40,997 nt of DNA from Clostridiales bacterium (GTDB lineage Bacteria; Bacillota; Clostridia; Christensenellales; UBA3700). Both the position numbers and the translations under genes were made by a program. The stretch spans positions 1-40,997 of the forward strand of contig SVHF01000017.1 in the NCBI GenBank assembly GCA_015055975.1, written 5' to 3'. Within the stretch, counting starts at the first letter, position 1, and each line of letters begins with the position of its first letter. A model generated the notes under the pieces. It did no database searches. It had not been told where the DNA came from and saw nothing but the letters and a program-made list of their open reading frames with translations. Shown here piece by piece: positions 1 through 40,997 of the stretch.

Positions 1-7
1 TTTACTA

Positions 8-70
8 ACTGGAATTTACTTTTACAAAATTTTGAAAACTGGAACTTAATACTGGAATTTACTTTTACAA
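8..70. repeat. Two direct copies of a 20-bp AT-rich repeat
   Basis: The 20-mer ACTGGAATTTACTTTTACAA occurs at 8-27 and again, identical, at 51-70. A partial copy (AACTGGAACTT) begins near 37. The repeats lie upstream of the first promoter and encode nothing visible. They may be the tail of a longer repeat array or a binding region that begins left of the window. Confidence 0.7.
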
Positions 71-102
71 GTTACAAAACAAGAACTAATATGCTATGCA
101 TA

Positions 103-131
103 TTGTAAGGGATTTAACACTTTGATATAAT
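103..131 (+). promoter_or_regulatory. Sigma-A-type promoter of the NfeD/SPFH pair
   Basis: A -35 like TTGTAA (103-108), a 17-bp spacer and a perfect TATAAT (126-131) preceded by TG at 123-124 give an extended -10, TGATATAAT. Transcription should start near 138. That is downstream of the GTG at 136 and supports the ATG at 151 as the real start of the next gene. Confidence 0.75.
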
Positions 132-150
132 ATCAGTGGTGAGGTGTGTC

Positions 151-609
151 ATGGAAAATATTATGGTATGGATATGGTTAGCAGTAATTATAATGTCGCT
201 ACTTATTGAAATATCTACAGTTCAATTAGTATCGATATGGTTTACATTAGCAGGTGCTATATCACTTGGACTTTCATTTATTCCAAACTTTGTATGGTGG
301 GCACAAATACTTGTGTTTGCAGTACTATCTGGAATCTTATTTTTTACTTTTAGACCACTTCTTTTAAAGTGGCAAGAAAAGCACCAAACAAAAGATATGA
401 ATACAAACCTAGATTTAATTGTAGGCATGTATGTGCGCATGATAAAGCAAGCCGATTTTGATAATCTTGGCGAAGCAAAAATAGGCGATGTAATTTGGAG
501 CATTAAAAGTAAAGACGGAGAAGTTTTGCAAGAAAACGAAATAGTAAAAATAGTTGCAATTGAAGGAAATAAATTAATTGCCGAAAAGCAAGTAACATTA
601 GATAAATAA
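151..609 (+). CDS. NfeD-like membrane protein (partner of the SPFH protein)
   Basis: This 152-residue protein has two or three hydrophobic segments in its first ~75 residues, with the W-F-x-L-A-G-A pattern common in NfeD proteins. A soluble C-terminal part (about 80-150) fits the small OB-like domain of the family. NfeD proteins sit in the membrane beside stomatin/flotillin-like SPFH proteins, and such a gene follows 14 bp downstream, so they should act as a pair in membrane organisation. The ATG at 151 is preferred over the GTG at 136 because GAGGTG lies at 141-146 and the predicted transcription start is near 138. The protein lacks the N-terminal serine protease domain of long NfeD proteins, so it is the short type. 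The family call rests on topology and context. Confidence 0.75.
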   Translation: MENIMVWIWLAVIIMSLLIEISTVQLVSIWFTLAGAISLGLSFIPNFVWWAQILVFAVLSGILFFTFRPLLLKWQEKHQTKDMNTNLDLIVGMYVRMIKQADFDNLGEAKIGDVIWSIKSKDGEVLQENEIVKIVAIEGNKLIAEKQVTLDK

Positions 610-623
610 AAGGAGATTATACA

Positions 624-1595
624 ATGATTTTATTAGGAGCTTTATCAAGTGGTGCAGTAGCAGGAATTGTTATAGCAATTATCCTATTTATTGGCACATT
701 GGTATTTATTACAAGTGTAAAAATTGTACGTCAAGCAAATGCTATGATAGTAGAACGTTTAGGAAAATACAATAGAACTCTAAACACAGGGTTCCATATG
801 ACTATTCCATTTTTCGAAAAGTCATCAAGACCAATAAGCTTAAAAGAAAAGGTTGCAGACTTCAAGCCACAACCAGTTATCACAAAAGATAACGTAACAA
901 TGCAAATAGATACTGTTGTTTATTTCCAAATTACAGATCCAAAGTTATATGCATATGGTGTTGAACAACCTATCGCTGCTATTGAAAATTTAACAGCAAC
1001 AACTCTAAGAAATATCGTTGGTGAATTAGAATTAGATGAAACATTAACATCAAGAGATACAGTTAATAGCAAAATGAGAATCATTTTGGACGAAGCAACA
1101 GACCCATGGGGAATTAAGATCAACAGAGTTGAGTTAAAGAACATTCTTCCTCCAAAAGATATCCAAGAAGCAATGGAAAAGCAAATGAGAGCTGAACGTG
1201 AAAGAAGAGAATCTATCTTAAAGGCTGAAGGTGAGAAAAAGAGTGCTATCTTAATTGCTGAAGGTGAAAAGGAAAGTAAGATTCTACGTGCTCAAGCAGA
1301 TAAGGAAGCAAAGATCCTAGAAGCTGATGCTAAAAAGCAAGCAAGAATCATGGCAGCTGAAGCTGAAAAGGCAGCTTTAATAGCAGAAGGTGAAGGTAAG
1401 GCAAAAGCTATTACTTTAATTAACGACGCTAAGCCAAGCCAAAGCTATTTAACTCTAGAAGGCTATGAAGCTCTAAAGAAGGTTGCAGATGGACAATCTA
1501 CAAAGATTGTTGTTCCAACAGAACTTTCAAATGTTGCAGGTCTTGTAGCAAGTGTTAAAGAAATAGCTACAGACAAGAAAGTAGAAAAGAAATAG
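624..1595 (+). CDS. SPFH/stomatin-like membrane scaffold protein (QmcA type)
   Basis: The 323-residue protein has an N-terminal transmembrane segment (about 10-32), an SPFH/Band 7 domain (about 33-190, with a V-x-E-R-L-G-K-Y start and an R-N-I-V-G-E-L-x-L-D-E segment) and a long charged coiled coil rich in A-E-G-E-K repeats (about 190-265). These proteins form large ring- or cage-like oligomers in membrane microdomains and often accompany NfeD proteins, as here. AGGAGA at 611-616 is a good SD. The gene is co-transcribed with the upstream NfeD-like gene and ends at a strong terminator. No catalytic activity is expected; the precise client in this organism cannot be read from sequence. Confidence 0.9.
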   Translation: MILLGALSSGAVAGIVIAIILFIGTLVFITSVKIVRQANAMIVERLGKYNRTLNTGFHMTIPFFEKSSRPISLKEKVADFKPQPVITKDNVTMQIDTVVYFQITDPKLYAYGVEQPIAAIENLTATTLRNIVGELELDETLTSRDTVNSKMRIILDEATDPWGIKINRVELKNILPPKDIQEAMEKQMRAERERRESILKAEGEKKSAILIAEGEKESKILRAQADKEAKILEADAKKQARIMAAEAEKAALIAEGEGKAKAITLINDAKPSQSYLTLEGYEALKKVADGQSTKIVVPTELSNVAGLVASVKEIATDKKVEKK

Positions 1596-1617
1596 GATTT
1601 AGATAAATGATACTAAG

Positions 1618-1648
1618 TCGCCCATCTGAAAAAGGTGGGCGATTTTTT
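1618..1648 (+). terminator. Intrinsic terminator after the SPFH gene
   Basis: A 10-bp stem (TCGCCCATCT at 1618-1627 with AGGTGGGCGA at 1633-1642, one G-U pair) and a GAAAA loop are followed by six T at 1643-1648. Confidence 0.92.
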
Positions 1649-1907
1649 ATGTCAATAAGTGGATAATTGATTTATTAAATAATTGTCAAAAAACATGAAA
1701 TTTTTGCTAAAATCACAATTCTGGGTTGACTCTAACCACCACCACCACCACGCATACTTATATTGTAAAGAATATGTGCGTAAATATGTGGATAACTACA
1801 CGATATAGCGCACCCGTTGTTGATAACGATTGTTATTTTTCTAGATTTTGCACTGCATTTTGTGGATTTCGTTGTTGGCACAAATTAACTGTTTGGGGAC
1901 AATTGTT
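1649..1907. other. Intergenic stretch with an (ACC)n microsatellite, no gene seen
   Basis: This 259-bp region between the SPFH terminator and the lipoprotein start contains five ACC units around 1736-1752 and a short inverted repeat ATAAC-N4-GTTAT at 1823-1836. TTGTCA at 1683 with TAAAAT at 1708 is a promoter-like pair, but its spacer is 19 bp. Possible upstream start codons here (TTG 1726, ATG 1848) lack an SD and would displace the lipoprotein signal peptide from the N-terminus. I see no convincing gene or promoter. Confidence 0.5.
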
Positions 1908-4601
1908 ATGTTTAAAGCGAAATGGGTAAGCTTGATTTTGATACTAGTTTTAGTGGCTTCTTTGATGGTGCTATTATTAGCGTGTGGCAATGAAGATATA
2001 GATAATCCAGTTGAGACCTCCGGTACAACAGAAGATATAAATAATCCAGTTGAGACCCCCGGTACAACATATTATACAGTTACCTTTAACGATTACGATG
2101 GAACTTTATTATACGAAACAAGTGTTTTAGAAGGGACAATTCCAGAATATGCTAAATCAAATCCAACTAGAGCAAAAGATGCAAATTACAAATATATATT
2201 TAGAGGATGGTCTCCAAATTTAGAGAAGGTTACAAAAGATGCCACATATACAGCCCAATATTCTAAAGAAGATTTGCCATATAGTATTTCTTTTGATTTA
2301 AACGGTGGAAGTTCTATATCAGAGCTTAAATCATTTAAAACAGATGAGATAACAAAAGAAGATTTTGTTTATAACATAACTAAACAAAAATATGCTTTTA
2401 GAGGTTGGTCATATAACGGGCAAATTGTATTTAACAAGAATGGCGAGAAGGTTTATAATTTTACTCCAACCTCTAATATGATATTCAAAGCTGAATTTGA
2501 AGAGCAAGTTACTTTAAAAGTCTATTACACAGTATATAATCCAAACGATAATGAATTATTAGATACATTTGATACATTGCCAACTAATATGGGAAGTGTT
2601 TCTAAAACACGATCATATCCTTGGAATACAAATGTAAATTTATTTGCAAATCCAAATGAAGGTTACACTTTTGTTGGTTGGTATTATCAAAAGAATGGAA
2701 CAACGTATCCATTATCTAGCGAAGCCAATTATAACTATATGATGTGGGATGAAGATTTTACGGTAGAAGCTAGATTTAAATACACATTATATGATTTGAA
2801 AGTTTTGGCGAACCATCCGGAGAATGGACAAGTAATAATAAGAAACGATACTGTATATCAAAATACGAGTACAAAAGAAAAGTATTTCACAGAAAAGGTT
2901 ACTATTGCCGCTGTTACAAAAACTGATGTTAGATTCTTAGGTTGGTATGATGAAGACAACCATTTGGTGATAACAAATGCCGTTTATTCTTTTGATATGA
3001 TGAATAGAGATTATACATTAGAAGCTAAATGGGATTATTTTACTATATCTTACGACTTAGATGGTGGAGTTAATAATATTAATAATCCAACTTCATATAA
3101 TTCAAATATGAATAATATCCCATTATTGAATCCAACAAAAGAACTATATACGTTTGATGGCTGGTATTATAACAATGAGAAGGTTACAGAGATTGATACG
3201 CAAAACATTTGTGATATGCAACTTAAAGCAAAATGGGCATCATATACAGTCACAACGACAAGTAATAATACTTCAGCAGGTAGCACAAATTATTCAGCCG
3301 CTACAAAAGTGACGGCAGGTAATAATGTGACAATAACGGCTACAACGAATACAGGGTATACATTTGTTGGCTGGTATAAAAGTGGTGAACAAGTAACTAC
3401 AAATCCGTCTTATACATTTGCAATGCCAGCAAAGAACGTGATATATGAGGCTAGATGGAGCACCAATTCTTACACAATAACGATAGACAATCAAGCAATC
3501 TTCAATGGAGTGACAATTTCAGGCGTTACAAGCGGCAGCAGCTACGAATATAACTCAGTAATAGCGCTAACAGCCGCAGGTATACCAAGCGGATATACTA
3601 TAAAGTGGGAAAGAAGTGATGGAGTGAGTTATATTGGAGGTAGTTACGCATTTAATATGCCTGCCTGCGCTATAACTATTGCTATTACTATTATCACGGA
3701 GCCTTACGCAAAAGATGGCAATGTGGTGTACTTTGGTTCATATCCACAAACAAAGGTAATAGATAGTATGATAGAATCTGCTTTAAATTCTCAAAGAGGT
3801 ATATTGCCTACTGCAAGTAATTCTCAATCTTGGACAGATTATGGATACTATATAAATGGTTCTGTACGATCATATATGTGGTATAAAGATGTTGAATATC
3901 AAAATAACAAATATAGAGGCGTATATTTTATTCAATATAGGCCAGGCAATTGTCTATCTACTTCATCAGCATCTAATTCATACCAAGATGACAATGGCTA
4001 CCAAACATCAATAGTATATTGGTTTAAATTTGAACCGATTAAATGGAGAGTTCTTACAGAATCAGATGGTAAGGCATTATTGCTTGCTGATCTGATACTA
4101 GATTCGCAACATTATGAACCAAGACATGCTGACGTTGAATATAGTCATAATGGAGGAACAGGATATGCAAATAACTATGAATTATCACATATCAGAAGTT
4201 GGCTAAATGACAATTTTTATAACACAGCATTTAACGCAGAGGAACAAGCGCTTATAGCTACTGTAACAGTAGATAATAGTGTGTCTTCAACTGGATATTC
4301 ATCAAATAGTTATGCATGCTCAAATACAAGCGATAAGATATTCTTATTGTCATACAGCGAAGCGACAAATAGCAGTTATGGATTGAATAGCGATTCGGCA
4401 AGACAAGCAAAAGGCAGCGATTATGCTAAATCGCAAGGCTTATTATATAGTTATAATTGTTATTGGTGGCTTCGCTCACCTCATCCCGATCATGCTTACT
4501 TGGTGCGTGGCGTCGGCAATGGTGGCACCACCGACAGCCGATATGCGGTCGGAGATGCTGGCGGCGGGGTTCGTCCAGCTTTGTGGCTTCAAGAAATATA
4601 A
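1908..4601 (+). CDS. Surface lipoprotein with InlB B-repeats and a C-terminal DUF6273-like domain
   Basis: This 897-residue protein starts with a lipoprotein signal peptide: a charged N-terminus, a long hydrophobic stretch and the lipobox L-L-A-C with Cys26. It should therefore be lipid-anchored outside the cell. A short polar linker containing a duplicated D-N-P-V-E-T segment is followed by about six InlB/Listeria-Bacteroides-type B-repeats (about 60-545), each ending in a G-W motif and an A-x-[WYF] strand. The C-terminal ~260 residues begin with V-V-Y-F-G-S-Y-P-Q-T and end with W-W-L-R-S-P and G-V-R-P-A-L-W-L, typical of DUF6273. That fold resembles the C-type-lectin/FGE-like tips of diversified surface proteins. 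The ATG at 1908 is chosen because it puts the signal peptide at the N-terminus and GGGG lies 8 bp upstream. The last ~130 bp differ sharply in composition (see the separate entry). The ligand is unknown; an adhesin or receptor role is inferred. Confidence 0.85.
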   Translation: MFKAKWVSLILILVLVASLMVLLLACGNEDIDNPVETSGTTEDINNPVETPGTTYYTVTFNDYDGTLLYETSVLEGTIPEYAKSNPTRAKDANYKYIFRGWSPNLEKVTKDATYTAQYSKEDLPYSISFDLNGGSSISELKSFKTDEITKEDFVYNITKQKYAFRGWSYNGQIVFNKNGEKVYNFTPTSNMIFKAEFEEQVTLKVYYTVYNPNDNELLDTFDTLPTNMGSVSKTRSYPWNTNVNLFANPNEGYTFVGWYYQKNGTTYPLSSEANYNYMMWDEDFTVEARFKYTLYDLKVLANHPENGQVIIRNDTVYQNTSTKEKYFTEKVTIAAVTKTDVRFLGWYDEDNHLVITNAVYSFDMMNRDYTLEAKWDYFTISYDLDGGVNNINNPTSYNSNMNNIPLLNPTKELYTFDGWYYNNEKVTEIDTQNICDMQLKAKWASYTVTTTSNNTSAGSTNYSAATKVTAGNNVTITATTNTGYTFVGWYKSGEQVTTNPSYTFAMPAKNVIYEARWSTNSYTITIDNQAIFNGVTISGVTSGSSYEYNSVIALTAAGIPSGYTIKWERSDGVSYIGGSYAFNMPACAITIAITIITEPYAKDGNVVYFGSYPQTKVIDSMIESALNSQRGILPTASNSQSWTDYGYYINGSVRSYMWYKDVEYQNNKYRGVYFIQYRPGNCLSTSSASNSYQDDNGYQTSIVYWFKFEPIKWRVLTESDGKALLLADLILDSQHYEPRHADVEYSHNGGTGYANNYELSHIRSWLNDNFYNTAFNAEEQALIATVTVDNSVSSTGYSSNSYACSNTSDKIFLLSYSEATNSSYGLNSDSARQAKGSDYAKSQGLLYSYNCYWWLRSPHPDHAYLVRGVGNGGTTDSRYAVGDAGGGVRPALWLQEI
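4464..4592 (+). other. Candidate DGR-type variable region at the 3' end of the lipoprotein gene
   Basis: The segment encodes residues 853-895, from W-W-L-R-S-P to G-V-R-P-A-L-W-L. By count, 4471-4590 is about 62% G+C, and A is only about 17% in 4501-4560, in an otherwise strongly AT-rich gene. Between Pro858 and Gly887, 23 of 28 codons end in C or T (CAT, GAT, TAC, CGT, GGC, ACC, GAC, AGC and so on). This is what adenine-directed mutagenesis of AAY codons in a template repeat would leave. The GC-rich conserved end (about 4561-4590) would serve as the initiation end of the homology. No template repeat or reverse transcriptase is in the window, so the assignment is inference. Confidence 0.5.
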
Positions 4602-4616
4602 CGAGTAGGGGATTAT

Positions 4617-5366
4617 ATGAACAATCTATACGATAATGGCAATGGTTTATATTATGTTGTTAGTTTTGACAATAAAGTATTGATATATATTTGTGGGTAT
4701 AGTCGTCTGTACAATTCATTAGTAAAAGCTATTCAATCGTTGGCCAATAATATTATTAAAGATAATATTAGCAAAATCGATTATATAGTAGTTGCAAATT
4801 ATAACGAAGGAAGTATATGCGCGTTAAAAGCTTTGTTTGATAAAGCGAAAGAATTAAATATATCAATTCGTAAGGGTAGTGTGTTTTTCCCGGAGATATT
4901 AATCAATGGTGATGAAAATAATAAATGTCTAAGATGGCTAACAAAATTATATTTTAATTATAATTTGCAAAACGGGAAATATAAGAATTGTAGGTTGGCA
5001 TTGATAAACGATATGTTAGAATACAAAGCTGTGGCGTCTAGAGGTTTAAAGCAAGATATTAGTGATAGAAATGTATCAATTATAGCTTTGCCATTAAGCC
5101 ATAATATATCCCTCGTTTTTAAGTCGTTTAATAAAAATGATTCAGAATTAATGCGATGTATTGTTTCTCAAATAATAGAAAATTGGGAAAAGCATGAAAA
5201 AATATCAAAAGATGATGTTAATTCATTGTTTGCTGTTTCCAATGACAATCCGAGTATAATTCTTGTACATAAAGATAAATCTAAAATGGAGTTTTATTCA
5301 AGTAGAGAAGACAAATGGATACAACAATATGAGAATACAATCGAATCTATGCTTACAATTCCATAA
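4617..5366 (+). CDS. Unrecognised protein, possibly a metal-free metallo-beta-lactamase fold
   Basis: This 249-residue soluble protein has no signal peptide or membrane segment. It begins 15 bp after the lipoprotein stop with AGGGG at 4607-4611 as SD, so it is very probably co-transcribed with the lipoprotein. I do not recognise the family with certainty. Residues 10-80 read like the start of a metallo-beta-lactamase domain: strand, strand, then I-D-Y-I-V-V-A-N-Y-N-E-G-S at 54-66. In active members this position holds [ST]-H-x-H-x-D-H. Here the ligands would be Asn61, Asn63, Gly65 and Ser66, so no metal site is expected. The rest is mixed alpha/beta. A regulatory or structural role tied to the lipoprotein is a guess from adjacency only. 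Confidence 0.5.
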   Translation: MNNLYDNGNGLYYVVSFDNKVLIYICGYSRLYNSLVKAIQSLANNIIKDNISKIDYIVVANYNEGSICALKALFDKAKELNISIRKGSVFFPEILINGDENNKCLRWLTKLYFNYNLQNGKYKNCRLALINDMLEYKAVASRGLKQDISDRNVSIIALPLSHNISLVFKSFNKNDSELMRCIVSQIIENWEKHEKISKDDVNSLFAVSNDNPSIILVHKDKSKMEFYSSREDKWIQQYENTIESMLTIP

Positions 5367-5526
5367 TATGTCGAAATAAGTTGACAATATGGTATAAGTT
5401 TTCGAATAGAAAGATATGGCATAAATATGTTGATGAATGTCCGTTTAAGTTCGATTAGAGAGATAAAAATATATTTTATATAGAGAAGTATTATTAATAA
5501 ATAATGCAACCATTTGTTTATATCTA

Positions 5527-5535
5527 TGATATAAT
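5527..5535 (+). promoter_or_regulatory. Extended -10 promoter of pcrA, probably giving a leaderless mRNA
   Basis: TGATATAAT at 5527-5535 is an extended -10; no good -35 is seen. The pcrA ATG starts at 5544, only 8 nt after the -10, so transcription should begin at or within 1-2 nt of the start codon. The intervening bases contain no SD. The rest of the 5367-5526 gap is AT-rich, with no clear terminator for the upstream gene. Confidence 0.65.
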
Positions 5536-5543
5536 AATCTCAT

Positions 5544-7733
5544 ATGGAATACGAGAAGCTTTTAAACGAACAACAATTAAAACCAGTATATGCTTTGGAA
5601 GGCCCAGTTTTAGTATTAGCGGGGGCTGGTTCTGGCAAGACAAGAGTCTTGACATATCGTATTGCCAACCTAATTGAAAAGGGAGTATCTCCATATAATA
5701 TCTTAGCTATTACTTTTACAAATAAAGCAGCTAAAGAAATGCAAGATAGAATCTTTTCTGTAACAGGAGCCACTGGCGCTCAAATTTCTACATTTCACTC
5801 ATTTTGTACAAGAGTATTACGTTCGGATATAGATGCACTTGGCTCATATACAAAGAGTTTTACAATTTATGACGAAGAAGATTCAAATAAAGTTATTTCA
5901 AGAATTCTAAAGACGTATGAATTGGATCAAGATAAGAAAGCTTTAGCTAAAGAGATAAAAGGACATATTTCATATGCAAAAAATTTCGGACATGATCCAG
6001 ATTCTTATTATAAAGTAATATCTCATAATCCAAAGGTAGAATTGATTATAAGAGCATTTAAGGACTATCAAGACGAATTATTGAGGTCTAATGCTTTGGA
6101 CTTTGATGATTTATTATTGCTTGTTTTAAAGCTATTCTATGAACACCCAGATGTTCTTCAAAAATACCAAGATAGATTTTTATACATTCACGTAGATGAA
6201 TTCCAAGATACAAATAAGATTCAATACATGATATTGCGTCTTTTAGGTATGAAGTATCAAAATGTATTTGTCGTTGGCGATGATGACCAAAGTATTTATG
6301 GTTGGCGTGGAGCAGATTATACAAACATAAAAAGATTCGCAAAAGATTTTGCAGGATGCCAAATATTTAAGCTAGAGCAAAACTATCGTTCCACAAAGCA
6401 AATTTTGGATGTAGCAAATAGAGTTATTGCTAACAATAAAGAAAGAATGTCAAAAGAGCTTTGGACTGAGAAAGAAGGTGGCGTTAGAGTAGAATACAAA
6501 GCTGCATGGGATGATCTAGAAGAATCAGATTATGTATTATCTCAAATACAAATTCTAAAAAGAGCATGTGGATATGAAGATAAGGATTTTGCCATCCTTG
6601 TTAGAACTTCATCAATAACTAGACCTTTTGAAGAAAAATGCAATCTATACAATATCCCATATCGTTTAATTGGTGGACATAAGTTCTATGAAAGAAAAGA
6701 AATCAAGGATTTTCTTGCATATCTAAAGATTGTTACAAATCCAAAAGATAATGAAAGCGTATTAAGAGTTATAAATGTTCCAAAGCGTGGTATTGGAGAT
6801 AGCGCTATAGATAGATTTGTAGAGGCTGCAAATAAAGTGGGATTATCACTTTGTGAAGCGCTTTCAGATTTATCAAAGTTAGATTTAACAACGATAGTTA
6901 GAAATAAGATTCAAAACTTTGCATCAATAATTAATGACTTAATTATAAAGCGTGACATGATGAATCTTGATGAATACATTGATTATGTTTACGAGACAGT
7001 GGATTTTGCATCAATGTACGATATCGATGAAGAAGAGGATAAAGATAGATTAGACAATTTATCTGAATTAATTACCGTTATTAAGAACTTCATTGAAGAT
7101 AATCCAAATTCAACAATTGATGAATTCTTACAATCAGTAACACTTCAAACATCAGAAGACGATGCAGCAAAGCTTGGAGAAAACGTTTTAACAATAGCAA
7201 CAGTGCATGGAGTTAAAGGTCTTGAATTTAAGTGTGTATTTATTGTAGGCCTTGAAGATGGTATATTCCCAATAAGAAGATTCGATTCTTCAGATGATGA
7301 ACTTGAAGAAGAAAGACGAATAATGTATGTAGCTATAACTCGTGCTAAAGAAAGGTTATATCTAACTCATGCTCAACAACGTTATAGATTTGGAACAAAA
7401 TCTTTCACAACGCCATCATTATTTTTGAAAGAATCAGGCGTAATGAGGACGCGCAACGAAGAGATATTAAAAACAACAAAGCCAGTATCTACATATAATT
7501 TCAAAACAACATTTGCACAAAAGCCAACGCCATCGTTTGCAAAGCCATCACCTATGCCAACTGTTCAGGATAAAGATTTATCTAAATTCAAGGTTGGACA
7601 AATGGTTAACCATACTAAATTTGGTAAAGGTGAAATTATTTCAATATCTGGTGAGAATGCAGATATAAAATTTGAAGGCCTTGGCGTTAAAAAATTTAAC
7701 ATGAGATTGGCTCCAATTAGTATAATAGAATAG
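5544..7733 (+). CDS. pcrA: ATP-dependent 3'-5' DNA helicase PcrA (UvrD/Rep family)
   Basis: This 729-residue superfamily 1A helicase works in DNA repair, replication-fork restart and removal of RecA. Visible motifs are Walker A G-A-G-S-G-K-T at 27-33, motif II D-E-F-Q-D at 218-222, motif III G-D-D-D-Q-S-I-Y-G-W-R-G at 245-256, T-V-H-G-V-K-G-L-E-F in the C-terminal motor, and V-A-I-T-R-A-K-E-R-L. The final ~50 residues (K-F-K-V-G-Q-x-V-N-H-T-K-F-G-K-G) form the Tudor-like tail by which PcrA contacts RNA polymerase. Length is normal. ligA follows 9 bp downstream, the common pcrA-ligA arrangement. There is no SD before the ATG; see the promoter entry. Confidence 0.97.
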   Translation: MEYEKLLNEQQLKPVYALEGPVLVLAGAGSGKTRVLTYRIANLIEKGVSPYNILAITFTNKAAKEMQDRIFSVTGATGAQISTFHSFCTRVLRSDIDALGSYTKSFTIYDEEDSNKVISRILKTYELDQDKKALAKEIKGHISYAKNFGHDPDSYYKVISHNPKVELIIRAFKDYQDELLRSNALDFDDLLLLVLKLFYEHPDVLQKYQDRFLYIHVDEFQDTNKIQYMILRLLGMKYQNVFVVGDDDQSIYGWRGADYTNIKRFAKDFAGCQIFKLEQNYRSTKQILDVANRVIANNKERMSKELWTEKEGGVRVEYKAAWDDLEESDYVLSQIQILKRACGYEDKDFAILVRTSSITRPFEEKCNLYNIPYRLIGGHKFYERKEIKDFLAYLKIVTNPKDNESVLRVINVPKRGIGDSAIDRFVEAANKVGLSLCEALSDLSKLDLTTIVRNKIQNFASIINDLIIKRDMMNLDEYIDYVYETVDFASMYDIDEEEDKDRLDNLSELITVIKNFIEDNPNSTIDEFLQSVTLQTSEDDAAKLGENVLTIATVHGVKGLEFKCVFIVGLEDGIFPIRRFDSSDDELEEERRIMYVAITRAKERLYLTHAQQRYRFGTKSFTTPSLFLKESGVMRTRNEEILKTTKPVSTYNFKTTFAQKPTPSFAKPSPMPTVQDKDLSKFKVGQMVNHTKFGKGEIISISGENADIKFEGLGVKKFNMRLAPISIIE

Positions 7734-7742
7734 GGTGATGTT

Positions 7743-9692
7743 ATGGATAGAATGCACGAGCTTGTAGAAAAGTTAAATGAATATGCATATCAATATTACA
7801 CATTAGATAATCCAACGGTATCTGACGTGGAATATGATAGACTTTACGATGAGCTTTTAAAGCTTGAAAAAGAGCAAGGCATCGTTTTAGACAATTCACC
7901 AACAAAGCGTGTAGGCGATGTAGTTTTAAAGAAATTCCAAACAGTTAAACATTTAGGCCGTTTATATTCTCTAGATAAATGCCAAACAAAAGAAAACATG
8001 GAAGCATGGCTAGATAAGCTTATATCTCAAAATAGAGGTAAAATGCCACTATGCTCACTAGAATATAAATTTGATGGGTTAACGATTAACCTTCTATATA
8101 GGGAAGGAAAGTTAGTTAGAGCTGCCACTCGTGGCAATGGTATTGAAGGTGAGGATGTAACAGAACAAGTAAAAACTATTCGTTGCGTACCACTATCTAT
8201 AGATTTCAAAGGAACTGTTGAAGTTCAAGGTGAAGGCATTATGCTTTTATCTGAACTTAAAAAATATAACGAAAGAGAAGATGTAACACCACTTAAAAAT
8301 GCAAGAAATGGTGTAGCGGGTGCTATTCGTAATCTTGATCCAAAAGTTACCGCACAACGTAAGCTTGAAGTTATTTGCTATAACGTAAACTACATTGAGG
8401 GTCTAGAGTTTAAAACTGGCGAAGATATGATAAACTTCATGAAAGAAAATAAGTTTAAAGTATCAACGTTCTATAAGCTTCTAGACAATAAACAAGCCAT
8501 CTTAGATGGACTTGATGAAATACTTTCACAAAGACCAAATTTAGACTTCTTAATAGATGGGGCAGTAATTAAGATAAATGATCTAAATTTAAGAGATGTA
8601 TACGGATTTACTGAAAAATTCCCAAAATGGGCAATAGCTTTTAAGTTCCCACCAGAAGAAGTAACAACAACACTAAAAGATGTTATATGGCAAGTATCAA
8701 GAACTGGAAAATTAAATCCAATTGCTGTTCTAGATCCAGTAGATTTGGCTGGGGTTACCGTATCTCGTGCAACTCTTTCAAATATATCTGAAATAAGACG
8801 TAAAGATATCCGTATTAATTCAAGAGTCTTTATCCGTCGTTCAAATGATGTAATACCAGAAATAACAGGAATAGCCGAGCATACTGAAGATTCAATTGAA
8901 GTAATTCCTCCAATTGTATGTCCAGCTTGTGGATCTCCTGTTGAATATCAAGGCGTATTTATTAAATGTACAAACAAAGATTGCGCACCAGCAATTATTT
9001 CTCAGATGACACACTTTGTATCTAGAGAGGCTATGGATATAGAAGGACTTTCAGAAAAGACGCTAGAACTTTTATATGAAGAAGGCAAGATTCAATCTTA
9101 CGCGGACATCTACGCGTTAAAATACGCGGACATGGAAGGACTGGATTCTTTTAAAGATAAAAAGATTTCTAATGTTATTCAGGCTATAAACGATTCTAAG
9201 AACACAACTCTAGATAGAGTTTTGTTTGCAATCGGTATTCCAAATATTGGTAAAAAGGCTGCAAAGCAATTAGCATATAGATTTAAAACACTAGAAGCTG
9301 CAAGGAACGCTACAAAAGATGAGCTTCTAGCTTTAGATGATTTTGGTGAAATCATGGCTGACGCTTATATTGCTTTTTGGCAAAACGAAAAGAACAACCA
9401 GAAGGTTGATAGACTTTTAGAACTTGGCGTAAAGATAGAGGAAAAAGAAGAGATAGTTGGAAAGCTAACAGGAAAGATAGTAGTTTTAACTGGCTCTCTT
9501 CCAACACTTAAGCGTTCTCAAGCAAAAGAATTAATTGAAGCAAACGGTGGACAAACTGCAGACACAATCTCTAAAGCTGTTAATTTAGTTGTAGCAGGAG
9601 AGGATGCAGGTTCAAAACTTCAAAAAGCTCAAAAGCTTGGAATTGAGATAATTGATGAAGCAAAATTATTTGAGCTTATAAATAATAATTAA
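7743..9692 (+). CDS. ligA: NAD-dependent DNA ligase LigA
   Basis: This 649-residue ligase seals nicks in duplex DNA with NAD+ during replication and repair. The N-terminal domain Ia carries the S-D-V-E-Y-D-x-L motif. The adenylation site is K109 in K-F-D-G, followed by an OB-fold. A four-cysteine zinc finger (C-P-A-C-G, then C-T-N-K-D-C) lies near residues 395-415. Helix-hairpin-helix repeats follow, and a BRCT domain (about 575-649) starts at G-K-L-T-G-K-I-V-V-L-T-G. Domain order and length match the family. AGGGTGAT just upstream serves as SD and overlaps the pcrA stop region, so it is co-transcribed with pcrA. Confidence 0.97.
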   Translation: MDRMHELVEKLNEYAYQYYTLDNPTVSDVEYDRLYDELLKLEKEQGIVLDNSPTKRVGDVVLKKFQTVKHLGRLYSLDKCQTKENMEAWLDKLISQNRGKMPLCSLEYKFDGLTINLLYREGKLVRAATRGNGIEGEDVTEQVKTIRCVPLSIDFKGTVEVQGEGIMLLSELKKYNEREDVTPLKNARNGVAGAIRNLDPKVTAQRKLEVICYNVNYIEGLEFKTGEDMINFMKENKFKVSTFYKLLDNKQAILDGLDEILSQRPNLDFLIDGAVIKINDLNLRDVYGFTEKFPKWAIAFKFPPEEVTTTLKDVIWQVSRTGKLNPIAVLDPVDLAGVTVSRATLSNISEIRRKDIRINSRVFIRRSNDVIPEITGIAEHTEDSIEVIPPIVCPACGSPVEYQGVFIKCTNKDCAPAIISQMTHFVSREAMDIEGLSEKTLELLYEEGKIQSYADIYALKYADMEGLDSFKDKKISNVIQAINDSKNTTLDRVLFAIGIPNIGKKAAKQLAYRFKTLEAARNATKDELLALDDFGEIMADAYIAFWQNEKNNQKVDRLLELGVKIEEKEEIVGKLTGKIVVLTGSLPTLKRSQAKELIEANGGQTADTISKAVNLVVAGEDAGSKLQKAQKLGIEIIDEAKLFELINNN

Positions 9693-9717
9693 ACTAAAAT
9701 AGATTCATAAAAAATTG

Positions 9718-9751
9718 CGATTAAAACATGAGTCGACTCATTGTTTAATCG
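9718..9751. repeat. 34-bp near-perfect palindrome between ligA and the pyr promoter
   Basis: CGATTAAAACATGAGTC (9718-9734) pairs with GACTCATTGTTTAATCG (9735-9751) except for two adjacent positions in each arm. The centre is GTCGAC. On the plus strand it is followed by A, not T. On the minus strand a run of six T follows, so as RNA it resembles a minus-strand terminator although no minus-strand gene is near. It may be an operator, a weak ligA terminator, or both. A tandem TTTGCATA pair lies at 9763-9778. Confidence 0.75.
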
Positions 9752-9812
9752 AAAAAGTGTAGTTTGCATATTTGCATAAATATAAATTTTGAACAAATTT
9801 AGAAAAAATATT

Positions 9813-9840
9813 TTGCTATACATACAAAGTATGCTACAAT
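9813..9840 (+). promoter_or_regulatory. Promoter of the pyr operon
   Basis: TTGCTA (9813-9818), a 16-bp spacer and TACAAT (9835-9840), with TG at 9832-9833, form an extended -10 promoter. Transcription would start near 9847, giving a leader of about 130 nt. The spacer contains the inverted repeat CATAC-AAA-GTATG (9821-9833). Confidence 0.65.
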
Positions 9841-9856
9841 ACTACCAAAGATAAAT

Positions 9857-9886
9857 CTTTAAGTTGATTCAGAGAAGTCGACAAGG
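9857..9886 (+). promoter_or_regulatory. PyrR-binding loop 1 (anti-antiterminator) of the pyr leader
   Basis: The RNA folds as lower stem CTTT/AAGG (9857-9860 with 9883-9886), a 5'-side AA bulge, upper stem GTTGATT/AGTCGAC (9863-9869 with 9876-9882) and the hexaloop CAGAGA (9870-9875). This matches the PyrR-binding hairpin pattern, with hexaloop CNGNGA and a purine bulge on the 5' side. Its 3' arm CGACAAG (9879-9885) is also the exact complement of CTTGTCG (9916-9922) in the terminator, so the two structures exclude each other. UMP-bound PyrR should stabilise this hairpin and so allow termination. pyrR itself is not in the window. Confidence 0.85.
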
Positions 9887-9911
9887 TTGCATAATTTTTA
9901 GGTTTCAATGT

Positions 9912-9946
9912 AAGTCTTGTCGTTTTCGCAAGACTTATTTTTCTTT
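9912..9946 (+). terminator. Pyr leader attenuator (intrinsic terminator)
   Basis: The stem AAGTCTTG (9912-9919) with CAAGACTT (9929-9936) has a 9-nt loop and is followed by ATTTTTCTTT. The alternative antiterminator pairs 9879-9885 with 9916-9922 and opens this stem. Confidence 0.88.
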
Positions 9947-9976
9947 AATAGGTCCAGAGAGGCCAAAAGGAGAGAC
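9941..9976 (+). promoter_or_regulatory. PyrR-binding loop 2 overlapping the pyrC Shine-Dalgarno
   Basis: GGTC (9951-9954), hexaloop CAGAGA (9955-9960) and GGCC (9961-9964) form a second PyrR-type loop, closer to consensus than loop 1. Below a 5'-side AATA bulge and a 3'-side A, TTCTTT (9941-9946) can pair with AAAGGA (9966-9971). That stem takes in the SD AAAGGAGAG of pyrC. PyrR binding would be expected to hold the SD in a stem, a translational control in addition to attenuation. The lower stem reuses the terminator's T-tract. Confidence 0.7.
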
Positions 9977-9977
9977 G

Positions 9978-11183
9978 ATGGAGATAAAAGCAAATTACTG
10001 TATCCCTACAAAATATCAAAAAACTATATTAGATAGTTTTTCAAAGATGGAGTCTCTTCAAAAATATAATACTAATCAATATACAATCTTACTTGGTTTT
10101 TGTGATGTGCATGTACACTTTAGAGAACCAGGTTTTTCATATAAAGAGACAATTAAAACTGGAGCTTTAGCTGCAGCTCGAGGTGGCTATACATCAGTTT
10201 TAACTATGCCTAATTTAAATCCAGTTCCAGATTCAATAGAAAATCTACAACAACAACTAGACATCATAAACCAAGATGCTTGCATCGAAGTTCTACCATA
10301 TGGCGCTATAACAGTTGGCGAAAAAGGTGAAGAGCTTTCGGATATGGATGGCATGAAAGATAACGTTGTTGCTTTTTCAGATGATGGAAGAGGCTTACAA
10401 AGAGCTGAGATGATGGAAAAAGCTATGATTAAAGCAAAATCATTAGGAAAGATAATTGTAGCTCACTGTGAAGTTAATTCGCTTTTAAATGGCGGATATA
10501 TCCATGATGGAAAATACGCAAAGCTTCATAATCACAAAGGTATATGTTCAGCATCTGAATATGAGCAAATCGCAAGAGATTGTGAAATAGCTAAAAAGGT
10601 AGGCGCTAAATACCATGTATGTCATATCTCAACTAAAGAAAGTGTAGAGATTATTCGTCAAGCAAAAAAAGATGGCGTTGATGTAACATGCGAAACAGCA
10701 CCACATTATTTAATACTTGATGATTCTATGTTAAAGGAAGAAGGCAAGTGGAAAATGAATCCACCGCTTAGAGATATTTCAGATAAAGAAGCTTTAATTC
10801 AAGGCATCATTGATGGAACAATCGACTGCATTGCAACAGATCATGCTCCACATTCTCAAGAAGAAAAAGCAAAAGGTTTAGAAAAGAGCCCATTTGGAAT
10901 AGTAGGCATTGAGACAGCTTTCCAAGAATTATACACAAATCTAGTTTTAAAGAATGTAATAACTCTTGAAAAGGCACTAGAACTTCTAGTTGTAAACCCA
11001 AGAAATAGATTTAATATTGCGCTAAATGAGGATTTCAGCATTTGGGATTTAAACAAAAAGGTAATAATTGATCCAAAAGATTTCTTATCTATGGGCAAAG
11101 CAACTCCATTTGAAGGAAATGAAGTAATTGGTGAAAACCAAGTAACCGTATATAACGGAAATATAGTATATAGAAAAATTTAA
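9978..11183 (+). CDS. pyrC: Dihydroorotase PyrC
   Basis: This 401-residue zinc amidohydrolase closes N-carbamoyl-aspartate to dihydroorotate, step three of pyrimidine synthesis. D-V-H-V-H-F-R-E-P-G carries the HxH metal ligands and substrate Arg. H-C-E and H-I-S supply further ligands, and A-T-D-H-A-P-H near residue 280 holds the catalytic Asp. The N-terminal strand region before the HxH is shorter than in Bacillus PyrC (about 425 residues), so part of the small beta-sandwich is reduced. The ATG at 9978 is chosen because AGGAGAG lies 5 bp upstream; an upstream extension would run through the PyrR leader. First gene of the operon. Confidence 0.95.
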   Translation: MEIKANYCIPTKYQKTILDSFSKMESLQKYNTNQYTILLGFCDVHVHFREPGFSYKETIKTGALAAARGGYTSVLTMPNLNPVPDSIENLQQQLDIINQDACIEVLPYGAITVGEKGEELSDMDGMKDNVVAFSDDGRGLQRAEMMEKAMIKAKSLGKIIVAHCEVNSLLNGGYIHDGKYAKLHNHKGICSASEYEQIARDCEIAKKVGAKYHVCHISTKESVEIIRQAKKDGVDVTCETAPHYLILDDSMLKEEGKWKMNPPLRDISDKEALIQGIIDGTIDCIATDHAPHSQEEKAKGLEKSPFGIVGIETAFQELYTNLVLKNVITLEKALELLVVNPRNRFNIALNEDFSIWDLNKKVIIDPKDFLSMGKATPFEGNEVIGENQVTVYNGNIVYRKI

Positions 11184-11206
11184 TTAGCTTAGGAGGCTAA
11201 AGGTAT

Positions 11207-14200
11207 ATGGCAAAGAGAAAGGATATCAAAAAGATTTTAATCATCGGTTCAGGTCCAATTGTTATTGGACAAGCTGCAGAGTTTGACTATGCAGGAACAC
11301 AAGCATGTCTTGCTTTGAAAGAAGAAGGTTATGAAGTAGTATTGGTTAACTCAAACCCAGCTACAATCATGACAGACACAACAATAGCAGACAAGGTTTA
11401 TATGGAACCTCTAACACTTGAATACATTGCAAAGATCTTACGTTATGAAAGACCAGATGCAATCGTTCCAGGAATCGGTGGACAAACAGGACTAAATCTT
11501 GCAATGCAATTAGAAAAGAAGGGAGTTTTAAAAGAATGTAATGTAGAACTTTTAGGTACTCCATCTACATCAATTGAAAGAGCCGAAGATAGAGAACTAT
11601 TCAAGGAAATGTGTCAATCAATTGGAGAACCAGTTATTCCATCTGAAATTACATATTCAGTAGAAGAAGCTATAAAGGCAGCAGACGACATCGGTTATCC
11701 AGTAGTTTTAAGACCAGCATTCACTTTAGGCGGAACAGGTGGCGGTTTTGCTAACAACAAAGAAGAATTAATCGAAGTTGCTACAAACGGTTTCCAATTA
11801 TCTCCAGTTCATCAAGTATTAGTTGAAAAATCTGTAAAGGGATATAAAGAAATTGAGTTCGAAGTTATGAGAGACTCAAACGATAAAGCTATAACAATTT
11901 GCGGGATGGAAAACGTTGACCCAGTTGGCGTACATACAGGGGACTCAATCGTTGTAGCTCCAATTATGTCTTTAAATGATCACGACCTAAAAATGTTAAA
12001 CGACTCTGCCATAAAGATCATTAAGGAATTAAAAATCGAAGGTGGATGTAATGTACAATTCGCACTTAATCCAAATTCTTCAGAATATTATTTAATCGAA
12101 GTTAACCCAAGAGTATCTAGATCTTCAGCTCTTGCTTCAAAAGCATCAGGATATCCAATTGCAAGAGTTACTGCAAAGATTGCTGTAGGTATGGCTCTTG
12201 AAGATATTAAGGTTGGTGGAACAACTGCAGATAAAGAACCATCTTTAGATTATGTAGTTGCTAAGTTCCCAAGATTCCCATTTGATAAATTCTCAACAGC
12301 TTCAAATATGTTAGGAACACAAATGAAAGCAACAGGTGAAGTTATGTCAATTGGTGCTAACCTTGAAGAATGTTTCTTAAAGGCTACAAGATCTCTAGAA
12401 GTAGGGGTTACACACATCTACGTTTCTAAGTTCGACAACATGTCAAAAGAAGAATTAATGGCATATGTATCTGAATTTAGAGCAGATAACATCTTCGCAA
12501 TCGCAGAACTTGTTGCTCGTGGAGCTACTGTTGAAGAGATGTCAAAAGTTACTATGATTACACCACTATTCCTAGAAGCTATAAAGAGAATAGTAGATAA
12601 AGAATATGAATTAAAAGATAACGTTAAGAATGCTGAAGTTCTAAAGTCTGCAAAGGTTCTAGGATTTTCAGATAAGTTCATCGCTAAGCTTTGGAACATG
12701 AAAGAAATCGAAGTTACAAACTTCAGAAAAGAGCATAACATCAAGCCAATCTTCAAGATGGTTGATACTCTACATTCTGGAGCTTACATCCCATATTTCT
12801 ATTCAACATACACAGGGGATAAGAGCGAATCAATAATTACAGATAAAAAGAAGATAATAGTTCTAGGTGCTGGTCCAATCAGAATTGGCCAAGGTGTAGA
12901 ATTCGACTATTCAACAGTTCATGCTGTAACAACAATCAAAAAGTCTGGATACGAAGCAATCATCATTAACAATAACCCAGAAACAGTATCTACAGACTAC
13001 ACAACATCAGATAAGTTATACTTTGAACCTCTAACTCCAGAAGATGTTATGAACATTATAGATTATGAAAACCCAGAAGGAGCTATTGCAACTTTAGGTG
13101 GTCAAACAGCAATCAACCTTGCTCAACCACTAACTGATAGAGGAGTAAAGATTATCGGTACAGATTGCGAAGCCATCGATAGAGCAGAAAATAGAGACTT
13201 ATTTGAAAAACTTCTAAAGAAATTAGATATCCCTCAACCAGAAGGATGCGCAGTAACAAAGATTGAAGACGGTGTAGCAGCTGCTGCAAGAATCGGATAC
13301 CCAGTTTTGGTTAGACCATCATTTGTATTAGGTGGCCGTGCTATGCAAATCGTATCTGATGAAAAGCAATTACGTCACTATTTAAAGACAGCCGTTGAAA
13401 TCGATGAAGATAAGCCAGTTTTGGTAGATAAATACATCGTTGGTAAGGAAGTTGAAGTTGACGCTATATGCGATGGAAGAGACGTATTCGTTCCAGGTAT
13501 CATGGAATTAGTAGAGAGAACTGGTATCCACTCAGGTGACTCAATCTCTGTATATCCAGCATTCTCAATTTCAAATAAGGTAAAGGGAATCATCCTACAA
13601 TATGCTAAGAAGCTTGGCCTTGGCATTGGTATCAAGGGTCTATACAATATCCAATTCATCGTAGATAAAGATGAAAAGGTATATATCATCGAAGTTAACC
13701 CAAGATCATCTAGAACAGTTCCATTCTTATCTAAGGCTACTGGATATTCTTTAGCAGATATTGCAACAGAAGTAATCATGGGTAAGACTCTAAAGGAACA
13801 AGGTATCTTTGATATCTACCCAGAAGAAAAGAAGCGTTGGTATGTAAAAGTTCCAGTATTCTCATTCAATAAATTAAGAGGATTGGACGCATATCTTTCT
13901 CCAGAAATGAAATCTACAGGTGAAGCAATCGGATACGATGACAAATTAAATAGAGCTCTATATAAGGCACTTCAAGCATCTGGCATGAAGCTAAGAAATT
14001 ATGGTACAGTATTTGTAACAGTTGCTGATGCAGATAAAGAAGAAGTATTACCTTTAATTAGACGTTTCTATAACCTAGGATTCAATATCATGGCTACAAA
14101 GGGAACAGCAAACTTCTTAATCGAGCATGGTATTAGAACACACGTATTAAAGAAGATTTCAGATGGTTCTGATGACATTAAAAATGCAATTAGATCAGGA

Positions 14201-14383
14201 TTCATAAACTATGTAATCAATACATCAGATGTAGCAGCACTAAATCAACAAAACGATGGCTACACAATAAGAAAATATGCAATTGAAAGTAACGTTACAA
14301 TGTTCACATCTCTAGATACAGTAAAGGTTCTTTTGGATGTTTTAGATGAAACAACAATTCGTATCTCTACAATCGATGCATAA
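11207..14383 (+). CDS. carB: Carbamoyl-phosphate synthase large subunit CarB
   Basis: This 1058-residue enzyme makes carbamoyl phosphate from bicarbonate, two ATP and ammonia. Two homologous halves are visible: I-I-G-S-G-P-I-V-I-G-Q-A-A-E-F-D-Y-A near residue 12 and V-L-G-A-G-P-I-R-I-G-Q-G-V-E-F-D-Y near 555. Each has an ATP-grasp domain with V-R-P-[AS]-F-x-L-G-G and E-V-N-P-R-[VS]-S-R. The C-terminal ~130 residues are the MGS-like allosteric domain that binds UMP and related effectors. AGGAGG lies just upstream. Full length and intact. The glutaminase subunit gene carA, normally directly upstream, is missing from this operon; it may be elsewhere in the genome. Confidence 0.97.
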   Translation: MAKRKDIKKILIIGSGPIVIGQAAEFDYAGTQACLALKEEGYEVVLVNSNPATIMTDTTIADKVYMEPLTLEYIAKILRYERPDAIVPGIGGQTGLNLAMQLEKKGVLKECNVELLGTPSTSIERAEDRELFKEMCQSIGEPVIPSEITYSVEEAIKAADDIGYPVVLRPAFTLGGTGGGFANNKEELIEVATNGFQLSPVHQVLVEKSVKGYKEIEFEVMRDSNDKAITICGMENVDPVGVHTGDSIVVAPIMSLNDHDLKMLNDSAIKIIKELKIEGGCNVQFALNPNSSEYYLIEVNPRVSRSSALASKASGYPIARVTAKIAVGMALEDIKVGGTTADKEPSLDYVVAKFPRFPFDKFSTASNMLGTQMKATGEVMSIGANLEECFLKATRSLEVGVTHIYVSKFDNMSKEELMAYVSEFRADNIFAIAELVARGATVEEMSKVTMITPLFLEAIKRIVDKEYELKDNVKNAEVLKSAKVLGFSDKFIAKLWNMKEIEVTNFRKEHNIKPIFKMVDTLHSGAYIPYFYSTYTGDKSESIITDKKKIIVLGAGPIRIGQGVEFDYSTVHAVTTIKKSGYEAIIINNNPETVSTDYTTSDKLYFEPLTPEDVMNIIDYENPEGAIATLGGQTAINLAQPLTDRGVKIIGTDCEAIDRAENRDLFEKLLKKLDIPQPEGCAVTKIEDGVAAAARIGYPVLVRPSFVLGGRAMQIVSDEKQLRHYLKTAVEIDEDKPVLVDKYIVGKEVEVDAICDGRDVFVPGIMELVERTGIHSGDSISVYPAFSISNKVKGIILQYAKKLGLGIGIKGLYNIQFIVDKDEKVYIIEVNPRSSRTVPFLSKATGYSLADIATEVIMGKTLKEQGIFDIYPEEKKRWYVKVPVFSFNKLRGLDAYLSPEMKSTGEAIGYDDKLNRALYKALQASGMKLRNYGTVFVTVADADKEEVLPLIRRFYNLGFNIMATKGTANFLIEHGIRTHVLKKISDGSDDIKNAIRSGFINYVINTSDVAALNQQNDGYTIRKYAIESNVTMFTSLDTVKVLLDVLDETTIRISTIDA

Positions 14384-14392
14384 AGGAAAATA

Positions 14393-15130
14393 ATGAAACA
14401 ATCAATATTTGAAATAAGCGAAAATATCCCACTAACAAAAAGCGTTTATAAAATGACGCTTTTGGGGGATACTAGCGATATAACAAAACCAGGCCAATTT
14501 GTAAATATCAAATTAGATGGATTATTCCTTCGCCGTCCAATATCTGTAAACGATGTAGAGGGCGACAAATTAACTTTAATCTACAAAGTTGTAGGAAAAG
14601 GAACTGAGCAAATGTCTAATATGGTATGTGGCGAAACGCTAGACATCTTAACAGGACTTGGCAATGGCTACGATATATCTAAATCAGGCAAAAACCCACT
14701 TTTAATTGGAGGTGGCGTTGGTGTGCCTCCACTATATATGCTAGCAAAGAGGTTAATTGAAAAAGGTGAAGATGTATCTGTTATTTTAGGCTTTAACACT
14801 AAAGATGAAATATTCTATGAAGACGAATTTAAAGCTATAGGGGCTAAAGTTTATGTAACTACGGTTGATGGCTCATATGGTATAAAAGGATTCGTTACAA
14901 CCCCTATGGAGAGCTTAGATTATACATATACATACACATGCGGCCCAGAGCCAATGTTAAAGGCTGTATATAAGACAGCAACCACATCTGGCGAATATTC
15001 TTTTGAAGAGAGAATGGGATGTGGATTTGGAGCTTGCATGGGATGTAGCTGCAAAACACTATATGGCAATAAGAGAATCTGTAAAGATGGTCCAGTTTTA
15101 GTTAAGGAGGAAATAATATGGGAAAAATGA
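14393..15130 (+). CDS. pyrK: Dihydroorotate dehydrogenase B electron-transfer subunit PyrK
   Basis: This 245-residue protein passes electrons from the PyrD FMN through FAD and a 2Fe-2S centre to NAD+. The N-terminal ferredoxin-reductase-like barrel has the R-R-P-I-S-V FAD motif, the middle has the NAD motif G-G-G-V-G-V-P-P-L-Y, and the C-terminal end has four cysteines in C-G-F-G-A-C-M-G-C-x-C plus C at R-I-C-K-D-G-P-V for the cluster. Its last codons overlap the pyrD start by 13 nt, so the two subunits are translationally coupled. Length is normal. Confidence 0.96.
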   Translation: MKQSIFEISENIPLTKSVYKMTLLGDTSDITKPGQFVNIKLDGLFLRRPISVNDVEGDKLTLIYKVVGKGTEQMSNMVCGETLDILTGLGNGYDISKSGKNPLLIGGGVGVPPLYMLAKRLIEKGEDVSVILGFNTKDEIFYEDEFKAIGAKVYVTTVDGSYGIKGFVTTPMESLDYTYTYTCGPEPMLKAVYKTATTSGEYSFEERMGCGFGACMGCSCKTLYGNKRICKDGPVLVKEEIIWEK

Positions 15131-16029
15131 GTGTAAACCTTTTAGGGATAGAATTAGATAACCCAATTATTCCTGCATCTGGAACATTTGGCTTTGGATA
15201 TGAATTCAATGAATTATATGACATAAATATACTTGGAACATTTTCATTCAAAGGCACAACTAAAGATCCTCGTTTTGGAAATCCAACACCAAGAATAGCT
15301 GAATGTCCAGCAGGCATGATTAACGCAGTAGGGCTACAAAACCCAGGAGTTGAAAAAGTTATATCTGAAGAACTTCCAAAATTGACAAAAGTATTCCATA
15401 AAAAAGTTATGGCAAATGTATCGGGATTTTCTGTTGAAGATTATGCATATACTTGCGAAAAGATAGATAAAGAGGATTGTGTTGGTTGGATAGAAGTAAA
15501 TGTTTCTTGTCCAAACGTACATGGTGGCGGAATGAGCTTTGGAACATCTCCAGAAGCTGCAAGTGAAGTTGTAAGAGCAGTAAAGAAGGTAACAACAAAG
15601 CCTATAATTGTAAAGTTATCTCCAAATGTAACAGATATAGTAGCAATTGCAAAAGCTTGTGAAGAAGCTGGCGCTGATGGAATAAGTTTAGTTAATACAT
15701 TCTTAGGTATGAGAATAGATTTGAATAAGAAAAAGCCAGTTATAGCAAATAAAATGGGAGGCTTTTCTGGACCTGCTATTTTCCCAATAGCGCTAAGAAT
15801 GGTTTATCAAGTATCTCATGCAGTTAAGATTCCAGTTGTAGGAATGGGGGGAGTTAGTTCTGCCGAAGATGTTATAGAGATGATGCTAGCAGGCGCTACA
15901 GCAGTTGAAGTTGGAGCTGCCAATTTAGTTGATCCATTTGCTTGCAAAAAAATAATTGAAGATTTACCAAGGGTAATGGAAAAGTATAAAATAGAATCAC
16001 TAGAAAGTATTATTGGAGGTTGTGAATAA
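15118..16029 (+). CDS. pyrD: Dihydroorotate dehydrogenase B catalytic subunit PyrD (class 1B)
   Basis: This 303-residue FMN-containing TIM barrel oxidises dihydroorotate to orotate. Visible motifs are the N-terminal [23 protein letters not shown] with the catalytic cysteine in the nearby loop, V-K-L-S-P-N-V, and [10 protein letters not shown] at the phosphate site. The class 1B assignment rests on its partner pyrK immediately upstream. The ATG follows AAGGAGG inside the end of pyrK, and the stop shares one base with the pyrF start. Confidence 0.97.
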
Positions 16030-16730
16030 TGGGAAGAGACGTAATCATTGCTTGCGATTTTGATAGCGCCGAAAAGACATTGGCATTTTTAGACCAATTC
16101 AAAGGAAGAAAACCATTTGTTAAAATTGGTATGGAATTATACTACGCAGAAGGTCCAGCAATTGTAAAAGCTTTAAAGGAAAGAGGCCATAAGATCTTTT
16201 TGGATTTAAAACTTCATGATATTCCAAATACAGTTAAAAAGTCTATGGCAGTTTTATCTAGACTTGATGTAGATATGACAAATCTTCACGCTGCTGGCAC
16301 AATCAATATGATGAAAGCAGCAATTGAAGGATTAACAAGAGAAGATGGAACACGTCCACTTTTAATTGCCGTAACACAACTAACTTCTACAGATCAAGAA
16401 TCTATGACAAAGGATTTATTAATAGAAAAGCCAATTGATGAAGTTGTTATGCATTATGCTAAAAACGCAAAGGAAGCAGGATTGGATGGTGTAGTTTGTT
16501 CGCCACTTGAGGCTGAAAAAGTCCATACATCTTGTGGAAAAGAATTTTTAACAGTAACTCCAGGGGTTAGATTTGCAGATGGAGATATAGGCGATCAAAA
16601 GAGAGTTATGACCCCTGCTCAAGCAAAAGCAATCGGTTCTGACTATATCGTAGTTGGAAGACCAATAACAGCAGCTCAAGATCCAGTTGCTGCATATGAA
16701 AGATGTTTAAAAGAATTCGTAGGAGACTGA
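16029..16730 (+). CDS. pyrF: Orotidine 5'-phosphate decarboxylase PyrF
   Basis: This 233-residue TIM-barrel enzyme converts OMP to UMP, the last step of de novo synthesis. The catalytic Lys-Asp-Lys-Asp set is visible as K32, D59, K61 and D64 in [13 protein letters not shown]. The phosphate-binding end is T-P-G-V-R and V-V-G-R-P-I-T. The start overlaps the pyrD stop by one base. Length matches the PyrF type of Bacillota. Confidence 0.97.
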
Positions 16731-16731
16731 T

Positions 16732-17370
16732 ATGAATAACTTAGAAAATTTAATAGCAAAAGATTTATTATCTATAAAGGCAGTTTTCTTTAGACCAGAA
16801 GAACCATTTACATGGGCAAGTGGAATAAAGAGCCCAGTATATACAGATAACCGTTTAACACTAACAGCACCATCTGTTAGAAACGATGTAGAAAATGGAC
16901 TTGCTCAACTTATAAAAGAAAATTATCCAGATGCTGAAGTATTGATGGGAACTTCAACTGCTGGTATTGCGCATGCAGCTATTGTTGGACATATTCTTCA
17001 AATGCCAATGGGTTATGTAAGAAGTGGCGCCAAAGACCATGGTAGACAAAACCAAATTGAAGGAAGATTAGAAAAGGGACAAAAGGTTGTAGTTGTTGAA
17101 GATTTAATTTCAACAGGTGGCTCAGTAATTGAAGTTGTTAATGTATTAAGAGAAGCAGGAGCTGAAGTTTTAGGCGTTGTTTCAATCTTTACATACGGAA
17201 TGCAAAAGGGCTTAGATAGATTAAAAGAAGCAAATGTTAAAAACATCTCTTTAACAAACTTCGATGTTATTGCAAATGTAGCAGCAAAAGAAGGATACAT
17301 TAAAGAAGAAGATGTTGAAAGATTAATTAAATTCAGAAATAATCCATCTGATGAAAGTTGGATTAAATAG
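16732..17370 (+). CDS. pyrE: Orotate phosphoribosyltransferase PyrE
   Basis: This 212-residue enzyme joins orotate and PRPP to give OMP. The PRPP-binding motif [13 protein letters not shown] lies at about 119-131. The flexible catalytic loop has [11 protein letters not shown] at about 97-107. It follows pyrF by one base, with GGAG inside the end of pyrF as SD. It acts just before PyrF although it is encoded after it. Confidence 0.97.
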
Positions 17371-17377
17371 GGGATGT

Positions 17378-18472
17378 ATGAGAAGTTTAATTGACGTAGT
17401 TGATTTAACAGTTGAAGAAATCGATGAATTAATTAATGTCGCAAATGACATTATAGAAAATCCAGAAAAATACCAAGAAAAGTGCAAAGGCAAAAAACTA
17501 GCAACACTTTTCTATGAGCCATCTACAAGAACTAGACTATCTTTTACAGCAGCAATGATGGAACTTGGTGGAAATGTTCTAGGATTTTCTGAAGCATCAT
17601 CTTCTTCTGCTATGAAGGGAGAATCTATAGCAGATACAGCAAAGATGTTGTCTTGCTATGCAGATATTATTGCCATGCGTTCTCCAAAAGAAGGCGCACC
17701 ATTTGTAGCATCAAAAGCTGCATCAATTCCAGTTATTAATGCGGGTGATGGTGGACATTGCCATCCAACTCAAACACTAGGGGATCTATTGACAATTAAA
17801 AGAGAAGTTGGAAGATTAGATAATCTAACAGTTGGCTTTTGTGGAGACTTAAAATATGGAAGAACAGTTCACTCTTTCATTAACGCCTTATCTAGATACA
17901 AAAACATAAAGATAGTGCTAATTTCTCCAGAAGAGTTGAAATTGCCAAATTACGTCAAATATGAAGTCCTAGACAAGAACAAAATGGAATATAGAGAAAC
18001 AACATCTCTTGAGGAAGCAATTCCAGGACTTGATGTTCTATATATGACAAGAATTCAACAAGAAAGATTCGTAGATATAGACGAATACAATAGATTAAAA
18101 GATAGCTACATTTTAACAGTAGATAAATTGCAAAACGCAAAAGATTCTTTAGTTATAATGCACCCACTTCCAAGAGTAAATGAAATATCTGTGAAAGTAG
18201 ATGACGATAAACGTGCTTGCTATTTCAAACAAGCTCTATATGGAAAGTATATGAGAATGGCACTTATCCTAAAGCTTTTAGACGAAGCAAAGAAGAATCC
18301 ACAAAAAGAGCAAATGTACAATTTAGATGAAGTTGTCTTCGATAAGTTCACTTGCACAAATCCAAGATGTATCACTTCAACAGAGCAAGAATTAACACAA
18401 ATCTTTAAGTGTGTAGATAAGAAAAACGGCATCTATAGATGTATCTATTGCGAGAAAAAAGCAAATAACTAG
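17378..18472 (+). CDS. pyrB: Aspartate carbamoyltransferase PyrB fused to a PyrI-type zinc domain
   Basis: This 364-residue protein makes N-carbamoyl-aspartate from aspartate and carbamoyl phosphate. Catalytic motifs are present: S-T-R-T-R near residue 50, [37 protein letters not shown] and H-P-L-P-R. The catalytic chain ends near 305. The last ~55 residues carry C326-x4-C331-x23-C355-x2-C358, the same spacing as the four zinc ligands of the Escherichia coli regulatory chain PyrI (109, 114, 138, 141), with a matching C-I-T/C-x-Y-C-E context. The ~100-residue nucleotide-binding domain of PyrI is absent. The ATG at 17378 is preferred because AGGGG lies 4 bp upstream and the homology starts there. 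Last gene of the operon. Confidence 0.95.
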
Positions 18473-18500
18473 TCTTTAAATAGCATCAAATATCAACATC

Positions 18501-18530
18501 AATACTGACCATTAGGTCAGTATTTTGCTT
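18501..18530 (+). terminator. Intrinsic terminator of the pyr operon
   Basis: A perfect 10-bp stem (AATACTGACC 18501-18510, loop ATTA, GGTCAGTATT 18515-18524) is followed by TTGCTT. Confidence 0.9.
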
Positions 18531-18592
18531 AATGATAAATAATTTTCAAAATGATAAATAATATAAATAAATATAAATAAATGATAAAAATA

Positions 18593-18621
18593 TTTACAAA
18601 TGATAAAAAAGCTAATATAAT
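18593..18621 (+). promoter_or_regulatory. Strong sigma-A-type promoter of the AAA ATPase gene
   Basis: TTTACA (18593-18598), a 17-bp spacer and TATAAT (18616-18621). Transcription would begin near 18628, after which AGGAGA (18631-18636) leads to the ATG at 18644. Four copies of AATGATAAA lie at about 18531, 18550, 18580 and 18599, the last overlapping the spacer. Confidence 0.8.
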
Positions 18622-18643
18622 ATGCGTAGAAGGAGATATAAAG

Positions 18644-19693
18644 ATGAATAGTCCATTTAATGTATCGTTCGGTGAAGAACCAAAAAACTTAATTAAAAGA
18701 ACAATTGAATTTGAACAAGTAACATCTGTGTTTGATAGCGATATGCCAGAAACTAAAATAATGATGATTACAGGCGCAAGGGGTTGTGGAAAAACCGTGT
18801 TGCTTAGCGAAGTTAAAAATTATTACGATAACAAAGATAACTGGATTACCGTAGATATTAATCCGAATGGAGATATTTTAGCTCAATTAGCATCTAAGAT
18901 TTATGAGACAGGAAAAGTTAAAAAACTATTTCTTAAGGCCGAGTTTAATTTCTCGTTTCATGGATTAGGATTGTCAATTCATGGCGATGAATCGCTAAGT
19001 AGTATTTATACATTATTGGATAACATTTTCAAATATCTAAAGAAGAAAGAAATTAAAGTGTTAATAACTATTGATGATGTTTCTTGTAATGACAACGTAA
19101 AGTTGTTCGTCCATTCGTATCAAGAATATTTAAGAGAAGGTTATTTAACATATCTTCTTTTAACTGGGCTATATGAAAATATAGATAAACTGGAAAAAAC
19201 GGACAATATAACATTCTTAGCAAGGGCGCCAAAAATATATCTAAGTAAGCTTAATCTTAGAGCGATTACTATGACATACATGAGTGTGTTTGGAATTGGT
19301 GAAGACGATGCAATTCAACTTGCGAAACAAACAAACGGATATGCTTATGGATTTCAATTATTAGGCAGCATTTTGTATAAAAACAATAAAACTAAAATTG
19401 ACGATTCAATATTATCTAATTATGATTTGCAATTAGAGGATAATGCATACTCTTTAATATGGAGATCGTTAACGAATCTAGAGCAAAAGATTCTATTTGG
19501 TATCGCGGCGACATCAGGCACAAATAAAGAGATTTTAAATTATACAAATTTAAACAATGCGACTTTACAAATATATAAAATAAGGCTATCTAAAAAAGGC
19601 TTAATCGATTCTACGCAAAGAGGTAAAATTGCATTTGTTCTCCCAAGATTTAAAGAGTTCGTGCTATTTCAGTTAAAAGTTATGGAAGAGTAA
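18644..19693 (+). CDS. Solitary AAA-type ATPase with a C-terminal winged-helix-like region
   Basis: This 349-residue protein has Walker A G-A-R-G-C-G-K-T at 44-51, a Walker B-like V-L-I-T-I-D-D at 139-145 and a likely sensor region L-L-L-T-G-L-Y-E-N near 185. This order is seen in the archaeal-ATPase/AAA_16-type P-loop proteins that Bacillota carry as accessory genes. The last ~75 residues (L-T-N-L-E-Q-K-I-L-F-G-I-A and onward) look like a winged-helix domain, so nucleic acid or partner binding is possible. It has its own promoter and is flanked by terminators, so it is a single-gene unit between the pyr operon and the yicC operon. No partner nuclease or toxin is adjacent. Function not known. 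The start at 18644 is fixed by promoter and SD. Confidence 0.8.
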   Translation: MNSPFNVSFGEEPKNLIKRTIEFEQVTSVFDSDMPETKIMMITGARGCGKTVLLSEVKNYYDNKDNWITVDINPNGDILAQLASKIYETGKVKKLFLKAEFNFSFHGLGLSIHGDESLSSIYTLLDNIFKYLKKKEIKVLITIDDVSCNDNVKLFVHSYQEYLREGYLTYLLLTGLYENIDKLEKTDNITFLARAPKIYLSKLNLRAITMTYMSVFGIGEDDAIQLAKQTNGYAYGFQLLGSILYKNNKTKIDDSILSNYDLQLEDNAYSLIWRSLTNLEQKILFGIAATSGTNKEILNYTNLNNATLQIYKIRLSKKGLIDSTQRGKIAFVLPRFKEFVLFQLKVMEE

Positions 19694-19725
19694 TTATAAA
19701 TAACTAAATACTTTGTATTTATATC

Positions 19726-19750
19726 AAGGCAGTCTTCGTGCTGCCTTTTC
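19726..19750 (+). terminator. Intrinsic terminator of the AAA ATPase gene
   Basis: The stem AAGGCAG (19726-19732) with CTGCCTT (19741-19747) has an 8-nt loop; its T-run is short (four T, then C). Confidence 0.8.
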
Positions 19751-19752
19751 AT

Positions 19753-19778
19753 ATGCGCTTTCGCGAGCGCATTTTGCT
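19753..19778 (+). terminator. Second, GC-rich hairpin directly after the first terminator
   Basis: The stem ATGCGCT (19753-19759) with AGCGCAT (19766-19772) has loop TTCGCG and is followed by TTTGCTT. It could be a back-up terminator or part of the yicC leader. No convincing promoter for yicC could be placed between here and 19838. Confidence 0.6.
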
Positions 19779-19838
19779 TGTATAAAATACGCGCTTGTGC
19801 TAAATTATATTTTAATATATTTAATTAAGAGGTGCGCG

Positions 19839-20720
19839 ATGGCAGTTAATAGCATGACCGGATACGGAAAAGGCATTTGCGAAAAAGATGGATTAAAGGT
19901 TACTGTTGAAATTAAATCAGTAAACCATAGATTTTTAGACTTAATGATAAAGTCTCCAAAGATTTTCTCATTTGCAGAAGATACTATTAGAAAGTGCATG
20001 AAAGACAATTTTGTCAGAGGCCACTTTGATATCTTTGTAAATTACGAAGATGTTAGAGAAGATAGAACAAAGGTTGTTTTCGATTATTCACTTGTTAACG
20101 CATACGTTGAAGCAGCTAAAAAGATTTCTACAGATTTCACACTTCAAGATAATATTTCAGCTATAGATATCTTATCTTTCCCAGATGTAGCAAAAACTAC
20201 ATGCGAAGATGAAGATGAAGTTTTCTTAAACGAGATTGTTACAAAAGCTACAAATGAAGCTATAGAGAAAATTTCTGTAATGCGTAAAAATGAAGGTGCG
20301 CTTATGGAAAAGGATGTTATGAGCAAGATGGCTACAATTTCTGAAATAGTTAAAGTTATTGAAGAAAAGGCCCCAAATATGGTTCAAGAACATTTTGCAA
20401 AAGTTAAAGAAAGAGTATCTGAGATGCTAAAGGATGTATCAATTGATGAAGCTAAGCTTTTAAACGAAGTAGCCTTTTATTCAGACAAAGTTTGTGTAGA
20501 TGAAGAAATACAAAGATTAAAGAGCCACTTAAGCCACTTTAGCGAAATCATTTCAAAAGGTGGTGCTTGCGGTAAGCAATTAGACTTCATTGTTCAAGAA
20601 ATGAACAGAGAAGCAAACACTTGTGGAAGTAAGTGTAATAATATTGAAGTTTCTAACCAAGTAATCGCTCTAAAGAACGAAATAGAAAAAGTTAGAGAAC
20701 AAATTCAAAATATTGAGTAG
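19839..20720 (+). CDS. yicC: YicC/YloC family endoribonuclease
   Basis: This 293-residue protein begins [12 protein letters not shown], a family hallmark. It has S-V-N-H-R-F-L-D near residue 30, and its C-terminal DUF1732 region holds E-V-A-F-Y-S-D-K and [13 protein letters not shown]. Family members cleave RNA; YicC of Escherichia coli and YloC of Bacillus are the studied cases. AGAGGTG at 19828-19834 sets the start at 19839; the longer reading frame upstream runs through the hairpin region. It heads the housekeeping operon and sits next to gmk as in Bacillus, but remA, which lies between them there, is absent. Confidence 0.93.
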
Positions 20721-20728
20721 GTGCAAAG

Positions 20729-21343
20729 ATGAAAAAGAAGGGTTTGCTAATTATCTTATCTGGTCCATCTGGAGCTGGTAAAGGAACAGTTCTAAAAGAA
20801 GTTATGAAGACATACAAGAATCTTTCAGTTTCTGTGTCTGTTACAACTCGTGCTCCAAGAGAAGGAGAAGTAGAAGGTGTAAACTACTACTTCAAGACAA
20901 TTGAAGAATACAAACAACTTGCTCACGATAACGCGTTTTTAGAAAGTGAGTGCGTATATGGAAATTATTATGGCACACTAAAGAGCGAAGTTTTCGGAAG
21001 AATTGAAAAAGGACAAGACGTTGTTTTGGAAATAGATGTTAAGGGTGCATTCAATGTACTTGGAAAATATAAGGATGCAGTTTCTATCTTTGTATGCCCA
21101 ACATCTATGGATGAATTAAAATCAAGACTTGCTGGTCGTGGTAGCGAGACAGCAGAAGCCCTAGAAAGAAGACTAAATGCTGCTATGGGTGAAATTAAAG
21201 AAGCTACTAAATATGGCTATGTAGTTGTAAATGATGACGTTAAAGAATGTGCTGATGACGTTATTGCAATTATAAAGGCTGAAAAATGTTCGACAAAAAT
21301 TAATAACGATTTCATAAACAAATTAACAGGAGGTAATAGTTAA
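20729..21343 (+). CDS. gmk: Guanylate kinase
   Basis: This 204-residue enzyme converts GMP to GDP with ATP. The P-loop is G-P-S-G-A-G-K-G at 12-19. The GMP-binding segment [12 protein letters not shown] and G-V-N-Y-Y-F follow, and the lid region has R-L-A-G-R-G-S-E-T. Length is normal. It starts 8 bp after yicC and is followed by rpoZ, a widely conserved pair. Confidence 0.97.
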
Positions 21344-21344
21344 T

Positions 21345-21551
21345 ATGATGATCGATCCACCAATTGATAAATTAATCAAAAAGGCTCCATGTAGATATGC
21401 CTTAGTTTGCGGAGTAGCAAAAAGAGCTAGAGAGTTAGAAACAGAAGTAAACAAGGAATACCTAGAAGCATCTGGAAAGAAATCTATCCAACTTGCTGCA
21501 GAAGAAGTTTATAACGATAAGATTTCTATTGTTGTAGGAGAAAAGAAATAA
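21345..21551 (+). CDS. rpoZ: RNA polymerase omega subunit
   Basis: This 68-residue protein assists folding and assembly of the beta' subunit. It has the conserved P-P-I-D-K-L, R-Y-A-L-V-C-G-V-A-K-R-A-R-E-L and K-S-I-Q-L-A-A-E-E segments. AGGAGG ends 11 bp before the ATG at 21345; a second in-frame ATG at 21348 is equally possible. The stop shares a base with coaBC. Confidence 0.95.
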   Translation: MMIDPPIDKLIKKAPCRYALVCGVAKRARELETEVNKEYLEASGKKSIQLAAEEVYNDKISIVVGEKK

Positions 21552-22735
21552 TGTTATCTAGCGTGAACATCGTTTTAGGTGTTACGGGCGGAATCGCATG
21601 TTATAAAGCGTGCGAGATAGTTTCGCGCTTGAAAAAGTTAGGTGCAGGCGTAGATGTTATTATGACAAAGAATGCTACAGAGTTTGTTCAACCTCTAACA
21701 TTTGAGTCACTATCATCAAGACCTGTAACCGTTGACATGTTCGCGCCAAAGAAAAAATTCGAGGTTGAGCATATATCACTTGCTAAAAAAGCAGACCTTT
21801 GTATTATAGCTCCAGCAACAGCTGATGTTATTGCAAAGCTTGCTGAAGGCATAGCTGATGATATGCTAACTACAACAGTTCTTGCTATGAAGTGCAAAAT
21901 TTTAATTGCACCAGCAATGAACACAAACATGTATGAAAATCCAATCACTCAAAAACACATTCAAGATTTAAAAGCTAGAGGATTCATTTTTATTGATCCA
22001 GTATCTGGCCGACTTGCTTGTGGAGATAAGGGTGTTGGTAAGATGGCTGAGCCAATAGACATTGTATCTAAAGCCGTTGAGATTTTGATTCCAAATCAAG
22101 ATTTTAAAGGAAAGAAGGTTCTAATTACAGCAGGAGCCACACGTGAGCCAATCGATGGCGTTAGATTTATAACAAACAAATCTTCAGGCAAAATGGGTCT
22201 TGAGATTGCAAAAGCAGTTATAAAGCGTGGAGGACAAGTAAAGCTTGTAAAGGGTTTAACTTCTGTAGATATTCCAGGATACATCCAAGATATCGTTGAA
22301 GTTGAAACAACACAACAAATGTTTGAAGCTGTAATGGATAATGTAAAAGATGCAGATATAATCATTAAGGCTGCAGCTCCATCTGATTACAAACTAAAAA
22401 ACAAATTTGACAATAAGATTAAAGATGAAGAATTGACTTTGTCTTTAGTAAAGAATCCGGACATTGCTAAAGAAGTTGGCAAAATTAAGGGCGATAAGAA
22501 ACTTATAATCTTCTGTGCAGAAACAACGGATTTAATAGAAAACGCTTTAAAGAAGATCAAGTCTAAAAACGCTGACTTAGTTGTAGCTAACGATGTAACA
22601 AAAGAAGGCGCAGGATTTGATGTCGATACGAATATCGTTACAATATGCACAAAAGATGGGCAAGTTCATGCATACGACAAGATGCTAAAAAGTGAAGTTG
22701 CCAATGTGATTTTGGATGAGATAACAAAGTTATGA
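21551..22735 (+). CDS. coaBC: Bifunctional phosphopantothenoylcysteine decarboxylase/synthetase CoaBC
   Basis: This 394-residue protein carries out two steps of coenzyme A synthesis: ligation of cysteine to 4'-phosphopantothenate (CoaB) and FMN-dependent decarboxylation (CoaC). The N-terminal CoaC half (1-185) has G-V-T-G-G-I-A-C-Y-K, P-A-M-N-T-N-M-Y-E-N-P and the active Cys in A-C-G-D-K-G-V-G. The CoaB half has I-T-A-G-A-T-R-E-P-I-D-G-V-R-F and N-K-S-S-G-K-M-G. It overlaps rpoZ by one base and priA by four, indicating translational coupling. Confidence 0.97.
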   Translation: MLSSVNIVLGVTGGIACYKACEIVSRLKKLGAGVDVIMTKNATEFVQPLTFESLSSRPVTVDMFAPKKKFEVEHISLAKKADLCIIAPATADVIAKLAEGIADDMLTTTVLAMKCKILIAPAMNTNMYENPITQKHIQDLKARGFIFIDPVSGRLACGDKGVGKMAEPIDIVSKAVEILIPNQDFKGKKVLITAGATREPIDGVRFITNKSSGKMGLEIAKAVIKRGGQVKLVKGLTSVDIPGYIQDIVEVETTQQMFEAVMDNVKDADIIIKAAAPSDYKLKNKFDNKIKDEELTLSLVKNPDIAKEVGKIKGDKKLIIFCAETTDLIENALKKIKSKNADLVVANDVTKEGAGFDVDTNIVTICTKDGQVHAYDKMLKSEVANVILDEITKL

Positions 22736-24906
22736 TTGCAAGAGTAATAATCGATCAATCTTCAACGCAACTAGATAGACCTTTTGATTACTCAATTCCA
22801 AAAGATATGCTTGTCGAAAAAGGAGATAGAGTTATCGTTCCTTTCGGCAAAAGAACAATAGAAGGCTTTGTAATAGATATAACTTCAACTTCAGAATTTG
22901 AAACAAAGCCAATATTGCAAGTAATTGACGAATATAAATGTTTTTCTCAAGAAACTCTAGATTTGATGGAGTATATGAGAAAAAGATTCTTTCTAAAGTA
23001 TGTGGATATTCTAAGATTATTTATTCCATCTGCTTTAAGAAAGGGCAAGGTCAGAGACCTTGAAAGATATTATGTAACTTTAAATGAGAATATTGACGAA
23101 TCTTTAATAAAGACTCAAAAGCAAAAAGAACTTTTCGAGTTTTTAAAAGAAGAACACGAAAAGCCATTATCTGAATTGACATTCTTATTTGGCGCATCTC
23201 CAATTAATTCGCTTTTGAAAAAAGGTGTTTTATCTAAAGGGCTTCAAAAAGTAGATAGAATCCCACTTAAAGATGCGGTAGCTAAAAAGAAACAAGTAAC
23301 GTTGACTCCTGATCAAGAAAAGGCATTAAAAACTATTTTTGAAACAGATAAGGATGTAATACTTTTACATGGGGTTACAGGCTCTGGAAAGACTCAAGTG
23401 TATATCGAGGCTATAAATAAAGTGCTAGCATCTGGCAAAAACGCCATAATGCTTGTTCCTGAGATTTCTTTAACTCCTCAAACTCTAAAGAATTTTAGAG
23501 CGGTATTTGGAGATAAGGTAGCGCTATTGCATAGTGGCCTTTCTGATGGTGAAAGATACGACGAGTGGAAAAAGCTACTTCTAAATGAAGCAAAGATTGT
23601 AGTAGGGGCTCGTAGTGCAATCTTTGCGCCTCTTCAAAATATTGGACTAATTGTTGTAGATGAAGAACACGATTCAAGTTATTCATCAGAAACAAATCCA
23701 AGATATAAAGTCATAGACATTGCAAGATTTAGAGCAAAATACAATAATGCAAAAGTTGTCTTAGGTTCAGCAACTCCATCAATTGAAACATATAAATTAG
23801 CAAAAGATGGTGTATATGAATTAGCAAAGATGCCAAAGAGAATTACGGATAAGGGCATGCCAGATTTCAATATCGTAGATATGAAACAAGAAATCATGTG
23901 TGGAAATACATCTATGTTTTCAAGAAGATTGCAGGCAGCAATTAAAGAAACATACGATAAGCACGAGCAATCAATGCTTTTAATTAACCGTCTTGGATAT
24001 TCATCTTTTGTTAGGTGTCCAAAATGCGGATATGTTCCAAAGTGTGAAAACTGCGATGTAACGCTAACTTATCATAAAGCGGAAAATAAGCTTGCTTGTC
24101 ATTATTGTGGAGCTAGAGTCCAAATGTTTGATAAATGCCCACAATGTGGGGCCGACAAACTGAAGTTTGGTAAAATTGGGACAGAAACCGTTATTGAGGA
24201 GCTAAATAAGATATATCCAGAGATTAGAACTTTGAAGCTTGATTCAGATGTCAAAACACAAAAAGATGGAACTCATGAAGTTTTACAACAATTTGCAGAT
24301 AAAAAAGCTGATGTATTAGTTGGAACGCAAATGATAGCAAAAGGCCATGATTTCCCAGATGTAACATTAGTTGGCTTAGTGGACGCAGATTTAGGGCTAT
24401 ATCAGCAAGATTTTAGATCAAACGAGAGAACCTTCCAACTTGTTACTCAAATGGCTGGAAGGGCCGGAAGAGCGGATAAAAAAGGAAGTGTAATACTTCA
24501 GACATATTCGCCAACGCATTATGTGTATAAATATGCTACATCATATAATTATGATGAGTTCTATAAAAAGGAAGTCAATATTAGGGAAACAACAGCATTC
24601 CCACCATTTGTCTCAATAGTTAGAGTTATGGTTACACATCAAAAAAGAGAAAAGGCAAGAGACTTTGCTCGTGAAGTGTATAAAAAGATAAGAGAAGAAG
24701 CAAAGCAAAATAAAAACATAAGGACGCTTGCAGGAAACGAAGCGCCAATAAATAGAATAAAAGATAACTTCAGATTCCAAATTGTTATGAGAATAAATAA
24801 GGAAGATGAGTTAGAAACATTGAGTAAAATACATAGTATTTTAGATTCATTAGATAAGAAAGATTTGTCAATCTTTGTAGAGCAAGATCCACAAAGCTTG
24901 ATGTAG
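22732..24906 (+). CDS. priA: Primosomal replication-restart helicase PriA
   Basis: This 724-residue protein reloads the replisome at stalled forks. It has the N-terminal 3'-DNA-binding domain (1-105), helicase Walker A G-V-T-G-S-G-K-T at 214-221 and motif II D-E-E-H near 312. Eight cysteines in C-x2-C pairs near 425-475 bind two zinc ions. The C-terminal motor has G-T-Q-M-I-A-K-G-H-D-F-P and Q-M-A-G-R-A-G-R. The start lies in an ATGA overlap with coaBC. Confidence 0.97.
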   Translation: MIARVIIDQSSTQLDRPFDYSIPKDMLVEKGDRVIVPFGKRTIEGFVIDITSTSEFETKPILQVIDEYKCFSQETLDLMEYMRKRFFLKYVDILRLFIPSALRKGKVRDLERYYVTLNENIDESLIKTQKQKELFEFLKEEHEKPLSELTFLFGASPINSLLKKGVLSKGLQKVDRIPLKDAVAKKKQVTLTPDQEKALKTIFETDKDVILLHGVTGSGKTQVYIEAINKVLASGKNAIMLVPEISLTPQTLKNFRAVFGDKVALLHSGLSDGERYDEWKKLLLNEAKIVVGARSAIFAPLQNIGLIVVDEEHDSSYSSETNPRYKVIDIARFRAKYNNAKVVLGSATPSIETYKLAKDGVYELAKMPKRITDKGMPDFNIVDMKQEIMCGNTSMFSRRLQAAIKETYDKHEQSMLLINRLGYSSFVRCPKCGYVPKCENCDVTLTYHKAENKLACHYCGARVQMFDKCPQCGADKLKFGKIGTETVIEELNKIYPEIRTLKLDSDVKTQKDGTHEVLQQFADKKADVLVGTQMIAKGHDFPDVTLVGLVDADLGLYQQDFRSNERTFQLVTQMAGRAGRADKKGSVILQTYSPTHYVYKYATSYNYDEFYKKEVNIRETTAFPPFVSIVRVMVTHQKREKARDFAREVYKKIREEAKQNKNIRTLAGNEAPINRIKDNFRFQIVMRINKEDELETLSKIHSILDSLDKKDLSIFVEQDPQSLM

Positions 24907-24916
24907 GGAGGCATGT

Positions 24917-25360
24917 ATGGCTATAAGAGATATCGTAAAAGACGGAGAGCCAATATTAAGAAAAAAATGTAGAGAAGTTGATGTATTTGATGCAAAGCTT
25001 GCAAAACTTCTTGATGATATGAAAGATACTTTGGATAAAGCTGATGGCGTTGGGCTTGCTGCTCCACAAGTAGGTATTTTAAAGAGAGTTGTAATTGTTG
25101 AGTTTGAAGACTTTTTCTTAGAGATGGTAAACCCAGTTATCATCGAACAGTCTGGTTCTCAAATCGGACAAGAAGCATGCCTATCTGTTCCAAATAGATC
25201 TTGTGATGTAGAAAGACCAAATAGATTGGTAGTTAATTACCAAACAAGAAAAGGAAATAAAAAGCAAATAGTAGTTGAAGATTTCATAGCAAGAATTTTC
25301 TGCCATGAAATTGACCATTTGGATGGTATTTTATACTACGACAAGGAATATAAAAAATAA
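24917..25360 (+). CDS. def: Peptide deformylase
   Basis: This 147-residue metalloenzyme removes the formyl group from nascent proteins. Motif 1 G-V-G-L-A-A-P-Q-V-G is intact, and the metal ligands are C88, H130 and H134, the last two in H-E-I-D-H. Motif 2 reads E-A-C-L-S where most members have E-G-C-L-S, a small oddity that keeps the ligand Cys. The start follows GGGAGG by 5 bp. It is coupled to fmt by a one-base overlap, the usual def-fmt pair. Confidence 0.96.
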   Translation: MAIRDIVKDGEPILRKKCREVDVFDAKLAKLLDDMKDTLDKADGVGLAAPQVGILKRVVIVEFEDFFLEMVNPVIIEQSGSQIGQEACLSVPNRSCDVERPNRLVVNYQTRKGNKKQIVVEDFIARIFCHEIDHLDGILYYDKEYKK

Positions 25361-26262
25361 TGAGAATAGTCTTTTTAGGAACACCAGATTTTTCAGTAAG
25401 CTGTCTTGATGCTTTGATTGAATCAAAGCACGATGTTGTTGCTGTAGTTACTCAACCAGATAAAGCAAGAAATAGAATGGTTGTTAGCTTTTCGCCTGTT
25501 AAGGAAGAAGCTTTAAAGCACGGAATTAAAGTATTGCAATATGATAAAATCCGTGTTCAAGGTGTTCAAGACTTAAAAGATTTAAATCCAGATTTGATGG
25601 TAACTTGTGCATATGGTCAAATCATATCTCAAGAGATTTTAGATATTCCAAAATATGGCGTTATAAATGTTCACGCATCGCTACTTCCAAAATATAGAGG
25701 ATCAGCTCCAATTCAATGGGCAATATTAAATGGCGAAAAAGAAACAGGAATTACAATTATGCAAACAGCACTTGGAGTTGATTCAGGAGATATCATACTT
25801 CAAGAAAAAGTAGCTATAAAAGAAAACGAAACAGCAGGAGAGCTTTTTGATGATTTAGCAAAGATTGCTCCATCTGTTTTAATGAAAGCAATTGACTTAA
25901 TTGAAAGTGGCAAAGCCACTTTTACAAAGCAAAACGAGAGTGAGGCTACACATTTTCCAATGCTATCTAAAGAAGATGGCCACATAAATTGGAATGAAGA
26001 TGGCCAAAAGATTATAAACAAGATTTATGGATTAAATCCATGGCCAAGTGCATATTCTATGCTAGATGGCAAACTATTCAAGATTTATAAAGCAAGATTT
26101 ATTGAAGGAAACTCTTCTGAGTTTGGCAAGATTTTAGATAACAGAGTTTCTTGTAAAGGTGGATATATTGAACTTCAAGAAGTTCAAATCGAAGGCAAAA
26201 GAAAGATGGATATATCTGAATTTACTCGCGGCTTTGATTTAAATGGGAAGGTATTGAATTAA
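25360..26262 (+). CDS. fmt: Methionyl-tRNA formyltransferase
   Basis: This 300-residue enzyme formylates initiator Met-tRNA with 10-formyl-tetrahydrofolate. Key signatures are F-L-G-T-P-D-F at the N-terminus, the active-site segment I-N-V-H-A-S-L-L-P-K-Y-R-G-S-A-P (catalytic Asn and His), and G-V-D-S-G-D-I with the catalytic Asp. The C-terminal ~95 residues form the smaller OB-like tRNA domain. It overlaps def and rsmB by one base each. Confidence 0.97.
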   Translation: MRIVFLGTPDFSVSCLDALIESKHDVVAVVTQPDKARNRMVVSFSPVKEEALKHGIKVLQYDKIRVQGVQDLKDLNPDLMVTCAYGQIISQEILDIPKYGVINVHASLLPKYRGSAPIQWAILNGEKETGITIMQTALGVDSGDIILQEKVAIKENETAGELFDDLAKIAPSVLMKAIDLIESGKATFTKQNESEATHFPMLSKEDGHINWNEDGQKIINKIYGLNPWPSAYSMLDGKLFKIYKARFIEGNSSEFGKILDNRVSCKGGYIELQEVQIEGKRKMDISEFTRGFDLNGKVLN

Positions 26263-27491
26263 TGAGTGATCTAAAGCTAGCGTATGATATTCTATCTTCT
26301 GTCTATCTTGACAAGGCATATGCATCTTTAGAGTTATCTAAACAAATCGACAAGGCAAATAAAAAAGAATTTGTAGTAAGCTTAGTTTATGGCGTCATAG
26401 AGCGCGATATTGAGCTAGATTATTACATTGCAAAGCTTTGTGCTAAAAAGCCAAAAAATGCGCTTATAATCCTTTTGAAATTGGGAATGTATCAAATAAA
26501 GTACATGAACTCAATCCCAACATATGCAGCAGTATCTAAGACGGTTGATTTATGCAAGGAAATTAAAAAGCAAGAATTGACAGGTTTTGTTAACGCAACG
26601 CTAAAGAATTTTGCAAATAATAAAATTGAACTTCCAAAAGATAAATTTGAAAGAATGTCTATTGAATATTCGGCACCTTTATTTGTTGTTAAAGAATATG
26701 TTGAAGAATATGGAATTGATAATGCGAAAGCTATGCTTTCGAAATCTGATTTTAATCTAGAAAATTTTAGAGTTACACACAAGTATTCTATTGAAGAATT
26801 GATAACGCTATTGAAGGAAAATAAGATTGAATATATTGATTCTTTGCCTAATTGTGTATTTGCAAAAAACGATAAAATAATGCACGATTTGTATAGTGCT
26901 GGAAAAGTTACAATTCAATCTAAAACATCTATTCTTACTGCAGAAATTGTAGATCCTAAAGATGGCGACAAAGTTCTGGATTTGTGCGCAGCTCCAGGTG
27001 GCAAATCTATATATATGGCAGAGCTTGCAAAATGCGAAGTTACTGCTTGCGATATTCATCCGCATAGAGTTGAATTGATAGAAAGCTATAAAAGACGTGT
27101 AGGCGTAGAAAATGTTAAAACTTGTGTTTTGGATGCTACGAAAGAAAATAAGGCGTTTTTGGATAAGTTTGATAAGGTATTATGCGATGTGCCATGCTCA
27201 GGACTCGGCGTTGCAAAAAAGAAGCCAGATATCTATCTTAATATGACTAAAGAATCTATAAAGGATTTGCCAAATATTCAATATAAAATATTGAACAATG
27301 CAAAATTATATGTTAAAAAAGGTGGCGATTTAGTATATTCAACATGCACGACGCTTCCTGAAGAAAATAAGGATGTAATAGCAAAGTTTTTGAGTGAAAA
27401 TTCAAACTTTGAAAAAGTATATGAAAAGCAATTTTTACAAGTTGATGAAACCCTAGATGGATTCTACATTTGTCAGATGGTGAGAAAATGA
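26262..27491 (+). CDS. rsmB: 16S rRNA m5C967 methyltransferase RsmB
   Basis: This 409-residue protein has an N-terminal NusB-like RNA-binding domain (about 1-125) and a Rossmann-type methyltransferase domain. The S-adenosylmethionine site is V-L-D-L-C-A-A-P-G-G-K-S near 240. The two catalytic cysteines are visible in C-D-V-P-C-S-G-L-G and Y-S-T-C-T. It sits between fmt and rlmN as in Bacillus, with one-base and ATGA overlaps. Confidence 0.95.
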   Translation: MSDLKLAYDILSSVYLDKAYASLELSKQIDKANKKEFVVSLVYGVIERDIELDYYIAKLCAKKPKNALIILLKLGMYQIKYMNSIPTYAAVSKTVDLCKEIKKQELTGFVNATLKNFANNKIELPKDKFERMSIEYSAPLFVVKEYVEEYGIDNAKAMLSKSDFNLENFRVTHKYSIEELITLLKENKIEYIDSLPNCVFAKNDKIMHDLYSAGKVTIQSKTSILTAEIVDPKDGDKVLDLCAAPGGKSIYMAELAKCEVTACDIHPHRVELIESYKRRVGVENVKTCVLDATKENKAFLDKFDKVLCDVPCSGLGVAKKKPDIYLNMTKESIKDLPNIQYKILNNAKLYVKKGGDLVYSTCTTLPEENKDVIAKFLSENSNFEKVYEKQFLQVDETLDGFYICQMVRK

Positions 27492-28531
27492 AGCAATTAT
27501 TAGATTATTCATTTGAAGAATTAGAAAAAATAGTGCTTGATTTAAACGAGCCAAAGTTCCGTGCTAAGCAATTATTTGATTGGTTAAATAAAGGCGCAGA
27601 ATTTGACGAAATGAAGAATCTTCCAAAGTCATTTATAGAGAAATTAAAAGCAAATGATTATATTGCTCAAGCAATCAAAATTAAAGAAGTTTTAGTATCT
27701 AAAATTGATGGCACAAAAAAGTATATTTACGAGCTTTTTGATGGAAATATCATTGAAGGCGTTTTGATGAAATATAAATATGGAAACACAATATGTGTTT
27801 CTACCCAAGTTGGATGTAGAATGAATTGTGCTTTTTGTGCATCGGGACTAGATGGGCTAATTCGTAACTTAACACCAGGTGAAATCTTGGGACAAGTAAT
27901 TGCTGTAAATAAGGATAATAAGAAAGGCGATGAGCGTGCTATAACTAACATCGTTTTGATGGGTTCTGGAGAACCTTTAGATAACTACGAAAATGTTACA
28001 AAGTTTTTGGATCTTGTAAATGCCGAATGTGGATTGAATATATCTATGAGAAATATATCTTTATCTACTTGTGGTATATGCGATAAAATCTACAAGCTTG
28101 CTGATGATGGATACAATCTAACATTGACAATATCGCTTCATGCTCCAGATAATGAGACAAGATTAAAAACTATGCCAATTACGAAAAAATACACAGTTGA
28201 GGACATTAAAAAAGCTGTTCAGTATTATTTCGATAAAACTGGAAGAAGAATCGTATTTGAATATGCTATGGTAGATGGCACAAACGATTCTATAGAACAT
28301 GCAAAAACTCTAGTAAGCCTTTTAAAAGGCTTAACTTGCCACGTAAATATAATCCCACTAAATTATGTAAAAGAACGTGGGTTAAAAACAACATCAAATG
28401 ATAACATTAAGAACTTTATGGATTTCCTTGAAAAACATAAGGTATCTTGTACAAGAAGAAGAACTATGGGCGCAGATATAGATGGCGCTTGTGGACAACT
28501 TAGAAGAAAATATCTTGAGGAAAATAAATGA
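27488..28531 (+). CDS. rlmN: Radical-SAM 23S rRNA (A2503-C2)/tRNA (A37-C2) methyltransferase RlmN
   Basis: This 347-residue protein methylates 23S rRNA A2503 and some tRNAs. The radical-SAM cluster cysteines are C110, C114 and C117 in C-R-M-N-C-A-F-C. The C-terminal methyl-carrying Cys lies in C-T-x-R-x-x-x-G-x-D-I-D-G-A-C-G-Q-L. G-S-G-E-P-L-D-N-Y is the SAM-binding GGEP-like motif. The ATG at 27488 overlaps the rsmB stop; an upstream TTG at 27470 is less likely because GGTGAG fits the ATG. Confidence 0.96.
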   Translation: MKQLLDYSFEELEKIVLDLNEPKFRAKQLFDWLNKGAEFDEMKNLPKSFIEKLKANDYIAQAIKIKEVLVSKIDGTKKYIYELFDGNIIEGVLMKYKYGNTICVSTQVGCRMNCAFCASGLDGLIRNLTPGEILGQVIAVNKDNKKGDERAITNIVLMGSGEPLDNYENVTKFLDLVNAECGLNISMRNISLSTCGICDKIYKLADDGYNLTLTISLHAPDNETRLKTMPITKKYTVEDIKKAVQYYFDKTGRRIVFEYAMVDGTNDSIEHAKTLVSLLKGLTCHVNIIPLNYVKERGLKTTSNDNIKNFMDFLEKHKVSCTRRRTMGADIDGACGQLRRKYLEENK

Positions 28532-29418
28532 ATAACGGATCTGGACAAATAATAAAAGGCGTTGGTGGGCTATATAAAGTCGAGTTAAAAGACGGCTCTA
28601 TAATTAAATGCAAAATCCGTGGAAAGATTAGACTTGACGGCGACGTATTTATTGGCGATTATGTTCAAGTATCTTACGATAATAAAGGCGAAGGAATAAT
28701 TGAAAAAATCAATCCAAGAAAGAGCCAAATGATTCGTCCATATGTTTCAAATATTGACGGAATTATTATCGTTGTTTCTCCGATTCCAGAACCAAACTTT
28801 TTGCTTGTAGATAAGCTTATTATTGGTGCTGTAGAACAACAAATAACACCTATCATTTGTATAAATAAACCATCTTGTGATGGTTATGCTAAATTATGCG
28901 AGCAAATTCGCAATGATTATTCAACACTTGCAGACATTATAGAAATTGATGCAATTTCAGGAAAAGGCTCTAAAGAACTTCGCCAAAAAGTTAAAGGAAG
29001 ATTCTTTGCGCTAGCTGGTCAATCTGCAGTTGGAAAATCTACGTTTATTAACCAAATGATTGGTAAAGATATTATGGAAACTGGCGAAGTTTCAAAGCAT
29101 AACGAAAAAGGCAGAAATGTTACAAGACATATTGAAATCATAAAATTCGAAGATGGCACTAAAATTGCAGATACATGCGGATTTGATAAACTTCAAATGC
29201 CAGTTGCAGATCCTGCAAATTTGGCTACATATTTCGTGGATTTTGACGAGTTCGTATCTGGTTGTAAATTCAAGATGTGTAGACACGTTGACGAGGAAAT
29301 TTGTGGTGTCAAAAAAGCTGTTAAAGATGGCAAATTATCTAAAGACAGATATGATAGATATGTTAAACTATATTTAGAATCTCAAAAAAGGTGGAATACA
29401 AGGTATGACAAACGTTAA
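28528..29418 (+). CDS. rsgA: Small-subunit biogenesis GTPase RsgA (altered G3/G4 motifs)
   Basis: This 296-residue circularly permuted GTPase matures the 30S subunit. It has an N-terminal OB-fold (1-65), the GTPase core with motif order G4-G5-G1-G3, and a C-terminal zinc site C246-x4-C251-x-H253-x5-C259. G1 is G-Q-S-A-V-G-K-S at 164-171. G4, normally [TN]-K-x-D, reads N-K-P-S at 113-116 (an Asp follows two residues later). G3, normally D-T-P-G, reads D-T-C-G at 215-218. The reading frame is intact, so this looks like divergence, not decay. ATGA overlap with rlmN. The prpC-prkC pair that lies between them in Bacillus is absent. Confidence 0.93.
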   Translation: MNNGSGQIIKGVGGLYKVELKDGSIIKCKIRGKIRLDGDVFIGDYVQVSYDNKGEGIIEKINPRKSQMIRPYVSNIDGIIIVVSPIPEPNFLLVDKLIIGAVEQQITPIICINKPSCDGYAKLCEQIRNDYSTLADIIEIDAISGKGSKELRQKVKGRFFALAGQSAVGKSTFINQMIGKDIMETGEVSKHNEKGRNVTRHIEIIKFEDGTKIADTCGFDKLQMPVADPANLATYFVDFDEFVSGCKFKMCRHVDEEICGVKKAVKDGKLSKDRYDRYVKLYLESQKRWNTRYDKR

Positions 29419-30052
29419 AATTTCTCCATCAGTATTATCTGTTCCTATGGATCAAATTGGAGATGCTGTTAAAAATTTAAAAGAATATGGCGCAGATTAT
29501 ATCCATTGCGATTGCTTGGATGGCGTATTTGCTCCAAACACATCAGATGGAATTCAAATGGTTAAGATTTGTAAAGCAAACTCAACATTGCCACTTGATG
29601 TACATTTGATGATAATGAACCCAGATAAGTTCATCAAAGATTATGTTGATGCTGGTGCAGATATAATTACTTTCCATGAAGCAGCTTGTACAAAGACAGC
29701 TGAAACTTTGGATTTAATTCATTCATATGGCAAAAAGGCTGGATTGGTATTAAATCCAGATGTAGAAGTTAAGAGTGTAATTCCATATTTGGATAAAGTT
29801 GACGTAATTATGCTTATGGGTGTGTTCCCAGGATTTTCAGGCCAAAAATTTATTGAATACGTTTTGGATAAGATTGTAGAGCTTAAAAAGATAATTGGGA
29901 ATAGAAATATTCTTATCGAATTAGACGGCGGTGTTAAGGCTTCAAATATCAACGAGATGGTTTCTCGTGGCGTAGATATTTGTGTAGGCGGATCTTCAGT
30001 ATTTAATGCGCCTACAATTAAAGAGGGAATCGACGCTTTAAAGAACGCGTGA
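29405..30052 (+). CDS. rpe: Ribulose-phosphate 3-epimerase
   Basis: This 215-residue TIM barrel interconverts ribulose 5-phosphate and xylulose 5-phosphate in the pentose phosphate pathway. Metal ligands are visible as H34 and D36 (in H-C-D-C-L-D-G), H67 (D-V-H-L-M-I) and the Asp of E-L-D-G-G-V, with G-V-F-P-G-F-S-G-Q as the flexible loop. The more usual loop is V-N-P-G-F-G-G-Q. The start lies 14 nt inside rsgA, preceded by AAGGTGG. Last gene of the plus-strand run before rpmB. Confidence 0.95.
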   Translation: MTNVKISPSVLSVPMDQIGDAVKNLKEYGADYIHCDCLDGVFAPNTSDGIQMVKICKANSTLPLDVHLMIMNPDKFIKDYVDAGADIITFHEAACTKTAETLDLIHSYGKKAGLVLNPDVEVKSVIPYLDKVDVIMLMGVFPGFSGQKFIEYVLDKIVELKKIIGNRNILIELDGGVKASNINEMVSRGVDICVGGSSVFNAPTIKEGIDALKNA

Positions 30053-30109
30053 AACGTTGCAAAAAGTTGTGAAACATCAAGATTTTATCGTATAAATTCA
30101 CGATATGGC

Positions 30110-30138
30110 AAAAAAATAGGCATCCAATTTGGATGCCT
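30110..30138 (-). terminator. Intrinsic terminator of rpmB, between convergent genes
   Basis: AGGCATCC (30118-30125) pairs with GGATGCCT (30131-30138) around AATTT. Read on the minus strand, it is followed by TAT and a T-run matching the A-run at 30110-30116. On the plus strand only a weak TAATTATT follows, so termination of the upstream operon here is less certain. The rest of 30053-30158 holds no gene. Confidence 0.88.
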
Positions 30139-30158
30139 TAATTATTGGCTATTTATTA

Positions 30159-30347
30159 TTAAGCACGGTTGTCCATTTTCTTTAGACATTTTGTGCATAC
30201 GTAAGCGTGTTCAATAGCTCCATTTTCGTTAACTAATTTAACCTTTTGAACGTTTGCACCCCATGATCTTCTAGTCTTTCTATTAGAGTGGCTTACTAAA
30301 TTTCCTGATAATTGTCCTTTTCCGCAGATTGCACATACTCTAGACAT
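30159..30347 (-). CDS. rpmB: 50S ribosomal protein bL28, zinc-binding form
   Basis: This 62-residue protein begins M-S-R-V-C-A-I-C-G-K-G and has S-N-R-K-T-R-R-S-W, typical of bL28. Two C-x2-C pairs (C5, C8 and C51, C54) make it a zinc-ribbon variant. The minus-strand SD TCAGGAGGTGA lies just upstream of the ATG at 30347. It is transcribed away from asp23-fakA, the arrangement known from Bacillus. Confidence 0.96.
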   Translation of the reverse strand: MSRVCAICGKGQLSGNLVSHSNRKTRRSWGANVQKVKLVNENGAIEHAYVCTKCLKKMDNRA

Positions 30348-30379
30348 ATTTGTCACCTCCTGACATAACTTGCTTAAAC

Positions 30380-30408
30380 AATATAGCATATTGATTTTAT
30401 TTGTGCAA
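30380..30408 (-). promoter_or_regulatory. Promoter of rpmB
   Basis: On the minus strand, TTGCAC (30408-30403), a 17-bp spacer and TATATT (30385-30380), with TG three bases before, form an extended -10 promoter. The leader would be about 25 nt. Confidence 0.75.
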
Positions 30409-30463
30409 CAAAAATGATAGTAAAAAATCCAAGAAATTTACAAAAATTTTAAAAAGGCTCTCT

Positions 30464-30485
30464 CGCGCGCGATTATTTGCGCGCG
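30464..30485. other. GC-only hairpin in the rpmB/asp23 divergent region
   Basis: CGCGCGC (30464-30470) and GCGCGCG (30479-30485) form a 7-bp alternating C-G stem around GATTATTT in very AT-rich DNA. No T-run follows on either strand, so it is not an ordinary terminator. The AAAGCGCTTT palindrome at 30515-30524 lies between the -35 and -10 of the asp23 promoter. Confidence 0.7.
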
Positions 30486-30503
30486 TTGGAAAAGTTTCTT
30501 TAT

Positions 30504-30531
30504 TTGCTTGCAAAAAAGCGCTTTATATAAT
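30504..30531 (+). promoter_or_regulatory. Promoter of asp23-fakA, near-leaderless
   Basis: TATAAT at 30526-30531, with a weak TTGCTT at 30504-30509 (16-bp spacer). The asp23 ATG lies 14 nt after the -10, leaving a leader of only about 6 nt with no SD. Confidence 0.55.
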
Positions 30532-30544
30532 AAAATATGTGTGT

Positions 30545-30895
30545 ATGGCAGTTAAGACTTCGAATTTTTATGGGAAACTAGTTATAACTGATGATGCAAT
30601 CGCGATGACTGCATATCATGCAGCATTGGACTGCTACGGGGTTATCGACTTAGTTTCAAGATCTTTAACTGACAGCTTGAGCGAACTATTTAATAAAACA
30701 CCTACATCTAGGGGAGTTAAAGTAGTTACTTTAAGCAATAGAATAAATTTAGAATTGTTCGTTATACTTAAAGAAGGTGTAAACGTATCTGCAGTATGTG
30801 AAGCAATACAAAACACCGTTAAGTACAATGTTGAGACTTATACAGGTATGCGTGTTAACAATGTAATTGTTAACGTGGTAGGTGTTAAAGTCTAG
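30545..30895 (+). CDS. Asp23/Gls24 (YloU-like) envelope stress protein
   Basis: This 116-residue protein matches the Asp23 family in its alternating strand/helix pattern: G-K-L-V-I-T-D-D-A-I-A, then a segment with R-G-V-K-V, N-R-I-N-L-E-L-F-V-I-L-K-E-G-V-N and the final G-M-R-V-N-N-V-I-V-N-V-V-G-V. Family members help cell-envelope homeostasis in Gram-positive bacteria. It directly precedes fakA, as yloU precedes yloV in Bacillus. The ATG at 30545 is chosen because the domain starts there and the promoter lies immediately upstream. A longer frame back to 30401 would run through the hairpin and promoter. Confidence 0.88.
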   Translation: MAVKTSNFYGKLVITDDAIAMTAYHAALDCYGVIDLVSRSLTDSLSELFNKTPTSRGVKVVTLSNRINLELFVILKEGVNVSAVCEAIQNTVKYNVETYTGMRVNNVIVNVVGVKV

Positions 30896-30903
30896 GAGAA
30901 TAT

Positions 30904-32541
30904 ATGAAAGTAGTAGATAATGCCCTTTTAGTAGCAATGTTTAAGGGCGGATATATGAATCTAAAAGCTCAAAAAGCTTATGTAGATTCCCTAAACGTGT
31001 TCCCAGTACCAGATGGTGATACGGGATCAAATATGACATTAACAATGGCTTCTGCAATTAAAGAAATAGATTCTTTAAACAATGCAGATAAGTCAGATAT
31101 TTTAACAGCTTACGCTAGAGGAGCCTTACGCGGTGCGAGAGGTAATTCTGGCGTTATTTTATCTCAAATCGTTAAAGGTTTATCAACTGTTTTAAATAAC
31201 GAGGATACGCTAAATGTTAAGGCTTTCTCTAAAGCATTTTTAAATGCTAGAGAAGTTGCTTATAACGCTGTTACAAAGCCAAAGGAAGGTACAGTTTTAA
31301 CAGTTATTCGTGCTATGGCTGAACAAGCTCCAATAATTGCTAACAAAACATCTTCAATTGAAACATTCTTTGAGCAAGTTATAAAGACAGGCGAAGAGAT
31401 GCTACAAAAGACTCCAGAAATGCTACCAGTTCTAAAGAAAGCTGGTGTTGTAGATGCTGGTGGTCGTGGTCTTATCCTTGTAATGGAAGGTTACCTAAAA
31501 GCTTTGAAAGGTGAAGAAATTAAAGAAGAAGATGATTCATCTCATTTTGAAGCTCCATCTTTAGATGCATTTGGAACATCTAAGGGCGATGAAAACGATT
31601 ACGAAAATATCACATTTGCTTATTGTACAGAATTCTTCGTTACAAACCTAAAGAAGCATGTAACAGAAGAAGACGTTGAAAAGTTAAGAGAAAAATTGAT
31701 GGCTATCGGTGATTGCGTTATAGCAATCGGTGATATCAGCTTTATTAAGGTTCACGTACATACAAATCAACCAAATAAAGCATTATATTATGCTTTACAA
31801 CTTGGTGAATTGGATAAAGTTAAGATCGAAAACATGCTAGAACAACATAGAAAATTGGTTGAAGCTAGAGAAGCTTCTAAAAAACCAGTTGGTATGATTT
31901 CTGTTTGTGCTGGTTCTGGTCTTGCTGCAATATTCAAGGATTTGAATGTTGATGAAATTATCGAAGGTGGTCAAACAATGAACCCATCTATCGAAGACAT
32001 TGTAAATGCTGTAAATCATGTAAATGCAGATAGCGTTATCATCTTACCTAATAATAGCAATATTATTATGGCTGCAGAAAATGCGGTTCAATTAATCGAA
32101 AATAAAAAATGCTATGTTGTTCCAACTAAGGAAGTTCCAATCGGAATTAAAGCAGCATTTGCTTTTGATCCACAAAAGGATGCAGAAACAAATGTAGCTG
32201 CAATGACAGAAGCAATTGACGAAATTAAGTGTGGACAAATCACAACAGCCGTTAGAGATACTAATATGGACGGATTTAAGATTAAATCAGGCGATATTAT
32301 CGGTCTTGATGGAAAGAAGATTATCGCACGTTCAGAAAAGCCAGCAGACGCCGTTAAGACGGTTATAAAGAAGATGGTTGATAAGTTCTCTGAAGTTATA
32401 ACTCTATATTATGGAGATAGCGTAACTAAAGAAGAAGCTGAAGCATTGAAGGCTGAGCTTGAAGAAGAATATGAAGATTTCGATGTTCTTCTATACGAAG
32501 GTGGCCAACCACATTATCAATATTTGATTTCAATAGAATAA
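30904..32541 (+). CDS. fakA: Fatty acid kinase catalytic subunit FakA (DAK2-domain protein YloV)
   Basis: This 545-residue protein phosphorylates fatty acids held by FakB carrier proteins so that exogenous fatty acids can enter phospholipid synthesis. The N-terminal DhaL/DAK2 nucleotide-binding domain has N-V-F-P-V-P-D-G-D-T-G-S-N-M at 31-44 and R-G-A-R-G-N-S-G-V-I-L-S-Q near 78. A middle domain and the C-terminal FakB-binding domain (about 310-545) complete the usual length. The SD is AGGAGA, with an 8-bp gap from asp23. No fakB gene is in the window. Confidence 0.93.
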   Translation: MKVVDNALLVAMFKGGYMNLKAQKAYVDSLNVFPVPDGDTGSNMTLTMASAIKEIDSLNNADKSDILTAYARGALRGARGNSGVILSQIVKGLSTVLNNEDTLNVKAFSKAFLNAREVAYNAVTKPKEGTVLTVIRAMAEQAPIIANKTSSIETFFEQVIKTGEEMLQKTPEMLPVLKKAGVVDAGGRGLILVMEGYLKALKGEEIKEEDDSSHFEAPSLDAFGTSKGDENDYENITFAYCTEFFVTNLKKHVTEEDVEKLREKLMAIGDCVIAIGDISFIKVHVHTNQPNKALYYALQLGELDKVKIENMLEQHRKLVEAREASKKPVGMISVCAGSGLAAIFKDLNVDEIIEGGQTMNPSIEDIVNAVNHVNADSVIILPNNSNIIMAAENAVQLIENKKCYVVPTKEVPIGIKAAFAFDPQKDAETNVAAMTEAIDEIKCGQITTAVRDTNMDGFKIKSGDIIGLDGKKIIARSEKPADAVKTVIKKMVDKFSEVITLYYGDSVTKEEAEALKAELEEEYEDFDVLLYEGGQPHYQYLISIE

Positions 32542-32569
32542 AATATATAAATATTTTAATAGGTATAAA

Positions 32570-34558
32570 ATGCAACTAAAAAATATAAAAGGGGTCGGTG
32601 ATAAGACCCTTTTTAAGTTAAGAAAGCTAGGTATAGAAAATATAGACGATTTGGTTCGTTTTATGCCAAAGTTCTATTGGGATATGACCAAAGAAAGCGA
32701 TTTGAAAAATTGCGATCAAGGGGATTATGTTTTACTAAAAGGTAAGGTTGTAAAAAAGACTAAGCCTGTTAAAATTCGTGGATCTTTATCCATTGTCAAA
32801 GCAGATTTTGAAACTCAAGGTAAAAAAATCAAGTTAACTTGGTTTAACACACCATACGTAACTGGTCAAATTGAACTTAATGAAGATTATCTATTTTGGG
32901 GAAAGATTTCTCTAAAAGATGGAATAGTTTTAACTAACCCAGCCTTTGAAAAGGCTGAAGGAAGCAAAAGATTACAAGGTGTAGTGCCAATTTACCCACT
33001 TCGCGGCCATGTTGGACAACAACAATTTAGAAATTGGATGGAAGAAGCGCTTAAAGCGGATATCACATCTCCTGCAGATAAATACGCCAATATTTCTTTT
33101 AAAGAAGCTTTGTATCATGTGCATTTCCCAACCTCTATGGATGACATGAGATTTGGTAAAACTAGAATCAATCTAGAAAACCTTATCATGCAATATATAG
33201 CATATAGAAAAAACAAGAATGTTGTGTCAGAAAAGAAGCTAAGACTATATGGACAAAGCGGTTCGGTTTTGGACGCCACAATCAACAAGTTACCATATAG
33301 ATTAACACAATCTCAAGATATAGCTCTTCATGAAATTGTGAACGATTTAAAAGGCCCATTTAGAACAAACAGAATGCTTTTAGGTGACGTGGGCTCTGGT
33401 AAAACTGTTGTTGCGCTTTTATCTTCTTTATATGCAATTAAAAATGGATATCAAGTAGCAATAATGGTTCCAACAGAAATTCTTGCTCGTCAGCATTTTA
33501 TGAATGCACAAAAGCTTTTGAAAGATGAGAATCTTAACATTGCGATTTTGACAAGTTCAACAAAGGCACAAGAAAGAAAACTTATTTTAGAAAAGTTGAG
33601 ATGTGGAGTTATTGATTTAGTTGTAGGCACACATGCAGTTTTAAATGATAAAGTAGAATTTAAAAATTTATCTTTCATAATAATTGATGAGCTTCATAAA
33701 TTTGGTGTTAAGCAAAAAGGAACGTTAGAAGAAAAGGCAAGACAATGTGATGTTCTATCGATGTCTGCAACTCCAATTCCAAGAGCAATTGCTTTAACTA
33801 TGTATGGAGACTTAGCAATATCTCAACTAAAGCCAAGAGAGGGAACATCTAAAGTTACGACTCATATCATGGGAGATGATAAGCTTCCAGGTATGTATAA
33901 ATTCATTGAAGAAAGAGTGCAAACTGGAGAGCAAGCATATATTGTTTGTCCACTTGTTCTAGATTCAGAAGGGTTAGAAGTATATAGTGCAAAGCACTTA
34001 TATAAAGATGTAGTAAATGGCCCTTTAAAGAATGTAAGAGTAGGCCTTATTTATGGGGCAATGAAGGATAAAGAAAAGAATGATTTAATGCAGTCTTTCT
34101 ACAATAAAGAAATTGATGTTTTAATCGCAACAAGCGTAATTGAAGTTGGTATCGATTCTCAATACGCATCCATCATGACAGTTTTAAATGCAGATAGATT
34201 TGGCTTAGCGACACTTCATCAACTTCGTGGAAGAATTGGAAGAAAAGCAGGTCTTCGTTCTTATTGCTTCTTGCACACATCAAAAGATATAGAAAACGAA
34301 AGATTACAAGCTCTTGTAAACAATAAAGATGGTGACGCAATTGCTGAATATGATGCATCTGTTAGAGGTTATGGAGATTTCTTAGGTGAGCGTCAATCGG
34401 GAAGTTCATTTAAAGGCGATGCAATTATTACAAAGCAAGTTATTCAAGAGTGTAAGAGAATTTCAGATCTTCTATTGCAAGATCCATCTTTTGATATGTC
34501 GCAATTTGTTAACATCGACGTTTATTTAGAAAAATTACAAAATATTAGTCTTAACTAA
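32570..34558 (+). CDS. recG: ATP-dependent DNA helicase RecG
   Basis: This 662-residue branched-DNA helicase remodels stalled forks and D-loops. It has an N-terminal wedge/OB domain (1-230), Walker A G-D-V-G-S-G-K-T at 272-279, motif II D-E-L-H (DEQH in most RecG), S-A-T-P-I-P-R and the C-terminal L-H-Q-L-R-G-R-I-G-R. The N-terminal helical extension is short, as in Bacillus. Only a weak AGG serves as SD. It follows fakA by 28 bp, the serine dehydratase genes that intervene in Bacillus being absent. Confidence 0.96.
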   Translation: MQLKNIKGVGDKTLFKLRKLGIENIDDLVRFMPKFYWDMTKESDLKNCDQGDYVLLKGKVVKKTKPVKIRGSLSIVKADFETQGKKIKLTWFNTPYVTGQIELNEDYLFWGKISLKDGIVLTNPAFEKAEGSKRLQGVVPIYPLRGHVGQQQFRNWMEEALKADITSPADKYANISFKEALYHVHFPTSMDDMRFGKTRINLENLIMQYIAYRKNKNVVSEKKLRLYGQSGSVLDATINKLPYRLTQSQDIALHEIVNDLKGPFRTNRMLLGDVGSGKTVVALLSSLYAIKNGYQVAIMVPTEILARQHFMNAQKLLKDENLNIAILTSSTKAQERKLILEKLRCGVIDLVVGTHAVLNDKVEFKNLSFIIIDELHKFGVKQKGTLEEKARQCDVLSMSATPIPRAIALTMYGDLAISQLKPREGTSKVTTHIMGDDKLPGMYKFIEERVQTGEQAYIVCPLVLDSEGLEVYSAKHLYKDVVNGPLKNVRVGLIYGAMKDKEKNDLMQSFYNKEIDVLIATSVIEVGIDSQYASIMTVLNADRFGLATLHQLRGRIGRKAGLRSYCFLHTSKDIENERLQALVNNKDGDAIAEYDASVRGYGDFLGERQSGSSFKGDAIITKQVIQECKRISDLLLQDPSFDMSQFVNIDVYLEKLQNISLN

Positions 34559-34564
34559 TATCCG

Positions 34565-34573
34565 TGATATAAT
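34565..34573 (+). promoter_or_regulatory. Extended -10 promoter of uvrC giving a leaderless mRNA
   Basis: TGATATAAT (34565-34573) lies 6 nt before the uvrC ATG at 34580, so the transcript should start at the A of the ATG. No SD is present. The 13-mer TGATATAATATCA here is identical to that at 123-135. Confidence 0.65.
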
Positions 34574-34579
34574 ATCAAT

Positions 34580-36400
34580 ATGAGTTTAATTGAGCAAAGA
34601 CTAAAAGATTTACCAATGGATCCTGGCGTATACATTATGAAGTCCAAAGAGGGACAAATTTTGTATGTTGGGAAAGCACGCCATTTAAAAAATAGAGTAT
34701 CTCAATATTTTGGTAATAATTCAAATAGAACTGAAAAAGTTTTGAAACTTGTTTCAAAAGTATACGATTTTGAATACATAATAACTCGTAACGAAGTAGA
34801 AGCTTTAGTTTTAGAGAATAACTTAATTAAACAGCACAAGCCACCATATAACATTCTTTTAAAAGATGACAAGAACTATCCATTTATAAAGATAAATGTT
34901 AAAAAGCCATTCCCAAAGGTAGAAGTTGTAAGAAGATTGAAAGTTGATGGGGCAAAATATTATGGCCCATATATGATTGGCGTTTCTTCAAAAGATATTC
35001 TAGATTTGATATATTCTGCATTCCCTCTAAGAACTTGCAATCTAGATATGAAGCATATTCCAAAGAATCATAGACCATGTTTAAACTATCATATTAAAAA
35101 GTGTTTAGCTCCATGCATCGGAAATATTACAGAAGAAGAGTATATGCAAATCATTTCAAAAGTCATAGACTTTTTGAATGGAAATGATAAAGAAGTAGAA
35201 GAGATTTTAAAAAGTAAAATGCAAGCTGCATCCGATGCTGAAGATTTCGAACTTGCCATTTTGTATAAAAAGAAATTAGAAACGCTAGATAAGCTTATAA
35301 GAAAGCAAGTAACGGCACTTCCAAAAGATTTCAATTTAGATATCTTTGCAATTGCTACAAATGGCTTAAATACGGTTGTAGACGTTTTGTTTGTAAGAGG
35401 AGGAAAATTGCTTGGCTCAGATAAGCAAATCATCAATGATTTGTCTTTAACTCCTGAGCAAGCTTTATCTAATTATATTATTTCATTCTACGATAACATT
35501 AAATACATTCCAGATGAGATAGTAACAGCAATCCCTCTTGAAGATGCAGATGTAATTTCTCAATATCTAACAGAAAAGAAGGGAACAAAAGTAAATACTA
35601 TTAATCCTCATCAAGGTGCAAGAAAGCAACTTGTAGATATAGCTCAAAATAACGCAAATGATTATCTTGAAAAATCTTTAACACAAAAAGAAAGAAAAGA
35701 TAACCTAACAGTTGGTGGCGTTTTGCAACTACAAGAATATTTGCATTTAAAGAAGATCCCAATTCGTATGGAATGTTACGATATATCTCATATTCAAGGA
35801 ACAGATAAAGTCGCTTCAATGGTTGTAACTATAAATGGAGAAGCTGCAAAATCTCAATATAGAAAATTCAAGATAAAGACAGTTGAAGGGAACAACGATT
35901 TTGCGTCATTAAAAGAAACTCTACTTCGTAGATTGACGAAATTTGACGATAAAGATGAAAGCTTTTCAGCCGTTCCAGATTTGCTTGTAATCGATGGTGG
36001 TAAAGGCCAATTGAGCTCGGTTAAGGAAATCATGGATGAGATAGGTTGTAATATCGAAGTTATCTCACTTGCAAAAAGAGAAGAAGAGGTATTTGTCCCA
36101 GGAAGAAGTGAACCATATGTGTTGCCAAGAAATTCATATGCACTAAAACTATTGCAAAGAATAAGAGATGAGGCACATAGATTTGCTATCACTTTCCATA
36201 GATCACAACGTCTAAAGCGTCAGACAAAGTCAGAACTTGACGAAATTAAAGGACTTGGACCTAAAAAGAAAGAAATACTTCGCGATGCATTTAAGACAAT
36301 TGACGATATTAAAAATGCTTCAATTGAAGAATTGAATCTTGTGAAGGGTATAGATAAAACTACAGCACGTAATGTATATGAGCATTTCCACGTTGACTAA
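34580..36400 (+). CDS. uvrC: UvrABC excision nuclease subunit C
   Basis: This 606-residue protein makes both incisions in nucleotide excision repair. It has the N-terminal GIY-YIG nuclease (P-G-V-Y-I-M, then L-Y-V-G-K-A-R-H-L-K-N-R-V), a cysteine cluster region around 150-175 (C-N, C-L, C-L-A-P-C), the UVR motif (about 195-235) for UvrB contact, and the RNase H-like nuclease with I-Q-G-T and D-G-G-K-G-Q-L. Two helix-hairpin-helix motifs (about 550-606) complete it. Length and order are normal. uvrA and uvrB are not in the window. Confidence 0.97.
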   Translation: MSLIEQRLKDLPMDPGVYIMKSKEGQILYVGKARHLKNRVSQYFGNNSNRTEKVLKLVSKVYDFEYIITRNEVEALVLENNLIKQHKPPYNILLKDDKNYPFIKINVKKPFPKVEVVRRLKVDGAKYYGPYMIGVSSKDILDLIYSAFPLRTCNLDMKHIPKNHRPCLNYHIKKCLAPCIGNITEEEYMQIISKVIDFLNGNDKEVEEILKSKMQAASDAEDFELAILYKKKLETLDKLIRKQVTALPKDFNLDIFAIATNGLNTVVDVLFVRGGKLLGSDKQIINDLSLTPEQALSNYIISFYDNIKYIPDEIVTAIPLEDADVISQYLTEKKGTKVNTINPHQGARKQLVDIAQNNANDYLEKSLTQKERKDNLTVGGVLQLQEYLHLKKIPIRMECYDISHIQGTDKVASMVVTINGEAAKSQYRKFKIKTVEGNNDFASLKETLLRRLTKFDDKDESFSAVPDLLVIDGGKGQLSSVKEIMDEIGCNIEVISLAKREEEVFVPGRSEPYVLPRNSYALKLLQRIRDEAHRFAITFHRSQRLKRQTKSELDEIKGLGPKKKEILRDAFKTIDDIKNASIEELNLVKGIDKTTARNVYEHFHVD

Positions 36401-36411
36401 AATTAAATAAA

Positions 36412-36417
36412 TATAAT
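36412..36417 (+). promoter_or_regulatory. Probable -10 of the HAD phosphatase gene
   Basis: TATAAT lies 12 nt before the ATG at 36430; the leader would be about 5-6 nt and has no SD. No clear -35 is seen. Read-through from uvrC is an alternative. Confidence 0.4.
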
Positions 36418-36429
36418 ATTATATAGACT

Positions 36430-37260
36430 ATGAAATACAAGGCACTATTTACAGATTTTGATGGAACACTATTTTCGGATAACTTCACGGTCTCTGAAAA
36501 AGATATTGCCGCAATAAAAGATTATACAAGCCGTGGCGGAAAGTTCTTTATATCTACAGGGAGATTGTTCAATTCAATATATCCATATTTGAAAAATATG
36601 AATGTTAAATCTGACATGATTGTTGTATCTCAAGGAGCTGAAGTTTACGATGTTAATACAAAGCAACCGCTATTTAGAGAATTAATCTCTTTAGATTTAG
36701 CATCTCGAATTATTTCATACATCTATGATTACATCAAAATTAACCCAACAATTACTGCTATGTTGTATATAGATGATGAAGTATATTTTTTGGATAGACT
36801 TCCAGAATATAGAGAAGCATTTTGTAACATCTTAAAGATCAAGCCACACATTTTAGATTGTTCGCTTCAAGAGTTTTTGGATAAGGTTCAAAAAGAGCCT
36901 TCAAAGATTTTGGTAATGCTTGAAGAAAACCATATCCAAGAATTTATAGATGGTGGAATTAAAGCGTTAAATGGTGATGCAGTTTTTTGTGAATCAAGAA
37001 AATTTTTGATAGAAATAATGCCAAACGGAATAAACAAGGGAACAGCTTGCGAATTTGTTGCAAAGCAATATGGAATTCCTATGGAAGATGTCATTTGCGT
37101 AGGTGATTCAGATAACGATTTATCTATGATAAAAGCAGCAGGTTTAGGAGTTGCTACAGAAAATGCATTGGATAGAGTAAAAGTGCATGCAAAATATATT
37201 GCACCATCTTGTAATGATAGTCCAATTGCGAATATTATAGAAAAGTTCTGCAGCGACTAA
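36430..37260 (+). CDS. Cof-type HAD-superfamily phosphatase
   Basis: This 276-residue haloacid-dehalogenase hydrolase of the Cof (IIB cap) type probably dephosphorylates sugar phosphates or nucleotides. The nucleophile is in D-F-D-G-T-L (D8, D10), motif II is I-S-T-G-R, motif III is the Lys in G-I-N-K-G-T-A, and motif IV is G-D-S-D-N-D-L-S-M. The alpha/beta cap sits between about 85 and 190. Substrate cannot be predicted. It lies between uvrC and hprK in the same direction and lacks an SD. Confidence 0.9.
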   Translation: MKYKALFTDFDGTLFSDNFTVSEKDIAAIKDYTSRGGKFFISTGRLFNSIYPYLKNMNVKSDMIVVSQGAEVYDVNTKQPLFRELISLDLASRIISYIYDYIKINPTITAMLYIDDEVYFLDRLPEYREAFCNILKIKPHILDCSLQEFLDKVQKEPSKILVMLEENHIQEFIDGGIKALNGDAVFCESRKFLIEIMPNGINKGTACEFVAKQYGIPMEDVICVGDSDNDLSMIKAAGLGVATENALDRVKVHAKYIAPSCNDSPIANIIEKFCSD

Positions 37261-37261
37261 A

Positions 37262-37300
37262 AAATATATCTAATGGATTAAGATATATTTATGATATAAT
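37262..37300 (+). promoter_or_regulatory. hprK promoter with upstream inverted repeat
   Basis: TGATATAAT (37292-37300) is an extended -10 giving a ~20-nt leader with GAGG (37317-37320) as SD. Directly upstream, AAATATATCT (37262-37271) and AGATATATTT (37281-37290) form a perfect 10-bp inverted repeat with a 9-bp spacer. It covers the -35 zone and lies 2 bp after the preceding gene. It could be an operator or an AT-rich hairpin at the end of the upstream transcript. Confidence 0.6.
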
Positions 37301-37326
37301 AAATGTTAGGGGCAATGAGGTAGAAT

Positions 37327-38259
37327 ATGTTAAATTATGAAGATTTAGAACCAGTTCAAATAAAGATTCATGAATTTTGCGAGAAGTGCAATGTTGAATT
37401 ATTAGCTGGTGATGAAACAGAATATATGTCATTTACATCTGTGTTAATCAACAGACCAGGTTTGTTCTTAGCAGGATTTAAAGAATATTTTGGTTATTTT
37501 AGAATTCAGCTTATCGGTAATGCTGAACACTATTATCTAAAATCCCTAGATGAAGACAAGAGAAATGCAGCAATTGAGAGTTTATTCTCTCAACATATTC
37601 CTTGCATTATCTATTCAAGAGGTATTTCTCCATCAGAATTTGAATTTGAAATGGCTGCAAAATACCACATTCCTTTGATGGGTGCTAAATCTACTACAAC
37701 ATATTTGTCTAACATCATTTCAAACTACCTAGAAGAAATCTTAGCTCCAATGACAACAATCCATGGAACATTGATGGATGTTGCAGGTGTAGGCGTTTTA
37801 ATTACTGGTGAATCTGGTATGGGTAAGAGTGAAGCTGCGCTTGAACTTGTTCAACGTGGACATAGATTGATTTCAGACGATGTTGTTATATGTAAGAGAA
37901 TTAGTGATAAAGTCGTTGGAACATACCCAGAAAAAACAAAGTTTTTAATGGAAGTTAGAGGTCTTGGTATCATCGACGTTGCTGCGATGTATGGTACAGG
38001 ATCAGTATTAAATGAAGAAGAAATCATGCTTATCGTTAATTTGAAGAATCTAACAGATAAGGCAGATTGCGAAAGAGTAGGAAGTAAGATTGAACATGAA
38101 AAGATTTTGGATTTAGAAATTCCAAAATATAGCGTTCCAGTTTTAGCTGGTAGAAGTGTAGCTGTATTAATTGAGGTTGCAGTTAGAAACTTCCGTCTAA
38201 AGAACATGGGACAAGATGCATTTGAAACATTACTTGCAAGAACAGGATTAATGAAATAA
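37327..38259 (+). CDS. hprK: HPr kinase/phosphorylase
   Basis: This 310-residue protein phosphorylates HPr (and Crh) on Ser46 and reverses it, the switch of carbon catabolite repression in Bacillota. The N-terminal domain spans 1-130. The Walker A is G-E-S-G-M-G-K-S at 161-168, followed by R-G-H-R-L-I-S-D-D-V. The family signature E-V-R-G-L-G-I-I-D is near 215. Length is normal. Its stop shares one base with the next small gene. An HPr-like gene lies about 1.6 kb downstream on the other strand. Confidence 0.97.
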   Translation: MLNYEDLEPVQIKIHEFCEKCNVELLAGDETEYMSFTSVLINRPGLFLAGFKEYFGYFRIQLIGNAEHYYLKSLDEDKRNAAIESLFSQHIPCIIYSRGISPSEFEFEMAAKYHIPLMGAKSTTTYLSNIISNYLEEILAPMTTIHGTLMDVAGVGVLITGESGMGKSEAALELVQRGHRLISDDVVICKRISDKVVGTYPEKTKFLMEVRGLGIIDVAAMYGTGSVLNEEEIMLIVNLKNLTDKADCERVGSKIEHEKILDLEIPKYSVPVLAGRSVAVLIEVAVRNFRLKNMGQDAFETLLARTGLMK

Positions 38260-38441
38260 TGAACAATTACGAATTAATGAAAAGAGCTGAAAGATATGAT
38301 GAGGACTTCGATGCAATAATCGAAGAAGAAAACAGCGTTGAAAAAGCCACTGAAATCTCTGAAACTGCAGCTGAAAGATTTAAAAGAAAATATAAAGAAT
38401 TTTACACGGATATCAAACTATCTCATAAAGAGGACTGGTAA
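38259..38441 (+). CDS. Unrecognised 60-residue charged microprotein
   Basis: The gene starts in the stop of hprK and its last base is the first base of the next gene, so it is locked between two coupled reading frames. The protein is highly charged (E/D/K/R rich), has no membrane segment or cysteine, and is likely helical (A-E-R-Y-D-E-D-F-D-A-I-I-E-E-E near the start and A-A-E-R-F-K-R-K-Y-K-E-F near the end). I do not recognise a family. The one-base overlaps on both sides are the main evidence that it is translated. Confidence 0.65.
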   Translation: MNNYELMKRAERYDEDFDAIIEEENSVEKATEISETAAERFKRKYKEFYTDIKLSHKEDW

Positions 38442-39286
38442 TGGAATATTTAGTTTCTTCGTGGCGTCCTATTATAATGCCAATAAGCATATTGCTTATT
38501 GCGTTGCTTGTTTTTTCAGTTGTTAAACTAAGAAACAATAGGGCTCTTGCAGAGAAACTTTGTTATTACATTTTAGGCTTTACTATTATTTATAAGACAT
38601 TCGATTATGTGATTTATTGCGTAGTTTTGAAAAATGGTTGGAATGCGCAAATTCCAGTTGAGATTTCACAACTTGCATATTTCTTCTGTCCACTTGCATT
38701 TTTCACAAGAAATAAGTGGATAAGAGATGGTGGGGCATTTATTGGCGTTTTAGCAGGCTTCATCCAATTAGTATCAATAACGGTTGCTCCGGATAGATTT
38801 GCGCGTGTTGGTCTTGCTATTTCAGAATTTACTGAATCAACTATGCTTCATTATCTAGTTCTTTGGGGCGGAGTTGTTCAAATATGCTGCATTGAAAAAT
38901 TGCAATGGAAGAATCTTTGGAAAACATATACATTCTTCCTATTCGTCTTATTATGGGGCGTTCTAGCTTCATATACTTGGATGTTTGGAACAGATTATGG
39001 CCATCCAAATGAGCCGGCAAATATAGGCTTTACACAAAGAGCAGACATCTTACCAGATGTGATTTTGGAAAGATTCCCATGGCTTACTGAAAATCATTTG
39101 TTTATAATACCGTATTTGATTTTGCTTTTCATATTTACAGCAATTGTGTATGGCATTTCAAATTGGTCAATGAAAAACGTTCCTGAACAAGAACCATCAA
39201 TATATGGGCTTGGATGGAGTGGATTTAAAAAGTTTATGACATCAAACGATGTTGCAAAATCGTATAACGATTTAGACAAAAAATAA
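38441..39286 (+). CDS. Multi-pass membrane protein, possibly YwaF/TMEM164-like
   Basis: This 281-residue protein has about six or seven hydrophobic segments (near 10-30, 40-62, 72-88, 95-118, 130-150, 162-182 and 222-243) and a charged C-terminal tail. The layout, with a polar-flanked E-I-S-Q-L-A-Y-F-F-C-P-L-A-F-F segment in helix three and a His in the middle helices, recalls the YwaF/TMEM164 family (TIGR02206). The characteristic H-L-C-x-L core is not intact, so this is a tentative family suggestion. It is coupled to the preceding microprotein by a one-base overlap and has no SD of its own in the gap. Function unknown. Confidence 0.6.
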   Translation: MEYLVSSWRPIIMPISILLIALLVFSVVKLRNNRALAEKLCYYILGFTIIYKTFDYVIYCVVLKNGWNAQIPVEISQLAYFFCPLAFFTRNKWIRDGGAFIGVLAGFIQLVSITVAPDRFARVGLAISEFTESTMLHYLVLWGGVVQICCIEKLQWKNLWKTYTFFLFVLLWGVLASYTWMFGTDYGHPNEPANIGFTQRADILPDVILERFPWLTENHLFIIPYLILLFIFTAIVYGISNWSMKNVPEQEPSIYGLGWSGFKKFMTSNDVAKSYNDLDKK

Positions 39287-39305
39287 TTGACTATTTCTAG
39301 TCAAT
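39286..39305 (-). terminator. Terminator shared by convergent gene ends
   Basis: ATTGACTA (39286-39293) pairs with TAGTCAAT (39298-39305) around TTTC. On the minus strand it is followed by TATTTTTTG, a good terminator for the DUF4364 gene, whose stop lies inside the stem. On the plus strand only CAAATTTTC follows. Its 5' base is the last base of the membrane-protein stop codon. Confidence 0.75.
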
Positions 39306-39818
39306 CAAATTTTCATGGATATGTTCGTATATAATCGGTGCTTTATCCGCCCAGTTGTTGTGGATCCATTTTGCTTTACGCTTATCTTGGACAACAACTT
39401 TTAATTCCATCAAAGTGCATGCAGCACTTTCGATTTTTAGGGCAGCAGTGTATGTTCCATCCGCATTTTTATAGTAGTCAGAAACGTATTCTTGTTTCTT
39501 GTTATATGACAATCTATTCTTTTTAACAAAGCTTGAAATTTCTTCTCTTACACTTAGAGGAATCTTTGTATAAAAATATGACAAGCCATCTCTTGAGTTG
39601 ATAGTAATACCAAATCTTGGAGTAGAGGCTTTTGGAGTTAGGTTAACCAAAAGATTTTGCTTTATTAGTTCTTCAAAGCAACTTCTAAATTCAGTGTATG
39701 GAAGCCAATCTGGATGATTAATAAAGATATCGTTTATGATATCTTCTTTTAGTGGAATCTCCATTTGGTCGAAAAAATATAGAATGATTAACTTACTGGT
39801 TTCTTGTATATCAGCCAT
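39297..39818 (-). CDS. DUF4364 family protein
   Basis: This 173-residue soluble protein matches the DUF4364 pattern common in clostridia. An N-terminal winged-helix-like region (S-K-L-I-I-L-Y-F-F-D-Q-M-E-I-P-L-K-E-D-I-I) is followed by an F-x-x-C-F-E-E-L-I-K-Q-N-L-L helix, a beta-wing, then a second alpha/beta part from about 85 that ends in W-I-H-N-N-W-A-D-K-A-P-I-I-Y. A regulatory, DNA-binding role is often presumed; no target is known. It starts 2 bp after the HPr-like gene without its own SD, so it is co-transcribed and probably coupled. Confidence 0.8.
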   Translation of the reverse strand: MADIQETSKLIILYFFDQMEIPLKEDIINDIFINHPDWLPYTEFRSCFEELIKQNLLVNLTPKASTPRFGITINSRDGLSYFYTKIPLSVREEISSFVKKNRLSYNKKQEYVSDYYKNADGTYTAALKIESAACTLMELKVVVQDKRKAKWIHNNWADKAPIIYEHIHENLID

Positions 39819-39820
39819 AA

Positions 39821-40051
39821 TTATTTGCAGATATATGGAGAAATCTCTTTAATTAAATCGTCACAATCTGTAGCGTAGATCTCTAAAACTACTGGCTTGT
39901 TTAAATCTAGAGAGAAAATACCTAGTAGTGATTTTGCATCAACTACATATCTTCCGCTTCTTAAATCCATTTCAAAATCATACTTTGAAATGATGCTTAC
40001 AAAATGTTTAACGCTGTCTGTTGTATTTAATAAAATTACAATTGATTTCAT
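39821..40051 (-). CDS. HPr-like (Crh-like) protein lacking the active-site histidine
   Basis: This 76-residue protein has the HPr length and fold pattern. Its segment V-D-A-K-S-L-L-G-I-F-S-L-D-L aligns with the V-N-x-K-S-I-M-G-V-M-S-L of HPr, so the Ser46-equivalent (Ser of K-S-L-L-G) is kept. Where HPr has G-L-H-A-R-P-A, this protein has L-N-T-T-D-S-V-K, so the His15 phosphorylated by enzyme I is gone. That combination defines Crh in Bacillus. Clostridial proteins of this type are usually labelled HPr family. The ATG at 40051 is chosen because GAGGAG lies 7 bp upstream and the promoter's transcription start is near 40074. A role as an HprK substrate or sensor is inferred. Confidence 0.75.
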   Translation of the reverse strand: MKSIVILLNTTDSVKHFVSIISKYDFEMDLRSGRYVVDAKSLLGIFSLDLNKPVVLEIYATDCDDLIKEISPYICK

Positions 40052-40080
40052 AATCGTGCTCCTCGTATTGTTCATTGATT

Positions 40081-40109
40081 ATTATATTTAAGAATATAAA
40101 AAAAATCAA
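40081..40109 (-). promoter_or_regulatory. Promoter of the HPr-like/DUF4364 operon
   Basis: On the minus strand, TTGATT (40109-40104), a 17-bp spacer and a perfect TATAAT (40086-40081). Confidence 0.8.
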
Positions 40110-40141
40110 TAGAGATAGGGGATTGCTTTCTATTTATGTAA

Positions 40142-40170
40142 TTGATTTTAATAAGCAAATATTATAAAAT
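40142..40170 (+). promoter_or_regulatory. Promoter of the final plus-strand gene
   Basis: TTGATT (40142-40147), a 17-bp spacer and TAAAAT (40165-40170), divergent from the previous promoter. GAGGTGAG (40179-40186) then leads to the ATG at 40190. Confidence 0.65.
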
Positions 40171-40189
40171 ATTTACTTGAGGTGAGCAT

Positions 40190-40900
40190 ATGACAAGTCC
40201 TAGCGTTAAGCAAGCATATTCATTGTTAGTAGAAAGATGCAATGTAATGTTGAATTCAAAATTCATCATGTCATCTAACTGTATTGCAAGCATCTTAAAA
40301 GTCATTGCTTCTGTTCCTTGCTTAACTAATTACTTAATTAAATGTTCACAAGATTTTTCTTTTGATAAATGTATGGATCAAGCAACAAAGACATCTAAGT
40401 TTACGTTGCCTGATGATTCTAAAACTGTTGTAGCATTCATTACAGAAATGCTATATAAGTTCGATAGAAAAGACATCGATTTAACAAAGTTCATAAAAAT
40501 ATACTATCCAGAAAAGAATTTTGAGGGAAGTTATAAGACATTCTGTCAAGAAATTATAACTCCATATCTTTTAGCATTTAGCACGATTACACATGATGAA
40601 GATGTAGAAGATGCAAAGCCTGCTACATCAGTTGGCGTTTTTGATGCAGCAAGAACTCAAGTTACTCAATATATCTTAGCTTTAAATGAACACGTTACAA
40701 ACGATGAATCTTTAAAGGATGAAAAAAAGAAAGATTATCTTTTAATGTTAAATGGGCTTTATTATGCATTTGAAAAAGATAATGCAAAAATGATAAAGGT
40801 TGTATTTGTTGGATTAAAGAGCGTTATGGCTTCATATAAGCCAGGCGTTTCATACATAACAGCAATAGAGAAGATTCTTCAATCTTACGCAGTAATTTAA
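40190..40900 (+). CDS. Unrecognised helical protein, 236 residues
   Basis: The protein has no signal peptide, no evident membrane segment and no motif I recognise. It is predominantly helical by composition, with four cysteines in its first 60 residues (C17, C30, C43, C51) and another (C60) in F-D-K-C-M-D. A two-part layout is suggested: residues 1-125, then an acidic linker around 130-143 (H-D-E-D-V-E-D-A-K-P-A), then 145-236. It is a single-gene unit with its own promoter, strong SD and terminator. It may be a lineage-specific protein. Confidence 0.7.
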   Translation: MTSPSVKQAYSLLVERCNVMLNSKFIMSSNCIASILKVIASVPCLTNYLIKCSQDFSFDKCMDQATKTSKFTLPDDSKTVVAFITEMLYKFDRKDIDLTKFIKIYYPEKNFEGSYKTFCQEIITPYLLAFSTITHDEDVEDAKPATSVGVFDAARTQVTQYILALNEHVTNDESLKDEKKKDYLLMLNGLYYAFEKDNAKMIKVVFVGLKSVMASYKPGVSYITAIEKILQSYAVI

Positions 40901-40923
40901 CAAAGTTAAAAGCAATAAATAAG

Positions 40924-40967
40924 GGGCTGTTAAAAAACTTAATATTTTTTAGCAGCTCTTTTTCTTT
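40924..40967 (+). terminator. Intrinsic terminator after the last gene
   Basis: A 14-bp stem (40924-40937 with 40945-40958, two G-U pairs) with a 7-nt loop is followed by TTTTTCTTT. The remaining bases to 40997 show no gene. Confidence 0.9.
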
Positions 40968-40997
40968 GCATAAAATAGGTTTTTTAACAAGCTTCGC

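Follow-up and report, generated by a model that had tools for sequence, protein, structure and literature searches.

Here we report that positions 4464-4589 of a 40,997-base stretch of DNA from a Clostridiales bacterium (the window, which is an entire contig) are probably the variable region of a diversity-generating retroelement (DGR), orphaned in this assembly and lying where a DUF6273 domain, part of a predicted surface lipoprotein, is predicted to bind its ligand. This gene tail differs from its gene in GC content and codon choice with borders at constant blocks, it closes a DUF6273 domain, relatives are hypervariable at the same place, and in some relatives this end of the domain is a DGR target. 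An earlier note, made from the letters alone, had proposed such a variable region. That reading stands as likely on the compositional anomaly, the domain end and the relatives, with neither a template nor a reverse transcriptase (RT) found; that a DGR wrote this particular copy is what we infer from them.

The predicted lipoprotein gene and its DUF6273 domain

The window comes from a draft genome of 1.59 Mb, which is split into 42 contigs and is 98.2% complete. The features discussed here are as follows.

1908..4601, + strand: predicted lipoprotein gene, 897 aa (ORF, Pfam, translation)
1908..1985, + strand: predicted signal peptide with a lipobox-like LLAC at its end (translation MFKAKWVSLILILVLVASLMVLLLAC)
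4065..4592, + strand: DUF6273 domain (PF19789), predicted C-type-lectin-like fold (Pfam 3e-27, whole-genome search, structure model)
4464..4481, + strand: 5' constant block WWLRSP, conserved in relatives
4482..4565, + strand: proposed variable core of 28 codons, residues 859-886, 23 of them NNY
4566..4589, + strand: 3' constant block GVRPALWL, conserved in relatives

The ATG at 1908, which sits inside a longer TTG ORF, was taken as the start from the signal peptide. The protein consists, in this order, of the signal peptide, InlB/Listeria-Bacteroides repeats and the C-terminal DUF6273 domain (Pfam). By the lipobox rule for recognising lipoproteins, it is predicted to be a lipoprotein at the cell surface. 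The gene is flanked by NfeD and SPFH genes (ORFs, Pfam), with a UvrD/PcrA-type helicase gene further along, past one ORF without a Pfam match above cut-off, and because of these neighbours it looks chromosomal. A non-coding ACC/CAC trinucleotide run is present upstream of it at 1735-1751. The AlphaFold2 model of 3711-4601 had a pLDDT of 94.6 and its fold matches favour a C-type-lectin-like fold. The C-type-lectin fold on a lipoprotein that the earlier note had expected is thus supported as a prediction by the DUF6273 match, the model, the fold matches and the lipobox-like signal peptide.

Composition and borders of the tail

The tail had been described as about 62% G+C and A-poor inside an AT-rich gene, and we confirmed this: 4464-4592 has 61.2% G+C and 14.0% A, as against 33.5% G+C and 36.7% A in the preceding part of the ORF (1848-4463). 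The strongest GC peak of the whole window is at 4464-4589. When the best-fitting GC-rich segment was sought in 1908-5366, it was found at 4465-4587, with a score not reached in any of 2000 shuffles of the gene's codons, and its borders match the constant blocks WWLRSP and GVRPALWL almost to the base, in agreement with the position originally claimed for it. The codons of both blocks are likewise GC-rich. The codon count for residues 859-886 also holds: 23 of 28 end in C or T (51% in the remaining gene; Fisher p 1e-3), the other five being NNR, and 13 of the 28 (46%) end in C, compared to 11% in the remaining gene (p 4e-6). The core contains nine glycines and no K, Q, E, M or W. Recoding the tail residues with the gene's own codon usage gave 49.7 ± 2.1% G+C, whereas 61.9% is seen, so residue choice accounts for only part of the GC excess. 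The GC jump of the window tail (+0.29) is the largest among 44 tabulated DUF6273 tails, a table which covers only tails fitting its motif.

Variability among relatives

The window protein was aligned with 32 relatives, taken from 120 proteins that were listed out of 2990 matches. Across the window protein and these 32 relatives, conservation within the domain is lowest over a 28-residue stretch that begins exactly at the first variable residue. In the 15 most similar of the 528 pairs, identity was 83-90% in the remaining domain and 15-63% in the 28-residue stretch.

DGRs acting on DUF6273 ends in relatives

RVT_1 was present in 18 of 46 genomes of the family. Without regard to position, we scanned 16 family RT loci, together with three loci from phages, for repeats differing only at A of one copy. 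Tails of the WLRS...VRP or FGF type were recovered as targets at L110 of G020 (17 changes at A, 0 elsewhere), L111 of G015 (10 and 0), L112 of G040 (14 and 2) and L120 of G043 (13 and 0), as well as at the phage locus L022 (18 and 0); exact tests cover L110, L111, L112 and L022. The tail of the window sits at the C-terminal end of its predicted C-type-lectin-like domain, the end thus verified as a DGR target in relatives. An adenine-directed pair in another kind of target was found at L114 (13 and 0), and L116 (G041) has a template and a variable region beside the RT, with 34 A-changes and 0 elsewhere, in a target that is not DUF6273-like. Such pairs were absent from 12 of the 19 scanned loci; among the family RT loci six of 16 had one and ten did not. 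Comparing one DUF6273 locus per genome with the RT loci of that genome gave a pair in 3 of 15 genomes, all three previously identified, and a scan of the own loci of 28 near relatives gave no template.

The SQ motif is a marker of DGR RTs; GxxxSQ was present in nine of the 16 family RT loci and the SP form in four. The RT of L112 (2385-4091, G040) is DGR-like and carries a bAvd-like domain fused at its C-terminus (40.6 bits for Pfam bAvd, with a cut-off of 40), and L118 (4185-5885, G033) aligns with it along the same C-terminal extension.

Template and tail need not lie in the same assembly. The tail L041 of G029 was compared with a template on the phage contig L025, and 90 of 117 positions were equal, 23 were changed at A and four elsewhere; therefore, a tail in one assembly is explicable by a template in another. 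A DGR-like RT (L074) is present in G029 as well.

Codon signature of the tail

Eighteen template-matched tails had NNY fractions of 0.67-1.0, and K, Q, E, M and W were absent from 13 and present in five of them; the 18 include loose template fits, namely L232 (9 changes at A, 13 elsewhere), L193 (21 and 11) and L201 (18 and 10). The window tail, with an NNY fraction of 0.82 and none of these residues, is within the range of the 18, and its NNY-rich codons encode AAY-reachable residues. By comparison, nine further DUF6273 tails, from the same genome and genus, had NNY fractions of 0.43-0.68 and 3-5 K/Q/E/M/W residues; the genus has 11 DUF6273 places, of which the window and these nine were scored and G004:C57 was left out. 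The two classes overlap slightly in NNY, L014 having 0.68 and the lowest template-matched tails 0.67 and 0.68. NNY codons are common anyway in GC-rich hosts.

Searches for a reverse transcriptase and a template

The absence of a template repeat and an RT from the window, as noticed earlier, was borne out and extends to the whole assembly. RVT_1 gave no match at E<=10 in the own genome (the 98.2% complete draft, window included), a DGR-RT profile gave none there either, and BLAST of the whole assembly gave no near-copy of the tail. The profile was built from 8 sequences and at 1e-10 matches 61 of 396 genomes of the order. The earlier note had implied a remote, trans-acting variable region; the full-genome search for an A-rich near-copy of 4464-4592 and a DGR-type RT found neither, and a DGR elsewhere in this genome is not supported. 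Thus, neither the RT nor the template repeat of a complete DGR is found in the genome as assembled. In the four other genomes of the genus there was no DGR-like RT match, RVT_1 giving only a group II intron-like RT (G001).

We obtained the same outcome over wider sets. No template or near-copy of the tail was found in 46 family, 396 order or 391 class genomes, no near-copy in phage and plasmid records, and no template in viral contigs by exact end words or an A-tolerant pattern. The short matches listed were end words or other DUF6273 tails. Among 11 non-self matches in the order, L127 and L131 belong to different DUF6273 tails, and no such tail appears in the remaining nine in the register that was read; of two in the class, L258 is another DUF6273 tail and L259 holds no such tail. 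Nine viral stretches carry the 17-base start of the tail, and in three of them, L019, L022 and L025 from two contigs, a DGR template or variable region is present. The nearest template in register, that of L025, was rejected as the source of the window tail, with 61 positions equal, 30 A-changes and 38 other changes out of 129. Three stretches with the 3' end word contained no DUF6273 tail. A DUF6273 domain search of the viral contigs gave no relative, and tblastn against phage records gave two distant matches.

A scan of 248 loci, in which a control tail recovered its template at 84 of 117 positions, likewise gave no template to the window tail; the top score of 19.5 (2.0-8.0 for six shuffles) belonged to another variable tail. 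L083, L082, L094 and L081 beat the six shuffles but are homologous variable tails, and were rejected as templates. Comparison of third codon positions is weak for the window tail, since the nearest tails (L087, L030 and L031) differ from it at 12 of 28; third positions tie it to none of the compared tails.

DGR-like tails in genomes without an RT

DGR-like DUF6273 ends often occur in draft genomes without a DGR reverse transcriptase, which is a puzzle. Thirteen of 16 genomes with near DUF6273 relatives gave no DGR-RT profile match and three gave one, the completeness of these genomes not being given. Ten of these genomes have a tail with an NNY fraction of at least 0.8; an RT is present in two of the ten, and no fitting template was found in the sequence retrieved around either one. 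Within the family, G000 (the own genome), G005, G007 and G019 have tails with NNY fractions of 0.82-0.96 and no RVT_1 or DGR-RT match. G005 and G019 belong to different genera of the same family. Their RT-less tails (L030 and L031, respectively) differ from each other at codon positions 1/2/3 in 16/11/5 of 29 codons, as compared to 46/42/95 of 198 codons upstream (Fisher p 2e-4). Fixed third positions with free first and second positions would be the pattern left by a shared template lineage, and this third-position conservation therefore indicates that RT-less tails in the family can be real DGR products.

Origin of the tail

Ordinary recombination with a DUF6273 gene from a bacterium or phage of higher GC content, using the conserved blocks as crossover sites and involving no DGR step in this lineage, could also have placed a foreign tail in this gene. 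The codon choice of the tail is indeed foreign to the gene, DUF6273 genes are present in 29 of the 46 family genomes, several with GC near 50%, and both RT and template are missing from the genome. However, no near-copy that could represent the donor was found in the own, family, order or class genomes, phages or plasmids, and recombination by itself leaves the NNY pattern unexplained, although the donor tail could itself have been DGR-written. We regard recombination as unlikely. Still less probable is that the tail is just a glycine-rich loop in a rapidly evolving lectin-like domain, with its GC and NNY content resulting from residue choice and selection alone. Glycine does make up 9 of the 28 residues, and two further tails in the genus have a high GC content relative to their gene without NNY richness, L029 (1-3315, G004; jump of +0.14) and L033 (G001; 50% GC in a gene of about 30%), but the gene's own codons predict far less G+C than is seen and the codons of the constant blocks are GC-rich too. 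An assembly artefact, with reads from another DUF6273 gene joined into the lipoprotein gene, seems highly improbable: in a 42-contig draft the conserved blocks on either side could misjoin, but the reading frame and the domain run unbroken across the tail, and the same 897-aa protein forms a database cluster of 2 members, with a longest contig of 7599 bases, which is possibly not an independent assembly.

If the tail is an orphaned variable region, a DGR reverse transcriptase would have copied an A-rich template RNA with random bases at A positions, and the resulting cDNA would have replaced 4464-4589, importing the GC-rich constant bases and NNY codons of the template. The binding face would be altered while WWLRSP and GVRPALWL stay fixed, and a 3' block of the GVRPALWL type may serve as the homing-initiation site. 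The element may since have been lost, leaving a fossil, or may lie on a prophage, plasmid, other mobile element or contig missing from the assembly. We also consider, as a doubtful proposal, that chromosomal DUF6273 lipoproteins here and in related bacteria are rewritten in trans by DGRs of passing phages or mobile elements, with no resident DGR. If so, the surface-binding repertoire of the bacterium would be edited by the mutagenesis machine of another element. Rewriting of tails by mobile elements would amount to hypermutation acting from one genome on another, in a form open to testing; if it does not occur, the tails would be fossils of lost DGRs.

Relation to known systems

RT-less DGR variable regions as such are already in print. 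The available text on Nanoarchaeota (PMC4372165) and Thiohalocapsa PB-PSB1 (PMC10907252) describes adenine-mutated variable regions at loci that lack an intact RT, and interprets them as fossils or remote targets; in those cases mutation at adenines or a matching template is shown, whereas no template was found for the window tail. In four species of gut prophage there is a second variable region located away from the RT, according to excerpts of PMC12629997. Faecalibacterium phage DGR targets have their variable region at the C-terminal end of DUF6273 (PMC11792537, in part), and AlphaFold models of tentaclin domains resemble C-type lectins (PMC10743442, in part). As far as these portions go, both are phage proteins and targets of DGR cassettes, unlike the predicted chromosomal InlB-repeat lipoprotein described here, for which no RT or template was found. 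Among the closest known systems is also the variable lipoprotein of the TvpA type from Treponema denticola (PDB 2y3c). The IgA peptidase of Thomasclavelia ramosa (PDB 9qa6) has an N-terminal DUF6273 domain, which differs in being part of a protease; the term "diversity-generating" is absent from the paper on that peptidase (PMC12237041). In the open-licence literature searched, we found no description of DUF6273 lipoproteins that act as chromosomal DGR targets without an RT. The present reading would add a predicted InlB-repeat lipoprotein to the DUF6273 targets of DGRs.

Six homologues of the DUF6273 end (P0030, P0031, P0034, P0035, P0073 and P0082) bear PF13676 and have hypervariable WLRS...VRP/VVP tails, and one PF13676-bearing homologue is named TIR domain-containing protein. 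DUF6273 may thus act as a diversified sensor in defence-like proteins as well.
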